DNA of 64,000 nucleotides from Coprinus comatus (lineage: Eukaryota > Basidiomycota > Agaricomycetes > Agaricales > Agaricaceae): assembly GCA_034638255.1 (NCBI GenBank), contig JAWPGT010000022.1, positions 1 through 64,000 on the forward strand. Direction: 5' to 3'. The notes under the pieces are model-generated. The model searched no databases and was not told where the DNA came from. It saw only the letters and a program-made list of their open reading frames with translations. How positions within the stretch are numbered: position 1 is the stretch's first letter; every line of letters starts with the position of its first letter. Position numbers and translations under genes: made by a program. Positions 1 to 64,000 of the stretch are shown in pieces.

Positions 1-2049
1 ATTACATCTCAATAACTCAAACTCAAACTGTTACTGCTCCTACTTTACCCACACCACCTTTGATGGAAACGGACTTGAAGTTGAAGCTCGGGAAACATCG
101 GTATAGACCTGATGGTTTACTTGAAGTTAACAAAGATGGTCCACATCCAATATTCGAGTTGATGAGACGTGCTGAAGCAGAGTGGAATGAGAAACTTAAG
201 AAATCGAGTAGGAATATACAAGAGGCGGTTGATGAATATCGAAGGAGGTATAAACGTGATCCTCCAAAAGGTTTTGACCTTTGGTATGTGGTTATATTTT
301 TCTTTTTTTCAAAATAAACGAACAAAAAGTGACTTACCATTCATTACTAAAAACACAGGTGGGAATACGTCAAGAAACACAATGTTCAATTACCAGATGA
401 ATATGACCAGATATATCATGATTTGGAACCTTTCTGGGGAATGGAACCGTCAGACCTTCAAGCGATACAAGATGAGATTGAAAAGAAGATGGATACATAC
501 ACTATTGGCAAAAATGCTAGCGATGCCAATGTTGATGTTTTGACGTATCGTTTTAATGAGGGTAATTATGAATTGCATATGGTTGGTGCTGAAGAAAAAA
601 TGTCTTTGATTAGAGATGTTAAATATCTTCTACCTCCTTTCCGTATGACAATTTCACCTGATGATCGGCCGAATCGGTTGACTGACTGGGATATTAAACG
701 AGTTTTGGTTGAAGCAGCCTCTGCACAAACTGGTGAGCCTAATTTGTTACAATTATCTTTATTTGAATTACACGCCAAAATTGACTATGTGTTATGTAGT
801 AATTGAAAGAGAAGCATTACCGAAAAAACATACACTTGGATGGATATCTGCATGCCCACCAACTAGTCCAGCTCGTCGTAGACCCATAAATCTGGACAAA
901 CCACCTCCGTTTCCTACTAAAAAAACCTTTATCCACAATCACAAAAAAACAATGGATCCATGTCAACATCCCGATCACTTTCATCATCATGGTCAATTTC
1001 TTTCACACAACTACGGTCCATTACCTCAAGATGCAATGATACCAGAATTTTCACATTGTTCAACGACATTACATCATGATATTCGAATTCCAGTTCCATA
1101 TGGTTGGATAGAAGATATCTTACCTAGAGATCAAGATCCACCTTTTGACGATAAATTGGACGAACATTTATTATGGCGTGGAAGGCCTTCAGGAATATAT
1201 CATAGTGAAGAAACACGTTGGGAAAAAAGTCAAAGGATTTTACTTGTAGGATTTACAAATGATCTTACGGGAACCATTAACGTTTTAACACCTGTTGAAA
1301 ATGATTATGAGAAAGTTGGGAACGCTAAAGCTTGGAAGAGGTATAGTGTTAATCCTAGTTTTTTTGATATTGCGTTTGTTGGGGAACCTAGTGCTTGTTC
1401 GGAAAAAGTTTGTAAGGTTTTGGCACAGAGTTATCCTTGGGAAGAGTTTATGAATCAAGAGGAGTCTGGAGAATATCGATATGTAATGGATGTGAGTTTC
1501 TTTTTTTCTTTTTTTGAGTTTTATTATAAGATTTTTTTCAGAACTAAAAAGCTGGTTTTTTTTTTGCTTTAGGTTGATGGGAATGGATGGTCTGGTCGTT
1601 TCAAACGTCTGATTACCTCCAATTCTCTCATATTCAAAGCAACAATATATCCTGAATGGTGATCCTATCGATGTTTATTCCGTGCTTCCCAGTCACTAAA
1701 TCCTAATTTTTCAGGTACTCTGATCGAATTCAACCATGGTTACACTATGTACCCATACAACTGGATTATTCAGATTTACACGATGCTTTAGCATTCTTTA
1801 GAGGTGATACAAATGGTGAAGGATCTCATGAAGGCCTAGGTAGAAAAATAGCAGAAGCTGGAAGGAAATGGAGTAAAACGTTTTGGAGAAGAGAGGATAT
1901 GGTTGCTTATTATTTCAGGTGTGTAACCAATTTCAAGGAACGATGGATGTATACTTATGAATGATGTTAGGTTGATTTTAGAGTTCTCGAGGGTTATGAG
2001 TCCGGATAGATTGCAACTGTCGTATAGACCTAATTGGAATAGAAATTGA
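1..2049 (+). CDS. GT90 (CAP10-like) glycosyltransferase, copy 1, 5'-truncated by window edge
   Basis: Family-90 glycosyltransferase, a type II Golgi/ER membrane enzyme class that includes fungal Cap10/Cxt1-type xylosyltransferases and animal Rumi/POGLUT; the actual sugar and acceptor are unknown. Six exons by consensus and phase: 1-283, 359-732, 800-1491, 1573-1658, 1715-1918, 1971-2049. The reading frame is already open at base 3, so the N-terminal membrane anchor lies off the left edge. Conserved blocks read as KHRYRPDGLLEVN, DLEPFWGMEP, KTFIHNHKKTMDPCQHP, LLWRGRPSGIYH, DIAFVGEPSAC, then VDGNGWSGRFKRLITSNSL, RIQPWLHYVPIQLDYSDL and a final FWRREDMVAYYF/LILEFSRVMSPDR block. Unlike the next gene, this copy keeps an intact frame through the last two exons. 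It is very similar in both exons and intron positions to the gene at 2511-4701, so the pair is a tandem duplication. Family is certain; substrate is not. Confidence 0.9.
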
Positions 2050-2510
2050 TGTTTTGTTATTTATTATTGCATTCATTAAATCGGCTCCAGGCTCCAGCTT
2101 TCCGTAGAAGACGGAATGATCAATGAAGCGCAGTACTTTAAAGCAGATAAGAATCTACTTTTTACGAATTGGATCTTTATATGCACATTTTCTTGCCATT
2201 TACAAAAGAACAGAGCCTACATAGCACATCTGTGTCATACCGACTTTCTCTCTTCCTGGTGATTGACCGGAGGAAAGAACGGGTGCTTTTAGGAAATACG
2301 GAAAACTAGTTGCATTTCTAAAATTAACATTACAAGCTAAGGCATAATTCATCAACCCCGTGCTCATGGCGGCCTTCTAGTGATCGAATCGGTTTTTTTT
2401 TTGTACCTGATTATGTGGGAAACAGGGCTATGACGGAATGTTCAAAAGCTCCATCGTCATCTTGGCATACATCTACCTTGACATAAACCACAAGGTCAAC
2501 GTTCCAAGGG
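2050..2510. other. Intergenic spacer of the GT90 tandem pair
   Basis: About 460 nt between the stop of copy 1 and the start of copy 2. It holds the presumed 3' end of copy 1 and promoter of copy 2. A T-run is visible near 2393-2402. No additional gene was recognised. Confidence 0.5.
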
Positions 2511-4701
2511 ATGCGGAACCCACAACCACCTCGACTCCTAGTCTGGATTGGATTATGTCTTTTTACTCTTATCATTCTCACATTTCATCATAACAGACAT
2601 AAAACCATAACGATCTTACGAACTCCATTTCGAACAGTGACAGAAACAATAACTCAATACGTTTCAGTAACAGAAATTATTACAGTTCTACCCACTCCAG
2701 AACCAACTTCTACCAAACCCAAACTTGGTAAACATCGATATAGACGTGATGGTTTACTTGATGTTAACGAGGATGGTCCACATCCAATATTTGAGTTGAT
2801 GAGACGTGCTGAAGTAGAGTGGAATGAGAAGCATAGGAAAGCTAGTAAGAATATACGAGATGCTGTTGATGAATATCGAAGGCGGTATAAACGTTATCCT
2901 CCAAAAGGTTTCGACCTTTGGTATGTAAATCCAAAATTAACTGGACCGGAAGGCTAAAGGAAATTCAAATATTCAAGGTGGGAATACGTTACAGAACACA
3001 ATGTTCAATTACCCGATGAGTACGACCAAATATTTCATGATTTGGAACCTTTCTGGGGAATGGATCCATCAGACCTTCAAGCATTACAAAAAGAAATCGA
3101 GAAGGAAATTGATACATATACCATTGGTATAAATGGTAGCGATGCCAACGTCGATGTTTTGACATATCGCTTTCACGAGGGTTATTATCACCTTCATATG
3201 ATTGGTGCTGAAGAGAAGCTGTCTTTGATCAGAGAAGTTAAACATCTTCTACCTCCTTTTCGTATGACATTTTGGCCTGATGATCGACCGGATCGGTTGT
3301 CGGATTGGAATATTACAAGTATATTGCTGGATGCAGCTGCTTCGGGAACTGGTAAATATCTATTATACTGTATAACGGTAGAGCTTGATAGTTTTGTTTT
3401 TATATCAGTGATCAAAAGGGATGCATTCCCAGAGAGACATAATAGCGGATGGGTATATGCATGTCCACCGTCTAGTCCAGCTCGTCGTAAACCTTTCAAC
3501 CTCGACAATCCACCTCCCTTTCCAACACAAAAGACATTCATTCACGACCACAAGAAGACTATGGATCCGTGTCAACATCCTGATCACCTCCACCACCATG
3601 CACAATTTCTTTCATATAACTATGGTCCATTTCCTCGAGAAATGATGATACCAATATTTTCTCATTGCTCAACATCAATCCATCATGACATTCATATTCC
3701 AGTTCCATTTGGTTGGGTAGAAGATGTTTTACCTAGAGATCAAGATCCACCTTTCGATCAAAAACCAAATGAACATTTATTGTGGCGTGGAGGTCCTTCA
3801 GGAATGTACCACGACAAATTTAATCGATGGCAAAATGCACAACGTATTTCACTTGTAGGGTTTACAAATAATCTCACAGGAACAATGAGAGTTTTAAAAC
3901 CTGTCGAAACCGAAAGTGAAAAACTAGGAAAACCTAAAATTTGGAAGAAATTTAGTGTTAATCCTAGTTTTTTTGATATTGCTTTTGTTGGAGAACCTAG
4001 TGCTTGTTCAAATGATACTTGTCCAATTTTGGCTCAGAATTTTCCTTGGGAACCGTATATGAGTCAAAAGGAAGCTGGGAAATATCGATATGTGATTGAT
4101 GTGAGTTTCCTTTTGAAATTCAGTGTTCAGTGATGAGTTGTTTTTAGGGTAGAACTAAACTATGTTTTTTTGTTCTTTTTCTTTTCAGGTTGATGGGAAT
4201 GGATGGTCTGGTCGCTTCAAACGACTTATTACCTCTAATTCTCTCATTTTCAAATCAACCATATACCCTGAATGGTGATTCTCTTTCTATATTTTCTTTT
4301 TCTTTTGCTGCTAGTCTCTTCCAGCAGCTGCTCAACTATTTTTCAATTTTTAGGTACACAGATCGAATTCAACCTTGGTTACACTATGTTCCAATACAAC
4401 TGGATTACTCAGATTTGCACGACACTTTAGCATTCTTCAGAGGTGATACAAATGGTGAAGGTTCTCATGAAGTATTAGGAAAAAAGATAGCTGAAGCGGG
4501 CGTAAATGGAGTAAAACATTTTGGAGGAAAGAAGATATGACTGCTTATTACTTTCGGTGCGTTGTGATCTCTCTAAGACCCTATATATGCATTATGAATC
4601 TAGGACTATTTATTGATTATTGTGAGCAATACAGGTTGATTTTAGAATTCACGAGGGTAATGAGATCCGATAGATTAGAAATGTCGTATAGACCAAGTTA
4701 G
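2511..4701 (+). CDS. GT90 (CAP10-like) glycosyltransferase, copy 2, with a frameshift near 4500 (possible pseudogene)
   Basis: Tandem duplicate of the preceding gene. The ATG at 2511 opens a short cytoplasmic tail and a hydrophobic anchor (residues about 9-23, LVWIGLCLFTLIILTF), as expected of a type II Golgi enzyme. Exons: 2511-2920, 2978-3351, 3409-4100, 4189-4274, 4354-4556, 4635-4701. It shares the blocks of copy 1: LEPFWGMDP, KTFIHDHKKTMDPCQHP, LLWRGGPSGMYH, DIAFVGEPSAC, VDGNGWSGRFKRLITSNSL. In the fifth exon, at about 4498-4501, one base is missing relative to copy 1. The frame therefore leaves the conserved AGRKWSKTFWR block and stops at 4538-4540. Downstream bases still encode the conserved block and a last exon ending in SYRPS in the other frame, so the lesion is recent, a sequencing error, or tolerated as a C-terminal truncation of roughly 40 residues. 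Confidence 0.85.
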
Positions 4702-5405
4702 AATTGATTTTTTTTCAAGTGCTCGAAGGGAAAAAAAGATACACTTCTTTGATCTACCTAGGACTTTAAGTGTCTAACGGAACTACTTCACAAATTACAA
4801 GATTTGACTAGTTCTTCCCCATTACCAACCATCAAGTCCAAATCTACCAACAACAGTGTCCAGAAATCAAAATCGAAAAAAAAGAAAACATCAAGAATCA
4901 ATTGTTTCAATACCCGGGGTTCAAACGCTTCTTTAAAAATGATTACTCACAAGCAAAGAAATCTTCAATTTTAATCATATCCAACATACCCAATGGGAAG
5001 TTTTCATTGGTTGACCAGAGAATAAAACGCGAATGTGATATTTCTTGGTGTTTTTATTTTGGTACAGTTCAAAGACAACCTAAAAAATAAAATAAAAATA
5101 GTGTTTACTATACTTATAACAGTAGGATAACGAACCTCTGATCCCCTAGTATTTAGTATGTGCAAGTTTGTGGTCAGAAACCGAACGAGTGATTTAAACT
5201 ATGTGCGAAAAGAAGACTTACATGCCTGGCCAAACCATAATATCAATCTGCAGGAGTCCTAGAAGGGAAGAAATAGATCCGTCATGTGCAATCTAAGTAA
5301 AAGGAAAAACAAGGTGTCAACAGATAACTGCATTTCTGACCCAGCAGATACTCTATGCGTACGTTATGTATGTATTTCAACTATGATGTCCATTAACCAT
5401 ACGCT
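4702..5405. other. Convergent intergenic region, no gene recognised
   Basis: AT-rich spacer between the GT90 copy 2 stop and the stop of the minus-strand histidine phosphatase. The two genes converge, so both 3' UTRs should fall here. A 62-codon open frame at 4902-5090 has no recognisable domain. Confidence 0.5.
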
Positions 5406-6996
5406 TCAACGAGTATAATACCGTTCATTACGTACTTTAGAAACTCCCTGCATCTTCTCAATAATATGAGATTTGAGTTCAAGTGCCCATGCACCAAAAC
5501 GTAATGCAGAATAAGCGGCAGAGTCTGGAGTATCACGATATAGGTATGAATATTCCCAATTTCCAAGTCGATACACAGTATCAGCCTAAAAACTTCAGAA
5601 TCAGAATGCCGAGTAAGCTAAGTATAGTAGATTAATGCACTATACCTCTTCTTGAGATACACATAAAGATGTCTCATTAATACTACAGGGCAGTAGCTTT
5701 TCATGACACTGTTTAGCACTCATGTTGTCGTAATAACTGGAGAATAAAAGCGTTGAAAAAGATGTGGGATAGGATGACTTCGACAACTTACTGGTCAAAA
5801 CTGGAATGCCAGCCACCTGTATCCTGTCGAGCAATCCCAGATACACGATCGAGTTTTTCATAGATGGGTTCAGCGGCAGATAGATGGTCTTGCCAGATTT
5901 GTCCTTGACTTCCAGTAGTAAAGTCATTTCGGAGTTTAGAGGCTTTAGGACAGGAATATGTCGGTTCGAGAGAGTCAAAAGTGCTAGGTTGGACATGAAC
6001 TTGTATATGCGTGCTTTGAGGGAAAAGTCCTCGTAAGAGACCACTGGAAACCTGAGAAGTGATAACATTATTCGTAACACCTAAGTAGATGTCGATTAGT
6101 GTAGTTATATTGTTGTCCAAGATAGATGACTCACGTATGAATACTTCTGATGGCTTAAAAGTATTCCCTAAACCAAGGCGAGGAGCATATACGGATCGTA
6201 GGTCCTTTTTAAAGTATTGAGATACATATGTTGGGAGATTAAATTTTACACGCTCACGTACAGCACCATGAAGGAACGAGTCCGCTAACCCTTGGTCTGT
6301 TATTTGTGGGAATTGACATCTATCGAAATAAATCAGAATCAATTGGAGGTATACTTATGGTTGAATATACTAACGTGCTGTTGACAAAGCCAGGTCCAAC
6401 AGATGTCGAGAATGGATTAACAATCGTTCCCGTGATTTGCCACTAATAATTATGTATTAGTTTGATTATATTTTGTCGGTAGGCCTTTGTTGATATACCT
6501 CAATTACCGAGGTTTTAGTGTCTAAACTATTGAAGATGAGTGAGATGAAAAACCACGACGGTTAGTTAATGGATAAGTAGTAATTACCTGGCTAAACCAG
6601 CGACTGCTCCTGACCCAGTACAGTCCCACGAAACATCTTCTTTGAAGAAAGTGTTGGAAGCATATGGTGTGCGTTTGTGATGTCTCTGGATTACCTCCAC
6701 AAACTGAAGCTCAAAATTTCTGGGTGGGTCCCTTCCGCTGAACGTAAGAATAAGAAAGGTCTCCATAGATCCATAATACACACTTGTATTCCCTCTCTCG
6801 TATGTGCGGCATATTACACCAATTGTAAGTCCCATAGTCGGCTTCTGGTGTCTGTGACGAATTAAATATTCCCGGTCTGCCAGTTCCATGGAGAGCAAAT
6901 GTGATATTGTTAATATTAGATGCTTGTGGAGGATAATGCTCGGCCACTGCGACGACACCAGAAATGCCTGCAATAAGTATTTGGAGCCAAGACATG
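5406..6996 (-). CDS. Secreted histidine phosphatase superfamily (acid-phosphatase-like) protein
   Basis: Multi-exon minus-strand gene, probably a secreted or vacuolar phosphomonoesterase of the histidine acid phosphatase clade. From ATG 6996 the product opens with a signal peptide (SWLQILIAGISGVVAVAE). Two further in-frame ATGs lie upstream (about 7023 and 7115), so the start is uncertain. The next exon carries VEVIQRHHKRTPYASN, which aligns with the phosphohistidine motif RHGxRxP but has His in place of Gly. Later blocks are GFVNSTCQFPQITDQGLADSFLHG, IRVTNNVITSQV, WHSSFDHYYDN and the end ADTVYRLGNWEYSYLYRD. Cysteines at regular intervals fit a disulfide-stabilised secreted protein. Linking the catalytic exon to the WQITGTIVNPF exon in frame requires a 19-nt internal exon near 6505-6525; this is inferred from phase and splice sites. 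Whether the variant motif is catalytically active cannot be told from sequence. Confidence 0.82.
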
Positions 6997-7297
6997 TCGT
7001 TCTGGATGAATTCTTTCCACATTGCGACGCATATATACAACCATCCCACAGGTATTTTCAGATATGAATGTGCTTCTAAAGAACCAAGCATAATGTGACG
7101 ATGACCAACGTGCATGCGAAGGTCATAGTGATGGTAAAAGTATGAGAACTAGCGCACATATGCTTATGATTGCCGTTATACGCATCACTGTTTCAAGGCT
7201 AGTGCCCTTGATGTGGAACCACATGCTCAATGAAGTCCATTAAAGAACCTCGAAGAGGTCTAGTCGTCTGGTGCGTTTTTTGGCTCCCAACGCTGTG

Positions 7298-8829
7298 ATG
7301 CGCGCCATCAGTTCCGCCTTATTCCTTCTTGGTGCTATACAGGCCGCTGTTGCCGCGCCTATACCCATGCCTGGACAAAGCCGCCTAGCTGATAGTGCTC
7401 TGCAAGAGATCTTGGAGAGAGGTGTTCCAATTCTCGGTGAGTATTACGCTTAAGTCTATTATGTGCTATGGGATTAACCTATTTGAAAAGGAATCGATGA
7501 AGGTTGTTCATTGCGTTCAAAGACGTGTAACTGGATGCGCAATATACCCGACAGTACTAAGATTATCCACCTCAACTTGCCTGGAACCCATGATGCTGCT
7601 ACCGGTTGGTTTTCCTGGTTTATTCCAGGAATTCTTTTGTCAATGTTCTTTGGATCAACAGGAAACTACACTGCTGAACGACAGGCTGAATTAGAGCCAT
7701 ACACTGGACCGTACGTCACATAATCCCCCTCAATACTTGTATTGAAAAGCCAGAGCAGTATACCCCCATACCAAGTCTTCCGTTGTCAACAACGTACTTT
7801 GTTCCAGATGTTGAATGATGGTATCCGTGTTTTCGATTTGCGTTTTGCATACAATCCGGGAAATGACACAGTTGGATTCTGGCATTGTAAGAAAACCGTA
7901 TGTCTATTCCAAGTGTTTTCCTGATTCCTATTTAGCACAAGCCCTTTTGGCTCCAACGACAAGACTCGAAGATGTTTTGTTCGGCTACTATAGTTGGTTG
8001 GACTCCCATCCTACCGAAACGGTTCTCCTTTCTCTCAAACATGAGGGTGGAACTGGCACTCCAGATGATGAGAAACTCCAACAACACATCTACGACTTGC
8101 TTAACTCCAAGCTTGCTAGCCGTTACTGGGTTCAACGAAGCGGCACGGTGGGTATTTGACTTAGCTCTGAATATCGACCTCTCTAAAATACTTCTCAGCT
8201 TGGAACCCTTGGTGAAGCACGGGGCAAAGTAATCCTCCTCCAACGACATGATTATCCTCTCCTTGATCCTGCAAATACACCACACCGAATTGGCATTGAT
8301 CTTGGACCCGACCGCTGGACTGACAATGGCAAAAACATTGAGCTTGTGTACAACACAGAAAAACATCAAACAGCATATATTGAAGATTTCTATGAAATTA
8401 ACCTACCGGAGGATTCAACCCCTGAGCAACATATACTGGCCAAATTTGAGGCTACGACTGCGCATTTGACTAATGCAGCGAAATCGGATTTACCCCCAGA
8501 CCAACTATACATTACATTTTCTAGTGCAGCTTATGTGCCATCCACTCCTCCAATGATACCCATCGTAAGTGCTTCCGCTTCAGAAATATCATTTGAGTAA
8601 CCTTTCCTTTGATTTAGTTATACGCGTTAGGAGATGGAGAGGGTGTTGTAGGCGTTAATCAGCGTCTTGTACCGTGGTTGAAGGAGCGTAAAGGCAGCCG
8701 GTTTGGTATTATCAGTAAGTGATGACTTCATATACGGTACCTATTCACTAAGAGACTCGCCTGCTTATTCCAGTAATGGATTTTTATGATGCTGTACCTG
8801 GACTTGTCGAGGCCGTCATCGGCCTCTAA
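7298..8829 (+). CDS. Secreted PLC-like phosphodiesterase (PI-PLC X-type TIM barrel)
   Basis: Predicted extracellular phosphodiesterase of the PLC-like TIM-barrel superfamily. ATG 7298 starts a clear signal peptide (MRAISSALFLLGAIQAAVAA) followed by a pro-like stretch. The core contains the active-site-type motif NLPGTHDAATGW, then TLFQMLNDGIRVFDLRFAY, FGYYSWLDSHPTETVLLSLKHE, GKVILLQRHDYPLLD, a glycine/aspartate stretch, LYITFSSAAYVPSTPP and a final GVVGVNQRLVPWLKERKGSRFGI/MDFYDAVPGLVEAVIGL. This order matches fungal PI-PLC-like proteins, many of unknown substrate. The frame is kept across introns by phase; two introns (ending before about 7487 and 7757) appear to use AAG acceptors. It lies divergently next to the histidine phosphatase, with starts about 300 nt apart, and both are secreted phosphoester-acting families; a shared role is only a guess. 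Confidence 0.88.
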
Positions 8830-9353
8830 ATATATCATTATTTTTTCACTTACAGTGTACACACAAAGGGAGAATGAGAGCAGAGCGGGGCAGGACAACG
8901 CCATCCTCAACATCAAATGAAATATCGATTGTCTTTAGGACTAGACTTGGGGCCCAACTTCTCGAACCCTTTGCTTAGTGAAAGCGAATTGGTTATTAAT
9001 GGTGAAGTCAGGCCCAAGCTTGTTCTCGCCCCCATGCTACCCCCCATGTTTCTAAATTCGAAGCCTCTTGCGCAATTTTGATCGCAAACATCGCCATCAC
9101 TAGCCATTCTCATCCACCAAAAGTCGAACACAATCACTCAGAGGTAATCACCTCACAGACATCATCTGACTATAATATCAGCGACATCTAATTTGTTATT
9201 CCACGTGCGGATGTATCGATGGCGAATGTAACAAGTGATGTTGCTCAGAATTGCATGCTGGTAAACTAATCCGAAGCTCGAGGTACACAACACAAATCGT
9301 CTATATATAATGGGGTAAATTGGAGCGTATTGTAATCATAAAAAAACTTCACC
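8830..9353. promoter_or_regulatory. Intergenic region with TATA-like box for the dioxygenase
   Basis: The spacer between the PLC-like gene and the dioxygenase. A TATA-like stretch (ctatatataatgg, about 9301-9313) sits about 45 nt before the ATG at 9354, within range for a fungal core promoter. No other gene recognised. Confidence 0.45.
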
Positions 9354-10865
9354 ATGGCTCCTTCAGTTGCTCAGGTCGAATCTACCAACACCAACAATGA
9401 CGTCATTCACAAAACCGCAGAGTTGAAGAAAAATGTCGCCGTCAGTAAAGACGACCGTGTTATCCCAGAGGTGATTTTCCTGCCCCCCCCACTTTACTTG
9501 TCCCACTAAAATATGAATCTTCAGGGTGTTTCCTATCCTCTTTACTTTCCCTATTTTGACGTAAATGAAAAATGGGCACCCCTAGAAATCTTTGGTATGC
9601 ATGATTGATTACCTTATTGTCTGACTTAAACAAAGGAGCTAACAGAAATAATTCAAAAACAGAACATGACGAACCAGGTCTTCGCGCCAACCCTGCTAAA
9701 CCCAATCTCTTGAATCCCAACACCACCTCTCGCGATATTAGTCCTTACCTTGGTACTGAAGTCCATGGGGTTCAATTATCCCAACTTTCAAAAGAAGGTC
9801 TCGATGAACTTGCCCTTCTTGTTGCTGAACGAAAGGTTGTCGTTTTCCGTGATCAAGACTTGAAGGATATCGGTCCTGATCGTCAGATCGAGATTGCTCA
9901 GTCAGTTTCTTGAAGCTTTAATCTAAATTGTGATCATTTCATTGACAGTAAACGTTTGTTACAGACACTTTGGGCCTATACATAGACATCCTACTTCAGG
10001 CAATGTGAAAGGTTACCCTGAATTCCACGTTGGTGAGATATTTATGAGATTAATATTTTCGATCAATACTTAAAAATCTCACATCCTTCTTTGCCTACAT
10101 ATAGTGTATCGCGACAACACTAATGATCGTAACAAAGAATATCTAGAGATCAACGCAAAAAATAATCTCACGAGTTGGCATTCTGATGTTTCTTATGAGA
10201 AACAACCTCCTGGTACCACTTGGTTTTGGATTTTGGATCAACCTCAAGTCGGTGGTGATACATTGTTCTTGTCACAAGTAGAAGCATACAACCGGCTCTC
10301 TCCTGAATTCCAAAAACGTCTTGAAGGATTACGTGCAGTTCATTCTGCTGTTATTCAGGCTGAATATTCGAAGAAGATCGGAGGTCCAGTGCGTAGGGAA
10401 GCTGTTGAATCTGAGGTTCGTTTATGTTCTCGCCCATGACCATCCGGAATCTGATGTGAAACTCCCCTCCCTTTGTGAACCTCAACAGCATCCTCTAGTC
10501 AGAGTTCATCCAGTAACTGGGGAGAAAGCTCTTTACATTAATGAAGGGTTCACACGTCGTATCGTTGGATTCAAAAAAGAAGAATCCGATTACCTACTCA
10601 ACTTCCTTCTCGATCACTTGGCTAAAAGCGCAGATTTCCAAGTACGTGCTAGTTATGAGCCTGGTACCGTTGTTATCTGGGTAAGCCCTTTCCCGTTTTT
10701 CTTTTGTTACCTTGACAGTGGACACCAATACTAAAACTATTTATGTAGGACAACCGTGTTACTTGTCACTCTGCAACTCGTGATTTCCATCCTACTTTTA
10801 GACGACATGCTGTACGTCTTACTCCCCAAGCTGAAGTTCCCATCCCTGCAAAATTCGAAGAGTAG
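9354..10865 (+). CDS. TauD/TfdA-family 2-oxoglutarate, Fe(II)-dependent dioxygenase
   Basis: Predicted cytosolic non-haem iron dioxygenase of the TauD family, which couples 2-oxoglutarate decarboxylation to hydroxylation, often of sulfonates or sulfate esters; the substrate here is unknown. Exons by phase: 9354-9470, 9525-9594, 9663-9900, 9965-10032, 10105-10415, 10489-10680, 10749-10865. No signal peptide. Landmarks in order: ISPYLGTEVHGVQLSQLS, LALLVAERKVVVFRDQDL, QHFGPIHRHPTSGN, the first iron ligands in TSWHSDVSYE (HxD), PGTTWFWILDQPQVGGDTLF, HPLVRVHPVTGEKALYINEGFTRRI, and the distal His with the 2-oxoglutarate-binding Arg in VTCHSATRDF...RRHAVRLTPQAE. All facial-triad residues are present, so it should be active. 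It ends 1.6 kb from the convergent halogenase. Confidence 0.93.
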
Positions 10866-12493
10866 AAGAGTAGGACTTATAAGCGCATACATATACAATA
10901 CCTAAGTTGGATTAAAGCCTCCTCGTTCACCTATAACATTAGGTATTTACTGCCAGTTTTCCTCTTCTTTTTTTTTTCTTTTGGAGTCACTTCTCGTTGT
11001 TAAGAGCTTCCAGTGTTCAAATTATATATATTTCTGAAGTCAAATTCAAACTCTATTTGGAACTGACTGTAACCCCCACACCCCACATGGATTAAATTTT
11101 GTAAAAGAAAACAAAGCAATGTTTCGAGTCGAGCGCTGAGCATGAGCGTTGACGTTGAAGGGTTCCTGGGCGCAATACACCACATTAATATATTTAATAT
11201 AATACCAACCACTTCTATCTTTCTTCAATCAAAATATTACTACATACTTATTATTTGTCAAATTCTATTTTTTCTGATTGATAGAATGGGAGACTGTTGT
11301 ATCATTCCCCGCTTCCGCGTGGATAAAAAAAAGAACTTTCACAGCAATAGACAATGTTTCGGGTTAAAGTGGAAGAAAAATAAAGTTAAAGTTAAAGTGA
11401 GATGAGATGGGTTACTGTGCTTGCCACGCTGGCCTGGCTCATCAGACATGCATGTTGATACATTGTAAGATGTCAGATGCATGATGATGATCAGTTTTTT
11501 TACTTCATGTGCGCAACAGCTAATTATCCGAGAAGTTGAAGTTGTACAACTTGTTCGACACCAATTCAAGTGCTTAGCTACAGTGACTCTTTTTTTGTAG
11601 TTAATACAGCCACTCCTGTCGCCCAGCCAAATAATGAACTCAGTAACAGTCCGAAGCATCGCCTTTGAATTTTGAACCATACTTTTCATCCATGGGCTGT
11701 GATTGAAATTTGAAATATCATATTCCAATCATCAATCTTTGATAATAATGATACAGATACATCATCATTATTAAGTTTTTCGAATGGAATCATCTATCAG
11801 AGACTCGAAGAATCCAAGTACAGCTGTAAACGGCGACTACTAATATATAGAAGCTCTGGAACATGCTTTTTGTTAAGATCAGAACCATACTATCCATATC
11901 CATATCTTCCAAACTTCTTATCTATCTTCAATGCGTTTCAATCCCCTAATACGCCACACAAACAGGCGTACTTGACTCACCAAAACTCGGAACTTAAAGA
12001 AGTCTGGCTAATGATTGCTACCAGAGTGTGATGTATTACCATCCAATTAGGAATTCATGATGAATATTCATAAATTGTCAACTTGGAGACTTGGAGTGTT
12101 CCTGAAATGAAAAGCTGACGGGCGGTGGAGATCGGAGGAAGTTGAAGGGACGGAGCTGACCCATTAAGCTAACTAAAAGCTCTTTGATGAACTATTGTTT
12201 TAATGTTCCCTTCGATGCCCAGATGTTGTCAAAAATAGACAATTAGCTGGATAGAGTATTCCACAGGGACCCTTAAACTCATGTTCGATAGATAGAAAAA
12301 GCAAGTAGAAGAGTGAAAATGACATCTATTGCATTTACATCTACACTGGTTATTGTATATTTGACAGCATATTGGGTTCTAATAGTATATATAATGAATG
12401 ATAAAAAAAGAATGAGAATAAAATCATTTATACATATGGCACAGTAACATCTAGGTTCCCTTTAAATTTCACGAACACATACTTATACAGTAT
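10866..12493. other. Convergent intergenic region, no gene recognised
   Basis: About 1.6 kb between the dioxygenase and halogenase stops. It is AT-rich, with short homopolymers (for example the T-run near 10967-10981). Open frames of 60-129 codons here lack signal peptides, domains or phase-consistent introns. Confidence 0.5.
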
Positions 12494-14434
12494 TCACTCT
12501 GGCTTTACCATGCCAAGTTGACCACGGACAATCTTGATAGTGAAACCGTTGACGGGCTCTGAGCCGAAGTCCCTGTGGGTATCGTACATCTTGTGAATGG
12601 GTTTACGAGCATTGACAACATCTAGAACGTGTTTGACATCCTCATCTTCGAACATGGCTTCTGTTTGAGAAGGCAACATGATTTGACCCTCATCGCCATT
12701 GAAGAACTTGGGATCAACGCGAGCTTTAACTGCAGCTTCAAGTTCGGGGTCGGTGGGAGCGAACACGTTCTTGACGAAGTCCATAGTCTTCTCGACTTCG
12801 TCACTTGTAACCTTCTTGTTGACATCAGCAGTCCCCTGGATAACTGAAAGAGAGAAGGAAGGGAATGTTAGATTAAAAAAAGGTCTACAAAAAGCCGTTC
12901 ACAACTTACTAGGGCGGATGAGATCGAAAGCTCTGTCGAAGTTATCTTCACCGACGTCGGAGAGAATATCAACTGACTGGGCCCTCATTTGCTTGTAGGC
13001 ACCAAGAACGACCAGCATGAAGCGGGTATATGAAATAGCGACCTTGGCATCATGCCATTTCGCGCACTCCTCTTCAGTTTGTTCTCCACGGATAGATGTC
13101 GCAACAGTGGCAGCTGCAGAAAGACCTCCAGTGAAGGCAAGATGAACACCGGATGAGAAGAAGGGGTCGATGAAGCCTGGGAGGAGTTGATAAGGGTATG
13201 AACAATAGACAGATAAGATTTGCGTTTGACTTACAAGCAGCATCACCAACGAGTCGGTAGCCAGGGCCGGCGTAACCATTAGCAGAGTAGGAGTAATCAG
13301 AGGTTTGGCGAACTCTGGGGCCATTCTCTTTCACAGTCATCTTGGCATTAGGAAGGAAGTCGTCAATGAGTCCGGGAGCAAGTTTCAACTGCTCAAGGTA
13401 GAAGTCTTCGAGAGAGTAATCGGGGTTGCCTGACTGATCGCGAAGGGTGGCGCGTTTGGAGATAGAAGCAGAGTGGTTCATGACGATCCCAACAGAAACG
13501 AGCTCATCAGAGAGAGGAATAAACCAGACCCATCCAGTCTCATCTATTTTGGTAAATCAAAATATTAGACTGGCATGAGAGTATCATAAATGTTATTACA
13601 GACCTGTCAAAGCCTCAATCCAGATGGCATTCTCCCTGTTGCTTCCGGGTTTATAGCGACCACAGCTGTTCCAGTAGCCCCAGATGGCAATGTTCTTCAA
13701 GCTCTCATTGTTATGTCTATTCTTCAAGTATTTGCTAGACATGATACCACTGCGACCAGAGGCATCGACAAGGTATTCAAAGGCAATTCGACCTTCGTTT
13801 CCATCCTTGTCGCGGTAAATGGCAGCGATGGGGCGACCCTTAGGGTTGTTGTTCTCGAATTCGATGGATTGGACCTTGGTGTTCTCGAAGAGTTGCACAC
13901 CTTCCGACTCTGCATGGCGGAGGATCAGGTTGTCGAACTCTGATCGGACCTTGATTTGTCACATTGGATTAGCGAATCAATCACAGCTCGTTATAAGTCT
14001 TAACCACATACAACGTTCCACGAGCCAAATTCAGGTCCGCGAGCGATAAAGTCAGTGTAGCCCTCGCGCTTGTGTTGATTGAATTTAATGGCAGCTCCGG
14101 GCTGTTAACAAATGTCAATCTTTCGGGATTGCTGGTGGAATAAGGGATAAATTCAAACCTTGGGGCAAAAACCAGCGTTCTTGACCTTCTCTTCAGCGTC
14201 GATGAATTGCAAGAATGCACGGACAGAGGGTAACAAGCTTTCTCCAATGTGATATCTCGGGAACTGATCTGCCTCAAAGAGGGTAACGTCGAATCCTTCG
14301 CGGACAAGGCAGGAAGCAGCCATGCTACCGCTAGGACCACCACCAACAACGAGAATCTTAGTCTTGGAAGGCTATAGAGAAAAAAGTCAGAACATTGACT
14401 TGTGGAGTAGAGGGTTCCCTACAATTTGGGCCAT
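12494..14434 (-). CDS. Flavin-dependent halogenase (ArmH-like)
   Basis: Predicted FADH2-dependent halogenase of the tryptophan-halogenase superfamily, chlorinating an aromatic substrate in secondary metabolism. Start chosen at 14434: a tiny first exon (MAQI) splices to [20 protein letters not shown], the dinucleotide-binding GxGxxG site. Following blocks: [27 protein letters not shown] (candidate catalytic Lys), [31 protein letters not shown] containing the halogenase signature WxWx[23 protein letters not shown] (second FAD contact) and a C-terminal helical domain ending GQLGMVKPE. Length is about 520 residues, usual for fungal members. From memory the closest described enzymes are ArmH1-5 of Armillaria, which chlorinate melleolides. 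No terpene synthase or PKS lies in this window, so it would act as an unclustered tailoring enzyme. A TATA-like element (on the minus strand, near 14505-14512) lies about 70 nt upstream. Confidence 0.9.
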
Positions 14435-17400
14435 TGTCTGTGAGCGTGAGTGTGTAAATGAGCTGGAGGATTAGGTTGATGAAGTTGAGAACTGCAAATA
14501 CCTTTGGTTTTATACTGTATGGAAGCTCGGAAATACATGCTTACGAGATTGGAGATGGGAGATCGTAAGTATGTCACTCGGGTCCATTCCGAATGGAACT
14601 TTCATTAACCAAAGCAGCCAACTCGTCTATGAGCCTGGTTATACAGCACACTCGTGTGAGGTGATAAATTTGATGGAATCGTTGTAAGAGTGTGATGGTC
14701 ACTAATAGATCATGTTGGCTTGATTGACAATTGGAGATCTCATTTTGTGATGCCGTGAACCACGAACTTCGAAGCTACACTTGCTTCTTCAGTTCTCAAG
14801 GGAGACTTATTCAATCATCAATGTTTATTATTATTCTAATGGTCCAACTTGCCAGCGACTCCATCGCATTTTAAAGACAGACGGGCCTGATTCGAACAGC
14901 CATAGCGCCGTACCATTGCAGGTGGTAAATATCTCGTAATATCTCACCAAGATTAATATCTGTGTGGGTATTGACATAGTGTACACCTAACAACAGATCT
15001 CCCACTGTTGTGCGAGTTCTATACCCATGGAACTCAAACCAGCATTAATGGGATTGGAAAGACTCTCATTGCACTTCCGATAGCCCGTCATTCTATCTTA
15101 GTAGTATGTATGTCACAGTTTTTTTTTACACTACAACCAGTTGGAGAATTCAGAGTAGCAGAGTAAACTGTCCGACAGAAAGAAGAACTTCTACACATAC
15201 AATACAATTCACACATGAAACTCGGGAAATGCTGAGCACCCTAGTGGGAAACAACCAAACCGAAATACATGATTTGAGATTTTGAGGGGACTAACCCTCA
15301 AGGAGTCCATCACCGAAACTGGTGAAAATCGGGACTTAGATTCATATCAGAATAACTATATTCGTAGAGACTAGATTCGAACTCACTTGACTGATCCTAA
15401 CAAATAGCACCTGATGTGGTAACCGGGTGGCTAGTGATTCTAGAACTAATTCTCGATAGTGCCTGGTACAAATTGGTACATCAACAGAATATACCTGTCA
15501 ACATCTGGATGATTTCTGATTCTAATTTCAGTAGTACTATCAAAGCAAAACGTGCTGTTCGCAGCCGAGATTTTTTGATTGAATTTTTTTCAAAAACTAT
15601 GAAACTCGTAAAACGTTTTAAACAGCTCTTGTGCATGAAACAGTATGTTAATAATAAGTTATAGTAGGATCAAATAGGCGAAGTGCTGCGCATTGAACTG
15701 TTAAGATCAATTCAAAGTAGTAACCCTTATACAAGGGTAACTAATGAATCTTTAACTAGCTATAATAATTCTAACAGTGCCGATCCGGGGGTAACGCTCC
15801 GACTCATTGTTAACATGATCTTCCAAATGAGGAAATAGGGGTATAACTTAAAATACCGACAGCCCCCTCGGAGGAGCGTTACAGCAGCATTTCTACTACT
15901 GGCATCACTCAACTTGGAGAATTAGAACTTGGGTAAAGATGTGAGCACCGATGGCGCCGGAGAGCAGCTAGAAGACGATGACAATCACGCTGTAGTCGGT
16001 GCAATATAGTTAAACGAAAACTTGGTAACACGAGACCAAGACGCCGCGTTTTATTTTAAAATACTTGCGGGGTAGGCACTGGAAGGCATCCATTTCTGAC
16101 GGAACATGTCAGGGAAGTTAATGGTGTAGAGTCTAGATACAAACTTGGATAAATATAGCGGCCTAGGCTTCCCTTGCGCCTTGATGATGTTTTTCCTGAG
16201 TCGGGTTAGTTAACAGCGAGAATCGGAAATAAAAAAAGCATCTGACGGCGTGTTTGACCTAGAGACCTAACAGGACGCCCACGGACTCGGGTTATAGAAA
16301 AGACTTCGACTTCTTCAACCTTTTCAAATCTATTTTTAGCTTCAAACCTCCTACTTTTGTGCGTGGAGTCGGGAGCCGCCATGCGTATAGTTTTGTCGGA
16401 CTTTTATGGCATATTTATTTAATGTTTCCTGGCACGCCTTCCATTACTACATACCTCAACACATTTTCTCGTGCTGCTCGGTACCTTTTGAGCTTCTACT
16501 TAACCGCCGACTTTCCAGCCTCAGAAGCGACACTATCACAATGCCGCAAGTATATAAGCGTAGTCGCGTATGCTCTGTTATCTAAATTGTTGCGATAGAT
16601 ATCGTGAACGCGTTAGGACAATTTATCCCACACCCCGGACATGAAGAACTTATTTTGTACGAACGCGAGACACCCTCGTCTGGACTCCGCATTCAAGTTT
16701 CACTGCGTCGTAATAGGCGTAAAAGAAGATTCAGAAGTTGGGTTTGCTCCGAATTAACTGTCAGTGCAAGTCGCCAATGTTGTACCCTAACGATCCGACC
16801 AAAACCAGTCAGAAAAGTTATTTTTATTTTCTACTACTACCACTGGCAGAAAACTTGAATCGTTAGTAGTACACAACTATGTATTCAATCAGATCACTCG
16901 CGGAACAACGGCTGGAAATATCAGTTTTGTTTGTTTGATACCAACAGACTCGGCGAGTCGGCGACTATGAACATGATTTGCCGTTCATAGTAATGCCTAT
17001 ATCAGGTCAGCGCTCCGAAAATTAGGGAGCATGTTACAATAATAAAATAAGTGCGGGTCGTCGAGTTGTTCCAAAGGGCAATGATATTCCCCGTGAATAT
17101 CATTGACGTTATGCCAGGCTGGAACGCAGTAGTGAATGTGTTTCATTTTTCGGTTGTTTCGGAAGCGCTATCCTTCAGAGTAGGAGCAAAAAAAATAAGT
17201 GTGGTAGCATGATGCGCACAACAGTGACCGAGGCCCACGGTCTCAAGTTACTACATCAACCCGGAAACATTTCACCGCCAGGTACTTTAAGTAACACTAC
17301 TGAATATATTTTACTGTTGAAAGAGCGTGGTATGTGTAAGATAGATTGTCGATTATTACAGACATCTAATTTATTCTACTCACTCGGGACTGTTTTTGTC

Positions 17401-19325
17401 CGCATTTGGCGGTTTTTTGGTTAGTTTTTGTGACATCCACTAAACACGAGCCGAGTCGTGTAGTCAAGATCTTAAGCATTTTTCTGATTTAAAATTCTGA
17501 AAACAAAAGAAATGACCCGAAAATTCTAGACTTGATTGATGCACGGTAGATGTATACCTTTATGTACAGCTTGTATATCATTCTGTCTATCACATTACGG
17601 TACAGTGGTAGATGTACCACAAAAGGAACAGAATTGAGCCATATTTTCACTAAGTATACTGCAGTAGTACTACTCCCAAACTACTCTTATGCCTTACTCG
17701 AGGCTTAACTACATTCACACCGCGGTACTGTGTAGGTATAAATACTCTTATCATTGTGGTAGTATGTGGATGTTAGTAGATGACTACCATATAAGAATCT
17801 TAAGATGGCTCCTTCCGAGGGTATAGGAACCACTATAACGCGAAATGGCAGTATGCCATAATAAGTCCATCTGTGGTACTCTCCAAATACTGTCAATGAA
17901 CGGGACTGACAGTGAGTTATCCCGTCAAGGTCGGGGGGCCGGTATCGGTGCCATGTGTTCCTTAACCTTTATCTTATAACAGGAATCAGAATTATCACTA
18001 TCCTCATTGAAAGTAATAAGTTCATGCGACAGGATACTAATCGCATGTTTCGGTTTTAAAATTCTAAAAAAAAATTATGGATAGAGATGCAACCGAGGGA
18101 CATGATTCGTACTCAATAAAACCACAGCTTGGAATACTTCTACGTAACTGTGATCTATGGTGGTAGAGCAACATACAACAAGCGAGAGTAACAGTTTATA
18201 GTATTTTTAACACCAATCCTTTAAATAGGCGTGATAACTCAAAAATTGAGCTGGGTTGAGCCTGGTCGCATAGCAGGTACATCTGTAATTCAATACACAC
18301 TGCCGCGCTACCACCAAATACTTGCCGCTAAGCGATCGCCTCCAGGTCTAAACTATTGAAGTGTGGGTTAACCCGCCATCCGAGGATCTCATTCAATAGT
18401 GACATTTTCATTTTTAGCTATCTCCAACTTGAAAATCATACCAGGCAACGATTTTATCTCCATGTACTAAGATATGTCAAATTATCCAATCCAAAGACCT
18501 TATTTCATCGGTATTTTTATCCAAAACCATGAGTAAGTACATAATGATATTATCTCCACACAAAATAATACGGGTACGACACACCGCTTGTCATTCAAAA
18601 CTGGTGGCAAAGACATGGCAGATGTACTTTCAGTCATCGAGTCCAAGGTTGGACCTCTTTTCATTAGTATATTTAACCATCTCTATTGAAACAATAATAA
18701 TACTATTGGTAACGATATTATTATCTCAATACGGCGGAATGTAAAAATGTGCAAGTCTCATTCTTTTACAACAATCAGAACCCTCTCTTATGTCGACTTC
18801 CTTGCCTCTCGGGGTTTGGATCAAGGGTAAAGAAACATGCGAACCAAGTCATTGGATGCTTAGACATGTTACTGTTTCAAGTTTCAACCCACTCCGAGTC
18901 GAAGGATGGTTCCCCGGGACCTTCTTCAGCTTCTTTCACTCAGAAAACCTCCTCAACCACGCATCACGCCCTCCAACATACACGCCCTCCTCAACCTCAA
19001 CCTCTAGTACCATAGGCTTGCACCTTCTCTTAGGTAGCTTATCATGATAGGCTCAGCTTGAATCTGACTATATCTCTGACATGACCATTACGTGTACAAC
19101 AATCTAAGAATAAAAGTCCAAGAAATACAAAAACGAAGCACCCAACCAAAAGGCACGAAAGTTTGCAGCTTAATCTATAGCATACAAAGGACCCGGATTC
19201 ACTTTTCGGGAAAATCGAGGGCCCAGAAGTGACTCACCAAGACTCAAAGTACAAGTCTCAACCATCTGCAAGTCTCAACCATCTGCAAGTCTGCACCATC
19301 GTCATTATCTAAGACCATTTCACCC
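14435..19325. other. 4.9-kb gene-poor region, no gene recognised
   Basis: Long stretch between the halogenase start and the third GT90 stop. Open frames are short (62-88 codons), carry no recognisable motif and do not join through phase-consistent introns. A 10-nt perfect inverted repeat (gtaacgctcc at 15791-15800 and its complement at 15873-15882) could form a hairpin. No transposase or reverse-transcriptase motif was seen. It may be decayed mobile DNA, but this is not shown. Confidence 0.5.
19252..19301. repeat. 17-bp tandem repeat, about 2.7 copies
   Basis: The unit caagtctcaaccatctg occurs twice in direct succession, followed by a partial third unit (caagtctgcaccat). It lies just downstream of the stop of the minus-strand GT90 gene, in its likely 3' UTR. 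Confidence 0.75.
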
Positions 19326-21601
19326 TCACTTCTCATCCCACGCAAGCGTCGAATCTCTATGATCATAATACATAAACTCCCTATCCAGGTTCATAACTCT
19401 CGCATACTCCAAGAACAACCTAAACACAAATCAGAACGCTCACGTTAGAATCCCCTACAACAAAATCGAAATCGAAAACACACCGAAACATATAAGCAAC
19501 CATATCCTCCTTCCTCCAAAACCTCAAACTCCACTCCCTTCCCTCTCTCGCAATCTTCCTGCCCAACTCTTCCTCTTCTCTTCCATTCCAACTTTCCAAA
19601 TCACCTCTAAAAAACAACACCAAATCCACCAAATCCGAATAATCATTTTGAACTGGAATATAATGAACCCAAGGTTGTACACGATCAAGCCACCATTCTG
19701 GATATATGCTTGATTTAAATATGAGTGCGTTGGATGTTATAAGTCTTTTAAATCTTGATGACCATCCATTACCATCAACCTAAGTAAAAAACAGAGAGAA
19801 AAGGGGATCAAAGTAAACATCCTTCATGGAACTTTGAACCGAAGAGACCTAAAGAAGAAAGAAGAAAAGGGACACATACGTCAAGTATGTATTTATATCT
19901 TCCAGCCGATTTAATGTCCTGCATCTTCCTAAACTCAAACTTCTTCTTCAACTCCTCACATATTTTCGGTTCACAACTAACCGGTTCACTCGCGAACGCA
20001 ATATCCAACAAAGCCGGTGCATATCTAGCCTTCTTCACTGAAGTCCCATTACCCACAGGTTCATATTCCCAATTACCCCAAATATCATGTTCATGATGTT
20101 GATGTTCTTCAGGGACAACAAGAAAACCAGATTTCTTCTTTTCAGTATCCTTATCTTTCTTCCTTCTCCCACGATTCTCTAATACAGTCCAATTCCCTTC
20201 TAAATCATTTGCCCATTCCACTAATCGATCTCTTTGTGAATCCACCCAACGAACTGTTTCGTCTTCACCATGCCAAATACCAGTATTCCTTCCCCTCCAA
20301 AGTAACCTATCTTCAACCTTCTGGTGCCATTCTGGATTGTTAACTCTAGGATAAATATCTTCTATCCAATTGATTGGTACAGCAGGTGTTATATCTTGAT
20401 GTAACATCGTAGGGCAGTAAGAAAATTGGGGTATCAGTTTTCGGTGGGGAACAGGTCCCGCTTTATGAGATACAAATTGGCCGTGTTGGAGAAGAAGATT
20501 GGGATGAGTACAAGGGTCCATTGCTACCCGATGATCATGTATGAAAGTTTTGGGATAGGAAGGACGAGTGGGAGGCGGTGAAGAGAATTTAATTGAACTT
20601 GCCCATGCTTTTGAATTAGGCGGACATGCAGATATCCAGCCGTGAAGTTTTACTCCGGGCGGATTCTTGATATCTATGAATCGGCCTTCTGCTGAGGCAT
20701 TCAAAGCCATTTGTTTGAGTTCCCAGTCTGTATGAAGATTGGGGTTGTCGTGAGGGGAAAATACTGCGCGGAAAGCTGGGATGTAGTATTGAACTTCCTC
20801 TAGAAGTTCAAGAATTTCTAAACCTCCTGTGAGGAGGTTATGTTTGGTTTCTTCCGAGCCACTAAGACTAGAGTTAACAATTTCGATTGGCCCGTCATTG
20901 AGTTTTCCAATAGTATATGTATCTTCGTGCGATTCCCATTCGTGTTGGATATCTTGCAAATCTTTCGGATTCATACCCCAGAATGGCTCCAGGTCATTGA
21001 AAATTTGATCATATTCGTCAGGGAGCTGTACCTGATTTTTCTCAACATATGTCCACCTTGTTCGAAATATGTCATTCTTGTTACACACTAATGCACTATA
21101 AGTTGTGAGCGCTTACCACTCGTCAAACCCAAGAGGTGGTTTTCGCTTGTACCTCCTCTGATATTCCCGAACTGCCTCATCCAACGAATGACTTGCTTGC
21201 TGAAGCTTTCCTTGCCATCTGGACTCAGCCTGGGCTATGAGCTGATAGATAGGGTGCGGCGCACTTGGATTGACTTCCAACAACCCGTCATCGCGTAGTA
21301 AATGTTGGTGATCGGGTTCGGCATACGTGACGGCAGTGGTTGGATCAGGGGCTTGAACGTCAGGGGCAGATTTAATGGTTGTTTCGACCACGTTTTGGGT
21401 TTTCAGCCTAGCTGTAGGAGCTGGCGACCATGTACTTGATCTATTCTCGAGGAATGTATCGGTAAATACTCTGATCTCCCAAAATTCAAGGAAGAACGTG
21501 ACAGAGAGACCCCGTAGGTAGCCAGAAAACAGTGCCAAGCCAAGCAGCAGAACGATTAATATTGGACGTCGTAAGATCCTTCTTGGGTTAAGATTCAACA
21601 T
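19326..21601 (-). CDS. GT90 (CAP10-like) glycosyltransferase, copy 3, diverged
   Basis: Third GT90 gene, about 15 kb from the tandem pair and on the opposite strand. ATG 21601 gives a type II topology: short basic tail (RRILRR) then hydrophobic anchor (PILIVLLLGLALFSGYLRG). Exons: 21601-21117, 21056-19880, 19779-19484, 19419-19326. Shared family blocks are DLEPFWGMNP, KTFIHDHRVAMDPCTHP, RLLWRGRNTGIWHG, DIAFASEPVSC, then the third exon reading into RVQPWVHYIPVQNDYSDL, FWRKEDMVAYMF and a last exon FLEYARVMNLDRE. It differs from copies 1 and 2 in lacking the intron after the SxIYPEW block, and in a charged insertion of about 50 residues, rich in Lys, Arg, Asp and His, between the WRG block and the DIAF block. 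The gene appears intact. Substrate unknown. Confidence 0.9.
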
Positions 21602-22104
21602 GGGCAGAAGAAGGACGGTAGCAGGTGCATTGACAGGATGCAAGAAGTGTGGTTTGCATTTATACAAGCAAGCGTTATGAATGCTGTCGTCTTGAGCGTA
21701 AATTTCATAGAATGAGTTTGCCTTTTATGTCTTCTTTTTGATCCGTCGGCGTAGTGCGTATGTTCTGCCAGATCATGCAACGGCTGCACATAATACCGAG
21801 GAATATGCCTGGGTGAGCTCCTATGTGTATGTGTACACTGCCAAGTTAGTTTGTTGTTCCATTTGTGGTGTATGTAGTTGGGTTGTTGCAGAGATGATAG
21901 ATCCGCGAGGATCGAGGAGAGGGCAATAAACTGTACAGTTTATGGTAGTTAGTTCGGGGATATGAGACATCTGATATATTTTAATAAATATTGGGTATTG
22001 TAATCCGAAACAGCCAGGAGGGTGAGAAGACCCAGAAAGGAAATTGTATTTGTCCCCTTTTCTTCCACTATGAACTAAATCTCCATCACTTTCCTTCTCC
22101 CAAC
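21602..22104. promoter_or_regulatory. Divergent promoter region, GT90 copy 3 and C2H2 gene
   Basis: About 500 nt separating two divergent start codons, so both promoters must lie here. No clear TATA element or other gene was recognised. Confidence 0.45.
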
Positions 22105-23750
22105 ATGTCGGTACGTCCTCGTCGTCCCCCACAACGACCACAGCTCACCTTATACCCTAGTCCGACGCAGTAACAAGTTTGCTTTCCCTATCCATCGCCG
22201 CAGCAAGCGCCGCTCCCATCCCTGTCCAACAGCCTTCTCCAGGGTCTGACTCTGCCCCAGGCAGCCTCAATGGTACCCATGGCAGTTTTGTGTCTCCACC
22301 TCCAATCAGCTCCAGTATAAGCAATGGCAAGTCTCACAGGAGGCTGGCTTCCACTGGAAAGGCCAAACGGAGACTCAGCGACGCTCGCGAGGCCGCCAGT
22401 AGACCTTCGTAAGTACTCTTTGGCCCCAATTTCACATCATCAAAAGTTTGCCATTGTATTTGAATGGAAACTATGATCGTTTACAATGAAGTTTGATTGT
22501 CTTTGATCTTTGATATCCTTTGAATACTTCCGCTCACTCAACATTATTTTATAGTCCAGCAATGTTAGCAAGCTCTCCGGCGCTCGCTATGGCATCATTG
22601 TCCCTGTCAAGCTCTCCTCCATCAAATAATATTCCACCTTCAAGTTCAATGACCCTGACTAGCGCCTCCAAAGTCCTTGCCTTGAGCCAGTCCGTCCCCC
22701 TTAACGACGGAAGTAATATTCCCCACCCAGTTTCTACAGAGGCCAATGATGCAAAGCCCATACCTATTGGTTCTGGCAAGAAGCGAGGTGTTGAGCACAA
22801 ATGCGAAAGTTGTTCAAAGGTAAATCATTATTCTTTCACTTTTTATTGGTCGTCAACCTTATGACATTTCAATATCAATCATTTATTGTCATGCTTAGAT
22901 TTATAGACATCCGTCGTGCCTGATTAAGCATCGTTGGGAACATACACCACACTGGCGTGAAGCCTCTAAATTTGTGTTGAGTAAACACCAACAAGTTCAG
23001 CTTCTAGAGGCCGCAGCTATTCTTTCGCATCTCTCTCCTCATGCATCTTCGCTTCCGGAAGACCGCTCCTTATGGCCTTCATTCCTGTCAGGAGGGTCTT
23101 TGCCACCTCCTGACCCGAGCACCCTCATGTCGACATCCGAGTCCAAGAAGACCTCTTCAGCCGCATCTTCTACAGGAACCATAAATGCCATTTCAAGCTC
23201 AGTACCAGCTGGCTATCATAGAGCATCCTCTACGGGTCCACGTCTACATGACTATTCCATTCCACCCAATGTTTCCGCAAATGGTGTAACGCAATTACGT
23301 CCTGGACTCCTTGGAGTCTCCACCGGTTCCGGGGCTGCGGAAAGTGTCCCTGTTACAGCAAAGCCCATGTCTGTCCCTCTTACAGTATCTGATTCATGGC
23401 ACTCCGTCCACGCTGGTGAAGGCGGCACAGGATGGTCGCTTCCGCGTTCATCAGTCCGCTCTGCGTCAGGTTCGTCGCGGTCAAGGTCAGGTTCTGCTTC
23501 AGACGAAGAAAATGAGAGCGTCGACGTTGATGGTGATGGTGATGAATTTATGTACCCTCGTAGCTATGGACGATATAGCGGACGTAATGGCTACCGTGGA
23601 CCAAAGATGTGGAAGAAGGAAGAGGAAGAATTCAATAGCCGTTTCAGTTTGCGAGAAGAAGATGAATTTGAGAAGGATCGTGATGACCTCGACAATACGA
23701 AGACAAAGAAGGTTTGGGATGATATGGAAATGGAAATGGACATGGACTGA
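22105..23750 (+). CDS. C2H2 zinc-finger protein, Ser/Pro-rich
   Basis: Probable nuclear DNA-binding protein with one classical finger. The model starts with a 6-nt first exon (ATG TCG, 22105-22110) spliced over a 50-nt intron to 22161 in phase, giving MSSDAVTSLLSLS. A long Ser/Pro/Ala-rich low-complexity region follows. The finger spans an intron: CESCSK in one exon and IYRHPSCLIKHRWEH in the next, which together satisfy C-x2-C-x12-H-x3-H. After it comes a well-structured segment (TPHWREASKFVLSKHQQVQLLEAAAILSHL) that I recall as conserved in basidiomycete homologues, then more Ser-rich sequence and an acidic, charged tail ending in EMEMDMD. The start is the weakest part of the model because it depends on a 2-codon exon. 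No specific regulator name can be given. Confidence 0.8.
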
Positions 23751-25492
23751 AATTTCAAGCTATATTTCGAGTTTCTTTTTCTTCAGTGCTATATTTTGTA
23801 TTATATTGGTTTGTTCCATTTGGGTGTATCTCGTTTTTCGCCCCTTACTTTTGACTGCAGCAATATCTCTCTTGTTCTTAATTCACGTCCTGTCGTGGAT
23901 TTTGGATCTTAGAACTTTATTTGCGTGCAGAGGCGGACACTGCTTTGTTTGATCTTATTCTCACCTTCGTATAACCACCTCTTTTGTTCTCCCCAATCGT
24001 ATAACAGTATGTAACTAACAAATTAGCATGCCTGTCTGTGATTTATAAAATGTATGTTTTTCCCCCTTGTATATATGTATCCTACATATTGTTTTCTTTT
24101 TTGCCTCTTCACATCGAATAATTGAGAACTTCAGATACTAATTAATCAGCGAGGATATTAGGAGGATCAATCATGGATCTGCTCTTACGTGTCATTACCG
24201 AAAGACGCGTTGTCATCTTTTTTTTTTTTTTTGAAATTTTGAAATTTTTAACTTTTTTTTATAACACAATTTACAAAATATTTTAACCCTGTATGACGTA
24301 ATTATGACTCAAACGTTTGATCCCCACAAAGAAACCTCACTGCCACTTAGACCCTTAGTGGAGCTTAGTGGGCACTGTTAAGCAACAGCTAAGTGTATTG
24401 ATTCAATCTATCATAAACTATGGGTCTATGCCTACTGTAGTTTAATGCACAGGTTACTAGGAATCACTCATACACAAATAGCACAATAGTGTTTTTTTTT
24501 TTGTGTGTATGAAGGGGGCAGTGTGCTTTGATACGAGAGAGAGGGTTTTTTTTTATAAAGTTTGAATAGCCTACTTATCTCTCTCTCACACACCTGAGAG
24601 AGTGTATCATTGATATACGGAAAAAAAGGGTCGCACTACAGCACTGGTGACTCCTTATCTAAAAATAGATGTTCATGTGCCCGGCCGCGTGCGTGTGGCT
24701 TTCTTCCCTTTTGTCCTCCTTTCCCCCCCTCCCCCCCCCCCCCAAAAAAAAAAGTTCCTGTCCTTATGTACATGTACAATAACTACATAGATACTTCTTC
24801 TTCTTTATAAGTATAGATATGATGTGGATGTGGATTTTGGTTATTTATAAGTGATTGATGATTCTTGTAGTCCCGAAAGCTCCCGAGGTAATAAATGGAC
24901 GGATAATTTTTGGAGAGAGGTGTGTGTGTGTTGAAACGTCGAATATTGAGATCAATGAATTATTAGGCTTGAAGCTTGAAATTTTGACAACTTGACAACT
25001 TGTGAATTGTGTATATGTATGTGTACACTTTTTTTGAGGGGAGGGAGGGGGATGGGGGAGGGAGTGAGTGGGATTGAAATACTTCTTCTGAGATTTGTAG
25101 TAGCTAACGTGATATAAATAAGTAGCTTCCATGATTCATGATTCATAAACGAAATGTATAATCCATGGATTATCCACTGATTATCCACTCAACAAGTAAC
25201 AGTTTCCAACCAATGATAATTAAAGTAATACGCAATCATTACACAAACCGATCAAGAACGATTGGTGTAATAGATGATGCATGAGGAACTTGTGAAGCAT
25301 GAAAACCAAAATACCATTTACAGTATGTGGATGTAGATGTCAAGAATAGAAGCACGAGAGCCTAAAAAGTATATGCATATACTAAACAGTTAGCAAGGGA
25401 CCCAGAACTAGAGAGGCAAAAGTCGGGGAATAGAGAACTAGATGCCGAGTCAGGAATCAGAAGTTGAAGTGAAAGGCGAGACCTTCAGGTTT
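23751..25492. other. Convergent intergenic region rich in simple repeats
   Basis: About 1.7 kb between the C2H2 gene and the P450 stop. It contains a T-run near 24218-24233, a C-run then A-run near 24724-24753, and GT- and GA-rich tracts. No gene recognised. Confidence 0.5.
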
Positions 25493-28400
25493 TCAAGTTC
25501 TTCGGGTGAAAACTAATGGAACTCTGGTTGGTCTGTTTTTTGTTTGTTTGTTTGTTTTTTGTTTTGGGGGAAAGGTTATCAGTATCGGTTACCCTAGAAA
25601 GAAGAGGGAGAAGAGAAGAGAACGAAATGGAAAAGGAGAAGGAGAAGGAGAAAGAGAAGAGGATGGATGAGAGGAGTTGAAGATAAGAAATAAAAATAAA
25701 AGAGAGAGAAGGGTAAAAGTAAAAGAGGGGTAAGATAGTAATGACACAAATCATTTCAAATATAGAGAGAAGATAAAAATCTAATTTCGAACTCACGTTA
25801 AGGTAATCATAGCTCTATTAGCCGTGATCCTTTTGAACTTTTCTTCAAATGTTTCATTCTTAAATTGAGGTTCTTCTTTGATTGTAATCTTGTATCGAGC
25901 TATGAACATGGTAAGGGCTGCTATGCCTTCGGTCTCGAAGAACCTAGAGCACGAGTTAGATCGGTTGGTTCTTTTTTCTTCTTGAAAATGGAAAACGGAA
26001 AAAGATTCAAAAGGTTAGTGAAGCCCTTTTGATAATTGGTCAACTCCGCCATAGGTTATCGGTTTACGTTTACCACACGGTAACGGGGAAGAGTGTTGGA
26101 AAGAATCGAAGATTGAAGATGATGATATTGAGAAACTGTCGGCTTACTTGCGTCCCAGACATGCTCTAGCACCACTACTGAATGGTAAAAAGGCATCTTT
26201 GTTCCAATCCGGTTTTAAAAATCGATCAGGCTTGAATGTATGCGGATCTTCCCAGTACTTTGCTAAACGAACGCGTAGGGTAAGTAAAGAGATTACAAGA
26301 ATAATCGGTTAAGAAAGATGAGCATATGCAATTATCCCTTGAGAATGGAACGTAGGGACGTAGAGGAGTTGAAGAAGTTGTAGTTGTAGGCAGTGAGGGA
26401 AGATGCAGTGCAAGTGCAAGTGATAAAGATACGCACGATTATAGTGTAAACCTGGAGCGTTAATCAAGATGTCTGTACCTTTAGGAACTGGAATAACACG
26501 AGTTTGTCCATGAATATTCGTAGTCGTCAAAGTCGTATCTTCTGCACTCCTCTTCGGAATTAGTGGAACCTAAGTAAAAAAAAAAACGCATAAGAAAGGT
26601 ACGAAAAAAAGATAAGAACAAAGAACAAATATTAGGGAGTAAAAAATGGAAGAATAGAGGGATAGAAGGTTCGTCGGTGTTAGTATATGATGAGATCGTT
26701 GTCGGAGGCGGAGATTTAGAATTGTATTTTTATTTATTTAGGATTGAGCTCAATTTTAATCGGATAATGATACTTACGGGGCTGAACATCCGGAGGGTTT
26801 CATAAAATACACTGGGTAAACATTCGGGTGGGGTATGTCAGTAAATCTGAAGTTGAAGTCTTATTCTCATTATTCGAAAGGAAAAGACTAACGCCATGGA
26901 TTGAGTGTAAAGAGGCATTTCTTCATAAGTCTAAAAATAGATTGCGTAAGCGTACAACTCCAGGTTTTGAACAACGAGGAATGGAGGAAGACGGAAAGAT
27001 CACTAACCGGTGTACGCCCAGTGGGATTTACGGATTTAATGTGTTGGTAAAGCTTTTCTTGTTCATCCGGGTAGAGTGCAAGAAGAGCAAAGGTAAAACA
27101 TAACGTATGCGCGGTGGTCTATACGAGGATAGCGAAGGTCGAGCTAAGAATGGAACTAAAACATGATAACAATGGAAAAACACACTTCGTGTCCGGCTAG
27201 GAGGAAGATGAAAATGTTGCCTAGAAAATATAAGAGTGTGGCTCGGGGTTTGCAAAATGGTACGACAAAAGACGGTTTCATTCGTACCGATCAGTTCATC
27301 GGTTGTGAGTTTACTGGCACCAGTGTCGGATTCTTCATTGTTTGCATCCAACAAACTACTGAAGAGATCATGTCGTTCCACTTTCTCTGAATGCATTCGG
27401 TTTTCAATCATTTCTGTCATATATTTCTAATTAATGGTTTTTAAATTTCAGTGTCCATGATTCAATGCTATGATGAAATTGTCTACTTACCTTCAATTCT
27501 TCGAACGCCAATGCAATTTCAGCAGTCTTTTCGGTGAGAGACATTAATCGGTCAGAAAGTATAAGTCTGATGATGACGAAGGTGGCAACTGAATGCAACG
27601 AGTCTTTGAACGATAGTTTGTGACCTTTCGGGATGACTGTGTCTGCTTCCCATGTCATCCTTCGCCCGAAGCCTGCGACACCAATAATGAACAACGCGAT
27701 CTTGTAACGAGTTTTTCGTTAGGGTTTATATGAAATAAGAATGCGGGTACTGGCGGCGCGGGCTTACTGGTAAAGTAATTTCAAGACAATGGTCAACTGT
27801 GATAACATCTCGACCCTTCCACTCGTTGTCGAAGAGGTCACTCATGATGACGACAGTTTCATCCCAGACGAGTTTGTTGTTACGCTGTAGTTAAGTTTGT
27901 TAGGCAACATAGAACCAACGCATCAAATAAAACGGAACACACATCAGAAAATGCAGGAGCTGAAATCTTACGATATTTTTTCCAGTCCTCGCCTTCTGAC
28001 GCGACAATATTATGACCAAAGAGGGTGAGGGCACCGTACTGGTCAACCGGTTTGGGGAATCGTGCTCGAGATGTAGTAATTTCCTTTATAGAGAATGGTT
28101 AGACAATTACTCCTCCATAGGTAAAGAAACTTGAAAAAACCTTTATTACTGCAGCATCTGCCACCACAAGGTCGGCTTTCGAAGGAATGACAGACACATG
28201 GGAGACAACATCACAATTTGCCCATTCGAAGACTGCACAGTATTATTTATTACCATCCTTCTCTGTGGGAGATTGAAGTGACGAACTAGAGTGTTTGTCC
28301 TTGAAGGCATAACTTGCACCTGGACAAATACCAGGTACTCTTGGCACAAAGTTTCCTAATGCACCATTTGCAGTGAAGAGAGTTCTAAAGCCTGGCAGAT

Positions 28401-28557
28401 TTCTGAATATTTGAAATCAGTAAACTAGACCAAAACGGGACGAATAAGTTGAAATAATAAAAGAAACGAACCCAACACTTCTCGCGTTCTTCCAGAAATC
28501 AACAGTCTTCTTGAGCGCGTATAAGATTGCCAGAGTCACAAAAGCCTGTTGCAACAT
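25493..28557 (-). CDS. Cytochrome P450 monooxygenase
   Basis: Membrane-anchored haem monooxygenase, many exons on the minus strand. ATG 28557 opens a hydrophobic N-terminal helix (LQQAFVTLAILYALKK) that anchors it in the ER. Signatures present in order: substrate-access region PGFRTLF...PGICPG; a helix C-type stretch EDWKKYRKISAPAFS (Trp/Arg haem contacts); IGVAGFGRR; the oxygen-binding I-helix FIFLLAGHETTAHT; the K-helix ETLR in FYETLRMFSP; VPKGTDILINAPGLHYN; and the haem loop AFLPFSSGARACLGRK with the cysteine ligand. The C-terminus is completed by a separate last exon (PTRVPLVFTRRT, stop at 25493) behind an intron of roughly 240 nt containing a GA-rich tract. The start is only 168 nt from the divergent SET gene. 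All key residues are intact; substrate and CYP family number are not assignable here. Confidence 0.9.
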
Positions 28558-28724
28558 TGTGGCCGAGAAGAACAAAGGCTACTGAGAGCAACAGACAGGT
28601 TACGGAGATGTAACCGAGGATTTGTCAAACATATGACCGACTCTGGGAGATTGCCGCCTACTCTGGGTAAAAATAGCCTTGCTACGTTTTGGGTTGGCGG
28701 AGTCGTGACGTCACATCACACCTG
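28558..28724. promoter_or_regulatory. Short divergent promoter shared by P450 and SET gene
   Basis: Only about 167 nt separate the P450 start from the proposed start of the SET gene on the other strand. A palindromic CRE-like core, tgacgtca, is visible at about 28707-28714. Its use is untested. Confidence 0.4.
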
Positions 28725-31182
28725 ATGTGAGTACGAACCGCCATCACGATAGGTATAATTGTTTATTATTCACATTAGGCCCGATGAATACATAGACCCA
28801 TCTTTCTACTTGGACTCTCCAAGTCCTCGCACTGAAGACGAGGAGGCCGCTGGTGAATGGCCATTTGAGATATGTTCCGAAGAAGTTGACAACGACGGCA
28901 GGCTTCGGTATGTGGACTTGCAAAAATTTACACATTATTCTCACCCAGTCTTTGTAGATATGAGGTCAATGTCTCCATTGCTTCCATTGCTACCTTCCGA
29001 GTCTCACACTCTGAAATTCTCTCAGATTGATTGGGATGGATGGAAACGTAAAGATGGTACAACTCAGACTTGGGGTGTGCTTGAAGACCGACACCTGAAG
29101 ACATGGCGAAAGTTGCAGCTCACTAAACGACAGAATCTAGTAAAAGAATCACTCGATATAGACCTTACACCATTCGTGGGTGTAGACATCCATAACACCG
29201 AAACGCGCCTTCGTGCTCAAGCCTTCGAGGAAAAATTGAAGGCTCGCGAAAAACTCGGCTTCACTCTAGAGGCAGAGATGCACAAGTTACACCAAGACAA
29301 AGGGATACCCCTCGACCCTGCTTACTCCTCATTATTCTCTTCAACTTCCCTCTCCTCTCTAGGTTCAGAACCCTCAGCCCCTGCACCTTCGGGGCGTGGT
29401 CTACGATTTTCAACTGTTCGCCAACAAGAAACCTCCTTGTCATCACCTATGGCGCGCGGTGTGCGAAAACAATCATCACAATCACAAACTCCAGAACGAA
29501 ATCGCGTTACTCCATTATCGTCCTCACGGCCCTCATCATCCACATCATCTTCGCCGATAATTACACGACTCCCTCTCCCCAAACGTCCTCCTTCCGCACA
29601 TATTTTGCCACAAAATAACACACAAGCTGATCCAGTGGGTCACATAGGAACGCCTCGTGATACACGTTCTGACCATACTTCCCGTCCCATTGTTCACCAT
29701 CAGACATCCGAACCAGCAAATTGTCCGCGGAAAGACAAAGGAAAGGCTCGAATGCGGGAGTGAGCACTTCCCAAGTCTCATACGCTCAATGTTGTAAAAC
29801 TTATGCTACCAGTAATCTACGATTGCAGTTCTCTAACGAATGGTCCAAGATTGCTTTGGAAAGTGGTTCGGCTCCAATACAATTTGTGAATGATGTTGAC
29901 GATGAAGAAATACCACCTCTGGATCCGGGATTCCAGTACATAGAGAAAGGTTATATTTAGTAGGTTGGACCCCTAGTTCCGAGAGTGCATTCGGATTAAC
30001 CAAGGGTTTGGCTTTTAAGTGCATCCGGTATTGATCCACAGGATGCGTCTTTTCAAATCGGATGTAATTGCAAACGATGTGACTCGGCTTCGAAATGCGA
30101 ATGTCAAGAGATTTCGAATATCGTGACTAAGAACGGTCGCAAGAACTTTGCTTACACCAAGGCGGTCAGTACAGGGGAAAGTCGTGTCCTAAATATTAAA
30201 TGGTTACACTTTCCAGGGATTGTTTGCGTTTAATGTCCCCAGAGGCGTAGAAGTTATCGAATGTAATGAAGTGAGTTAAAACACACTTGAGTCTCATGAC
30301 ACGTTCTCATTTGGATACACGTTCTCAAATAGACCTGTAATTGCGGACCAGAATGTCTGAATAGAATTGCTCAAAGGCCTAGAGATGTGTCCATGGAGAT
30401 ATTTAAAACTGCAGGCAAGGGTTGGGGAGTTCGTGCTTCTGTCGACATTGTTCGTGGTAAAGTGTTAGGACTGTATACTGGGTAAGTACCACATTTATTT
30501 TAATTACTTATTTCCAGACTAATCCCCTTCATCCCGTAGCCGCTTAATGTTTGTGGATGTACCCTTCTAATAAAGGTTTTGAAGCTGACCTCAGCGGATG
30601 CTTTAGCACAAGACAGGAAGCGCATGATATGAATGATGAAGTCGGTGGTTATTGTTTTGACTTGGACGGCGCCGAAGTTTTAGACGAAGATGAAGATGAA
30701 AATTCTGGAGAGAGGTATAGTGTTGAATCAAGGAATTGTGGTACGTATTTGTTATTGTGAATTGACTAGAAATATTGTAATGACATTTTATTTTCACAGG
30801 GAACTGGACCAGGTTTGTCAAGTACGTCGATCTATGCGTCTCAAAACCTCCCATTATAACTAATCATGCGCATATAGTCATTCATGTGGTCCTAACATGA
30901 GTATTTTCCTTGTGGTTTTCGATACAATACCCGACGTACGTGTTAAAAATCATTCCATTTTCCGAGTATAGTCTTGACAACACATCTCTTACGTGTCCTT
31001 TTTGTTAGACGAATCGACCTTATATTGTTTTTGTTGCTCGAGAAACTATACCAGCGGGTACTGAACTTACTGTTGACTATGATCCTGCCCATCCAAAAAA
31101 GCCGACACAGGAAGAACTTGAAGGGATGAAGGAGTGTAATTGTGGTCATGAGAACTGTAGAGGGCATGTTCGAATGTACTGA
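28725..31182 (+). CDS. Chromodomain + pre-SET/SET/post-SET histone lysine methyltransferase (SUV39/Clr4-like)
   Basis: Predicted nuclear H3K9 methyltransferase acting in heterochromatin. N-terminal region: a chromodomain-like segment built over short exons ([13 protein letters not shown], then a 16-nt exon, then [17 protein letters not shown]). A Ser/Pro-rich linker follows, ending KGKARMR. The pre-SET Zn cluster appears as [18 protein letters not shown] with a further [10 protein letters not shown]. The SET core shows [35 protein letters not shown] (cofactor-binding NHSC) and ELTVDYDP. The post-SET cysteines read [15 protein letters not shown] at the C-terminus. The start is unusual: no ATG opens the first long exon, but AT at 28725-28726, a 52-nt GTGAGT...TAG intron, and G at 28779 join to make an in-frame ATG ([12 protein letters not shown]). 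An AAG acceptor near 30016 is needed to enter the pre-SET exon. The domain set is secure; exon details less so. Confidence 0.87.
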
Positions 31183-31361
31183 GGACGCGGTCAATCATTC
31201 GTAGGGTAATCGTATCGTATATTCAGTATTGCGAAGGGTATATCGGTATTTACAAGCTAACTATTGTTCAAACTTTCAATGTTCAATTCAACAAGTAACA
31301 CAGAAACAGAAAATATTCAGCATGGTTCTCTTCCCCCAAACTCTAGTCGATTTCGCGGCCA

Positions 31362-32354
31362 TTAGTTAACTTTCTTCTTTCCATTGACGCTACCGGCGGA
31401 AGCAATCCGCAAAGACTGGACAATGTCTTTTCCCATTACCCAAACGATAATAGAAGGTACTATAATCCAAATCCTGTTATTTGAAAACCCAAGGCAACAT
31501 ACATGTTAGTAGAATTCTCCATAACGCAACAGAAATCAAAAGAAGAAAATCAAAAGAAAGATAAAACCCACCCATTAGGTAAAATCCAGAATACAAGTAA
31601 ATCACTCATCGTATTATGACCAATAGCACAATAGTTGCAAAAGTATTCTTGTAACCAATATAAGAGAGTTTTGCCAAGTGTAAGAGATGCAGCTGCAAAA
31701 CCGAGTAAAGGAGCTCCTGGCCATTCAATTATATGGGCGAGGTAGACGTAGAGGAGGTTTAGAATTGTTTCGACTACATTCATGAAAGCTGTAATGTCAC
31801 ATGTATTGAATTTTTGGATATTCGTGAGTAATGTTAGTCTGTTTTTGCTTTGACAAGATAATATACTTACATTGAGCATTAGTGAATCCATCACCACGGT
31901 TAAAAGAAGGTAAGCCGTAGATCTTTAGGATTTAGAATTTGTTAATTAAGGAAGGATATCTGCGCATGAATGAAGATAATGTCCTTACATAGTCTATCTA
32001 ATTTCAGGAATTTCAGTTAAAAATCATATTTTCTCAAACACTGGACCGAGATGAAGACTTACTTCTTGATAAATCGAATATGGACTCCATATCCAATGTA
32101 AATCCCCGCCCTGCCATTATTAAAAAAGAGAGTTAATAAACTTGGGGATATATGTATAAAATATGCAACACGAACCTTCATAGACCTAGGACTACAGTAT
32201 ATGATGTTCCATAAGAGCTCTAATTAGAAATGGTGTGGGGTAGGTAAAATAGGGAAATGACATACCGCATGAAACAATAGCCTACATCCCAAGCAATAAT
32301 AGGAGCAGACAGGAGAAACCAAGCAGTTATCAATTTGTAAGTTTTGACTGCCAT
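31362..32354 (-). CDS. Small multi-pass membrane protein, EXPERA/emopamil-binding-like
   Basis: Short multi-exon minus-strand gene encoding a polytopic membrane protein of roughly 190 residues. It starts MAVKTYKLITAWFLLSAPIIAWDVGYCFMR, then GGDLHWIWSPYSIYQE, a GLPSFNRGDGFTNAQ loop, and helices LLNVVETILNLLYVYLAHI, PLLGFAAASLTLGKTLLYWLQEYF and MSDLLVFWILPNG, ending in a lysine-rich tail (NGKKKVN). The helix number and the placement of Asp, Asn and Gln near helix ends recall the EXPERA fold of sterol isomerase/emopamil-binding proteins, but I cannot confirm the diagnostic residues. Function is therefore unassigned. The lysine-rich C-terminus could act as an ER-retention signal. It converges with the SET gene, with about 180 nt between stops. 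Confidence 0.72.
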
Positions 32355-34572
32355 AGCTTGTGTACACTTGAGATTGTGTTGTGTGTTTTTTGGTTGGTCG
32401 GTAAGGAAGGGTAAGGAAGGAGAGTTGTGGGAAATCAAACTCACGCAACCCTGTAGGTGTGTTTTGTATCTTCTCACGTCCAAATATAACTTTTTTTTCA
32501 GCACATCTTTCCGTGGCACTGAAATACTCGACGGACACTCGTGCTTTTAACTTTGCGACACTATTTATAAACTTGACAAAAAACATGGACACTACTTTTC
32601 AGACTTTTGGATTCGATAAAGACCCAGCTATGTACCCCTGAATAGTTGGTTTGGTTTTTTGTGTTTAGATGTTTAGATGAACAGAAGAAGTGATAATGAA
32701 CGGCGGAAATGGGGGTAGTGAGGAGTTGACTGTTGAATTTTAAGCCAGGACTGGAATTAATGAAGTCAATGGACTCAGGGGACACCTACAAGTAAAATGT
32801 GATGACCTGCGGTTACATGTTTCGCGCCGTTTAACGACTCTTGAACTTTCCGTGGTTTCAATACTACATAGTCAATACTACACAGGTACCTCTCTCACCC
32901 ATTGACCTCGTTTTCCAGGCACATAACTATATTTATAAGTAAGCCTGGTATTTTGAGATAAGGAACTGTCATACTACCTTGTCCGATGGTGGTCAGTTCA
33001 CCAATACAACAGATGAAATTCTATGAATGTACTAGGCCATCCAAAATTTACAGCTCCTTGTACCTGCCTCGCTGCCTCTGGCAGGTTGCTCATAACGGTC
33101 GACGTCCTGATTTAATACATTGGTATTTTTAGTACTTCAGTCGTAATACCATTGGCTGAAATGTTGGACACCATTGAGGTGTTTTGAATTCAGTTGAATT
33201 TTGGCGAATACCAACATCGCCACGTAGCATTATTACATTGCTTAACGAAGTCACGATCCATGATTGGTTTACAAGAGGTATTGGGACTGCTACAACTGAG
33301 ACAGCTAATTGGTTAGTGACCTTCTCCGTCGGACACTTGAAATGAAAATGTCAAATCAGTCCATGCTAGGGTCCGTTAAACGGAGGTATTTCACCGTCGG
33401 CTATGTTACCGCCGATTAGTATCTCGGTCGCATCCATCCATCTAGGTGTTTGTAAATAAAATACGAGGAGGCCTGGGTTTTCTCTAGAGTACATATACTA
33501 CAAATATTGATTCTTAGTATTAGATAGGCATCTAGCACCTGAGTGGACTTGTTAATATTATCCGAACTCTCGGGCGGAACTACATTCGGTGAATATGCCT
33601 CCTCAAAAATGTTTTGGTAACATTTACACCTTGTCACACTAACAATTTTGACATTCCTTCCTGCGTACTAGGAATACGATTGTATTCATCTATTCTCATC
33701 CATAATTCCGTTCGTTATCTTGTCCTCCAGGACCCATTCAAATGAGGTTTGTATATCTAACCCAAGGCCCACGCCGAATGGGTATGGATATCGAGATAAT
33801 AAAAAGTTGATAGCACCACTGGTCCGATCTTGCGCATCGCTGAAGCGAAGGACATGTGCTCCTGCTTACGACATATAAAGAAGGATAGACTATTTATGAA
33901 CAACATGTACAGGGCCCACAATGACTTCCGTGAGACTATTCATCTAAAAACTTTCACCGTTCATCGATTAATAGCCACATTGCAATCGATAAGTAAATGT
34001 GGGTTGATATTATCGCTGTGAAGTAACTATTAATTTACCGTCAATGTACTTTGTATTGTGTTGATGTGGCCGACGTGGGAGACAAGAGGACATATCATCC
34101 ATCCAAATGTAGTAACCTGGCAGGGTTCAGAATTTTCCCAGTCATCGCCGGATTCGCAATCTCCACTCAAACGAAGATCATCATAACAAAACCCTGAACA
34201 AACCCTCTCCAAACTATAATCCGTCCTAGCTCTGCACCTACTCTCCTGAAGATCACAACTACGGGCTACATAGATGTGTATGTTGACGCTTACAGCATTG
34301 AATTGTATACACCGCAAAAAGTACCGTTGTGCCTGGACATTTACCTCACTCGCTCCAAGGCACCGCTAAGGTACATGTCTCTGTTAGAAATGTAGGGTCC
34401 TACTAAAAATGGCAATGAAATTCTGTCTCGGTGGAGACATATAAAGGAGACATTTTTTTGTTATCCCTGTTAAACCCAAAAGTTTCTCCCCAACTTTCCG
34501 TTGTTAACTTGCCTACTCGCTGGTATATTTTTCTCTCTACCTACCACACACAGTCACACCAACATATTCGTA
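32355..34572. promoter_or_regulatory. Intergenic region; TATA-like box before the peptide-precursor gene
   Basis: About 2.2 kb with no recognised gene. Near its right end, gacatataaagg (about 34435-34446) forms a good TATA-like box about 130 nt before the ATG at 34573, followed by a CT-rich stretch and a caacatattcgta leader. The rest has short open frames without motifs. Confidence 0.5.
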
Positions 34573-34984
34573 ATGCGTGTTCAACTATTGCTCCTGGCAT
34601 CTTTCATCGGTGCTGCATTTGCTGCTCCTGTTCCCAACGCTAACAATGTATGTTATCATCTTTCCCTCCCCAATCTAAAGCATGTAAACTGATTATGATG
34701 TTATCATAGGATGTCGAAATTGTACGTTGAATGAATCAAGAGACTAAAGATTATATTGCTGATGAGTGAACTATTCTTAGCGGGTACCATACCCCCCTGG
34801 CTGGAAGCGCGAAGCAGAGGCAGGAGCACCGGGTTGGAAACGTGAAGCAGTGCCGGCACCATACCCCCCTGGCTGGAAGCGGGAGGCAGTCCCAGCTCCA
34901 TATCCCCCGGGCTGGAAACGCGATGCGGAGCCAGCACCATACCCTCCTGGCTGGAAGCGAGGGTTGAACGAGATTGAAGCATGA
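34573..34984 (+). CDS. Secreted Kex2-processed repeat peptide precursor (KEP; alpha-factor-like layout)
   Basis: Predicted 96-residue secretory precursor. Exons: 34573-34647 (signal peptide MRVQLLLLASFIGAAFA plus a short pro-segment), 34710-34721 (12-nt exon, DVEI), 34781-34984. All junctions are phase 0 with GTATGT/GTACGT donors and TAG acceptors; introns are 62 and 59 nt. The last exon is a repeat array: VPYPPGW-KR, EAEAGAPGW-KR, EAVPAPYPPGW-KR twice, DAEPAPYPPGW-KR, then GLNEIEA. Each of five Lys-Arg dibasic sites is the kind cut by the Golgi protease Kex2, and four of the five are followed by EA, EAEA or DA, the dipeptides trimmed by Ste13-type aminopeptidases in yeast alpha-factor maturation. 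Basidiomycete mating pheromones are normally CAAX-farnesylated and do not look like this, so a pheromone role should not be assumed. No cysteines, no CAAX box, no UstYa-type HxxHC protein nearby. Function unknown. Confidence 0.9.
34781..34963 (+). repeat. In-frame tandem peptide repeat (x-PYPPGW-KR units)
   Basis: Five coding units, four full (PYPPGWKR) and one short (GAPGWKR). Full units in the middle are 33 nt apart. The five KR sites are written with five different codon pairs (aagcgc, aaacgt, aagcgg, aaacgc, aagcga), so the array is old enough to have diverged at silent positions while the peptide stayed constant. Confidence 0.9.
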
Positions 34985-37900
34985 TCTAACCACTACGCCA
35001 CTACTCATGTTCTTCCTCCCATAACCCACATTTCGAGCCGACGAAGTACACATTTTTTGCCGGATTGGTGATGGGACTTGTTTAATGCACGTTCTGATTC
35101 CGTTTCTGGGAGAAGGATCAAAATGTCGAAAATCAGGACACCGAGTACAACGTGTTTTTTTTGTCGCCGTTCCTGGTGAAGAGCGTCTTTCAGCAGACTT
35201 CAAAAAGGATTTTCCCCGTGATTTTTTGTTTGTTTCGTTTTTCCAATCGCTACACCCCTATGCCACATCCACTTCCGTCCAGATTCTGTGGGATACCCGT
35301 TCCTTTATCTTCCCCATTTTTTCCTTTGTGAAAAAAATTACACACAAACACACCAAGTTGTTCGTTCACATTCTTTTTGTCTCCTGCCTATTATGTTTCT
35401 TGTAGAGGATTGAAGATATGTTCATTCTTCCTGTGTTTTTTTTTTGTTCCATTTGTTCTTCTTATTTTTATATCGTAGGTAAAAATGTAAACTTAAAACA
35501 TATATATAAATAACCTCCCTGGAGAAGGATTAATTCTAAAGTCTTTTGTGTTCAAAACACACAATTGTGATCACCTACGTTCGTACGAAACAACAGCGCA
35601 CATTGTGGTGAACAAGAATATGTTATGTCACTCATGGCGAAAACGAAAAACCCAAGCAACGCTATAATCTAATTTCTCTGAAAACGTTGGTTACCTCAGG
35701 CTGGGCTTTGTGGGGATAAAATTCTGGATATTCAGTTCTTCCGTTCTCAATTTTTTTCAAATTCCAAATTCTAAAACCGCCACCATATCGCACAGTGACA
35801 CGAGGCTAAAAGCACACACAAGGTGACCTAGTAACATGTGTAACAACAAGTGTTCTGTCCTGGTCTCCTTTGTTACCAAGAACGTGGGCACAATGATGAC
35901 CTGGACTTGTGGCGGAGACGATCACCGGAGGATGGCAAATTCTGTCCTAAGTACGTTATGGGGTATTGTAATACTGACGTCAGTAAAAAAGTGGTTTGAA
36001 TATATGTGCATATATGCTCTTACCTTGCTTACATTTGTTTACATTGTTTACAATTATGGTAATGAGCATATTTGTGAATATTCCTGTTCAGGTTGCATAT
36101 ATAGACTACTAGAATTATATAGATTGTAGGAAATGTATTTGAATGTATTTGAATATATTCAAATAATAATTAGGTATATATAAAAGTAAAAAATGATAAT
36201 CTACTGTGTCCCCCGGTTACATTCTTTGACTTACCAACACAGGCATTACACAAGGATATATTTACAATGAGTATTTTTATTTATTTATTTATTTATTATA
36301 CATAATTATAATTACAGTTGAAATTTTGCAACGATCAGGAATTGAACTAAGTACCTATTGATCACTGAAATTAAAGCTAAGTAAAACGAACCACTAAACT
36401 ATGGCTTCATTTATTGTCGTTGATCGCAGTACATCAGAACAGGACCACATTTTCCAGAGGGATTGCTCACTGTTCACTAACGTCTTGCTCATATCTTCAC
36501 ATATTCTTGTTCAATTGTTATGATGCTACCACTATTAAAAAGTGATTCTCTTTAGCTACATATTCTACTCATTTGTATAGCCATATTATAGCTAGACATA
36601 TAGAATAGAGTGTTCTCTATAGGGATACCATACTGCATATATGCAGCTACACTTTTTTTATACCACATATATGCTCATATATTCATAAATCCAGTATGCT
36701 ATACAGCATATATTAATGCCACAACTTGAGTGTAAGACATGTATGCTATATACTAATGATGTATAGTTAATATATGTCAAAAAAATAAATGTCTATTCCC
36801 ACATGATGGTTTTTATATAAACATGATTGTTGCTTTTCAGGTGTAGGGCATATAAGCGCAAACACGTTCAATACCAGACATTTAAACACAATACATGTCG
36901 TTACCAGAATTGTATTCAAATACATAATATACATTTACATATATTAAATCAATATTTTTACTGACGCTGTACACTGAAGTCTCAGAAAGCGGAACGGGTA
37001 AGGTTCCTGTTAGAAATCTCGTCTGAGTGCGATGCTCGGGAGAGTTCCATTTTTTTAGACCCCGAGAAGTATTACACATGATTTTTTAATATCTAAAAAC
37101 TTTTGATAGCCTGGAAACAGTGACTCTTTGCATCGCAAATATGTACCGGCTCATGAATGTGATCACTCAGATTGCCAAAGGGTTAGGTGAGGCTAGAGAT
37201 TACTGAATCCCTATAACTCATACCGAAGATGGATTAAGAGGTAGTAGTAGTAATGCACAATGTATGTATGTCATTTGAATGTCCAATTTATGAATTATCT
37301 GGAATGCCCGTCTCTTTCGTGCCGTATCCGTTGTTTTTGTGCGACGCGTACGGATGATTAAGTAGGGTTGAGTTGTCTAAAGATAAGTGTAGAGAACGTG
37401 AACAGTCTCAGACTGGCCGTAAAACGTGATGATTTGATTTTACATTTAAAGAATGGAATACTGCTAGAACAAGTGCGATATGTGGTACACTCTTGAGTCG
37501 ATCTCTGATGTACGTAATGATGAGGAGGATTGTCAGGGTCGAACGGACTAGCATGTACAGACAACTAAATCCAGAATAAATCCGTGTACGATATATAATA
37601 GGGACTAGGGTCCCGAAACGAGCGCTTGTCAAGGTTATTACCACTATGTAATTGATTCGGATATAAACAAGCGCTTGAGTCTGCCTGAGTCCTTGACGAT
37701 AAGCATGGGATAAACAAAGGGTGGGTTAGTCTTGGTTAGTTCTGTATTATAACAGCGGAATTCGAATCAATTAAGCGCCAGGTTTGAACATTTGAACCTC
37801 GGGGAGGGTGTTCTATGTAGGTTCTAGTAATGAAATAACATATGTACTTGGCCATAATAATTATATTAGACCGGGCCGCATAAAAGACTCGGAATAGTAC

Positions 37901-38377
37901 CGGATCACTGAGTGTTCTGCACACTACACCCAATGTTATATCATTCAAAGAATATATTGCACATTCAGGTAGGTAATATAAATATATCATCCTGTTCTTC
38001 GGATTTTAATACCTTGTGTGTAATTATCCTAAGATTTGCCTTGGTAAAAATAGGAGAACGACGGAAAAAGGGATAAGGATAAGGGATTGTGTTAGAAGGT
38101 TGAACTAGGTGATATGTATTTTGATATGCTAAAAGTTAGAAGAGTCAGTAGTTTAGAATTCCAGTGCTACCCTGATTTATTTTATTTATGAGAGGAATAT
38201 TTAAATTTGTAAGTCAAGCAGCGTGCACACATTACAAACCCGACTCAAGTGATACTTATACTGATATATTGAGTACGTTCAGGGTGGATATTGTTCGGCG
38301 CTTAATATATCAATGAAGCAATTAGTCGGAATAACAGGGTGACTCACACGGCTTCTTGAGTCACGACCAAAAACTTC
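34985..38377. other. 3.4-kb AT-rich gene-poor region
   Basis: Contains the 3' end of the peptide-precursor gene, AT-rich sequence with repeated catatat-type motifs (about 36580-36780), and a tRNA-related element described separately. A 97-codon AT-rich open frame at 35836-36129 has no recognisable domain. No other gene recognised. Confidence 0.5.
36277..36410 (-). mobile_element. Possible tRNA-derived SINE or tRNA pseudogene with (TAAA)n tail
   Basis: Read on the minus strand from 36410, the sequence has an A-box-like stretch (ATAGTTTAGTGGTTCG) and, about 40 nt later, a B-box-like stretch (TTAGTTCAATTCC), the internal polymerase III promoter elements. It is followed by an AT-rich segment and a simple (TAAA)n tail ending near 36277. 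The T-stem does not pair well, so it is not a functional tRNA. Target-site duplications were not found by eye. Confidence 0.4.
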
Positions 38378-41215
38378 ATGCGATTGGTTTATGGACATCT
38401 CCATTTCCGTATCAGCTCGAAATCTTATCACCACCTCCATCGTCGCTTCTCGTCGACCATGACATCCCAGGTCAACAAGTCTGCCCATGCTTTTGACAAG
38501 GCTCGTCTAGAGGCTCTACTCAACAGGAGGTTCTTCTACGCACCCGCCTTTGAGATTTACGGAGGTATGTCTCGTATTTTTAATAAAAATAATATTCGCT
38601 AAATATCCGGTATAGGTGTTGCTGGTCTTTATGACTATGGTCCACCGGGCTCTTCCCTACAGGCCAACATCATCGCGGAATGGCGAAAGCACTTTATCGT
38701 CGAAGAGGGCATGCTCGAACTCGATACAGCCATCATGACCCCTGCACCTGTCTTCGAAACATCCGGTCACGTTGCACGCTTTGCGGATTGGATGGTGAAG
38801 GATACCAAGACAGGTGATGTTCTTCGTGCAGACCATCTGGTGAAGAACGTGCTCGAGTCGCGATTGGCCGGAAATCTTGAAGCTCGTGGTCAGGCTGCAG
38901 TGCCCCAGGATGACAAGGACAAGAAGAAGAAAAAGAAGGGTATAAAGGCTACAGCTATTGTTCTGGAAGACGCGAAGGTTGCGGAGTATGAAACGGTTTT
39001 GGCTCAAGTACGTGTTGATTCATATATTTATCGCCACCACAATCAATCAAGTTTTCTCTACCACTAGTTGGACAACTATACCGGTCCTGAACTCGGTCAA
39101 CTCTGCCGCACTCATGATATCCGCAACCCAGATTCCGGAAATGAAGTTGGAGAGCCTCAACAATTCAACCTCATGTTTACCAGTAGCATCGGCCCGACTG
39201 GTCAACATCCTGGGTATGTATCAATCTGCTCCAAAGCTCTCTATTTTCGTTAACGATGAAGCATTAGTTACCTTCGACCTGAAACTGCTCAAGGCCACTT
39301 CTTGAACTTCTCTCGCCTGCTGGAGTTCAACAACGGACGAGTTCCCTTCGCCTCTGCGGCAATTGGTCGTTCCTTCCGTAATGAAATCTCACCACGCGCC
39401 GGCCTCCTGCGTGTTCGCGAGTTTACCATGGCTGAAATTGAACATTACGTCGACCCGGACGACAAGAACCACGAAAAATTTAACGAAATACGCGACGTCG
39501 AAATCGTCCTACTAGATCGTCATGTTCAAGAGGCTGGTAGCGGTCAAACGGTTACAATGAAAGTTGGTGAAGCAGTGGACAAAGGTATAATTGCAAATGA
39601 GACCCTTGGTTACTTCGTTGCACGGATATACCAATTCCTCCTCAAAATCGGTATCAGCAAGGAACGTCTTCGCTTCCGTCAACACATGGGCAATGAGATG
39701 GCACATTATGCAAGTGATTGCTGGGACGCGGAAATCCACAACTCGTATGGTTGGACCGAGTGTGTTGGATGTGCTGACCGAGCAGCATACGATCTATCAG
39801 TGCACTCTGCGAAAACTGGACATCCTCTTGTGGTGCGACAAGCTCTCAAGGAGCCTATTGTCACAGAGCGTGAAGCGGTCGAGTGGAATAAAAAGAATAT
39901 GGGCAAAACATTCAAACAGGATGCGGGAACCGTCCAAAATATTGTCGAGTCTCTTGACGAGGCCGGTTTACTTAAAATCAAGGGCGAGTTAGCTCAAGGG
40001 TAAGAGTGATGTATTTTCTGCTAGTTTCTGCTCAATCGCTTACACGTTTTGTCCTTTGATGTGCATAGCTCCACCATTATCAAATCCTCGGAAGGAAAGG
40101 AATTTACGCTTACCCCCGATATCCTCACTATCGAAAGGAAGGCCTTCAAGCAATCAAGTAAGTTCCGGATAACCTGTAGTATCTCTCCCTCTTGCGGACC
40201 TCTTCTTATACCCACGATCAGTTCGTGAGTTCACGCCTAATGTCATTGAACCCTCATTTGGTCTCGGACGTATTCTCTATGCACTACTTGAGCATAGCTT
40301 CTGGAGCAGAGAACAAGATGTCGAACGTGGTGTAAGCACATCACGCAAATGAGAGCCTTGTGTTGTACAACTAATCCTTTTCTTAGGTGCTCTCACTGCC
40401 TCCTCTAGTTGCACCCACGAAGGTTCTAATTGTTCCTCTGAGTGCTCGGGATGAATTCAACCCACTAGTCCAGGAAGTCTGTACGTAGTGTTCTCTCGTC
40501 TCACACCCTCGCAACCTGGTCTTCTGACAATTTTTTTTGTCGATCCTTATCGTGGTTATGTTTCCCTCTCTTTTTCTTACTTCACTCCTATGACCCTTAA
40601 ATATACCGCATATAGCCTCTAAACTTCGCCGTGCCGGAGTCTTCTCCCGCGTTGATGATTCAAATACGTCAATCGGTAAACGTTATGCTAGGAACGATGA
40701 ACTCGGCACACCCTATGGAGTAACTATTGACTTTGCCTGTAAGTAAAACCCCATTTTGTTATCCCTTGTTTTTTTTTAGTGTATGATGAGTGTCATGATT
40801 GATAATTTACTGACTTTGCTCTTTTTTCATGTGCCACCTCTTTTATCTCCTTCACGAAATGATTCATCCTTGTTTATCGGTCAATTATGCCAACACTAAA
40901 CTTCATAATTGCGCAATATCTACCAACTTAACAAAATATGCATTTGGATAAAAATAGCTGTTCAAAACCGGACCATGACACTTCGGTAAGTTCCTGTTTC
41001 CCGTTTTCAGTTCCCCGTGTTGTTATTTTGTGACTAAAATTATGTTAAACTTTTCCCTTTTTTTACTCTTCAGGGAACGAGATACTACGGAGCAAAGGAT
41101 TGGTTCTGTTGATGATGTTATTGCGACTGTCACGGACTTGGTCAATGGTACAATTGATTGGAGTGAAGCTTGTGAACGGTTGCCTGCTTATGATGGTGTT
41201 CAAGCCGTCGAGTAA
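38378..41215 (+). CDS. GRS1: Glycyl-tRNA synthetase (class II), cytosolic and probably mitochondrial
   Basis: Charges tRNA-Gly with glycine. Class II motifs are clear: [23 protein letters not shown] near the start, [11 protein letters not shown], the motif 2 region [66 protein letters not shown] (motif 3) and a C-terminal anticodon-binding domain ([21 protein letters not shown], then [31 protein letters not shown]). A lysine-rich insertion ([10 protein letters not shown]) is typical of eukaryotic enzymes. Two in-frame ATGs exist: 38378 in a poor context (T at -3) and 38459 in a good one (A at -3). The 27-residue extension between them has Arg, Lys and His, no acidic residues, and ends RRFSSTM, a typical mitochondrial presequence. 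The gene looks complete and is split by many introns, several of them in the C-terminal half. Confidence 0.95.
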
Positions 41216-43094
41216 TTTGCCCTATAAGGGTATTTTATTCAAGATCTAGGAGCTTGGGGTTTGATTGGAATTTTCTGAGGGAGGAGGGTGTGTATACACA
41301 TGTCGATTTAGATTCAATCCAGTTGTTGGTTGTCCCATCCCATAGATGTCACGGGTGTTTGCGTTTAGGATGTTTTAAAAGTTACCTACTGGATCTCTTT
41401 ACTTGTAACCAATCGATTCGAAACCAATCATTCTTGTACATCCATTCAGTATTAATTCATTGCTTGACAAGGTTTCTTTTTTTGTGTTCATACTCCGTCG
41501 GGATTTGCCGTAATTCACATGCTATTAATAACACAACATCTTATTGTCTCTTTCTGGGAGGTGCAATTTGGGTGCAATATTAAAAATGTCATTGACTTTT
41601 CCAAAGATGTATCATTTCGAAGTGTTTGAAAGCCCCCGAGGTTCTTAGTCATGGGAGAATACTAGAATGGTAAAGCAGATCTATGTCCAGTGAAAGAACT
41701 TGCAGTGGACGTTCGCCAGATGATCGAACTCGCGAGCAGTGACTAATAACTATGGTATGATTGACACCTTATATCCACCAAACCCCCTAAACATTGACAT
41801 GTTGTATGGACTTTCTCCTCAAGTGACTGTCTGTGATTATCCAAGTGATCAAATTTTGTTTTTGTGTTATGACTACTACTTATGATCTCTGATTCTTAAA
41901 AGAACCTCTTCGTTCAAGAAAAAAAACTGATTTTCCATGCTTCTCTTCGAAGTTCTTCTAGGTTTTTTGAGGGTTGAGAAAAATGAAAAAAAGATGTACA
42001 AGACCCGAGGGTAAGAAGCCTTGAGAGATCTTTCGATCCTTGTTAAACTTTTATTGCTGTATGTAGAAGTTTCAAGTCAGTGGGAAAACTTGGAATTCGG
42101 AAGTTTGGAACCTTGAAAGAATTTGAGAATTTTGGAACTTGAGAACTTGAGAATTCGAATTGTTTAGGCTAGTACGGTGCCGCAATGTTGTTCAGGTACT
42201 ATTTATATATAGTACGCATATATGTATTGTAGTACTCAGGAGTAAATCCGAGGATAAGGACGAAAATTGAGTGAGGAAAAGTGTCATGTGTGTGTGTGTA
42301 TGTGTGTGTGAAGTCTGGAGGGAGGTAGGGGGGAATGGAATAGAAGTGTGATAAAAACGGACTCGCACGACGCAAAGAGGAAAATGCTGGCCAAGGAAGA
42401 ATGTTTTAACTTAATAAATAAGCTCATATAACTTCTTATGTTTATACTTGCAAGGAACGCCAAAGAATAATGCTGAGTGATCATAGGAATCAGAGATAAT
42501 AATGCGTGGACTGTGATAGGCGACGTAGGCTAACTGGAAAAAAAGCACAACTGATCTGGTGGATAGTCGGATTCGAATATAATATTTTACATATTTTGTG
42601 TTGAAATATACATCGGAATGGATGACATCCCGTAGGATTGATGGGACTTTTAATGCCATGCCAATTGTTCCGTATTCCATATATATACTTTACGCATCAT
42701 AACAAAATATACCCATTTCTAAACTTTAATCTTGAGGCCTTGCGCCCCTCTAAATGTTTTTTGTCAAAACTCAAACTTTCGAATCTTACATCTGTCAGAC
42801 ACTTCGTACCTGCTTCGTACGCAATGAACCCCTGAAAACTCATCGCCAAGAGTGGGTCCAAAGTAAGCTGTTCTTGAGTTGGGCAATGGGTATAATGGTC
42901 ATTGAACTTTGATCACAAAACTCTTTGACACGAGAATCTTTGTCTTCACCTTATTTTCTGTTGATGAAGAATCTTGATAGTAGTATTAGGCCGGCATTAT
43001 CCAGGCTGATCTCATGGTTCACATGGATCCAAATAGTTACATGGGTTTCTTAACAAAATGGTCTACGGTTTAGTAAACCAAATTTCGAAAAAAC

Positions 43095-43350
43095 ATTGAT
43101 TGATTTTTCCTAAATCTTTGACTTTAACAACCGATTGCATCATACAAATCAAAATTTTCGGCCGGGCCGCGGAACCTACTGATGAATTCATCACATGTGG
43201 GAACTTTTCTTCTTTGACACGAGAAATTGTACTTTAGTTCTCTTGACATGGCTGATCCTGGATCCATAGTCATGTAAAATGACATGATTGATTTTTGAAA
43301 TCTTTGATAACAACCGATTGAAAATTTTTGTACTGATGAATTTCTTCTGC
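43095..43350. repeat. Imperfect direct repeat
   Basis: A segment around 43097-43200 (gattgattttt, aatctttga, aacaaccgattg, aaaattttc, tactgatgaatt) recurs in the same order around 43283-43350. A related piece, ctttgacacgagaa, occurs near 42922 and again near 43212. This is a diverged local duplication of unknown origin. Confidence 0.5.
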
Positions 43351-43366
43351 GAAACTTTAGGACTAT

Positions 43367-43388
43367 ATGTGTGTGTGTGTGTGTGTGA
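43367..43388. repeat. (GT)n microsatellite
   Basis: Uninterrupted tg/gt dinucleotide run. A similar but interrupted tract lies near 42286-42312. Confidence 0.85.
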
Positions 43389-46300
43389 AGTATTTTTGTT
43401 AAGGTTTGGGTGAGAGACAGGTAAAGAGATGAGAAACTTAGAAGGTGAGTGTGAGTCATAAGCCAATATGCAACAATTATTAATGTTGATAATGATCGTC
43501 TCCTGGCTATTAGAGATCCACTCAGAGTACAGATATTTATACTCACTATTACATCTAAGTTTATTCCAAATAGTCATCTTATAGGAAGTAAGAAATGTAA
43601 ATGTATGTCGTAACATTCTGATTATCAATTGTTCTCAACATCTTTCAACCCGCTGTTATAGCAAAAAGTTTAAGTATAGCTCGACGGATTCATGAACGGT
43701 CAAATCTTGGCTCCATTCTACAATTTGTACTTCAGTTAAACTTTTGTAGCTCCATGAGCCATAAAATTGGAAACTCGAAAGATGTAAAACGAACTATGGC
43801 GTTAATAGTAGTTTTGGGAACAACTTGACTTTGACCAAATTTCTGGGCAATAGTACTTGGTACTTATTCCTGGCTATCCCTTTCTCTCTTGTAGCACTCG
43901 ATAGGTACAAGGGGATACGGAGGTTTTTCAATTTTCGAAAGATGGAAGCCAGTGTAACGGTAGGTCGGTACTTATACTGTATAAAATTGGGTGATCTTGG
44001 AACCCGGTGTGAGAGGATAACTGTTCAAACGCCCAACATCCAAAAACTCAGTGGTTGTCGGGGTCGATTTGCGGCAAAGTCCATGTTGAGCCCATAAACA
44101 TACCTATTTGATACTAATGTCTGAATGGCAATAACTTTAATAACATAAACAGCTAGCGGCTTATTCAAAATACTTAATTCCACTTCCTTTAAAGATACTT
44201 GCTTTGGTGCTGTACTAGTAAGCTGTATAATAGGCTGTCCAAAGTCGGAAAGCTTGTTCTGGTAAGCACTACAGTGGTCTTATCGGATATTAGATATCGA
44301 CGTTGATTATTTGACGTTTGGAGAAGTCTTTGTTACACAGGGTTCGGTTTGATCCAACGGTATATGCCATAGGAAGTCTGCAAGAAGTTCTTCCCAGTGA
44401 TGCGGCGGCTTCTTGTATAGGTAGATGTCTCCCTGGGGATTCCTATGACCCTGAATCCCTGCAGTCTAAATTGATTACTGATGAACAGTCAAAGAAGAGC
44501 ACAACAGAATCCGAGACACAATAATGGCAAGCGTTGACCCCGGGCAAGTCAGAGCCCATACATCGTGCATCAAGTCTAGTCTATTTTTCTTTATGTAGAT
44601 ATCCCTTCATCTCGTGTCCGGTGGAATTTATGACCCTATTTACGGGTCACCAGTGGCTAAGTCAGCTATCAGCATGATCACTAACGCATGTACTAGTACA
44701 TACGTGCCCTTATGGGACGAGTTCTAAGTAGAAGAGGTTTTGGGGTGCTTGCTGACTCCTGCGTGATTTTAAACCTCAATCCGAGGATATATGACAGAAA
44801 ATCGGACGACGTGTGTACCATTCCCTTCGAGGCTACCGATACTTATGCGTTAAACTACTTCAAAAAGTTCAATGAAAATGAAGAAGACCTATTCTTGCAA
44901 GTCCCGTTGTTTAGGTTGAATGCACCCCAAAATATGAACACGGCTATAGGTGTATGCATATACCGTACCGGTACGTGGACGAACCTTTTTTGAAGTGCCT
45001 TTAAGTTACAGGAAACAAAGCTTACTGTGGACGGAACCCGAAACGAGGGTGCTTGTAGAAGATGAATTAAGACTTCTATATGTGATCGGTAGGAAATCAT
45101 CGTGTAGTAGTATGACTGGTAATTGTTCGGATGGTTCGGTGTCAACCGCTTGAAAGCTAGAACTTCAGCGTTGTGGTAGTATGTATTTCCTTTTTGGAAA
45201 CATATGGGATAAAGACGACCCATATGTCAATTCATCAATCACTCTCCGTCTCGGATTACTTCTCATAGCATCCCAAAAACGTCATACTTGTTCAAAGATA
45301 TAGGACCTGTAGGGACTAGGGCTACAACCATGAATGAGTAAAATTAAATATCTGACTCAGTTGAAATGAGCGATATGATGCCGTCCATCAGCGATTAAAT
45401 AGAATTGTCTTAGATAACAGATTGTTAAATTTTGGGTTTGTAATAACAAGGCTATAACAATTTTATATTACTAGCACTGATAATTCGCTTCGCAAATTGA
45501 GTATTAGGCACGTCCCCAAGTGTCGGTAGTGTCCAGACATGGGTACACTACCATTACTCGGTTACAATTTTGAACATATATTCAATATTCAGAAATAGTA
45601 GTACTAGACCCATACTTGAAGATACCAGACGTGCTTCTGTGATAGGTAGGTTGACAGTTGTGATGAAGCAGAGTTTACACGCCTATGAGCTATCATACGA
45701 AAAGGCTAACGGGGATTAAGAAGTTCGCCTCAAGAAGTATCTAATATCGATATATAAGTTTTTGGGGCTCACAAGTTATGAGTGACCACGAGAAAGGAGT
45801 TGTATTAATTTAATATGTGGTGGCCCTTTTCCTGGGTAGCTAATAATCACTCTTCATTGAGCACAAAATGTGCGAAATTCAAGCATCATGATAAGATGTG
45901 TCAAACCAACTAATCAGATTGTAACCGCACTTGAACAGCTTAGAAGCCATGAATAATACCTTTTTTTGTCCATGAACGGAGCGCCGGTAACCCCAGAATG
46001 ACTGAACCTTACACCTCGTGTTCTTAATGCGTGTAACGGCAGCTGCCGGATACTAGTAGAGATGTCGTAACACCAGCTACCGATAGATATTCTACACAAA
46101 GCATTCCAATATGATTCTACCGGATTCACCCAAAGGAGTGTGTAGACGGCGGTTTTAGAGCTGTTAATGTATGAGAGATTCTCAGGCAATGAGCTTCACT
46201 ATGACACCAACATAGAAGTTCAAAGTCCCCCACCTGGGCCCAATGACCTCAACTATGACTGCAAAGCAAAAGCAATGATATTTCATATACTAGGTATGGG

Positions 46301-46893
46301 CAGTGATGTTTACATATTCAATATAGAGGTGGTAAACTAGTCGAAGATGAGAACGGTGCGGAGATGTTGGTATCAATTCAGGGTTAGGTTCCGAAAACAT
46401 CATCACAGAGTTATCAGAGTCAGCTGAAAAACATGATTTACTCCACCACTACGCAATTTCTCATTGCACGCATTCAATGTTATTCTATGATTTCTATCAG
46501 TAGTAGAGAGGAGAAGAGTAACGGTTTCCGCCTGCAGGGTGCTAAAATGAGTACACAATTTCCCTCGCCCTGAAACCGGTGCGATATGAACTGAAGGAGG
46601 ACATGCTGCAGCCTATCATCACAGATATGGTGGATGAACTGACATAGATGATTGAGGGTATGAGGTAAATGAAAGCGTTATTAGATGTTGACGTGATCTC
46701 AAGGAGATCTGACCGAAGTGCCTTCTTGCATCGACTTTCCCCTTTTCGTTAGGCACTACTATGAGATCTATCTCCAATCGTGAGATTTTCTGTTGCATGT
46801 GCACGAGTTGGTCTCATAAATTTGACTGGTTTCAATTCCTCAATATAACGCTCCCATTCTTCAGCTTCACAGCTATTGACCTCAGAAACCATC

Positions 46894-47491
46894 ATGTCAA
46901 GCACCAATGCCTCCGCTTCAGCTCAAACATCTCCCCTTGGCAACTCGTCTAAAGTACCGTCTAGCCTAGTCGCGTTCCCTAGTGTCTCCCAGTCGCTCTA
47001 CACGTTACCTAGAGCCACAAGTCTGAACAATGTTGCCGTCCATCCCGCTTCTTTTGCTCAGCGAAAAACGGAAAGTGAAGCCAAGGTATTGAATTATACT
47101 TTTAGATTATCTGGAAATGTTATTGACGAAATTTATTCTTTAGCTGGAAGCTGCACTGAATAAGAACCTTGCTTCCGTACAAACCCGACAGGTAGACGAT
47201 CAGGAGAGGCTTAGGAATGCCCAAAGGCAACTTGCTCGTCTACATTGGAAGAACGGGCCAAGCAACAAAGAGTCAGTTTTGTCCCTCAACTTGTCTTCAA
47301 CAATTCATCTCACATGGTCCTTAGAATCACATTTCAACCGAGCCCTCATCTCCAGATACCCCCCTTACCATGAATATTCGGGTGAGTTTTTTCAACTTTC
47401 TTTCTTGTCTCCTTTCTTAACATGCCCACCAGAGATCAAAAGCGAACTAAAGAGCGTTGACTTTACTCGCAGCACCGATAATGGGCACTAA
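46894..47491 (+). CDS. Small hypothetical protein with a coiled-coil segment
   Basis: Tentative three-exon gene: 46894-47085, 47144-47381, 47433-47491, with phases that agree (0, then 1) and a product of about 162 residues. The N-terminal part is Ser/Ala-rich and disordered (MSSTNASASAQTSPLG...). The second exon opens with a heptad-like, charged stretch, LEAALNKNLASVQTRQ then QERLRNAQRQLARL, likely a coiled coil. After RL the open frame becomes unconvincing (HWKNGPSNKE), while another frame of the same bases reads LEERAKQQRVSF, which would continue the coiled coil naturally. A 5-nt insertion or an assembly error near 47250 would explain this. No family recognised. Confidence 0.45.
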
Positions 47492-50157
47492 TCCCATTGA
47501 TTATCTTGGAAATTTTAGGGACTTTGTGCAGACCAGTGGGTCTGATTCATCATTTCACGTTACCTCTCGTTATGCGTTCCTCTTTCTGTCTCTTTCTGTT
47601 CTCTCTCGCTTCATTTTGACCTCATGCACATGTATATAGAGATTCTTCATTTTGCACACACGGTACATTTATCACATACTATGGGTTTATTGCGCTTTTT
47701 TCTTCTTTTGGCACAATTAGAGTTGTATCGGGTTAGATTATTTTAGCGCTTTCTTGCAATAATAATATTTCATAGACATTCACCCATGCATGATAAGTTG
47801 TTTTACCCCACAAACCAGGTCTCTCCCGTCATTTCCCCGTCATGGGGGCCTTAGCGGAGTATTATGCATCACGAATACATCACCCGATATCACCCAGCCG
47901 CCCTCATTCCTAGACTTACACTATCCCTGTTAATGAATGAAAATTGCTTCATGTGTCCAAATCATTCGGGTGATGCACTTTATTGCATTGCCGCAAACTG
48001 TTGTCCCTTGGACTGTTGTGTGTTTCAGCCACTGACCGGTTTCCAAGTTGCATAACATCAAGTTGTCTGGTTGTATGTATACACTGCATTCAGTATTTAT
48101 TAAAGATCCGCAAAAGACCACGCGACTCTGAGTCGCATGAGGATGTTTGGACTGCTATCCTATCCTACATTTACGCCATGTCAGCCTGCACTTGCTTGCT
48201 CGCGCAACCGGATAATCATTTTCCCCCAAACCCTCTAATAATGGTCACAAGAGTGGTCCTGTGATTTTCACGAGTTTCGTGCATGGTGTACATTTGGATC
48301 GTATGTATGTTTCCAACCTAATTAATAAACATACTAGTAAGAGAACCCGCACCTCGGACACGAGAAATAAACACAGAAAACTAACTTGAAATCTGTGCGT
48401 GGACCTGGTGCGGACCCACATCTCAGCATTGAAACACATTTCATGTCCATGTACACATCGTGGGGAACCTTGAGGCCAGATCCACATCATATATATATAT
48501 CGTGTGGCTCAGCGGTTAATTGATTAATATTATTGTTATATATCACAATTACTACCAGCCCCACACCCACCTTTGTCAAACATGACAAAGACGTTGTGTT
48601 CACTCCACTAGAGCCCCCAGCAATTTAAATTTGGGATGAAAACCCGATGTAAACCGAGGTGCCAGGTGAGCAGCTGTCGCATGGCCAGGTCAGTGTCTGT
48701 TTTGTAAATAGAAGGGATTTAATTTTATTCAACTTATATTCAGTAAATCAACCTTGTCTGGCACGAGCTTGACATCCATGATACCATAAAATGTGTCAGT
48801 AATTGCAGACATCAGACATTGCATAGGATCCATTTCCGCCGACAACTCGAGCAGCTTGGGTATAGGTATCTATGTCCGATTTAAATATTAAACCCGAGTT
48901 ATAGCTGAGTCATCATCTAGAAGTATCGTGTTTCGAGTAAAGGCTACATAGGCAAATCATATCTAACACAGTAGCCTGAGTTCTGAAAGATTTCCGCCAG
49001 ATATCTGGAAAATAAGCTCCGGTTGCTAACCAGAATTAACCCAAAAGATTATCCCCAGTAGTATCATAGCCGCAAAATACTTCGTTTCGATGTTTAAATG
49101 TTCGTAAGACCAAGAAGACCATTCGGCTGGGCACCGGCACCATCTTTAATTCTCAAGGTCCTATGGCAAGGCCAAATCTGTAATTGTTTGTATTCTTCAC
49201 GTGTAGTAGCAGTTTTAGCTTGTGTTATGGCGGCGTTTGGTGGGGAGAACATGTCCTAGCACTTACTCTCATGTCATACATAATCGCGTTAATCGTTATA
49301 GTGATTGTTCCGAGGGAGAAGAAGATACCGAGGACACTGCGTATACCTGTCGAAACCTAGAAGTATGTATAGGTGTAAACCTCGAGTGACAGGTCTTGGT
49401 TATGTTGGTGAGAATTATTCGTATTCTGGTATGACTTACGAGCCCCTTTGTATACTGGGGTAGGTTCAAGAGCTAACTAGATTACATACCAAGGTTATAG
49501 TACGCTCCCGGCGCCTGAGGCTGCGAGTCGAAGCACTACTTGATCAAGTAAAAGCAAAGCCTAACACCTAGTTTAACTACCTAGTATGTCGAATCGATGA
49601 CGACATAGGGACCCTTCAGTAAGAGCGGGATATTCAAGCCCAGAGTAAGCCGCCGGCGGGAGATGTGTGTGGGGATGCGGCATTGTGTAGTGACGTAAGT
49701 AATAATCATATACATGCATACATATCACATACCAACATTTTCGCCAAAGTGAACGTTATTTTTCTTGGGATCAGTGAATAAAGTTAAATTTTGCCTCTGC
49801 GATAACCGGTTGTATCCACTATCAGAAAAGAACCGACATACAACAGGCTACGTTAGGCCTTGAGGGTTATCGCATTGTTGTGCCTACAAGCATTTTCATC
49901 CACAAGTTGATTTTATTTTGCACTATCTATTTAACAAAGGTTTGTCAGCTAGGCTCGAAGACTTATCAATCAGTCTATGTTCCGGTCAGACATTCAGAAT
50001 GAGTCTACTAACCAACAGATGTTTTTGAAGTATATAATGGAAATTTGGAGGACTCAATATTCATATTCTTGTATTTGATCGGGATCATCACACTTGCTAG
50101 TATTTGGTAGTGGCGTTTGCAGGCACATTAATAATGAATTTGCGGATGAAAAAAATC
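47492..50157. other. 2.7-kb gene-poor region
   Basis: Between the hypothetical gene and the tRNA-Lys gene. Only short open frames without domains; an (AT)n tract lies near 48489-48499. No RNA gene or repeat family recognised. Confidence 0.5.
50149..50156 (-). terminator. Pol III terminator of tRNA-Lys
   Basis: Run of T residues on the transcribed (minus) strand directly 3' of the tRNA-Lys gene, as required by RNA polymerase III. Confidence 0.7.
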
Positions 50158-50245
50158 AGCCCACCGCGGGACTCGAACCCGCAACTTTCAGATGATCACT
50201 GAATTCGTAAAAGTCTGACGCTCTGGCCAATTGAGCTAGGCGGGC
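50158..50245 (-). tRNA. tRNA-Lys(UUU) with a 14-nt intron
   Basis: Cloverleaf fits on the minus strand: acceptor GCCCGCC pairs with GGTGGGC, D-stem GCTC/GAGC, anticodon stem TCAGA/TCTGA, T-arm GCGGG-TTCGAGT-CCCGC. The anticodon loop reads C-T-TTT-A-A once a 14-nt intron (CGAATTCAGTGATC) is removed at the canonical position after nucleotide 37, giving anticodon UUU for lysine. The mature length is 74 nt including the discriminator. A T-run follows at 50150-50156 on the transcribed strand, the polymerase III terminator. Confidence 0.93.
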
Positions 50246-50562
50246 TTGTAAACGGTGTGATAACGCAGTATCCAGTGGTAAGAGCGGTTACAGTGGTGCC
50301 GTGATCCTTTATGTGTGAATGTTTGTGAATATTATCATTATTCGGTGTTATAAACATGAGAGGACCAACGATACCATAAGACGAAACAGTGGCAGGCAGA
50401 CAAGATTCAAAGAAACCTACCCAGTTAGAAGGACAAACACCCTTGGCAGCGCAAAAAGTGGTCCGGTTGTGAGGTTGCATCAGCCATATGATTAGATGAA
50501 GGGGTATCATAGCAGAATATAATGAGGAGAGAAGAGCATTGCCATTCAAATCCAAGCGAGGG

Positions 50563-51166
50563 TCAGCCCCAAGCGGCTGTGGTACTAGATAAATGTTAGT
50601 ATATTAGACGACCCTTTAATTCTAGGGAGTCCTTACCTGTAATTGACAATCAAATGTCCATCAGTAGCAAACATCTACGTTGTGCACACATTGAATTTCC
50701 TGCCTGTAGTATTAGATGGTATGTGAGAGAAATACCTTATAAAGATTAGAAACGGTGTCATCGGGTGCAGGAGAGAAAGCAAGATTTATATATGTAAACT
50801 GTTACGCGTTATTCAGTACTAGACGATAACAATACCAATGCAACTCACGAGTGGATCCCCTGTCTGCCATCCCAACTCTTTGCGCAGAAACTGAATGACT
50901 GCTTGGAATCGATTTGTTGAGTTGATCTTGTAGAAGTTTTGCCTCATAATCGGTGCGTTTCCTACGGCCTTAAATCGAACAACAACTGGGTAGAAGAATA
51001 TGAATAAGCGGTTTATCGAAAGGACTACATGCATACTTTTAGACGGATCTTTCTTGCGATAAGATTCCAGGGCTTTGATAGCTCTGACTGTAGGAGATGC
51101 GTCTTGCAGGTCAAGTTTGTCGTTCGGAGTCTCTTCAACTTCAGCAGGGTTTCCCGGCTGCGTCAT
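50563..51166 (-). CDS. ATG12: Autophagy ubiquitin-like modifier ATG12
   Basis: Ubiquitin-like protein that is conjugated through its C-terminal glycine to ATG5; the conjugate with ATG16 acts as the E3-like factor lipidating ATG8 on the phagophore. ATG at 51166. A short disordered N-terminus (MTQPGNPAEVEETPNDKLD) precedes the ubiquitin fold: VVRFKAVGNAPIMRQNFYKI, FQAVIQFLRKELGWQTGDPL, FTYINLAFSPAPDDTVSNLY, CFATDGHLIVNYSTTAAWG. The protein ends exactly at the glycine needed for conjugation, so no protease processing is required. Five exons join with matching phases (introns end before IVVRF, FTYIN, CFATDG and at NYS). The gene is about 320 nt upstream of the tRNA-Lys gene and in tandem with the membrane-protein gene 280 nt further upstream. 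Confidence 0.95.
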
Positions 51167-51445
51167 GGCTAAGACAAACGCGAAGAATAATAGCCGTGTC
51201 GCGCAGGTCAGGCGCAGGAAATGTGTTTGTAGTCACGTGGTACATATACATATTCCATTTTGGCGCCAAATTCAGTTTTCTGAATTCATCAACCCCCTCA
51301 GAAAAATTATGTTCATGGTTTATGCTCTATAGAACTTTCTTCGTTTGCCAATTTATTCTTAAATATACATATAATACATTAATTAATCCCAACAATTCCG
51401 ATCTTTTCCCATCCACTCGAGAAGTCAAGAATCGTCTCTCAAATC

Positions 51446-52894
51446 TCACTGCTGAGACCCATGATCAGGTTGTAGTCGACTTAGTACAGCGTCGTCTGTC
51501 AGAGAAGGAAGAGCCAACTCCATTTTGTTTATGGACTTCTCGATATGTGATACCCCCACTCTAGCACTAGACCCAGATGGGCTAGTGTCAATATTTGCTG
51601 AATTTTCGTCATCCTCATACCAATTTGAGGGAATATTGCCCAAGATTGAAGCATCGTTGTTGAGCGTCCTTGATTTTGTGATATGCATACGCACGGTGAT
51701 AAGTACGAAGACGATTCCTACATTATAATGGTTAACAAGAATCAAGCGAATATTAGTGGAGCGAATTTACCTATGCTAGGAACAACGGCCGACTGGACAA
51801 TATATTGTGCATTGTGTTGTATGGGATATAAGATGAGCAGGATGAGAAGTTGGACAGTGTAGATTGCAGCACTCTCTATGATAATCCGAAGAATGCGCCC
51901 AAGGCTTAATTTACTGGAGGTGTCCATGACGCCGTTTTCTGCAGACTCCCGGCATTGTTTCCAAATCTTGAAACCCAAGAGTCCCGTCGTAATAACATTT
52001 TGAACAAAAATAAGAGGGTAGATTGTCGCCATCCAACCAAACACTGTCTCCATACTAGCCATTCCTGGATGAGTAAACCAGACAAGAAGCATCACATTAA
52101 AGGCTAGACAAAACGGCAAGAAATAACCGTGTGAGTTAGCTAGCAATGAGAAAGTTCTGAGAGTTTGACTTACCGACTTGGAAGAACAAAAGGGCAAGGG
52201 GAAACATAACAATGTAGAAGTTGCGATTCCATACCATAAAACACCGATAAATCTAATTATACCCTGTAAATTAAACCTATGTAGACAGGTTAAACGATAC
52301 TCACAACTAAAGCGTCACCCAGCCATGTCATAATGCACAGCGAAGCATTGTGTGCAACAGTCTCCCATTGACGGAAGTCCATAAAGTAGATTGCTGCTGG
52401 CTCGATCCATTTGATATATGCCCTGAGCAGCCTATGGAGGCCCAGTGCTATTATAGACTCAATATTGATATTTTATTGTAATGTGATGAGATTCCTTACC
52501 GACATGGGCAGTGGCAACAATGTACATCAGCAAAGTTGCAACTAAGAACACCTGCATCATAGGGTAGTTTAGCATGAAGAGGTCTCAAGTACATATTTAA
52601 CCGAAGTTTACGCACCCGGGCAGAGGCAATGTTCTCTTTACGTTTCTTGAGCATTATATAGACGGCCTCGAAGAATAGACATGTATACAGGCCTATTAAT
52701 CGGAAGTTAAAACGGGTATTGTATCACTATCGAAGAATACAGACCAAAAATCAGTGTCTATGAAAAAAAATCATAATTGGTGAATGTTTCTCCAAGGTAG
52801 AATATGATCGACTGACCTCAACCCAGATTCCAACAGTGTGGGCAACCTCCGGTGCTAGCGATGATGTCCAATATCCTACGAGTTCTTTCGTCAT
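51446..52894 (-). CDS. Seven-helix-type integral membrane protein of a basidiomycete-expanded family
   Basis: Multi-exon minus-strand gene, ATG 52894 (MTKELVGYWTSSLAPEVAHTVGIWVE). Hydrophobic segments follow in order: TLIFGLYS, LYTCLFFEAVYIMLKKRKEN, VFLVATLLMYIVATAHVG, NASLCIMTWLGDALVV, a hydrophobic YFLPFCLAFNVMLLVWF stretch, YPLIFVQNVITTGLLGFKIWKQ, then LGRILRIIIESAAIYTVQLLILLIL and SAVVPSIGIVFVLITVRMH, ending in a hydrophilic tail (SNWYEDDENSANID... to LQPDHGSQQ). The pattern LGDALV...RxIxESAxIYT...VPSIGIVFVLI is one I recall from a large Agaricomycete-specific family that is usually annotated as hypothetical. A receptor role is possible from topology but not shown. Cytoplasmic tail length and intact frame argue that the gene is functional. 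Confidence 0.8.
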
Positions 52895-55441
52895 CTCAAA
52901 TGACTGGTAGGAAGCTGGAAAAGAGGAGGGGAAACTACAATTCTTAAGAAATGAACGTCTGCCCTTTTCTAACCAGAGATCAGTGGCCGTAATAACTCCC
53001 CAGAGACTGACATCGTTCTAGAAGCATGGGGTACAGACATCAGCAGAAGTATATTTTACATCAACTTTCCGTACCTGTGACACGGTTACCCCGCCACCAC
53101 ACAGGAACTTCGGTATGACCAAACGTAAGCCAATGGTATTTTAGGTTCAATGGTGGGGCTAAAAAAGGACAACCACTTGCACTTTTTGGGTTTCATACTG
53201 ATGCGTACGCTGCCACATTATTGCATTGGGTAAATATGTAGTTCGTTCCTATAGTAAGGGACAGGCCCAGGTAGTTAACCAAGGCGTGAATGATTAAAAG
53301 AGAGGATATTAACGGTGTTCTAAAAGCTCCGAGGCTTAACCCAGGCTTAACCAGCTGAGAGCTTTATCCGTTATCAACATAATCTGAATAAAGTGAAGAG
53401 TTGTCTTGAAGCTGCTCCCGTTCGATTATATATGTCAAGAAGTTCAGTGGAGTATAATCACTCTCAACAAAACACACATCCTGTCATTTCTGGAATAGAC
53501 CTGCAGACACAGTATTTCCGAAGATTATATGTTCCGGTCATCAAATATCACGGGATTTGAGTTGCTCATGTCAAAGATTTCTGATTAGAGTAAAAGTACT
53601 CGGGAATAGTCATGCTTTAAGAAGTAAGGAAACTTTGAGATGCTAGAGACATATGGTGTCGGAACCGCAGTACGACGTCGACTTCGACGTATTGCCCACT
53701 GTGGAGAATGTTTCCACCGAGAAATCTCCAATCTGCAAAGTCATGCGACTTTCAGGTGCTACAAAAATTGGAGGACGCAAACACTGTATACCATTACTTT
53801 TATGTTGGTGCCAATGCAAAGACCGTACATCTTTGTTGATAAATATATATCAATTTACTCACAGATAAAACACATCACACGGCCGCCCCACTAGACCAGG
53901 AAACGGCTAAAGCGTGGAAATCAATTATGACGTAGTTTGATTGAAACTCAAGTTTTATATTGAAGATCTGAAGGGAGGAGTACTACTGAAGTCGTGAGAG
54001 TTGCTAAATATCACCGGTCATTGATGCATCGCACAGGGTCTGTTGAAAAACAATGCGCCTGTTAGGAATATCCATCCACTAGGATTACCATCCAGACACC
54101 ACTGGGATATTACTGGGATAACATTCAGGGATTAAAATAGCAGGACACATCCGGCAGAGAATTGAACAACTGTATTAACCTAGGTGTCAACGCACCATTC
54201 GGAAATGAAAGGTGACAATTAATTATAACCGGCGAACTAGTTGTGAGCGCTTAGGCAGTGTCCTGGAGACACAGGACCCTGGAAAATCCCTATAAGAGCC
54301 TGGGTCCCGGATTTTTGGGTTTTTGGACTTTTTGTCCGGTTTTGGACCCGCATCCCGGGGTTCGGTTGGCACATTTTGTCCGCACATAGTGGATCCGGCG
54401 TCAAAAATACCAAAAAAAAAGCCAAAAAGCCAAAAAAAAATCCAACTAGTTCTTTATGAGTTAGTTTACGCTATTAACAGGTTATATTTTTCCTCAGTAG
54501 CACCTCCTCATATCCAAATATATACCAGGTGAACATTGAGCGGTAATAAATAGTAGATATGGCATCTTCTGGCACCCGGCCTCCCCTCGAAAGTACCCAT
54601 TTTTTCCCATTTTCGGACCAGGCCTGACAGGCGGATTTTTTCATTTTTGTTCGTTTAGGGACCCAGCCTCCTATAGGAATTTTCCAGGGTCCTGGAGACA
54701 CTGTAGATCGGACATTTGGTCTGGTTCTTATTAATTGAATGACCGTGGCTTGAGGTTTCTGGTCTACTAATGGAGAAAAAATCGTTCATGATGGCCGTTA
54801 TGGGTTTTACAGAAACGAAGCTACCCTGAAGATCCTCAACAATGGGAGGCAACCTAGTTTTTTTTTGGAATTAATAATCTCTGTAGTTAAACATGGAAGG
54901 CTTGGAACTCGAAGCCTAGCCTAAGTCAAAGACTCAAAAGTAAAGGTGTCCGTGGTCTGGGAAAGGCAAGTAACCCCATGGACCACTAAAAATACCTATG
55001 GGCGAACTTCCAAGTCCCAGAGTGCCCATTTGTCAACAGGAGAATGTAACTTAAGTGCGACATACGACATCTGCAGATATCTGTATGGCGGCCGTTCCAA
55101 TCATTTTGGTTGGAAGGGTAATTGTTCACATTCCACGAACCTCGATCAGTTCCATGGTATATAGGCAGGAGAGAAAGATGGAATAAAGGCAGGTAAAAGC
55201 TACATTACTACATTGAATTGTTTACTAAGTATCGATCACGGTTACAACAAAACGTACAACTCTACTATGGTTTCTACGCAAGTGGGGAGTTACAACATTA
55301 AATATACATTAAGAATGAAAATTTTACACATAATAAACTAAACATATCGAATAGCCATGACCGAATTTGTTTCTTGAAAACCAGTCAAACCGTCATTCAA
55401 CTCGAAGTTGATTAAGTTTTGCCATATGAGTTTTTTGTTCA
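52895..55441. other. 2.5-kb gene-poor region containing one inverted-repeat element
   Basis: No convincing gene. An 84-codon frame at 53640-53894 contains a chance-looking CGEC...HATFRC pattern. The inverted-repeat element at 54256-54703 is listed separately. The right end holds the 3' UTR of the NYN gene. Confidence 0.5.
54256..54703. mobile_element. MITE-like element with terminal inverted repeats
   Basis: The left end (cagtgtc, then aggaccctggaaaat, ccctata, gcctgggtccc; 54256-54307) is repeated in reverse complement at the right end (gggacccagcctcctatagg, then attttccagggtcctggagacactg; 54658-54703), with a few mismatches and small indels. The element is 448 bp and encodes no transposase, so it would be non-autonomous. 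Ends of the form CAGTG...CACTG resemble hAT elements, but no clean 8-bp target-site duplication is visible. Both ends also contain the local palindrome gtgtc...gacac. Confidence 0.75.
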
Positions 55442-58400
55442 CTACCAAGCAAACTCAATCAAGCATTCAGCAAACTGCTCCATAGCAATGATACGGAACA
55501 TTCCTTTCTTCCCCCATTCACTATTAGGGCCGAATTCACGTCTCCACGACCGACCTGAAATAAAATAAAATAAAAATTGTAAGTAAATGAGAATTATAGT
55601 TTTGAAAAGGAAACTCACTCAATCCATCTTCCCAAGCATACAACTCCACCCTCCATCCATGTTTAAGTGCAATTCTAACAGCACCTACAGAACCCACATT
55701 TTAGTCTCATGAATTCAAATAAACATACGAAGAAAAACGTACCCAAAAACCCATCCTCATTGAACTGTCCAACATTCCCATCCCCAGTAGCAAGTATAAT
55801 AGTCGACCCTTCCGGAACTTTATCCGCAGCTGCAATAGCTTGGTGTAACTTGAGTTGCAGCAACTCATCTACACCTTGTTCTCTATACTTTATTTTCTTC
55901 CCCGGTGTTCCCATCATATTCGTACTTGGTTGTTGTTGCATATAGCCACCATTGTTATTACCGCTATTATTGTTACCAATAGCAGCAGCATTGGTAGAAG
56001 TCGATCCAACTTCCCTTTCCCTATCTCCACCACCAGAAGAAAATCCACGAGAATGACGATGAATAAGAGTTTTCCTACCCGTTGAATCGAGTCTATATTT
56101 CGCCCCCGTTGAACTTCCCCATGAACCACTACCATTCCTATTGGAAGTGGTAGTCGTGGTAGGCTTACTGTTATTGTTGTTATTCCCCTTTGTAGTCGTA
56201 GGACTTCCACTACCATTAGGGTTATTAAACTGCTCATACTTGGCAGCTTTTTCCAATCTATCAGCACCATCTCCAAGATCTGGTACTCTCATAAAAACAT
56301 TAACTTCATACCCTAATCGTTCAATAGTTTCCATTGATTGATATAAAGGGCTTGAAGCCGTGACAGCGCGACCTAGTATTAAATTAAATTAATCTTGGCA
56401 TTCAAACGCAAACAAAAAACGAAACTTACGAGAAACAGGTCTTCCGCGTTCGAGTATCAAAGTAAGCGCAGCATGCCACAAATGTTTAGGTGCTTTTTTG
56501 GCTTTAACCAACATATTATAACTCCTTGCTGATCTAGCACCTCCTGCACCTGTACTACTAGTAGCAGTACTACTTTCTTCATCTTCATCTTCCTCTCCAA
56601 CACGAGTACGAGTACGATCACGAGTTTGAGTTTTATCGGACCCATACCTATACCCATAACCGTATTCATTAAATTCAAATTCGAGAGATTCATCTTCCAA
56701 TCGAGAATAAGCATTCAAGTCCCCATCCGAATTAACATCTTTATCCTTCTTCAAACCATAATTCATGTTATTCCGGTTAGCGACAAAAGACGTCGTAGGT
56801 GCAGGTGCTGATTTCGATGGTTCCATAAAATTATCCGCGTCATCGTCGACTTTTGTTTTTGATTTCGATTTGGAGAATGAAGGAAAAAGTATTAACGATA
56901 GAGGTGTTGTATCGTCTAAAGAAACAGGTACACCTCCTTTCGTTTTGGGTATCGGGAGTGGTCTTGAGGTACCCGTATTATTAGTATTAGTAGTGGTAGT
57001 GGTAGTGGTGGATTTAGTAGGCGTGGTAGGATAAGTAACAGCATACTTATTCATCCCTACAATCTTCGGTTTCTTCGAATTACGTTTAAGCCAAGAAAGG
57101 AAACCAATAAGGATATTCGAGCTGTAAGGTTTGTTTTTGGTTCAAAAGAGTTAGTCATTGCGTTAGCGACTTTTTTTTTTTTTTTTTTGAGAAAGGGGGG
57201 TAGACATACTGATCAATGAAAACATGAACCAGAATATCCTTTTTTCCAGGTAAATCACCACGAGGATCAGGATCCTCTTCTCCTTCCTTCCCTTCACCAT
57301 CACCAATATCCCCATCTCCATCCCCATCTCCATCGTCATCATCATTATATTTGCCTCCAAACTTTTCTTTCAATCTAGCTCTCTGTAAATCACTCTCCGC
57401 CAAACTACTATACTCAAACGAATAATCATCACGATATAATAATTTCGACTTTTTCTGTTTTCCTTTCTTTGCTGTTGTTGGTGTAGGTGGAGATGTTGAT
57501 GAAGAAATCCCAATCCCAATCCCAATCCTGGATCCAACATTTCCATTTCCATTTCCTGAACTAGGCCCAAATCCAGACCTATTCAATTTATTAATAACCT
57601 TCTTCAACATGCCCTCTTCCTCCGGGAACAACTTTTGTAAATGTTTAGCAAGAGCGATCAATCTCGACCTTTTAGATCTTAAACGTCCATCTTCTGCAAA
57701 AGGTGTAGCTGCAATAACACCATTATCTTTGTTGTTATTTTGAACACTTGTGTTGACGTTGGTGTTGGCGTTGGTATACGTGTTAGCGGGTTGTAGTTGT
57801 ACAGATCCAGGACTTCTTAAAGGGAATGAATCCATTGACGAAAAAGGTGGAACCAAAACCGAAACAGATTTCTTCCCTTTTTCCTTCTTTCTTTCTTTCC
57901 TTCTTTCCTTCCTCTTCTCTTCGTTACTCTTCGTTATCAAAGTAGGTAAACCCAATGATATAGATTTATTCTCCAAACCAGAAGAATCAACATCACCTTC
58001 CTCTTCAAAAGTACTAGCACTATCCGTACTAGTACTATTACCCTCCATCACCATATTCTTATTAGAATTAGATTCTGATTTCGATTTTAAATTTGGTACC
58101 GATTTCGAATGTGATAAGATTATGTTTGTTTCCGAATTCAGAGAAGAAGGGAATGTAGTTGTAGATGCAGATGCAGATGCAGGTATTGATGTGATATGTG
58201 CTGAAGGAATAGGATAAGTAACAGGAAACTTCCTTTTCGTCCCAATCTTTTTTCTTCTCATCTTTTCTTTCTCTTTCCCTTTATCTTTCAACATACCCTC
58301 CCCATCGTTAATAACACCCTCCTCAACCTCTTCATCAACTTCATCTTCCTCATCATCATCATCACCATCGTCGTCATCGGAAAGAGAAACTCCAATCCTA

Positions 58401-61400
58401 AGATCAACTCTACTTCTCGCAGCTTTTGGAGTACGATGATTTGGAGTATTAGGTGATGATTTGTATGCCATACTCATACCCATACTCATACCCATATCCA
58501 TTCCAATATCCCACTCTTCCTTTTCCTTTTCCTTTTCCTTTTCCTTTTCCTTTCCGTTTTCTTTTACATTCCTTCCACCGTCGTCTTCTCCCGCCATATA
58601 GTTTTCATGATTATGATTATGATTTAAGAACATAGCACGAGGAGTAATCGAACCATCATATCCATATGACGTTGACGTTGACGTTGAAAGACCAACTTTA
58701 GATCCAGGTTTAGATTCATACCCAGGTTCAGGTCTTTTCAATATCGATATCGACATTGATGTTGCCTTCTCTTTCCCTTTCCCTTTCTTCTTCTCTTTCT
58801 TCTTCTTTGTAGTAGCGATTCTAGAAGGTGTAGATATAGAGGAAGCAGGTGTAGGTGGAGGTGAATTTAAAATCACCACATTCGTATTCGTATTCATATT
58901 CGCATTGGTGTTCATGTTCGTATTCGTATTTGGAAACGACGATGACGACGACAACGATTCTTTAATTTCAACTTCAGAAGACTTTCGCTTTTGCTTTCGA
59001 TTTCTTCTCTCATACTCATCATATAATGACGCTTGTACTGGTACTTGTCTTGAATTCGTTTCTGAGTACGAGTACGAGTCTGAGACTGAGTCTGAGTCTA
59101 ACACATAACCCAAAAAAAAGCATGGGAATGAGGAAAAGAGATATAGTTAGCTTTTACGTGTTTACGACAATAAAGATTTTTGTTTTTGTTTTTTCAAAAA
59201 GAGGGACGAACGGGAACTTTTGGCGAAAATAGCAAAAAAGGGCGAGAACCGATATAAGAGAATGGGAAAATAAGAGAGAGAGAGAGAGAGAGAAGGGCAA
59301 AGGATAAAGGGAAAAGGCGAGGAACTGGGTTATATGCGAGGAGGAGCAATTGGGGCGTTTTGAGAAGGACATCCAAAAATAGCCCCTTTACGTCATAATC
59401 TCAAAACCTTAATCCCAAAAACTCAAAATTCCTCGCATAAAAAGAAAAGATGGATGTGCCGAAATCCAAACAAAAAAGAAACTCCATGACAAAAAAAAAC
59501 AACATTTCTCAACCCAATCCAATATATCCAATATATCCATTGGAAGAAAATCCAAAAAAAAAAAAATTCCATCTTAAAAAGAAGAAAAAAATCCAGAAGA
59601 GGAAGAAGAAAATCGATATTCACCAGTTCCAGTTCCAATATTAACAACATCACCACTTCCACTTCCGCTTTCATTTCCTCTACCACCACCACCACCACCG
59701 CTACTCCTGATTCTCATTGACATTTCCTCTATACCACTCCCATTCTCATCATCAAACTCCCAACTACCAACACTAGTGTTAACCTCCCTTCTAACTCTAT
59801 CCCTATTCAACCTTTCTCTTTCAGCAGCTATAAATTGCAAAGCACCATCCAAATAACCTAATGAAGGTGTTGAATCAAGGTTAAAGTTTGAGTTTGAGTT
59901 TGAGGTGTTTGGATTGGTTGGATTGGAGGTTGGTGGAATTGGTGGGAGGAGGTGATAATGCGTTTGTTCTCGTGTTTGTGATTGCGATTGGTTTTGCGAT
60001 TGTGTTGGGTTTTGGTTTTGGTTTTGGTTTTGAGTATGTGTTTGGGATTGAGAGGGTAGAGGTTGTGAATAATTAAAATACTGCTGCTGCTGCTGTTGTT
60101 GTTGGGATTGTGAATACAAAGAATGTATAGGTTGAGGATAAGGATAAGGATGTGAATGCATGGTTGGGTCCGGATTAGAATCGTAGTGTCCAGCATAAAT
60201 AGTAGAACGTGTAGAGCTAGAACCAGAAATACTGGTAGCAGTAGCAGTATCAACAATAACACTTCCTCTCGTTGACATCCTCGCTTGTGATTGTAATTGT
60301 GATTGTAATTGTAATTCTGGAGGGACCTGAGTTGATCGATAGGTGGTAGAAGTAGAAGGATATTGTCTATGGTGGTGACGGTAACGGTGTAAATCAGAAT
60401 CAGATTCAGATTCAGACTCCACAACAGGTTGATTCATAGATTGTTTTTGTTGAGTCATATTCGCATTAACACTAGTCATAGATTGAGGTTGCATGTGGGG
60501 ATGATGAGGCTGTGGTGGGATCGAATATTGGAGTGACTGCGACTGCGACTGCGATTGTTGCGAAGGCAAACCCGAAAACGAAGAAAAAGTGGTGCGTAAA
60601 GGCGTAACTGAATGATTAGATCCAATTTCTTCCTCTTCTTCCTCCTCTTCCTCTAACACAGTCCCAGCTTGCACAATAAAATCCTGAGATTCCACTGAAC
60701 TAGTCCTAGATCTAGAACCTGGAACTGGTGAAGATCCTTCCAACTCGGTACCCGATTCCGTCCTCGTCCTCGTTAAACTAGGAATAGAATTCAAAAAAAC
60801 CGATGTAGATTCAGAAAACGGTGGTGTATACTCCTGAAAAGCCGACGATGATGAATTATCATCGACTATAGAAGGAGTAACCGCTGTTCTGTTGTTGTTA
60901 TTGTTATTACTGTTTTGGTTACTGTTGTAGTGTTGGTGTAAGAGCGGAAGTTGTGGCAGTGCAGAAATTTCCAAACGACGGGGCCAATGTGACGAGCGCT
61001 GCTCACGTTGACCATAATAAACATTTATAATCTCCGACCCTGATTCCGTCGTTACGGAAGGAACGACAATAGAAATTGTTGTAGCCGTTGACGATGATGT
61101 TTCTGTTTCTTCTCGAAAAACACTATTTCCTGTCCCTATCCCGGATGAAGAGCGTACTTGTATTGGTGTATTATCGTCAAGAGGAGAAAATGAAGTGACG
61201 GAAATATCGTTGACGATTGGTATTGAAACTGGAGATGAAGGAGGTACTGAAGGGATAGAAGGAAGTATTGAAGAATCATTTGAAGCGACTGATACTGTTC
61301 GACCTTGAATTGAAGGAGGAGTAACAACTTGAACGACAAGTCTTTCGCCTGAAGCACCTTCTTCGTAAGTATCACTTTCATGAATACTAGCAGCGTCTTC

Positions 61401-61847
61401 GATTTCTACAGTTCTTCCGCCTTCTGATGCGGGTGATGATGAAGTATATTCTTCTTCCTCTTCCTCTTCTACTTCGTCAATACGTTCTGTATAAGTCTCG
61501 AGGGATGACGCAGTGGGAGTATCGTCTTCATTTGACTGAAGATAAGATTGAACAAGATTATTATGCCAGACTGTTGATTCATCTACAGTTGCTGTTCGTC
61601 CAAAACCAGGATAACCGGTAAGAGTGGATGTAGTTGCTGTAGAAGAGGTAGAAGACGAATGATGATGAAAATGCTGAGGAATGCGAAGAGGTGGCTGAAG
61701 ACTTGTCCAGGCTCTGAGGATGGCAGTAAAGGCCCCAAGATCTGGTTCCTCGTCTGATGTGAGCATCTCAGAACTTGCAGACACCTCAGAATCCGAGAAG
61801 AGAGGGGTCGTTGGAGTTGTCAGTGTTGACTGAGTAAAGTCGCTCAT
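55442..61847 (-). CDS. Very long low-complexity protein with C-terminal NYN (PIN-like RNase) domain
   Basis: Modelled as one gene with six exons: 61847-59624, 59097-57210, 57121-56430, 56372-about 55743, about 55682-55616, about 55552-55442; all junction phases agree, giving roughly 1,870 residues. The C-terminal NYN domain, a PIN-like nuclease fold used in RNA processing, starts at HVFIDHSNILIGFLSWLKR, continues in GRPVSRRAVTASSPLYQSMETIERLGYEVNVFMRVP and YREQGVDELLQLKLHQAIA...ILATGDGNVGQFNEDGFLGAV, and ends ALKHGWRVELYAWEDGLS...FAECLIEFAW; acidic residues of the active site (FIDH, DGN) are present. The first two exons are Ser-, Gln-, Asn- and Glu-rich with runs such as QQQQQQQQ and alternating KE. 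The first intron (526 nt) is about ten times the local norm and holds a CT-rich tract, so two adjacent genes (61847-59574 and 59113-55442) remain possible. Confidence 0.75.
58519..58556. repeat. Hexanucleotide repeat (ccttttt-type) encoding alternating Lys-Glu
   Basis: Six or so copies of a cctttt unit inside the NYN gene; on the coding (minus) strand it encodes a (KE)n run. It is an in-frame coding microsatellite, prone to length change in whole-codon-pair steps. Confidence 0.8.
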
Positions 61848-61894
61848 GGTTCAAAGGAGAAAGAAAGATGTGGTGAACAACGTGGTGCATGCTA

Positions 61895-62816
61895 TCATAC
61901 ACGTTGTTGACGCTGTAATAGTATTGTTGCTACTATTGCCCCAATCACAAATCCAGCTATTCCCTGCATATTCATATGTATACCACCGTCCTTCTCAAAT
62001 GACTTTGGATCAACGCCCCTAAACTCTTTTGAGCTCTTATGTGCACTTTCTAATGCTGGAAGTCCATCCAAACTCTTAGCATTATTATTCTCCCAATACC
62101 ACTTCAACCCATTCTGTCCTTTATTTCCCCTCACATCTTCACCATCTTTCATTGCTGCAACACTATGCAACTTGTTTCGATCACGTTTGAATTCGAATAT
62201 TGGAATGGCAAATCCACATGACTAATTCGGTTCATTTTAGACAAGTATAACTTAATAGAATAGAAAATATCTCTTACTGTTCCAACTTTGTAAATATTAA
62301 TCACAATCACTGCTCGGGATCCTACTTGTCGGTTATCTTCAGGTAACAACGCTTCATATTCTGGTGTACCAAATTCATACACCGTTCCTAAAATCACCAT
62401 TTAACATTTTGTATCTCTGAGAAAAGAAAAGAAATCTTACCAGTTCCAAATAATCTACAAATTCTAGGCGGTCCTTCAAAAGCCTGAAACAGAATCGTAA
62501 TCCTCCCATTCCCTTTTTCCTTCAAATGCGCAATCGTTTCATTTCCTTTTATATTATACTATTTAGTACTAGCACTAGCACCCCACAATCATGATTCATG
62601 ATTCACGAGAAATTGGAAGAACATACCACTACCAGTCAAATCCTCATACCAAACCTTCCTATTATCAACAACATTAAAACTCTTCCCAAAATTCCCTTTA
62701 GGCGAAACATTAACATGTCCAGATCCTATTAAAGGAGCCGTAGCAACCCAAAATATTTTTTGAGTTTGGATCCAAGGTATTAAGAAGTCTGGTATTTCTT
62801 CATAGAATTTTCCCAT
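61895..62816 (-). CDS. Pyridoxamine 5'-phosphate oxidase family protein (FMN split barrel) with C-terminal membrane helix
   Basis: Predicted flavin-binding protein of the pyridoxamine-phosphate-oxidase-like split-barrel family; fungal members of this type are uncharacterised and need not oxidise vitamin B6. ATG 62816: MGKFYEEIPDFLIPWIQTQK, IFWVATAPLIGSGHVNVSPKG, FNVVDNRKVWYEDLTGSG, then NGRITILFQAFEGPPRICRLFGTG, VYEFGTPEYEALLPEDN, SRAVIVINIYKVGTSCGFAIPIFEF. The C-terminus departs from the core fold: a charged linker (LKWYWENNNAKSLDGLP, then ALESAHKSSKEFRGV) and a hydrophobic segment IAGFVIGAIVATILLQRQQRV, suggesting tail anchoring in a membrane. Exons are separated by short introns. The stop is only 47 nt from the start of the downstream NYN gene on the same strand, leaving almost no room for a separate promoter. 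Confidence 0.87.
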
Positions 62817-63466
62817 TATTTTTCCCCCCTTTCTTCTTCCAAAAATTTCAAAGTTGAGAGTTATATGTAAGTGTTTCTGTGGTGATTTGCTTAGGTGAGT
62901 GGTGGAATGGAAGTGGGTTATTACAGTAGATAAAGGTGTTTGGAGTGTGGAGTCGAATAAAAAAAAAAGTGGAGTCTTGTCTTCTTGGGATTACAGAGTA
63001 CAATTTATTACTATCATCCTCTATATAAATACTATAGCAATCCTAGACCCTGAGAAGAGAAGATTAAAGCTGTAAGCTTCGGAAAAGTAGGGTCGAAGGA
63101 GAGTTATATACAGGGGTAGATGTCGAAGAGTTGATTCAGGGAATTAATTTACTTTATATTAACGATGTTCTCTTACCTCCAGTAACAGTACTGCTTACAT
63201 GCTATTATTGAACCCCTAATTTGAACCCCGACTTCGAACTTCTTGTAAAGATGTATTACTGTCGCTGATGTGCATAGTATACACCATCTAAACGCTGTTC
63301 AGATAGAATTTTTGAACAAGTGTATTTATACTAAATAGATTTGGATATAGATTTGGAAAGTGAGTGAGAGGGGCACTGTAACCACTGGTATCGGAATTAT
63401 GTCTGCACTAACGAGTGGCTGAGAAAAGTGACGGTCAAAAAAAAAAAAATGAGTATGCAAAAAGGA
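62817..63466. other. Intergenic region, no gene recognised
   Basis: About 650 nt between the flavoprotein start and the tRNA-Asp gene. Contains A-runs near 62961-62970 and 63438-63449; the latter lies 3' of the tRNA-Asp gene on the transcribed strand and can act as the polymerase III terminator. Confidence 0.5.
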
Positions 63467-63544
63467 CTCTCTGTCGGGGAGTCGAACCCCGCTTTCGCGC
63501 GGTCAATGACAGGCGCGTGTACTAAACCGATATACTAACAGAGA
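63467..63544 (-). tRNA. tRNA-Asp(GUC) with a 5-nt intron
   Basis: Minus strand: acceptor TCTCTGT pairs with ACAGAGA and discriminator G; D-arm GTATATCGGTTTAGTAC, as is usual for eukaryotic tRNA-Asp; anticodon stem CGCGC/GCGCG; T-arm CGGGG-TTCGACT-CCCCG. The sequence between the anticodon stem strands is 12 nt, CTGTCATTGACC. A normal 7-nt loop CTGTCAC with anticodon GTC is obtained if TTGAC is a 5-nt intron after position 37. The mature length is 73 nt. Discriminator G is expected for aspartate. Confidence 0.88.
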
Positions 63545-63739
63545 CATGTTCAACGGAATTGCATTTAAAAATTTATCCAATTTGAAATACACAATCACCC
63601 GCGTCTATAGGATCACACATTGGTCAAGCGCGTCTCTCATTTACGCCTTGACATCTCACCGTGACAATCCTCTCTTGAACCAAAGAAGCACAGCTCACTC
63701 GTTAAAACACTTTGGATTGGAGATTCCTAGATAGAGCAA

Positions 63740-64000
63740 ATGTCAAATTCAAAATCATCTCCCTCAGGGAGAACGGCACATGCAAGAGCGATTCTAGGTC
63801 CCGAATTACATGATCAACTTTCGAAAACAAAGGTTTTGTTGGTTGGTGCTGGTGGTATTGGTTGTGAATTATGTATGTATTGGTTTTTTTCTTGGTTTTA
63901 TTTTTATTTCTTGCTGCTCGTTTGCGAATGCAAATGATAATGTATACCCTCGCTGCGTTGTGTGGACGGTAGAAATTTGGATCTCTGAAACGCATATCTT
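63740..64000 (+). CDS. UBA2: SUMO-activating enzyme subunit UBA2, N-terminal exon, truncated by window edge
   Basis: Catalytic subunit of the SUMO E1 (with AOS1), which adenylates SUMO and passes it to UBC9 in the nucleus. Only the first exon is confidently present, 63740-63872: MSNSKSSPSGRTAHARAILG, then PELHDQLSKTKVLLVGAGGIGCEL, the start of the adenylation domain with its nucleotide-binding GxGGIG motif. A GTATGT donor follows at 63873, leaving the exon in phase 1. The nearest visible acceptor, near 63972, would give an immediate stop, so the next exon probably lies beyond the window. The ARxILGPELHDQL start distinguishes it from UBA1 and UBA3, though UBA3/ThiF relatives cannot be fully excluded from 44 residues. 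Confidence 0.82.

Follow-up and report, generated by a model that had tools for sequence, protein, structure and literature searches.

KEX2-processed repeat proteins (KEPs) were named by Le Marquer et al. (2019), who reported members with STE13 signatures in Basidiomycota (PMC6339444), and Umemura (2020) counted 7878 KEPs, spread over 1345 of 1461 strains; among these KEPs are 76 homologues of six pheromone-like ones from basidiomycetes (PMC7329392). Vogt et al. (2022) detected KEP-derived peptides in four agaricomycetes and noted STE13 motifs and a C-terminal Trp in many KEPs of basidiomycetes (their Fig. S10a); according to the same report, peptides of Pleurotus STE13-motif KEPs were seen by mass spectrometry, and C. 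cinerea KEP 490115 expressed in Pichia gave QMRPPSW and QYKAPSW (PMC9769878). Knockouts of six C. cinerea KEPs, including the STE13-type 490115 with its C-terminal Trp cores, were reported to have no detectable phenotype, and synthetic peptides to lack antibacterial activity towards the bacteria tested (PMC9769878). The class has thus been known in basidiomycetes since 2019, its processing was shown in mushrooms in 2022, and the Coprinus comatus gene described here is a further member. The novelty of the class that an earlier note on this DNA had implied was overstated, because STE13-signature, alpha-pheromone-like KEPs of basidiomycetes had already been published (PMC6339444, PMC9769878).

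The window analysed here is a stretch of 64,000 nucleotides of C. comatus contig JAWPGT010000022.1 (C22 below). Ascomycete alpha-pheromones are about ten to thirteen residues long, and their precursors consist of a signal peptide, Kex2 sites, Ste13 dipeptides and a repeated core with a C-terminal Pro-x-aromatic motif, a layout that the window KEP shares, its own signal peptide being putative. The window KEP differs from them in that its predicted peptide has five residues and that the Pfam search of the window protein gave no alpha-factor match (MF_alpha or related). Basidiomycete CAAX pheromones carry a C-terminal CAAX and have no signal peptide, whereas the window precursor ends in GLNEIEA and has a signal-peptide-like start. 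C. cinerea 490115 and Pleurotus 1091723 and 1439342 possess, like the window KEP, dibasic sites, X-Ala/X-Pro leaders and short Trp-ending cores, but the window cores YPPGW and GAPGW have five residues against seven or eight in those KEPs, 490115 being compared by its published cores (PMC9769878).

The precursor gene occupies positions 34573-34984 (+) of the contig, where three predicted phase-0 exons form a 291-nt CDS encoding a precursor of 96 residues. The product reads MRVQLLLLASFIGAAFA/APVPNANN-DVEI-RVPYPPGWKR-EAEAGAPGWKR-EAVPAPYPPGWKR-EAVPAPYPPGWKR-DAEPAPYPPGWKR-GLNEIEA, the slash marking the putative signal-peptide cut; the signal peptide was recognized by eye from its hydrophobic core and the A-x-A ahead of the cut. 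Both introns contain a stop in the reading frame continued from the preceding exon. Alignment with four homologues revealed that DVEI bridges the gap between an Asn/His motif (NANN here) and an invariant Arg30, a spacing of four residues in three of the homologues and of five in the other. That the spacing provided by DVEI is matched in these four homologues speaks for micro-exon 2. Skipping of exon 2 would keep the frame and is conceivable, yet it would create a 133-nt intron and lose the spacing found in the homologues. A TATAAA sequence lies at window positions 34440-34445, approximately 128 nt 5′ of the start codon.

Table 1. Exons, introns and repeat units of the precursor gene (CTRAY positions are counted from the 3′ end of the intron).
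Feature	Position	Strand	Description
Exon 1	34573..34647	+	75 nt; ATG, putative signal peptide MRVQLLLLASFIGAAFA and APVPNANN
Intron 1	34648..34709	+	62 nt; GTATGT..ATAG; one CTRAY, starting 21 nt before the 3′ end
Micro-exon 2	34710..34721	+	12 nt; DVEI
Intron 2	34722..34780	+	59 nt; GTACGT..TTAG; one CTRAY, starting 22 nt before the 3′ end
Exon 3	34781..34984	+	repeats; 67 codons and TGA
Unit 1	34781..34810	+	RVPYPPGW-KR; preceded by a single Arg, not KR
Unit 2	34811..34843	+	EAEA-GAPGW-KR
Unit 3	34844..34882	+	EAVPAP-YPPGW-KR
Unit 4	34883..34921	+	EAVPAP-YPPGW-KR; protein identical to unit 3
Unit 5	34922..34960	+	DAEPAP-YPPGW-KR
Tail	34961..34984	+	GLNEIEA and stop

The repeats are separated by dibasic sites in five Trp-Lys-Arg units, four of which contain PYPPGW (units 1, 3, 4 and 5) and one GAPGW (unit 2). 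Among the 811 open frames in the window that span 40 aa or more, the precursor gene is the only one with at least two W[KR]R motifs, and it has five. The earlier note had read a three-exon precursor with a 12-nt middle exon, which would indeed splice in phase 0, and had described PYPPGW units ending in Lys-Arg; the five Lys-Arg endings hold, while PYPPGW itself is found in four of the five units and is replaced by GAPGW in unit 2. The dipeptides that it placed after four of the five Lys-Arg sites are EAEA, EA, EA and DA, and the fifth site leads into GLNEIEA. Its Kex2/Ste13 logic, with several copies of one short peptide, stands as a prediction, as set out below.

Comparison of the units at the nucleotide level speaks against a chance pattern. 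The 13 residues of unit 3 recur unchanged in unit 4, although the two differ at eight nucleotides, all eight of them silent. The proportions of silent and replacement change were 0.79 and 0.00 between units 3 and 4, 0.40 and 0.07 between units 3 and 5, and 0.76 and 0.09 between units 4 and 5. When eight random substitutions were introduced into unit 3 in 20,000 trials, its protein never stayed intact, in a test that is blind to strand (the minus frame with coinciding wobble positions gave 0.90 silent, the plus frame 0.81). Together, these results make it clear that selection acts on the precursor protein. An antisense gene in the repetitive 71-aa open frame at 34777-34992 (-) was considered and rejected, since the frame has no Met and the homologues match the plus strand. 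The coincidence of wobble positions on the two strands accounts for the minus frame being open and repetitive as well. Pfam matches of the window protein to MBD (E 0.029) and Lpp-LpqN (E 0.25) fell below the cut-offs of those families and were set aside as chance.

Once the precursor enters the secretory pathway, kexin would cleave C-terminal to each Lys-Arg, a Kex1-type carboxypeptidase would strip the Lys-Arg, and a Ste13-type dipeptidyl aminopeptidase would remove X-Ala/X-Pro dipeptides until a following Pro blocks it. Ste13 is not known to cut before Pro. When these rules were applied in silico, units 3, 4 and 5 yielded YPPGW and unit 2 yielded GAPGW, with each of units 2-5 shedding two or three X-Ala/X-Pro dipeptides, a STE13 signature. 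Unit 1, if cut after the single Arg30, gave VPYPPGW and, after loss of one dipeptide, YPPGW. The output would be YPPGW in three copies and a single GAPGW, with a fourth YPPGW if kexin also accepts Arg30; cleavage after a single Arg has been proposed for other KEPs in Pichia (PMC9769878). The calculated [M+H]+ values are 619.2875 for YPPGW and 487.2299 for GAPGW, 787.3773 and 815.4086 for the partly trimmed forms APYPPGW and VPYPPGW, and 1183.5782 for untrimmed EAVPAPYPPGW. Shuffling of the leaders of units 2-5 (the residues before the last five) brought all four units to five residues in 2 of 20,000 trials, a target length that was picked after the units had been seen. We hold with high confidence that the gene encodes a STE13-signature KEP from which YPPGW and GAPGW would be released by Kex2, Kex1 and Ste13 activities.

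A protein search of the genome revealed one further gene, at C37 91776-92472, and the reciprocal search returned the same two genes only; the genome searches were run exon by exon, so that their counts are lower bounds. An exact PYPPGW codon search of the whole genome found four copies, all in the window gene. The paralogue also has three phase-0 exons, of 60, 57 and 453 nt (splice sites read by eye). It is longer than the window gene and of the same build, with 13 Trp-ending units, and its precursor ends in Trp. The units run from one TPPW through six of the APGW/PPGW kind and five TPPW to a final AGGW. Under the trimming rule, only 1 of its 12 non-first units was trimmed and the other 11 were not. 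The codon pattern P-[PA]-W-K-R gave 18 + 9 matches in the genome against 7 + 10 for the control, six of them in the paralogue and none in the window. The paralogue also matched RDM3_C (E 1.5e-6, 28.9 bits), but below the cut-off of 35, and the match was attributed to repeat composition. As a side observation, its xPGW units stand together ahead of a run of TPPW units, which amounts to two peptide types in one precursor.

Beyond this genome, querying about 5.8 billion proteins with the window protein yielded three matches, and a profile of the window protein and these three gave 17 matches including them, scored among the 7993 candidates sharing most words. Eight of the 17 are named and come from seven species, all of which we take to belong to Agaricales: Lyophyllum shimeji, Arthromyces matolae, Termitomyces sp. 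Mi166 (two matches), Hebeloma cylindrosporum, Mycena polygramma, Favolaschia claudopus and Pholiota molesta. The homologues retain the W-[KR]-R sites, as expected from the earlier note, for which homologues without conserved Lys-Arg sites would have spoken against the reading. The homology within Agaricales extends to P-x-W-[KR]-R, and we call the grouping PGW-type KEPs, a name coined in this analysis. The L. shimeji protein LshimejAT787_0904770 (P0004) has the string EAEAGAPGWKR in common with the window protein, and Termitomyces C0995_002980 (P0006) is a sequence homologue; in both, the pro-segment (ARHxEExRE) is longer and the units vary more than in the window protein. A homologous JGI protein, P0003, yields three TPPGW and one TPPDW under the same trimming rule.

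Family counts were made on 17 precursors, that is, 15 of the 17 matches together with the window gene and its paralogue; P0017 and P0018, in which VGW, HGW, AGW or SGW endings prevail among the units, were left out for that reason. These precursors contain 125 Trp residues, 105 of them before KR or RR, 10 at the last position and 10 in neither place. Pro stands two positions before Trp in 111 of 115 units and Gly one position before it in 67. As the relatives were retrieved by likeness to such units, these figures are descriptive and no test of the family; several unnamed matches may be fragments. With P0017 and P0018 restored, Pro-x-Trp was found in 116 of 132 units and a terminal Trp in 10 of 19 precursors; for the eight named matches, the window gene and the paralogue alone, the corresponding figures were 71 of 74 and 7 of 10. 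That 10 of the 17 precursors (the window gene not among them) end exactly in Trp, with no dibasic site, suggests from their sequences that the mature peptide really does end in Trp. Among the 101 non-first units of the 17 precursors, the trimming rule would take one or more dipeptides from 35 and two or more from 23, and 17 of these 23 end as pentapeptides. The paralogue and many homologues have no STE13 signature, which counts against the Ste13 model. The strings PYPPGW, YPPGWKR and PPGWKR were absent from a full-text literature search, although supplementary KEP tables or figures could list them or the Pro-x-Trp pattern; the shared C-terminal Pro-x-Trp and the tendency of trimmed units to converge on five residues are possibly new.

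Candidate processing enzymes are encoded in the genome. One kexin locus was found on C5, a lower bound since further copies split by introns may have escaped; C. cinerea is reported to have three kex2 genes (PMC9769878). The catalytic part is nearest to yeast kexin (a 178-aa piece matched 1OT5 at E 5.7e-71), and the best matches were from Macrolepiota (79% identity), Leucoagaricus (77%) and Agaricus (76%), which suggests an Agaricaceae-like mushroom. In the assembly the P domain is approximately 58 residues short of that of Macrolepiota, with a frame change and no N at the locus. An 83-residue P-domain query found no counterpart in the genome for its first 39 residues, and a search of the genome for the P_proprotein family was negative; the shortfall, which counts against the processing model, is either an assembly error or a real deletion. 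A Ste13-like peptidase locus on C7 matched DPPIV_N (E 5.7e-52) in its propeller part only, and another exon of the locus matched a dipeptidyl aminopeptidase in the PDB (E 2.2e-8); the gene may instead encode a vacuolar dipeptidyl aminopeptidase.

Upstream of the gene, an open frame at 30000-30233 has a Pre-SET-like match (E 1.5e-5, 25.9 bits) below the cut-off of 29.1. Downstream, 39260-40003 matches class II tRNA synthetases and, with the frame before it, is read as a glycyl-tRNA synthetase. Two related open-frame stretches of opposite orientation, 2958-4133 (+) and 19808-21724 (-), contain similar VQLPDEYDQIF..LEPFWGM sequences; they had no Pfam match at E 0.01 and may resemble CAP10-type glycosyltransferases. 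ARAGORN identified a tRNA-Val (tac) gene at 50158-50245 (-), which Rfam likewise classed as a tRNA. The statement of the earlier note that nothing in the window suggests a modifying enzyme agrees with our Pfam scan, in which no peptide-modifying enzyme was recognized among 20 of the 33 window frames of at least 140 aa and four shorter ones near the gene, all scanned as unspliced frames.

Enzymatic modification could nevertheless be supplied from elsewhere, as in a cyclic RiPP precursor of the dikaritin type whose Tyr and Trp are cross-linked by UstYa proteins encoded at other loci. Dikaritin precursors (ustiloxin, phomopsin) are likewise secreted and composed of Kex2-cut repeats, Tyr is present in four of the five window units, and DUF3328 genes are reported near 17 of the 76 homologues of putative basidiomycete pheromones (Umemura; PMC7329392). 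The check for UstYa (DUF3328) genes beyond the window that the earlier note had proposed gave 11 matches, on C1, C3, C9 and C31, but none on the 388-kb contig C22 or on C37, which carries the paralogue, in an exon-wise search whose counts are lower bounds. Moreover, neither unit 2 nor any part of the paralogue contains Tyr, and the window KEP, unlike dikaritin precursors, has a STE13 signature; such signatures are reported to be absent from the precursors of ascomycete toxic cyclic tetrapeptides and epichloecyclins (PMC6339444). Because C22 has no UstYa match, a cross-linked product is a weaker reading than a linear one, and we consider it improbable; the mature products are probably linear, unmodified and secreted. 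Some UstYa-family matches lie close together (C1 2568046-2574527 and C31 50639-52213) and may mark peptide-modification clusters.

It is very improbable that the gene encodes a true functional counterpart of ascomycete alpha-factor, even though the precursor layout is the same and the C-terminal Pro-x-aromatic recalls the PCW ending of Sordariomycete alpha-pheromones (PMC6339444). No STE2 match was found in the genome by a search that had no STE2 positive control and found nothing in the control genomes either, whereas the same method gave 25 exon-level STE3 matches, on C8, C3 and C40, with 19 of the 25 on C8 and none on C22. The STE3 matches indicate that receptors of the CAAX-pheromone kind are present, on contigs other than that of the KEP, and basidiomycete mating pheromones are described as prenylated and a-type (PMC9769878). 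The YPPGW and GAPGW peptides are thus unlikely to be mating pheromones. A cluster of STE3-type receptor matches at C8 445461-496030 is perhaps the B mating-type locus. Nor do we give much credence to a structural hyphal or cell-wall repeat protein like Ustilago maydis Rep1, from which Kex2 would free surface-active fragments, a reading that we likewise hold to be very improbable: Kex2-cut repeats are common to Rep1 (PMC7329392), but Rep1 is reported to be without a STE13 signature (PMC6339444), and the products predicted here are pentapeptides.

For the linear, secreted peptides that we favour, we infer a signalling role: most likely they would act as an extracellular signal or mediate contact with other organisms, and would be read via the C-terminal Pro-x-Trp. 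More tentatively, and with more doubt than confidence, we propose that the Agaricales Pro-x-Trp KEPs may be one peptide-hormone family whose information resides in the C-terminal Pro-x-Trp and whose receptor is not STE2; in its STE13-type branch, leader dipeptides in register would bring differing units to pentapeptides (YPPGW, GAPGW, TPPGW and GPPGW). Alpha-factor-like precursors came as a surprise when they were reported from mushrooms. For the study of their function the locus is a short, clean case, with one small gene and a predicted pentapeptide that can be synthesized and searched for by exact mass, and the paralogue, with its mostly untrimmed units, offers a comparison. The recurrent Pro-x-Trp ending might be what a receptor or target recognizes.
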